Shown piece by piece: positions 1 to 10,524 of a stretch of DNA of 10,524 nt. The number at the start of each line of letters is the position of its first letter. Within the stretch, counting starts at the first letter, position 1. This stretch comes from Candidatus Woesearchaeota archaeon (lineage in GTDB: Archaea; Nanobdellota; Nanobdellia; Woesearchaeales; UBA11576), in the NCBI GenBank assembly GCA_030591125.1, contig JAUVBP010000025.1, positions 1-10,524 on the forward strand, in the 5' to 3' direction. The position numbers and the translations under genes were made by a program. A model generated the notes under the pieces. It had not been told where the DNA came from, made no database searches, and saw only the letters and a list, made by a program, of their open reading frames with translations.

Positions 1-332
1 AATTCCTCGATGAGCGCTTCAAGCTTATCGACCCGCAGGAAATACCTGTTTCCCTCATGGATCACTATGCCTGCATCCTTCAGCTTATTGATGTGGTGCA
101 CGACTGTCCCGCGTGTAAGCGTCAGCCTATAGGCCAACTCATCACTGCTGATAGGCCGTTTCTGCTTTGCTGCTTTCAATAGTTCAATAAACACCCTGAA
201 GCAGCACTTGTCCTTGTCGCGCATATTGAATAATCCAAGAGAATTCCCTAGGAACTGGAGGTCATCATTGACATTATGTTCTGTAGGTTTGCGTATTTTT
301 ACTATGGTTATCTTCTGATGGATAAAGGTCAT
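1..332 (-). CDS. Winged-helix transcriptional regulator, 3' end cut by window edge
   Basis: Reading the minus strand from ATG 332-330 gives 110 residues without a stop, and the frame is still open at base 1. Residues about 43-100 form a winged helix-turn-helix: a first helix (CCFRVFIELLKAAK), a second helix after PISSDELAYRL, a recognition helix around TRGTVVHHINKLKDAG (73-88), and a wing strand ending in GNRYFLR (94-100). This resembles the ArsR/HTH_20 type of archaeal regulators. The first 35 residues are less typical. A TATA box on the same strand (361-370) lies about 34 bases upstream, so the leader is short; I see no clear ribosome-binding site. The gene is divergent from grpE and shares its intergenic region, which carries a 17-bp palindrome. 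I infer a local regulator of the chaperone genes, similar in role to Phr or HrcA but not clearly homologous. Ligand or heat sensing cannot be read, because the C-terminus is missing. Confidence 0.85.
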   Translation of the reverse strand, partial: MTFIHQKITIVKIRKPTEHNVNDDLQFLGNSLGLFNMRDKDKCCFRVFIELLKAAKQKRPISSDELAYRLTLTRGTVVHHINKLKDAGIVIHEGNRYFLRVDKLEALIEE

Positions 333-360
333 ATCTGCTCTTTTAGCAAGTTGTCGTTCA

Positions 361-370
361 GGTATATAAA
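361..370 (-). promoter_or_regulatory. TATA box of the winged-helix regulator gene
   Basis: On the minus strand the bases read TTTATATACC, a good archaeal TATA box. Transcription would start about 25 bases downstream, near 340, giving a leader of only about 8 bases before ATG 332. It stands back to back with the grpE TATA box about 20 bases away, so the two promoters may compete for TBP/TFB. Confidence 0.65.
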
Positions 371-380
371 TCTTAACCAA

Positions 381-394
381 AACCTTTATATATA
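381..394 (+). promoter_or_regulatory. TATA box (with BRE-like upstream bases) of the grpE-dnaK-dnaJ block
   Basis: The stretch AACCTTTATATATA is a strong archaeal promoter. The same twelve bases AACCTTTATATA recur at 7210-7221 before the lysine-rich protein gene. The predicted transcription start is near 412-416, about 40 bases before the grpE ATG. The leader ends in a G-run (441-445) seven bases before the start codon, which may act as a weak ribosome-binding site. Confidence 0.75.
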
Positions 395-415
395 AGCGGA
401 CTTTACATACTTCTC

Positions 416-432
416 GTTGACTTTAAGTCAAC
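416..432. promoter_or_regulatory. Perfect 17-bp palindrome, likely repressor operator
   Basis: Arms GTTGACTT (416-423) and AAGTCAAC (425-432) are exact reverse complements around a single T. The site begins at or just after the predicted grpE transcription start. Archaeal repressors such as Phr bind at this position and block RNA polymerase recruitment. The divergent winged-helix gene next door is the obvious candidate ligand. It is not the bacterial CIRCE sequence. I see no second complete copy in the window, only isolated half-sites inside genes (for example AAGTCAACC near 2586). Confidence 0.7.
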
Positions 433-452
433 CAAAATAAGGGGGTTTTTGT

Positions 453-974
453 ATGTCTGACAATCCTAAAGATGACAAAAAGGCGCAAGAAGTGAAGAAA
501 GAGATCAAGAAGCATCAGAAAGAAGAGAAGAAAGCGTCCAAGACTGATGAGAACGCTGCAAAGATAGAAGAGCTCACTGATGACCTCCAGCGTGTACAGG
601 CAGATTTTGAGAACTATAAGAAACGTGTCGATAGGGAGTCTGCACATTTCAGAGAATACGCATGCTCAGATATGCTGAAAAAGCTGCTTGCAGTGCTTGA
701 CTCTTTTGAGATGGCGCTGAAGAACACTGATGATCCTGAGGAGTTCATCAAGGGTGTTGAGCTGATATATTCACAATTATATACTGCCCTAAAAGATGAG
801 GGCCTTGAGCACATAGAGGCAGAAGGGAAGAGGCTTGACCCTCATATCCATGATGTCATGCTCTCTGAGAAGTCTGAAGAGCCTGAAGATACCATACTAG
901 AGGAGCTCCAGAAAGGTTACACTCTCAAAGGTGCCGTACTGCGCCATTCGAAAGTCAAGGTAGCAAAAAGGTGA
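453..974 (+). CDS. grpE: GrpE, nucleotide exchange factor of DnaK
   Basis: The product has 173 residues and is cytoplasmic. GrpE exchanges ADP for ATP on DnaK and so resets the chaperone cycle. The first 40 residues are Lys/Glu-rich and probably disordered. A long dimer helix follows (KIEELTDDLQRVQADFENYKKR, about residues 37-58), then a four-helix-bundle part with LLAVLDSFEMAL and a beta domain carrying the family signature LDPHIHDVML...GYTLKGAVLRHSKVKV. Length and order of parts match the family. ATG 453 is the only sensible start and follows the G-run at 441-445. The gene is first in the chaperone block, behind a strong TATA box and the palindrome at 416-432. Its TGA overlaps the GTG start of the next gene, so the two are translationally coupled. 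Confidence 0.95.
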   Translation: MSDNPKDDKKAQEVKKEIKKHQKEEKKASKTDENAAKIEELTDDLQRVQADFENYKKRVDRESAHFREYACSDMLKKLLAVLDSFEMALKNTDDPEEFIKGVELIYSQLYTALKDEGLEHIEAEGKRLDPHIHDVMLSEKSEEPEDTILEELQKGYTLKGAVLRHSKVKVAKR

Positions 975-1492
975 TTGATATCGTACTGAAAAAAGATACT
1001 CCATTGAAAGACGTGTTGGAGATTGGCGGTGACTGCGACAAGTGCGGCAAGTGCTGCTCTTACGGCTCTGGTTTCATGCTCGAGTCTGAGGTCGCGAAGA
1101 TAGCCAATTTCCTCAGGATACCTACAGATAAGTTCAGGAAGGATTTTCTTGAGGAGACTGAGATTTTCCATACAAATCTATTCAAGATCAGGCCGATGAA
1201 GAAGGATGGCAAGCCATATGGTCCCTGCATGCTGCTGGAGAACAGCAAGTGCAGGATACATGAAGTCAAGCCCTTGCATTGTAGGGTGGGAAATTGCAGC
1301 GATCATGGCGACGACCTTCACACATGGTTCATCGTCAACCACTGCCTCAACATATACGATCCTGAATCGATAAGGCAGTACGCATCTTACCTCGAGACAG
1401 GAGGTCGGGTGATTCAGGGCGCAGAGCTTGATGTCTTGTTCCCTGACAAGAGCAAGCTCAAGAGCATACTCAACTATGAACGCTTCAGGTGA
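971..1492 (+). CDS. YkgJ-family Cys-cluster (CxxCxxCC) protein
   Basis: The product has 173 residues. An N-terminal cluster (C22, C25, C28, C29, reading DCDKCGKCC) and a second set (C86, C94, C104, C109, in PYGPCMLLENSKCRIHEVKPLHC) match the YkgJ/CxxCxxCC family (PF03692), whose members are thought to bind zinc or an iron-sulfur cluster. No catalytic role is established for most of them. The GTG start at 971 overlaps the grpE stop (GTGA), which argues for coupled translation and a tie to GrpE. A role in redox or metal sensing alongside the chaperones is only inference. The C-terminal 60 residues carry one further Cys (NHCLN). Confidence 0.85.
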   Translation: MIDIVLKKDTPLKDVLEIGGDCDKCGKCCSYGSGFMLESEVAKIANFLRIPTDKFRKDFLEETEIFHTNLFKIRPMKKDGKPYGPCMLLENSKCRIHEVKPLHCRVGNCSDHGDDLHTWFIVNHCLNIYDPESIRQYASYLETGGRVIQGAELDVLFPDKSKLKSILNYERFR

Positions 1493-1514
1493 AGCAAGAA
1501 CAAAGGTGAATCCG

Positions 1515-1871
1515 ATGGAACAGAACAAGATTAACATTTCAGTCGACGATGGCGATGCTTTCTTTTGCCATGAGATGTCGATCAACTATAACCCTATGCA
1601 GCTGATATTCGATTTCAAATCAGTTACACCAAGGGTGGACATGCGGTCCAAGCAGGGTCCATCGATAAAAGTGAAGCATAATGTCGTGATGCTGGATCCG
1701 TTCCATGCAAAGCAGATGCTCCAGCTCCTGAACAAGGTCGTAGTGGACTACGAGAAGGATTTTGGAGAGATAAAGAAACCTGAGGCGATCGAGAGGATGG
1801 AACAGAAGATAAAAGACAAACAGGCACACCCTGATCCGAAGACAGTCTCGACCCCGACATATTTCGGATGA
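1515..1871 (+). CDS. DUF3467-family protein
   Basis: From ATG 1515 the product has 118 residues. The body, from INISVDDGDAFFCHE to VVDYEKDFGEI, matches my recollection of DUF3467 (PF11950), with its typical pattern of a short beta-rich N-terminus, a conserved VVMLDPFHAKQML helix and a YE.dFG.I ending. The last 35 residues are charged and probably loose. The family has no assigned function. I chose ATG 1515 because AGGTGA (1504-1509) lies five bases ahead. An ATG at 1476 in the same frame would overlap the preceding gene and has no such site; the longer open frame back to 1428 lies inside that gene. The gap to the previous stop is 22 bases, so this belongs to the same transcription unit. Its place before dnaK suggests, without proof, a link to protein quality control. 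Confidence 0.8.
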   Translation: MEQNKINISVDDGDAFFCHEMSINYNPMQLIFDFKSVTPRVDMRSKQGPSIKVKHNVVMLDPFHAKQMLQLLNKVVVDYEKDFGEIKKPEAIERMEQKIKDKQAHPDPKTVSTPTYFG

Positions 1872-1948
1872 GGAGATGGTTGAGTGCGAAAAAAGAAGGC
1901 GATAAGTTAGATAATAAATGATGATACAAAAACAGACACGGAGGCAGC

Positions 1949-1990
1949 ACAAACAGCAAGCTGTTTGTTGGTCTCAAAAAACAAGTTTTT
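1949..1990 (+). promoter_or_regulatory. Twin dyads in the dnaK leader
   Basis: Two inverted repeats sit just ahead of dnaK. The first has arms ACAAACAGC (1949-1957) and GCTGTTTGT (1960-1968); the second has arms AAAAAC (1977-1982) and GTTTTT (1985-1990). Both are centred on CAAG. The second ends directly at the GGAGGT ribosome-binding site (1991-1996). They could be protein-binding dyads or, in RNA, two short hairpins with CAAG loops. The A-U-only second stem would melt easily. A regulatory role is inference. Confidence 0.4.
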
Positions 1991-1996
1991 GGAGGT
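1991..1996 (+). promoter_or_regulatory. Strong ribosome-binding site that fixes the dnaK start
   Basis: GGAGGT stands seven bases before ATG 2004. It rules for that start over an in-frame TTG at 1965, which would add 13 residues unlike any DnaK N-terminus. Confidence 0.85.
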
Positions 1997-2003
1997 AAAT
2001 AAA

Positions 2004-3932
2004 ATGTCAAAGATAATCGGAATCGATCTGGGAACATCAAATTCAGCTGCAGCATTCTTGGAGGCAGGACGGCCTAAGATAATACCGTCTGCTGAAGGTG
2101 CTACGCAGTATGGTAAGGCGTTCCCGAGCGTAGTTGCTTTCACTAAAGAGCATCAGATGCTCGTAGGTGAGCCTGCAAGGAGGCAGGCAGTCTCAAATCC
2201 TGACGGCACGATAAGTGCTGCCAAGAGGAAGATGGGGACGAGCTTCAAGTACAACATCAACAGCAAAGAGTACACTCCACAGCAGATATCTGCATTCATA
2301 CTGCAGAAGATCAAGAAGGATGCTGAAGAGTTCCTGGGAGAGAAGGTTGAGAAGGCAGTGGTGACTGTCCCTGCTTATTTCGATGACAATCAGAGGCAGG
2401 CTACAAAGGACGCAGGCACTATTGCAGGTCTTGAGGTCGTGAGGATAATAAACGAGCCTACTGCAGCATCGCTTTCGTATGGTCTTGACAAGTCTGACCA
2501 GGAGCACAAGATACTTGTGTTCGACTTCGGCGGTGGTACTCTTGACGTGACAATCATGGAGTTCGGCGAAGGTGTGTTCGAGGTAAAGTCAACCTCTGGA
2601 GATACTCAGCTTGGTGGCACGGACATGGACAAGATGATCGTCGATTGGCTGGTATCAGAGTTCAAGACTTCTGAAGGTATTGAATTGAGTTCAGACTCTA
2701 CAGCGATGGAGCGTCTTAGGGAAGCTGCTGAGAAGGCAAAGATAGAGCTCTCTACGACAGTGGAGACTGACATAAATCTTCCTTTCATCAGCGCAAATGA
2801 CAAAGGTCCTAAACATCTTCTCATAAAACTCAAGAGGGCCAAGCTTGAGGAGCTTGTGGGCAGCACGATTGAGAAATGCAGGCACCCTATAGAGCAGGCG
2901 ATTGCAGATGCTAAGCTTAAACCTGCAGATATTGACAAGATAATCATGGTAGGTGGTCCTACAAGGATGCCCGTGGTCAAGAAGTTTGTTGAAGGTCTTA
3001 TAGGTAAGACTGCAGAAGGAGGAGTGGACCCTATGGAGTGTGTGGCGATGGGTACAGCGATCCAGGGAGGGGTCCTTTCAGGTGATGTGAAGGATGTTCT
3101 TCTGTTGGATGTGACTCCTTTGAGCCTTGGTATAGAGACTCTTGGAGGTATCTTGACCAAGCTTATAGATAGGAACACCACTATCCCTACAAAGAAGTCG
3201 CAGATATTCTCTACTGCTGCTGACAATCAGCCTGCAGTGACGATCCGTGTCTTCCAGGGCGAGCGTCCTATGGCGGTTGACAACAAGCTGTTGGGGAACT
3301 TCGACCTTGTCGGGTTGCCACCTGCACCGAGAGGTGTACCTCAGATTGAAGTCACCTTCGATATTGATGCCAATGGCATCCTGAATGTATCTGCAAAAGA
3401 CATCGGTACAGGCAAGCAGCAGGCGATGACCATTACCGCGCCGAATAAGCTTGACGATGATGCTGTCAGTAAGATGAGACAGGAAGCAGAATCTCATGCA
3501 GAAGAGGACAAGAAGCGGAAGGAAGAGGTTGAGATAATCAACAAGGCAGACACGCTTGTGTATTCATCTGAGAAGACTATGAAGGACATGGAAGGCAAGG
3601 TGTCTGAGGACAAGTTGAAACCTCTTAAGGCAGAGATAGCTGAGATCAAGAAGCTTCTTGAGCCTGAGCAGAAGGATGTCGAGACCATAAAGAAGAAGCT
3701 TGAGGAGCTTGAGAAGCTTGCTGGCGATGCTGCGACTGAGATGTATCAGAAGGCTCAGAAAGAGCATGCCGAGAAGCAGGCCAAGGAAGGCAAAGCTCCT
3801 GAAGGCGACGCAGCGAAAGGCAAGGACGAGAAGGTCGTCGATGCTGACTACGAAGTCGAAGACGAGAAGAAGAAGGAAGATAAGAAGTCTGACGACAAGA
3901 AACCTGAAGAGCCTAAAGCAGAGGAGAAATGA
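2004..3932 (+). CDS. dnaK: DnaK (Hsp70) chaperone
   Basis: The product has 642 residues, close to the bacterial DnaK length. The ATPase domain (about 1-363) opens with GIDLGTSNS (6-14), carries [12 protein letters not shown] from about 173, and has the [13 protein letters not shown] motif. The hydrophobic linker DVLLLD is at 364-369. The substrate-binding beta domain follows ([10 protein letters not shown]...; [14 protein letters not shown]), then the helical lid, then a long Lys/Glu/Asp tail from about residue 600, which begins with the bacterial-like VVDADYE. The first phosphate loop reads GTSNSA rather than the usual GTTNSC, a mild change. DnaK binds exposed hydrophobic peptides in an ATP cycle with the GrpE and DnaJ encoded nearby. 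It follows DUF3467 by 132 bases, which hold the twin dyads. T-runs after the stop may end part of the transcripts. Confidence 0.97.
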
Positions 3933-3956
3933 TTTTTTGATTTTTTATTATCTTTT
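3933..3956 (+). terminator. T-tract terminator after dnaK
   Basis: Two runs of six T and one of five T directly follow the dnaK stop, without a strong hairpin. Archaeal RNA polymerase terminates at such U-tracts. The T/A-rich bases that follow (about 3950-3965) could also serve as a weak TATA box for the HD-domain gene, placing a start near 3983. Read-through into the next two genes remains possible. Confidence 0.5.
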
Positions 3957-3990
3957 TAATTTATGTTAATCGGTTCAACAGGATGATCAC

Positions 3991-4503
3991 ATGATGGAAT
4001 CGCGCATTCCCACAGAACAGGAATGCCTCGAGCTCATGGCCGAGGTCGGGTTAGCTACAGCTGTGGTTCAGCATAGCATCCTTGTCAAGAACCTTGCTCT
4101 TAAGCTGGCTGATGATGTTGAGAAGCGAGGGATAAGTATCAACAGGCCTCTTCTTTCTGCTGCTGCTCTGCTCCATGACATAATGAAGCTTGATGCAGAG
4201 GTGTGTCATGGTATTGAGGGTGGAGAGTTCTTGAGGAACAGAGGGTTCCCTGAGGTCGCAAAGGTGATTGAGACCCATTGTCTCATCAATCTTGATGATC
4301 AGTATTACGTCCCGCAGACTCCTGAGGAGAAACTGTTGATGTATTCTGATCTGAGGGTCAACGCAGGTGGTGTCGTTTCATTATCTGAACGTTTTGATTA
4401 CATAAGGGAACGCTACAGACCGAAGAACCAGTCTAAGTTCCAGGAGTATATAGCTTTCGCCAAGCAGCTGGAGCAGGAGATGTTCGGGAAAAAGGATGAG
4501 TGA
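3991..4503 (+). CDS. HD-domain metal-dependent phosphohydrolase
   Basis: The product has 170 residues, almost a bare HD domain. Metal-ligand residues are all present: H28 (VVQHSILV), H62-D63 in LLHDIMKLD, H73 (CHGIEGGEFL), H96 (ETHC) and D120 (YSDLR). The HDIxK form and the second His pair resemble the HDIG group, which hydrolyses nucleotides or 2',3'-cyclic phosphates. The substrate cannot be told from sequence. ATG 3991 follows a GGATGAT site by a few bases; ATG 3994 is an equal alternative. The last codons overlap the dnaJ start region (stop 4501-4503), so HD and dnaJ are probably coupled. An HD gene between dnaK and dnaJ is unusual. There are no membrane segments or fused domains. Confidence 0.88.
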   Translation: MMESRIPTEQECLELMAEVGLATAVVQHSILVKNLALKLADDVEKRGISINRPLLSAAALLHDIMKLDAEVCHGIEGGEFLRNRGFPEVAKVIETHCLINLDDQYYVPQTPEEKLLMYSDLRVNAGGVVSLSERFDYIRERYRPKNQSKFQEYIAFAKQLEQEMFGKKDE

Positions 4504-4508
4504 TGACT

Positions 4509-5642
4509 ATGGCAAAGGATTACTATAAGACACTGGGAGTTGAGAAGAACGCTTCACGGGATGAGATCAAGAAAGCCTATAAGCGCTTGGCAAAGAAATT
4601 ACATCCTGACATCAATAAGGAGATAGGGTCAGCTGAGAAGTTCAAGGAAGTGAACGAGGCTGCAGCAGTATTGGGTGATGACCAGAAGCGGTCCCATTAT
4701 GATCAGTTCGGGACTGCTGACTTCGGTGCAGGTGGCCCTGGTGCTGGCTTTGACTTCAATGATTTTGGCGGTCGTGGTTTTGATTTCGGCGACATCTTTG
4801 AGAGCCTGTTCACCGGAGGCGGTTTTGGAGGCTTCGGAGGTGGCGGAAGACGCGGGCCACGTAGAGGCTCTGACCTGAGATATGATATTGAAGTCGACCT
4901 TGAGGTTGCAGTCAGCGGTGCTGAGAAGCACATAACCATCCCGAGATACGAGACCTGCACCAAATGCAAGGGAACTGGTGCAGAATCTGATTCTGACATA
5001 CAGTCCTGTCCTGAGTGTGGTGGAAGGGGCACAGTGATAAAGACACAACGCACACCTTTTGGGATGTTCCAGACATCTTCTACATGCAGGCGGTGTCGTG
5101 GTGAAGGTCAGGAGATAACAAAACATTGTTCTGTATGTGATGGTGCAGGCCGTGTTGAACAGGAACGTAAGATAAAGGTTGACATACCTTCAGGTGTCAG
5201 CACAGGGACCACTCTTAGGCTGGGTGGCCAGGGTGAGGCTGGTGAGAAGGGTGCAAGGGAAGGAGACCTTTACGTTGTAGTGCATGTCAATCATCATAAG
5301 ATATTCGACCGTAAAGGGAATGACCTTTACATGGAAGTGCCTTTATCCTTCATGACTGCGGTGATGGGAGACAGTATAGAGGTCCCTACTATAGATGGTC
5401 AGGCCAAACTGAAGATACCTGCAGGGACACAATCCAACACTCTTTTCAAGATGCGTGGTAAAGGTGTGCCTGATCTGCAGGGGTCAGGGACTGGTGATCA
5501 GTATGTGCGTGTCGTTGTCCATACTCCTGAGAGTCTCAATGCAAAGCAGAAGAAAGCGATGAAGGATCTCTCAAAGGCTATGGGTGACAAGATGGCTCCC
5601 AAGAAAGGTTTTTTTGAGAAAGTGAAAGAAAGATTTGTATGA
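4509..5642 (+). CDS. dnaJ: DnaJ (Hsp40), type I J-protein
   Basis: From ATG 4509 the product has 377 residues, the normal DnaJ length. The J domain (1-70) has DYYKTLGV and the HPD triad at 32-34, which stimulates DnaK ATPase. A Gly/Phe-rich linker follows (about 75-120). The zinc centre has four CxxC pairs: C150/C153, C167/C170, C193/C196 and C207/C210. Two C-terminal beta domains and the dimer end complete it. The frame has earlier starts (GTG 4500, ATG 4503), overlapping the HD gene stop. I prefer 4509 because it gives the canonical MAKDYY start and puts GGATGA (4494-4499) nine bases ahead. ATG 4503 remains possible and would add two residues. The gene ends the chaperone block and converges on the lipoprotein gene. 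Confidence 0.96.
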   Translation: MAKDYYKTLGVEKNASRDEIKKAYKRLAKKLHPDINKEIGSAEKFKEVNEAAAVLGDDQKRSHYDQFGTADFGAGGPGAGFDFNDFGGRGFDFGDIFESLFTGGGFGGFGGGGRRGPRRGSDLRYDIEVDLEVAVSGAEKHITIPRYETCTKCKGTGAESDSDIQSCPECGGRGTVIKTQRTPFGMFQTSSTCRRCRGEGQEITKHCSVCDGAGRVEQERKIKVDIPSGVSTGTTLRLGGQGEAGEKGAREGDLYVVVHVNHHKIFDRKGNDLYMEVPLSFMTAVMGDSIEVPTIDGQAKLKIPAGTQSNTLFKMRGKGVPDLQGSGTGDQYVRVVVHTPESLNAKQKKAMKDLSKAMGDKMAPKKGFFEKVKERFV

Positions 5643-5665
5643 GCTTCGCTTTTGCTCAGGCTCAT
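5639..5665. terminator. Dyad spanning the convergent stops of dnaJ and the lipoprotein gene
   Basis: ATGAGC (5639-5644) and GCTCAT (5660-5665) are reverse complements and contain the TGA stop of each convergent gene. The loop is 15 bases, and an inner GAGC/GCTC alternative exists. No T-tract follows on either side, so termination here is a weak inference. Confidence 0.3.
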
Positions 5666-6498
5666 GCTACAAGTACGGGCTGCCCGTTCTCATCGAGTCT
5701 TATGTTCTTGTTGGTGGGCCATTCTCCAAGATAGTGCTCAAAGAATATCCAATACCCATCGACTCCTTTGACAGTGAAGTTTCCTGGAGGGACAATCTCT
5801 GATTTTCTTGTATTGTAGACCATGACATCCTCGAACAGTATGGTCCTCTTGGATCCATCGTCCTGTTTGATGAGGATCTTCAGAGGAAATCCGTAATACT
5901 CCTGTAGCCAAACCCTTGCTTCATTGCCTTCAAAGTTGGCGCTGAACACTTTCGTGTATTGGTTGCCTATCATCTCTTCCTTGACATACGCTCCATTGAA
6001 TGTTCTGGTGAGGTATTCATATATATCATAGATGTAATATTCATCATAATCGACTTTCTCTACCTCTTTGTCGATGTTCGGCCTTGGGCATAGCTCTCTG
6101 CTGCAGTGTGATAGCGCAGTCTTTGTCACGCGGTCCATTATTATCTCATCATACACTTCTCCTGTCTTGTGCTTCTCTGGTCCGGGGAGTGTTATCTTCA
6201 CGAACCTTCCGAACACTTCATACAGGTATGTCTCTTCACCTATCTGGGTGTCGCTGAACTTGTATGTGAATGATCCTATCGCGCTCGCTCTTCTCAACAG
6301 TTCGCGGTACTCTGTTATGTTGGTGGTCTCTCCTCTTTTAGTTTCTATATCCTGATAAGGTTCTCCGGTTATAGGGTTTATCTCAGGGCCTTCTTCAGCT
6401 GAAGGGGTATCTGGAGTATCTGTTGTTGTCTGCTGGCAGCCGACTATCAGAAGAAGGCATGCGGACAGTATGATTCCGAGCAATATCGTTCGCTTCAT
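5662..6498 (-). CDS. Predicted secreted lipoprotein
   Basis: The product has 278 residues. MKRT plus a hydrophobic stretch and the lipobox LIVGC (17-21) predict export and lipid attachment at C21 on the outside of the membrane. A Thr/Pro/Glu-rich linker with the motif NPITGEPY (about 41-48) follows. The mature part is acidic and probably rich in beta strands (for example FTYKFSD, YEVFGRFVKITL, ARVWLQEYYGFPLKILIKQDDG). The YGFPLKI strand recalls LolA-like lipoprotein-sorting folds, but I cannot assign a family. The two further Cys in HCSRELC could form a disulfide. A TATA box at 6523-6534 lies about 29 bases before the ATG, so the mRNA is nearly leaderless. It is not part of the chaperone block: it converges on dnaJ and has its own promoter. 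Confidence 0.8.
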   Translation of the reverse strand: MKRTILLGIILSACLLLIVGCQQTTTDTPDTPSAEEGPEINPITGEPYQDIETKRGETTNITEYRELLRRASAIGSFTYKFSDTQIGEETYLYEVFGRFVKITLPGPEKHKTGEVYDEIIMDRVTKTALSHCSRELCPRPNIDKEVEKVDYDEYYIYDIYEYLTRTFNGAYVKEEMIGNQYTKVFSANFEGNEARVWLQEYYGFPLKILIKQDDGSKRTILFEDVMVYNTRKSEIVPPGNFTVKGVDGYWIFFEHYLGEWPTNKNIRLDENGQPVLVA

Positions 6499-6522
6499 TG
6501 TGGCTCGTCAATCCTCTGTCCA

Positions 6523-6534
6523 TGTATAAATACA
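6523..6534 (-). promoter_or_regulatory. TATA box of the lipoprotein gene
   Basis: TGTAT-AA-ATACA is a near-palindromic TATA element. On the minus strand it reads TGTATTTATACA, and its centre lies about 29 bases before ATG 6498, which predicts almost no leader. Confidence 0.6.
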
Positions 6535-6576
6535 TTTCCATGACTTTAAAAACGTTCAAAGCAAGCCCGCACCCAG

Positions 6577-6585
6577 ATATAAATA
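6577..6585 (+). promoter_or_regulatory. TATA box of the orphan ORF at 6607
   Basis: ATATAAATA is centred about 26 bases before ATG 6607, so transcription would begin at or next to the start codon (leaderless). This supports 6607 as the real start. Confidence 0.55.
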
Positions 6586-6606
6586 CCCTGAATCTTTTTT
6601 TAAGCA

Positions 6607-6996
6607 ATGATCCGAAGCGCATTCATCTTTCTTGGATGTATTGACACAATTATTGTTGGGGTGTGTGCTTGCCGATATTTTATGACTTCAACACCATCGT
6701 TCCGAAGATTCCACACCTCAATCTCAGATTTTCGTTTGAAAGGTTTGTTTCACTGGAAGGTCAAAAAGATAGAAAAAGAGCGCGGAATCGCAAGAAGTTG
6801 TGCAATCGATGTCATTTTAGGTGATGACGCAATCTCTCTGTGGCAGAACTACAAGGTGACAGGTGATGGAGAGTGTCTCAATTTTCTCGTCGAGTACAAT
6901 ACTGAAGATGCAGTGGACCTCAATCCATTGGCAGAGTCTGTTTCAGCAGAGATGCGAAAAAGATTTGTCGATGTGTTCATGGATGTGCGTTTATGA
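6607..6996 (+). CDS. Hypothetical protein with atypical codon use
   Basis: The product has 129 residues and I do not recognise a family. Residues about 4-24 are hydrophobic (AFIFLGCIDTIIVGVCACRYF), perhaps a membrane anchor or simply a buried strand-helix. The rest is a mixed, slightly charged domain ending in SAEMRKRFVDVFMDVRL. The leaderless promoter at 6577-6585 argues that it is expressed. Codon use differs from the neighbours: Arg is CGA/CGC/CGT/AGA with no AGG, and Ile is ATC/ATT with ATA rare, whereas nearby genes favour AGG and use ATA freely. This suggests a foreign or fast-evolving gene, or less likely a chance open frame. If the anchor were spurious, M26 at 6682 could be the start. 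It is divergent from the lipoprotein gene, and a T-rich stretch follows. Confidence 0.55.
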   Translation: MIRSAFIFLGCIDTIIVGVCACRYFMTSTPSFRRFHTSISDFRLKGLFHWKVKKIEKERGIARSCAIDVILGDDAISLWQNYKVTGDGECLNFLVEYNTEDAVDLNPLAESVSAEMRKRFVDVFMDVRL

Positions 6997-7114
6997 TTAT
7001 TTTCTTCACTGTGCTGTGATGTTTTCGCGTGATGAACATTTTACAATTTTTTGTGTTTTTTTGCTTCTTGCGCTGTCTTTTGCATCATCACATGCAAAGT
7101 TTCTGATTTTCTGA

Positions 7115-7131
7115 TTTTCTCGTCGAGAAAA
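7115..7131. repeat. Perfect 17-bp palindrome TTTTCTCG-T-CGAGAAAA
   Basis: The arms 7115-7122 and 7124-7131 match exactly around one T. This is the same 8-1-8 layout as the grpE operator candidate, but the sequence differs. The 14 bases 7114-7127 also occur at 6881-6894 inside the orphan ORF. It lies about 85 bases before the TATA box of the lysine-rich gene, so an upstream binding site is possible. Confidence 0.4.
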
Positions 7132-7209
7132 ACGCACGTAGTTTTCGTAATTTTTTTCCCTCTCCTGAGTTTTTTTGTGTTTTCACATATTTTTTTCTTT
7201 AAAAACCGT

Positions 7210-7221
7210 AACCTTTATATA
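7210..7221 (+). promoter_or_regulatory. TATA box of the lysine-rich protein gene
   Basis: AACCTTTATATA is identical to the twelve bases at the grpE promoter (381-392). The predicted transcription start is near 7243, leaving a leader of about 57 bases. Within that leader is an 8-1-8 near-palindrome (AGCGCGTT-A-AACGTGCT, 7258-7274, one mismatch that is a G-U pair in RNA). Confidence 0.7.
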
Positions 7222-7300
7222 CTAAAATACGCATAATTACTGTTAATTGTTAGTCTAAGCGCGTTAAACGTGCTTTTACTGGCAGAACGAGGTGAGTGTT

Positions 7301-7597
7301 TTGGCAAAAAAGAAAGCTACAAGAAAAAAGGCAACCCGTAAAAAGGTCGCTAAAAAGAAGCCGGCTAAAAAGAAGAAAGCTGTGAAGAAGAAAGCAGCAA
7401 AGAAAAAGCCAGCTAAGAAGAAGAAAGCTGTAAAGAAGAAAGCAGTTAAGAAGAAAGCAGCAAAGAAAAGGCCAGCTAAGAAAAAGAAGGCTAAAAAGAA
7501 AGCTGTCAAGAAGAAGGCAGTGAAGAAAAAGCCAGCTAAGAAAAAGAAGGCTAAGAAAAAGCCAGCTAAGAAGAAGAAAGCTGCAAAGAAGAAATAA
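7301..7597 (+). CDS. Lysine-rich, histone H1/Hc1-like DNA-binding protein
   Basis: From TTG 7301 the product has 98 residues: 59 Lys, 3 Arg, and otherwise only Ala, Val, Pro, Thr and the start Met. It has no acidic or aromatic residue. It is made of degenerate AxKKK pentamers, with PAKKKKA recurring several times, as in the tails of eukaryotic H1 and in bacterial Hc1/Hc2-like and AlgR3-like proteins. Such chains are disordered and bind DNA or RNA by charge, so nucleoid compaction is the likely role. I chose TTG 7301 because AGGTGA (7290-7295) stands five bases ahead and the protein then begins MAKKK. A GTG at 7292 would sit inside that site. The coding strand is almost pure purine. It has its own strong promoter and strong terminators, so it is a single-gene unit. 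Confidence 0.85.
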   Translation: MAKKKATRKKATRKKVAKKKPAKKKKAVKKKAAKKKPAKKKKAVKKKAVKKKAAKKRPAKKKKAKKKAVKKKAVKKKPAKKKKAKKKPAKKKKAAKKK

Positions 7598-7599
7598 TT

Positions 7600-7669
7600 G
7601 AGCCCAGGCTCTATTATGCCAAAAAGCCTAGCTTTTTGAGCATAAATAAATTCTAGGGTTTTTTTTTGT
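7600..7669 (+). terminator. Double hairpin and T9 terminator of the lysine-rich gene
   Basis: A short hairpin GAGCC/GGCTC (7600-7611) begins three bases after the stop. It is followed by a longer one: TTATGC (7614-7619) with GCATAA (7640-7645), enclosing AAAAAGC (7621-7627) and GCTTTTT (7631-7637). A run of nine T follows at 7659-7667. This is a convincing intrinsic terminator. Confidence 0.75.
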
Positions 7670-7672
7670 TTA

Positions 7673-7709
7673 CCCGACCCCTCAAAGCATGGTCGGGCAT
7701 TATTTTTAT
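7673..7709 (+). terminator. Second hairpin with T-rich tail
   Basis: CCCGACC (7673-7679) pairs with GGTCGGG (7691-7697) across an 11-base loop, and TTATTTTTAT follows. It reads as a second, back-up terminator in the plus direction. It may also slow minus-strand transcription leaving the endonuclease Q gene. Confidence 0.5.
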
Positions 7710-7748
7710 CTGATTCTCGCCGAAAGGCTGTAAATACGGCGATATCAG
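7710..7748. terminator. Hairpin downstream of the endonuclease Q gene
   Basis: CTGAT (7710-7714) with ATCAG (7744-7748), and TCGCCG (7717-7722) with CGGCGA (7737-7742), form an 11-bp interrupted stem with a 14-base loop. It lies 13 bases past the minus-strand stop of the endonuclease Q gene. No T-tract follows in that direction, so it may protect the mRNA end rather than terminate. Confidence 0.35.
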
Positions 7749-7761
7749 GCAGTCTGTACTG

Positions 7762-9087
7762 CTAGAAGTCTGCCAATCCTTTCTGTGAAGGGTCTTTCTT
7801 GGCTTTTTTATCGGGTTTTGGTTTGATCTTACTTATATCTGCATCTTTTGGCAGTATCTGCGGGCCTGCATACTCCCTCTGCGCTTCAGAGAACAGAGGT
7901 ACGCCATATACTCCATCATATCCTGGCTTTAGCTGTATCTTACCTTCCCTATTGAGCAGTATGGCATCTGCCATCTTATCTGATGTCACTTGCTTCAACA
8001 CATCAAGCGGGGTGTTCAGCAATATGTCCATCTCACTCCCGAGTTTCGTAATCTTTCCGTATTCTTCCCATATCTTTTTTGTGGCGATACCTTTTCCATA
8101 GATGTTCGCTACAAGTTCTGATAATGGTATTATCTTGTAGAATGGTGGTGCTCCTTCGCGCTTGTACCCTTCAGGTCTGTCTGCAAGCTCTTCAACCCTG
8201 TGGTGCACTCCGATAGTCATCGGTCTTTTGCACTTAGGACATATCTTGTTCACTTTTATTGATTCTGTAGGGTTCATGCATACATTGCAGTTGCGATGTC
8301 CGTCTTCGTGGTATTTTCCATATACAGGATCCACTTCAACAGTTCCTGCAAGTCCTTCACCAGTCCTTATGGCATCCAGCACGCGCTTGTACGTCAGGTC
8401 TTTACAGCCTAAGTCCAGCAGTGTAGACTCTCTCCCGATCCTCCATGGCCAATATGAATGGAGATCTGAGAATGATACTATCTGCATCTTGTCAAGCTGG
8501 CTGAGTCTCCAGTTCATCGGAGGGTCGCTGCTCAATCCCGTCTCTATCGCGTGTATGTTCTTCAGCTGGTCACCGAACGCTTCTTTGATTGTATCGAATC
8601 CTGATTTGGAGCCGAAGAGTGAGAACCAGGGAGTCCAGATGTGTGCAGGTATCACTTCTGTATCTTTGCTTATGTTGTTGAGCATCTCTGTGAACTCGAT
8701 GCATGATATCTTGAATATCGGCCTGCCATCATAATCCACTCTGCCGCGTTTCTTCAGTTCATCAGTTATCTGATCGACAACATCAAGGCTCGGTGCAAGA
8801 ACGACGTTATGCACGCGCCGGCCTTTATCTCCCTGAGTATACACAAGTGATATCTCTGTCTGCAGCACGAACGGATATCCTGTTGCAGTCCGATACACTC
8901 CATCGCCATGCTCATCAGAAAGTTGCGACTTCAATTCCTTTATCCATTCAGGATGTGTGAAGTCTCCAGTGCCAAGGACATCTACACCTTTCAATCGTGC
9001 ATACTTCTCAAGGTTCTTGAGATCCAGATTGGTGCTGCAACCCCTTGAATGTTTCGAGTGTACGTGAAGGTCTACTATTGTGTTCAT
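7762..9087 (-). CDS. Endonuclease Q (PHP-domain DNA repair nuclease)
   Basis: The product has 441 residues. Endonuclease Q cuts DNA on the 5' side of deaminated bases (uracil, hypoxanthine) and abasic sites. The PHP metal site is complete: H8 and H10 (DLHVHSKHS), D42 and H45 (GTGDFTHPEW), E78 (QTEIS), H93, H149 (PAHIWTPW), and D208 with H210 (SFSDLHSYWP). A Cys4 zinc finger follows (C267, C270, C283, C286), then a C-terminal domain with GYDGVYG. The last seven residues, QKGLADF (435-441), fit the PCNA-interacting pattern QxxLxxF; the Pyrococcus enzyme is known to work with PCNA. The TATA box at 9108-9117 is about 25 bases before ATG 9087, so the mRNA is probably leaderless. A GGGGAGGG run just before the ATG is too close to be a usual ribosome-binding site. 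The gene stands alone, divergent from a membrane-protein gene. Confidence 0.9.
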   Translation of the reverse strand: MNTIVDLHVHSKHSRGCSTNLDLKNLEKYARLKGVDVLGTGDFTHPEWIKELKSQLSDEHGDGVYRTATGYPFVLQTEISLVYTQGDKGRRVHNVVLAPSLDVVDQITDELKKRGRVDYDGRPIFKISCIEFTEMLNNISKDTEVIPAHIWTPWFSLFGSKSGFDTIKEAFGDQLKNIHAIETGLSSDPPMNWRLSQLDKMQIVSFSDLHSYWPWRIGRESTLLDLGCKDLTYKRVLDAIRTGEGLAGTVEVDPVYGKYHEDGHRNCNVCMNPTESIKVNKICPKCKRPMTIGVHHRVEELADRPEGYKREGAPPFYKIIPLSELVANIYGKGIATKKIWEEYGKITKLGSEMDILLNTPLDVLKQVTSDKMADAILLNREGKIQLKPGYDGVYGVPLFSEAQREYAGPQILPKDADISKIKPKPDKKAKKDPSQKGLADF

Positions 9088-9107
9088 ACCCTCCCCGAAC
9101 TATGTAG

Positions 9108-9117
9108 GGTATAAAAA
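9108..9117 (-). promoter_or_regulatory. TATA box of the endonuclease Q gene
   Basis: TTTTTATACC on the minus strand is centred about 25 bases before ATG 9087, which places transcription start at the start codon. Confidence 0.6.
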
Positions 9118-9142
9118 TGTGTTGGAACACTGGCATCGACAA

Positions 9143-9151
9143 TTTATTATA
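9143..9151 (+). promoter_or_regulatory. TATA box of the small membrane-protein gene
   Basis: TTTATTATA is centred about 28 bases before ATG 9175. The transcript would begin within a few bases of the start, so it is nearly leaderless. Confidence 0.5.
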
Positions 9152-9174
9152 CTCCTTTCACTATAAGATATGTG

Positions 9175-9579
9175 ATGGATTTCGATACGTTCTTCAGGCC
9201 GACCAAGGATAAGCTTCTGATACTGCTGGTGTTGGTGCTGTTCGTCCCTTCGCCAGGTCATATCAGTATATTCGTATTCGGTTTCTTCCCTGCCATCATA
9301 ACTTTTCTGTCTCTCTCGAATGAGATTGGGATGTTAGGTCTGGTACCTCTTATGAATATTGTCAGGGTCTTCATATTCTCTTTATTGTTGTTAGGGGCGC
9401 ATTACCTGCTGACTTGCGTCATGCATAAGTTATTTGACAGGAAGACTATCTGGTTGATCCTCGGGTTCCTTATGCTTGCATCACTGCTCGACATATATCT
9501 GGTAGTCGACTGGTACACCCAGAACTGGGTCAATATATTTGGTGTATTGGAGCTCCCGGTATTTCTTGGTGGGTGGTGA
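9175..9579 (+). CDS. Small polytopic membrane protein
   Basis: From ATG 9175 the product has 134 residues; a GTG at 9172 just before it is an alternative. It has four likely membrane helices: about 12-28 (LLILLVLVLFVPSPG), 30-47, 54-80 (LVPLMNIVRVFIFSLLLLGAHYLLTCVM) and 88-112 (IWLILGFLMLASLLDIYLVVDW). Short charged turns such as HKLFDRK separate them. I do not recognise a family. It has its own promoter, is divergent from endonuclease Q and converges on the lipid-kinase gene, so the context gives no role. Confidence 0.75.
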   Translation: MDFDTFFRPTKDKLLILLVLVLFVPSPGHISIFVFGFFPAIITFLSLSNEIGMLGLVPLMNIVRVFIFSLLLLGAHYLLTCVMHKLFDRKTIWLILGFLMLASLLDIYLVVDWYTQNWVNIFGVLELPVFLGGW

Positions 9580-9590
9580 TCCTAAGGATC
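9578..9590. terminator. 13-bp dyad at the convergent gene ends
   Basis: GATCCT-A-AGGATC overlaps the stop of the membrane-protein gene and lies 15 bases from the stop of the convergent kinase-like gene. It might mark a two-way end of transcription, but no T-tract follows. Confidence 0.25.
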
Positions 9591-9604
9591 CGTTGTTTGC
9601 ACAC

Positions 9605-10524
9605 TCACTGCATCGGCCTGTGATTCAATTGCACGAACGGCTGAAGATAAGCTATCTCTATCACCATGTTCCTTCCGCCGGTGAACCTGCCGCCATCACC
9701 GATATATTTCAGTGGCTCTGCATCAGTTATCTCGACGCGTTTCGCAGCTATGTCTGCAACTCCTCTTATGTTCAGGCTGCGGTTGAAGTAGAAGTTCGGC
9801 AGTTTCTTTGCTACATCCAGTATCTTGAGGTTCCCTACAAGGAGATGGAAGTGATAGTCGCTGGCATCGAGAAGCTCTTTTCTCTCCGGTACTGTCGCGT
9901 GGAAGAATGCCTTGAACTGTTTCGGCTTCCTTGGCATCTTGTTGAACGGCTTTATCCCATATAGGTTTGCGTTCATCGTGCCTATTGCCATTGCGTTCCG
10001 ATTATATTCTTTACCGACGATCGTCGTCCCGTCTGCTTTCACTTCCCCTTCAGAGTCCTGGACAAGCCTGTCGATGTATCTGTTCTTGTATATCTTTCCT
10101 ACGCTACGATCACGAGGGAGTACCTTATCAAGTATTGTGGATAATCCTGCTCTTGCGATGAGTTTGAGTGAGTCCATCGGACCAACTACTCCTCCGCGAT
10201 CTTTTGGGCCATAATATTCCTGGAACACATTGTATACCAGGCTGTCTCCATATAATGTCAGGAGCTGGACATTGTCTATGTCTGGGTCGTCTTTGTCATA
10301 CACCATGAGGACTGGCACATATATCCTCCTGAATGCTCTTGTTCCGAACTCTGAGTATTTCTGTATTGCATCATCAAGGTTCTCTGCCATTATCTCTATA
10401 TCTGATTTCATGTCAAGGGTATTGCCGTAAGTGTTGACTGTCCCTTTCATGCGCTGGAATGCTGCCGGAAGGACAAGTCCAGTATCTGGATCAAGTGCCA
10501 TGCTGTTCAACACCCTTCCGAATT
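9605..10524 (-). CDS. Diacylglycerol-kinase-like lipid kinase, N-terminus outside the window
   Basis: The frame is open at the right edge (it begins FGRVLNSMALDPD), so the start is missing; about 305 residues are visible. A GTG at 10513 lies within the reading frame and is probably not the start. LPAAFQRMKGTVNTYGNTL, near 10420-10470, fits the GTxN substrate/nucleotide loop of diacylglycerol/sphingosine-type kinases (usually GTGNDFAR). The final 100 residues, with HLLVGNLKILDVAKKLP, then KRVEITDAEPLKYIGDGG, then VIEIAYLQPFVQL, fit the C-terminal beta sandwich, where DGE is usual and DGG is seen here. Such enzymes phosphorylate a lipid alcohol at the membrane face. The central AIGTMNANLYGIKPFNKMPR stretch is more divergent than in YegS or DgkB. 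The family call is moderate; substrate unknown. Confidence 0.6.
   Translation of the reverse strand, partial: FGRVLNSMALDPDTGLVLPAAFQRMKGTVNTYGNTLDMKSDIEIMAENLDDAIQKYSEFGTRAFRRIYVPVLMVYDKDDPDIDNVQLLTLYGDSLVYNVFQEYYGPKDRGGVVGPMDSLKLIARAGLSTILDKVLPRDRSVGKIYKNRYIDRLVQDSEGEVKADGTTIVGKEYNRNAMAIGTMNANLYGIKPFNKMPRKPKQFKAFFHATVPERKELLDASDYHFHLLVGNLKILDVAKKLPNFYFNRSLNIRGVADIAAKRVEITDAEPLKYIGDGGRFTGGRNMVIEIAYLQPFVQLNHRPMQ

Follow-up and report, generated by a model that had tools for sequence, protein, structure and literature searches.

The palindrome that lies over the predicted transcription start of grpE in a Candidatus Woesearchaeota genome is quite probably the operator of the small winged-helix (WH) protein encoded on the other side of the same intergenic region, and that protein a repressor dedicated to proteostasis (the heat-shock response) in Woesearchaeota and other orders of the class. 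The window, by which is meant the whole 10,524-nucleotide stretch of DNA analysed, is contig G000:C155 of a 1.31 Mb assembly that is 67% complete. If this reading is right, the WH protein would be the third archaeal heat-shock regulator and the first for DPANN archaea, as far as searches of an open-access library show (they brought up no such regulator for Woesearchaeota or any other DPANN group), and laterally acquired bacterial chaperones would be among the targets of an archaeal regulator. With its short operator, small protein and naturally occurring specificity variant (T76A, paired with GTTTA or GTTAA operators) the proposal is testable in vitro without culture.

The sequence-only reading had a winged-helix gene diverging from grpE, which the open reading frames and their Pfam matches bear out (Table 1). 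On the other side grpE is followed by a CxxCxxCC gene, a DUF3467 ORF, dnaK, an HD-domain gene and dnaJ, in that order. The WH product is 110 amino acids long in the window, its C-terminal part being lost at the contig end; complete relatives have ~135. Since the window holds no second palindrome, control of dnaK from 416-432 assumes a single transcript, failing which it would be control of grpE alone. A CxxC gene after grpE is also present in G021, G024, G035 and G042, and may regularly form part of the chaperone operon.

Table 1. Features of the window bearing on the grpE promoter and the genes beyond it
Feature	Position	Strand	Basis or remark
Winged-helix (WH) regulator gene	3..332	-	ORF, ATG at 332; HTH_20 and HTH_5 Pfam matches
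WH-gene TATA box TTTATATA (minus strand)	363..370	-	Sequence; predicted start near ATG
grpE-promoter TATA box TTTATATA	385..392	+	Sequence; A-rich BRE-like stretch immediately upstream
Degenerate upstream half-site GCGGACTTTAC	396..406	+	20 bp before palindrome; position conserved in relatives
Putative operator palindrome GTTGACTTTAAGTCAAC	416..432	+	At predicted grpE transcription start
grpE	453..974	+	PF01025, E 2.9e-42
CxxCxxCC (PF03692) protein gene	971..1492	+	Overlaps grpE end; same transcript presumed
DUF3467 ORF	1428-1871	+	Precedes dnaK
dnaK	2004..3932	+	PF00012, E 1.9e-221
dnaJ	4509..5642	+	DnaJ_C, DnaJ and DnaJ_CXXCXGXG domains

On direct reading of the sequence the palindrome is the perfect 17-mer that had been announced, with 8-bp arms about a 1-nt centre. 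With up to 3 mismatches allowed it is the sole match in the window, dinucleotide shuffles averaging 0.04, and in its own assembly, 67% complete, it is the sole copy at ≤2 mismatches, all others having 3; at that completeness the grpE site only was seen, and none at Hsp20 or CDC48 promoters. Its placement at the predicted grpE start, also part of the earlier reading, is supported by the TATA box TTTATATA, which starts 31 bp before it, and by the best TATA match having that spacing in 40 of 63 relatives.

That figure comes from 63 non-redundant promoters aligned on the palindrome and picked for ≤2 mismatches to the motif, so that conservation in the motif columns is partly a matter of choice, the TATA box and the half-site at -20 being unselected. 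The grpE-direction TATA has its best match at offset -31 in the 40 promoters just mentioned, and the commonest offset of the divergent WH TATA is -53 (19/63). A second GTTGAY half-site, with 5 or 6 of the 6 bases, stands exactly at -20 in 43 of the 63 (12 at the next-highest offset). GTTGATnTTAC is its common form in relatives, and the element at that place in the window, GCGGACTTTAC, is degenerate and a poor match. The -20 site of G171 forms a full variant palindrome of its own, GTTTA-N7-TAAAC thus being present twice, 20 bp apart, and in G063 the -20 half-site is GTTAAC, which resembles the main operator of that genome.

Conservation was followed in an order-level sample of 59 genomes, own included, of which 49 (own included) have the WH gene and 52 grpE, and in 80 named loci listed out of 312 WH homologues counted; the two samples overlap, some of the named loci being the same contigs. 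The record titles of the nearest named homologues are mostly Candidatus Woesearchaeota, the rest being Nanoarchaeota, Nanoarchaeia, ‘DPANN group archaeon’ or plain ‘archaeon’. The conserved form of the operator in relatives, beside the divergent WH gene, is GTTGAYTTNAARTCAAC. In the 250 bp upstream of WH at each of the 80 named loci listed, its best match has 0 mismatches in 39, 1 in 23 (hence 62/80 at ≤1), 2 in 6, 3 in 3 and at least 5 in 9, to be set beside mononucleotide shuffles, with 0 of 1600 at ≤2 mismatches and 8 at 3. Promoter flanks are ~33% identical between pairs, so the site is not explained by close kinship.

In the order itself 28 of the 49 WH loci have, near WH, a match to GTTGACTTNAAGTCAAC with 0-2 mismatches; at the others the best match there has 3 (5 loci), 4 (2 loci) or at least 5 (14 loci). 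Eleven of these last 14 genomes have the site at a distant grpE or Hsp20-grpE promoter (G024, G028, G030, G032, G034, G035, G044, G047, G048, G051 and G058), that promoter being Hsp20-led in G024, G035 and G044, the last with GTTGAGTTTAACTCAAC at 2 mismatches. The remaining three are G055, with a GTTTA variant before Hsp20, G021, where WH and grpE are codirectional and there is a weak site only, and G014, whose grpE is just a fragment at a contig end. Ten of the 49 WH genomes are without a site at ≤1 mismatch (G001, G002, G003, G009, G010, G014, G017, G021, G044 and G055), and the GTTGA-N7-TCAAC core is retained in G002, G003, G010, G017 and G044. The nearest genomes, of the same genus as the window, have a drifted site: the core is intact in G002 and G003 and has one mismatch in G001. 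The sequence-only reading had staked itself on close relatives that keep the regulator also keeping the palindrome, and they do, in drifted form in 3/3 of the same genus and beside WH or at grpE in others.

What are the targets? At ≤1 mismatch the 59 genomes of the order contain 63 sites, in 44 genomes, as against 5 for the reversed pattern. When sorted by hand according to their neighbour genes, 56 of the 63 sites are beside WH or at chaperone promoters. Of these, 46 are beside WH and/or head the grpE operon, in some cases with Hsp20 first, and 10 are at other chaperone promoters: GroES/GroEL or GroEL in G005, G012, G031, G036 and G038, CDC48 in G024 and G030, and Hsp20 in G032, G053 and G058. 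The other seven (G008:C20, G015:C21, G020:C3, G023:C47, G040:C37, G043:C34 and G052:C56) overlap ORFs, have no adjoining chaperone gene and were set aside as background, their number being near the 5 of the reversed control. One of the seven, inside the first codons of LonB in G020, had suggested LonB as a target, but neither WH nor grpE was found there and it is taken as chance. Going away from the WH gene, the first recognised gene within 400 bp is grpE at 50 of the 80 named loci listed, Hsp20 at 11 and GroES at 1, with none at 18. The sequence-only reading had offered a regulator and operator for the dnaK system; the grpE-dnaK-dnaJ part of this has held, and confinement to it has not, since Hsp20, GroES/GroEL and CDC48 are included too. 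Judged by its neighbours, the site is one that goes with chaperone promoters and not with the WH promoter: where WH stands apart its own promoter is mostly without a site (G013 and G050 have one), and autoregulation of WH accordingly looks rare.

As to the protein, Pfam and NCBIfam give general HTH matches. Its closest solved relative by sequence is ST1889 (2d1h, E 8e-08), which is also among the Foldseek matches listed; those listed are winged helices of the general ArsR/MarR type, none of them reaching E ≤0.001. No entry recognised as Phr (PDB 2P4W), and so no homology to it beyond the HTH, was found among the 44 PDB sequence matches (E ≤10) or the 50 Foldseek matches listed. As modelled by AlphaFold (mean pLDDT 86), the L166 homologue has a winged helix-turn-helix and a 30-residue C-terminal helix, 104-133, which on the model is probably for dimerisation, and its predicted recognition helix is formed by residues 74-86.

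Within that helix, 150 of 158 non-redundant rows have T at residue 76 and 4 have A (A in 4/245 before redundancy removal). The A76 rows are L296, L297 and L298, from one genus (G139, G171 and G183), and L327, from G063. In 3/3 T76A genomes with a readable operator, base 4 of that operator is changed symmetrically: G139 and G171 have GTTTA-N7-TAAAC at grpE, and G063 has GTTAA-N7-TTAAC before Hsp20, the contig of G183 ending before the site. Four T76 genomes of the G139/G171 family retain the GTTGA form at grpE, exactly in G179 and G190 and with 9/10 core bases in G073 and G312. There are counter-examples, with GTTTA operators and T76 unchanged, in G055 and G245. Genome-wide, the exact GTTTA pattern does not exceed its reversed control (3 vs 4 of 281 genomes), so that its position at grpE is all that counts in its favour, two of the three genomes being G139 and G171, at grpE. 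With two lineages only, the joint change of recognition-helix residue 76 and operator base 4 in these sequences is suggestive, not proof.

Is WH the reader of the palindrome, or merely a frequent neighbour of a chaperone-promoter operator that serves another DNA-binding protein? The latter we regard as quite unlikely. In a class sample of 281 genomes, in 103 of which WH is strong (E below 1e-25), a site counted as present when found at ≤1 mismatch anywhere in the genome occurs in 60/103 strong-WH genomes vs 17/178 others (Fisher p 2e-18, kinship ignored here as in all these tests), and the reversed control does not follow WH (7/103 vs 8/178, p 0.42). The association is also seen among the 144 genomes with grpE, where the site is in 59/96 with WH vs 4/48 without (p 3e-10, kinship ignored), with no difference for the reversed control (7/96 vs 5/48). 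Of those four without WH, G271 does carry part of a WH gene where a contig ends, ~50 bp away from its site. Another binder would more readily account for WH loci whose best nearby match has at least 5 mismatches, as in the 14 of 49 above, and 43 of the 103 strong-WH genomes are without a site at ≤1 mismatch; at 40 WH loci from genomes without the strict site many retain GTTGA-N7-TCAAC or a near or symmetric variant, several have nothing near WH, and one family has the site at a distant grpE instead. It would account too for genomes with a site and no regulator. Five of the 10 WH-less genomes of the 59 have a site at ≤1 mismatch; in G020 and G043 it overlaps coding sequence, and in G042, G045 and G053 it is at Hsp20 or Hsp20-grpE promoters, a profile search of these three having found no convincing WH. 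The simple statement that WH-less genomes lack the site had therefore to be dropped, being wrong for G042 and G045, where Hsp20 precedes grpE. Against this, the three genomes are incomplete (84, 93 and 85%, respectively), and either their WH is in unassembled sequence or another protein serves. The change of operator base 4 with T76A in two lineages also tells against a different binder. The distinct regulator/operator pair envisaged from the window thus gains from both the tracking of WH by the site across the class and the co-variation with the recognition helix; that WH binds the palindrome is well supported, though we infer it.

Granted WH as the binder, it could still be an activator or an architectural protein of the Lrs14/Sta1 kind rather than a repressor, which we hold to be very unlikely. 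The NCBIfam Sta1 and Lrs14 models do match most members at E ≤0.001 (47/49 and 46/49, respectively), with scores that in the one member examined in full, 32.6 and 27.5 bits, are far below the cut-offs of 80 and 90, and in this the protein is unlike the Sta1/Lrs14 family (ST1889, 2d1h); the conserved WH segment LQWLGxSLGLFNLRDKDKSCFR lies mostly before the part that these models match. More to the point, the sites are downstream of TATA and over the predicted start, where a bound protein should hinder polymerase, as is reported for Phr (PMC9133787). Dispensing with a protein altogether, the palindrome could be read as an RNA hairpin in the grpE leader, whether thermometer or attenuator: by its sequence it would be the first part of the transcript and could pair into a short stem. 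Such pairing would call for compensating changes, however, and palindrome positions 6 and 12 vary independently (T/G 23, C/G 20, C/A 8 and T/A 6, six other pairs being excluded from the test; p 0.55 for 57 of the 63 promoters), a result more in keeping with half-sites read by a protein dimer than with an RNA stem. The outer operator bases are nearly invariant, though partly by choice of loci, and a half-copy stands upstream of the predicted start. The hairpin was rejected on the independence of the half-sites and is hardly credible.

On the preferred reading, with the WH protein as repressor, a WH dimer would read the two GTTGAY half-sites and, in many species, a second dimer would sit two helical turns (20 bp) upstream, between TATA and start, the dimers presumably cooperating. 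Occupation of the start region would block recruitment of RNA polymerase at the grpE-dnaK-dnaJ operon and, depending on the species, at Hsp20, GroES/GroEL and CDC48 promoters, until heat or unfolded protein released the repressor. Sequence comparison establishes the conserved site, where it lies, its target genes, its company with WH, the independence of its half-sites and the 20-bp tandem spacing; it is the position of the operator and the nature of the targets that point to repression as the sign and to heat as the trigger of release.

The outline is that of HrcA/CIRCE in bacteria, where the regulator gene is by grpE-dnaK-dnaJ, the promoter has an inverted repeat and groESL is a second target; the WH system has all three and differs in its ArsR-like winged helix and archaeal TATA promoter. 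Bacterial HrcA senses stress by titration with GroEL. The HrcA domain (PF01628) is in 0/59 genomes of the order, 7/14 control genomes being positive, and the CIRCE consensus, TTAGCACTC-N9-GAGTGCTAA, has 0 matches at ≤3 mismatches within the window, in agreement with the earlier statement that the site is not CIRCE. A more ambitious proposal is of an archaeal WH family, independent of Phr and HSR1, that controls laterally acquired bacterial chaperones (DnaK/GrpE/DnaJ and GroES/GroEL) together with Hsp20 and CDC48 via tandem operators spaced by two helical turns, and may sense stress by chaperone titration, an HrcA-like circuit rebuilt from archaeal parts; taken as a whole this is unlikely.

The archaeal comparison is with Phr and HSR1, the only archaeal heat-shock transcriptional regulators identified, according to a 2022 review (PMC9133787); another paper names the same two, both from Euryarchaeota and with regulons that are without thermosome genes (PMC10653856). 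Phr of Pyrococcus furiosus has a 29-bp site (TTTA at -10, TGGTAA at the start, AAAA at +10) that overlaps the start and blocks RNA polymerase binding, and it autoregulates (PMC9133787); its regulon includes an sHSP and an AAA+ ATPase (PMC10653856). HSR1 of Archaeoglobus fulgidus has the site CTAAC-N5-GTTAG, is in an operon with hsp20 and autoregulates (PMC9133787). Like that of Phr, the WH operator is downstream of TATA and overlaps the predicted start (the -31 spacing of the 40/63 loci), and, as with both Phr and HSR1, there are sites at sHSP and AAA+ ATPase promoters, here those of Hsp20 and CDC48 in relatives. Compared with Phr, the operator is different, tandem sites are 20 bp apart, GrpE/DnaK/DnaJ and GroES/GroEL have sites too, and a WH gene standing apart is mostly without a site of its own whereas Phr is autoregulated. 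With HSR1 it shares a palindromic site with a 5-bp centre, GTTGAY-N5-RTCAAC for WH as against CTAAC-N5-GTTAG, and the latter has 0 matches at ≤2 mismatches within the window.

Several other arrangements met with in relatives and in the window may be recorded. The genus of L296-L298 (G139, G171 and G183) has a shared GTTTATCTTAAATAGTTTAC stretch before WH, possibly a degenerate autoregulatory site. In G005 GroES/GroEL and a distant WH paralogue (28% identity) diverge, with GTTGATTTTAGGTCAAC between them (L143:2055-2071 and 2197-2607). G014 likewise has a distant WH that diverges from GroES and a Cpn60 gene, there without the strict site (L158:1106-1922). The site in G038 is between GroES/GroEL and a divergent TFIIE-alpha (TFE) gene (L133:1309-1833 and 1957-1973). 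In family f77, 27 genomes have grpE; the WH homologue of most of them is no more than a distant one (E ~1e-6 to 1e-11), and 1/27 has the site at 1 mismatch. The heat-shock control of this family may differ. Lastly, at 7292-7597 (+) the window has a repetitive ORF rich in Lys, Ala and Pro that by eye is like histone H1-like tails.
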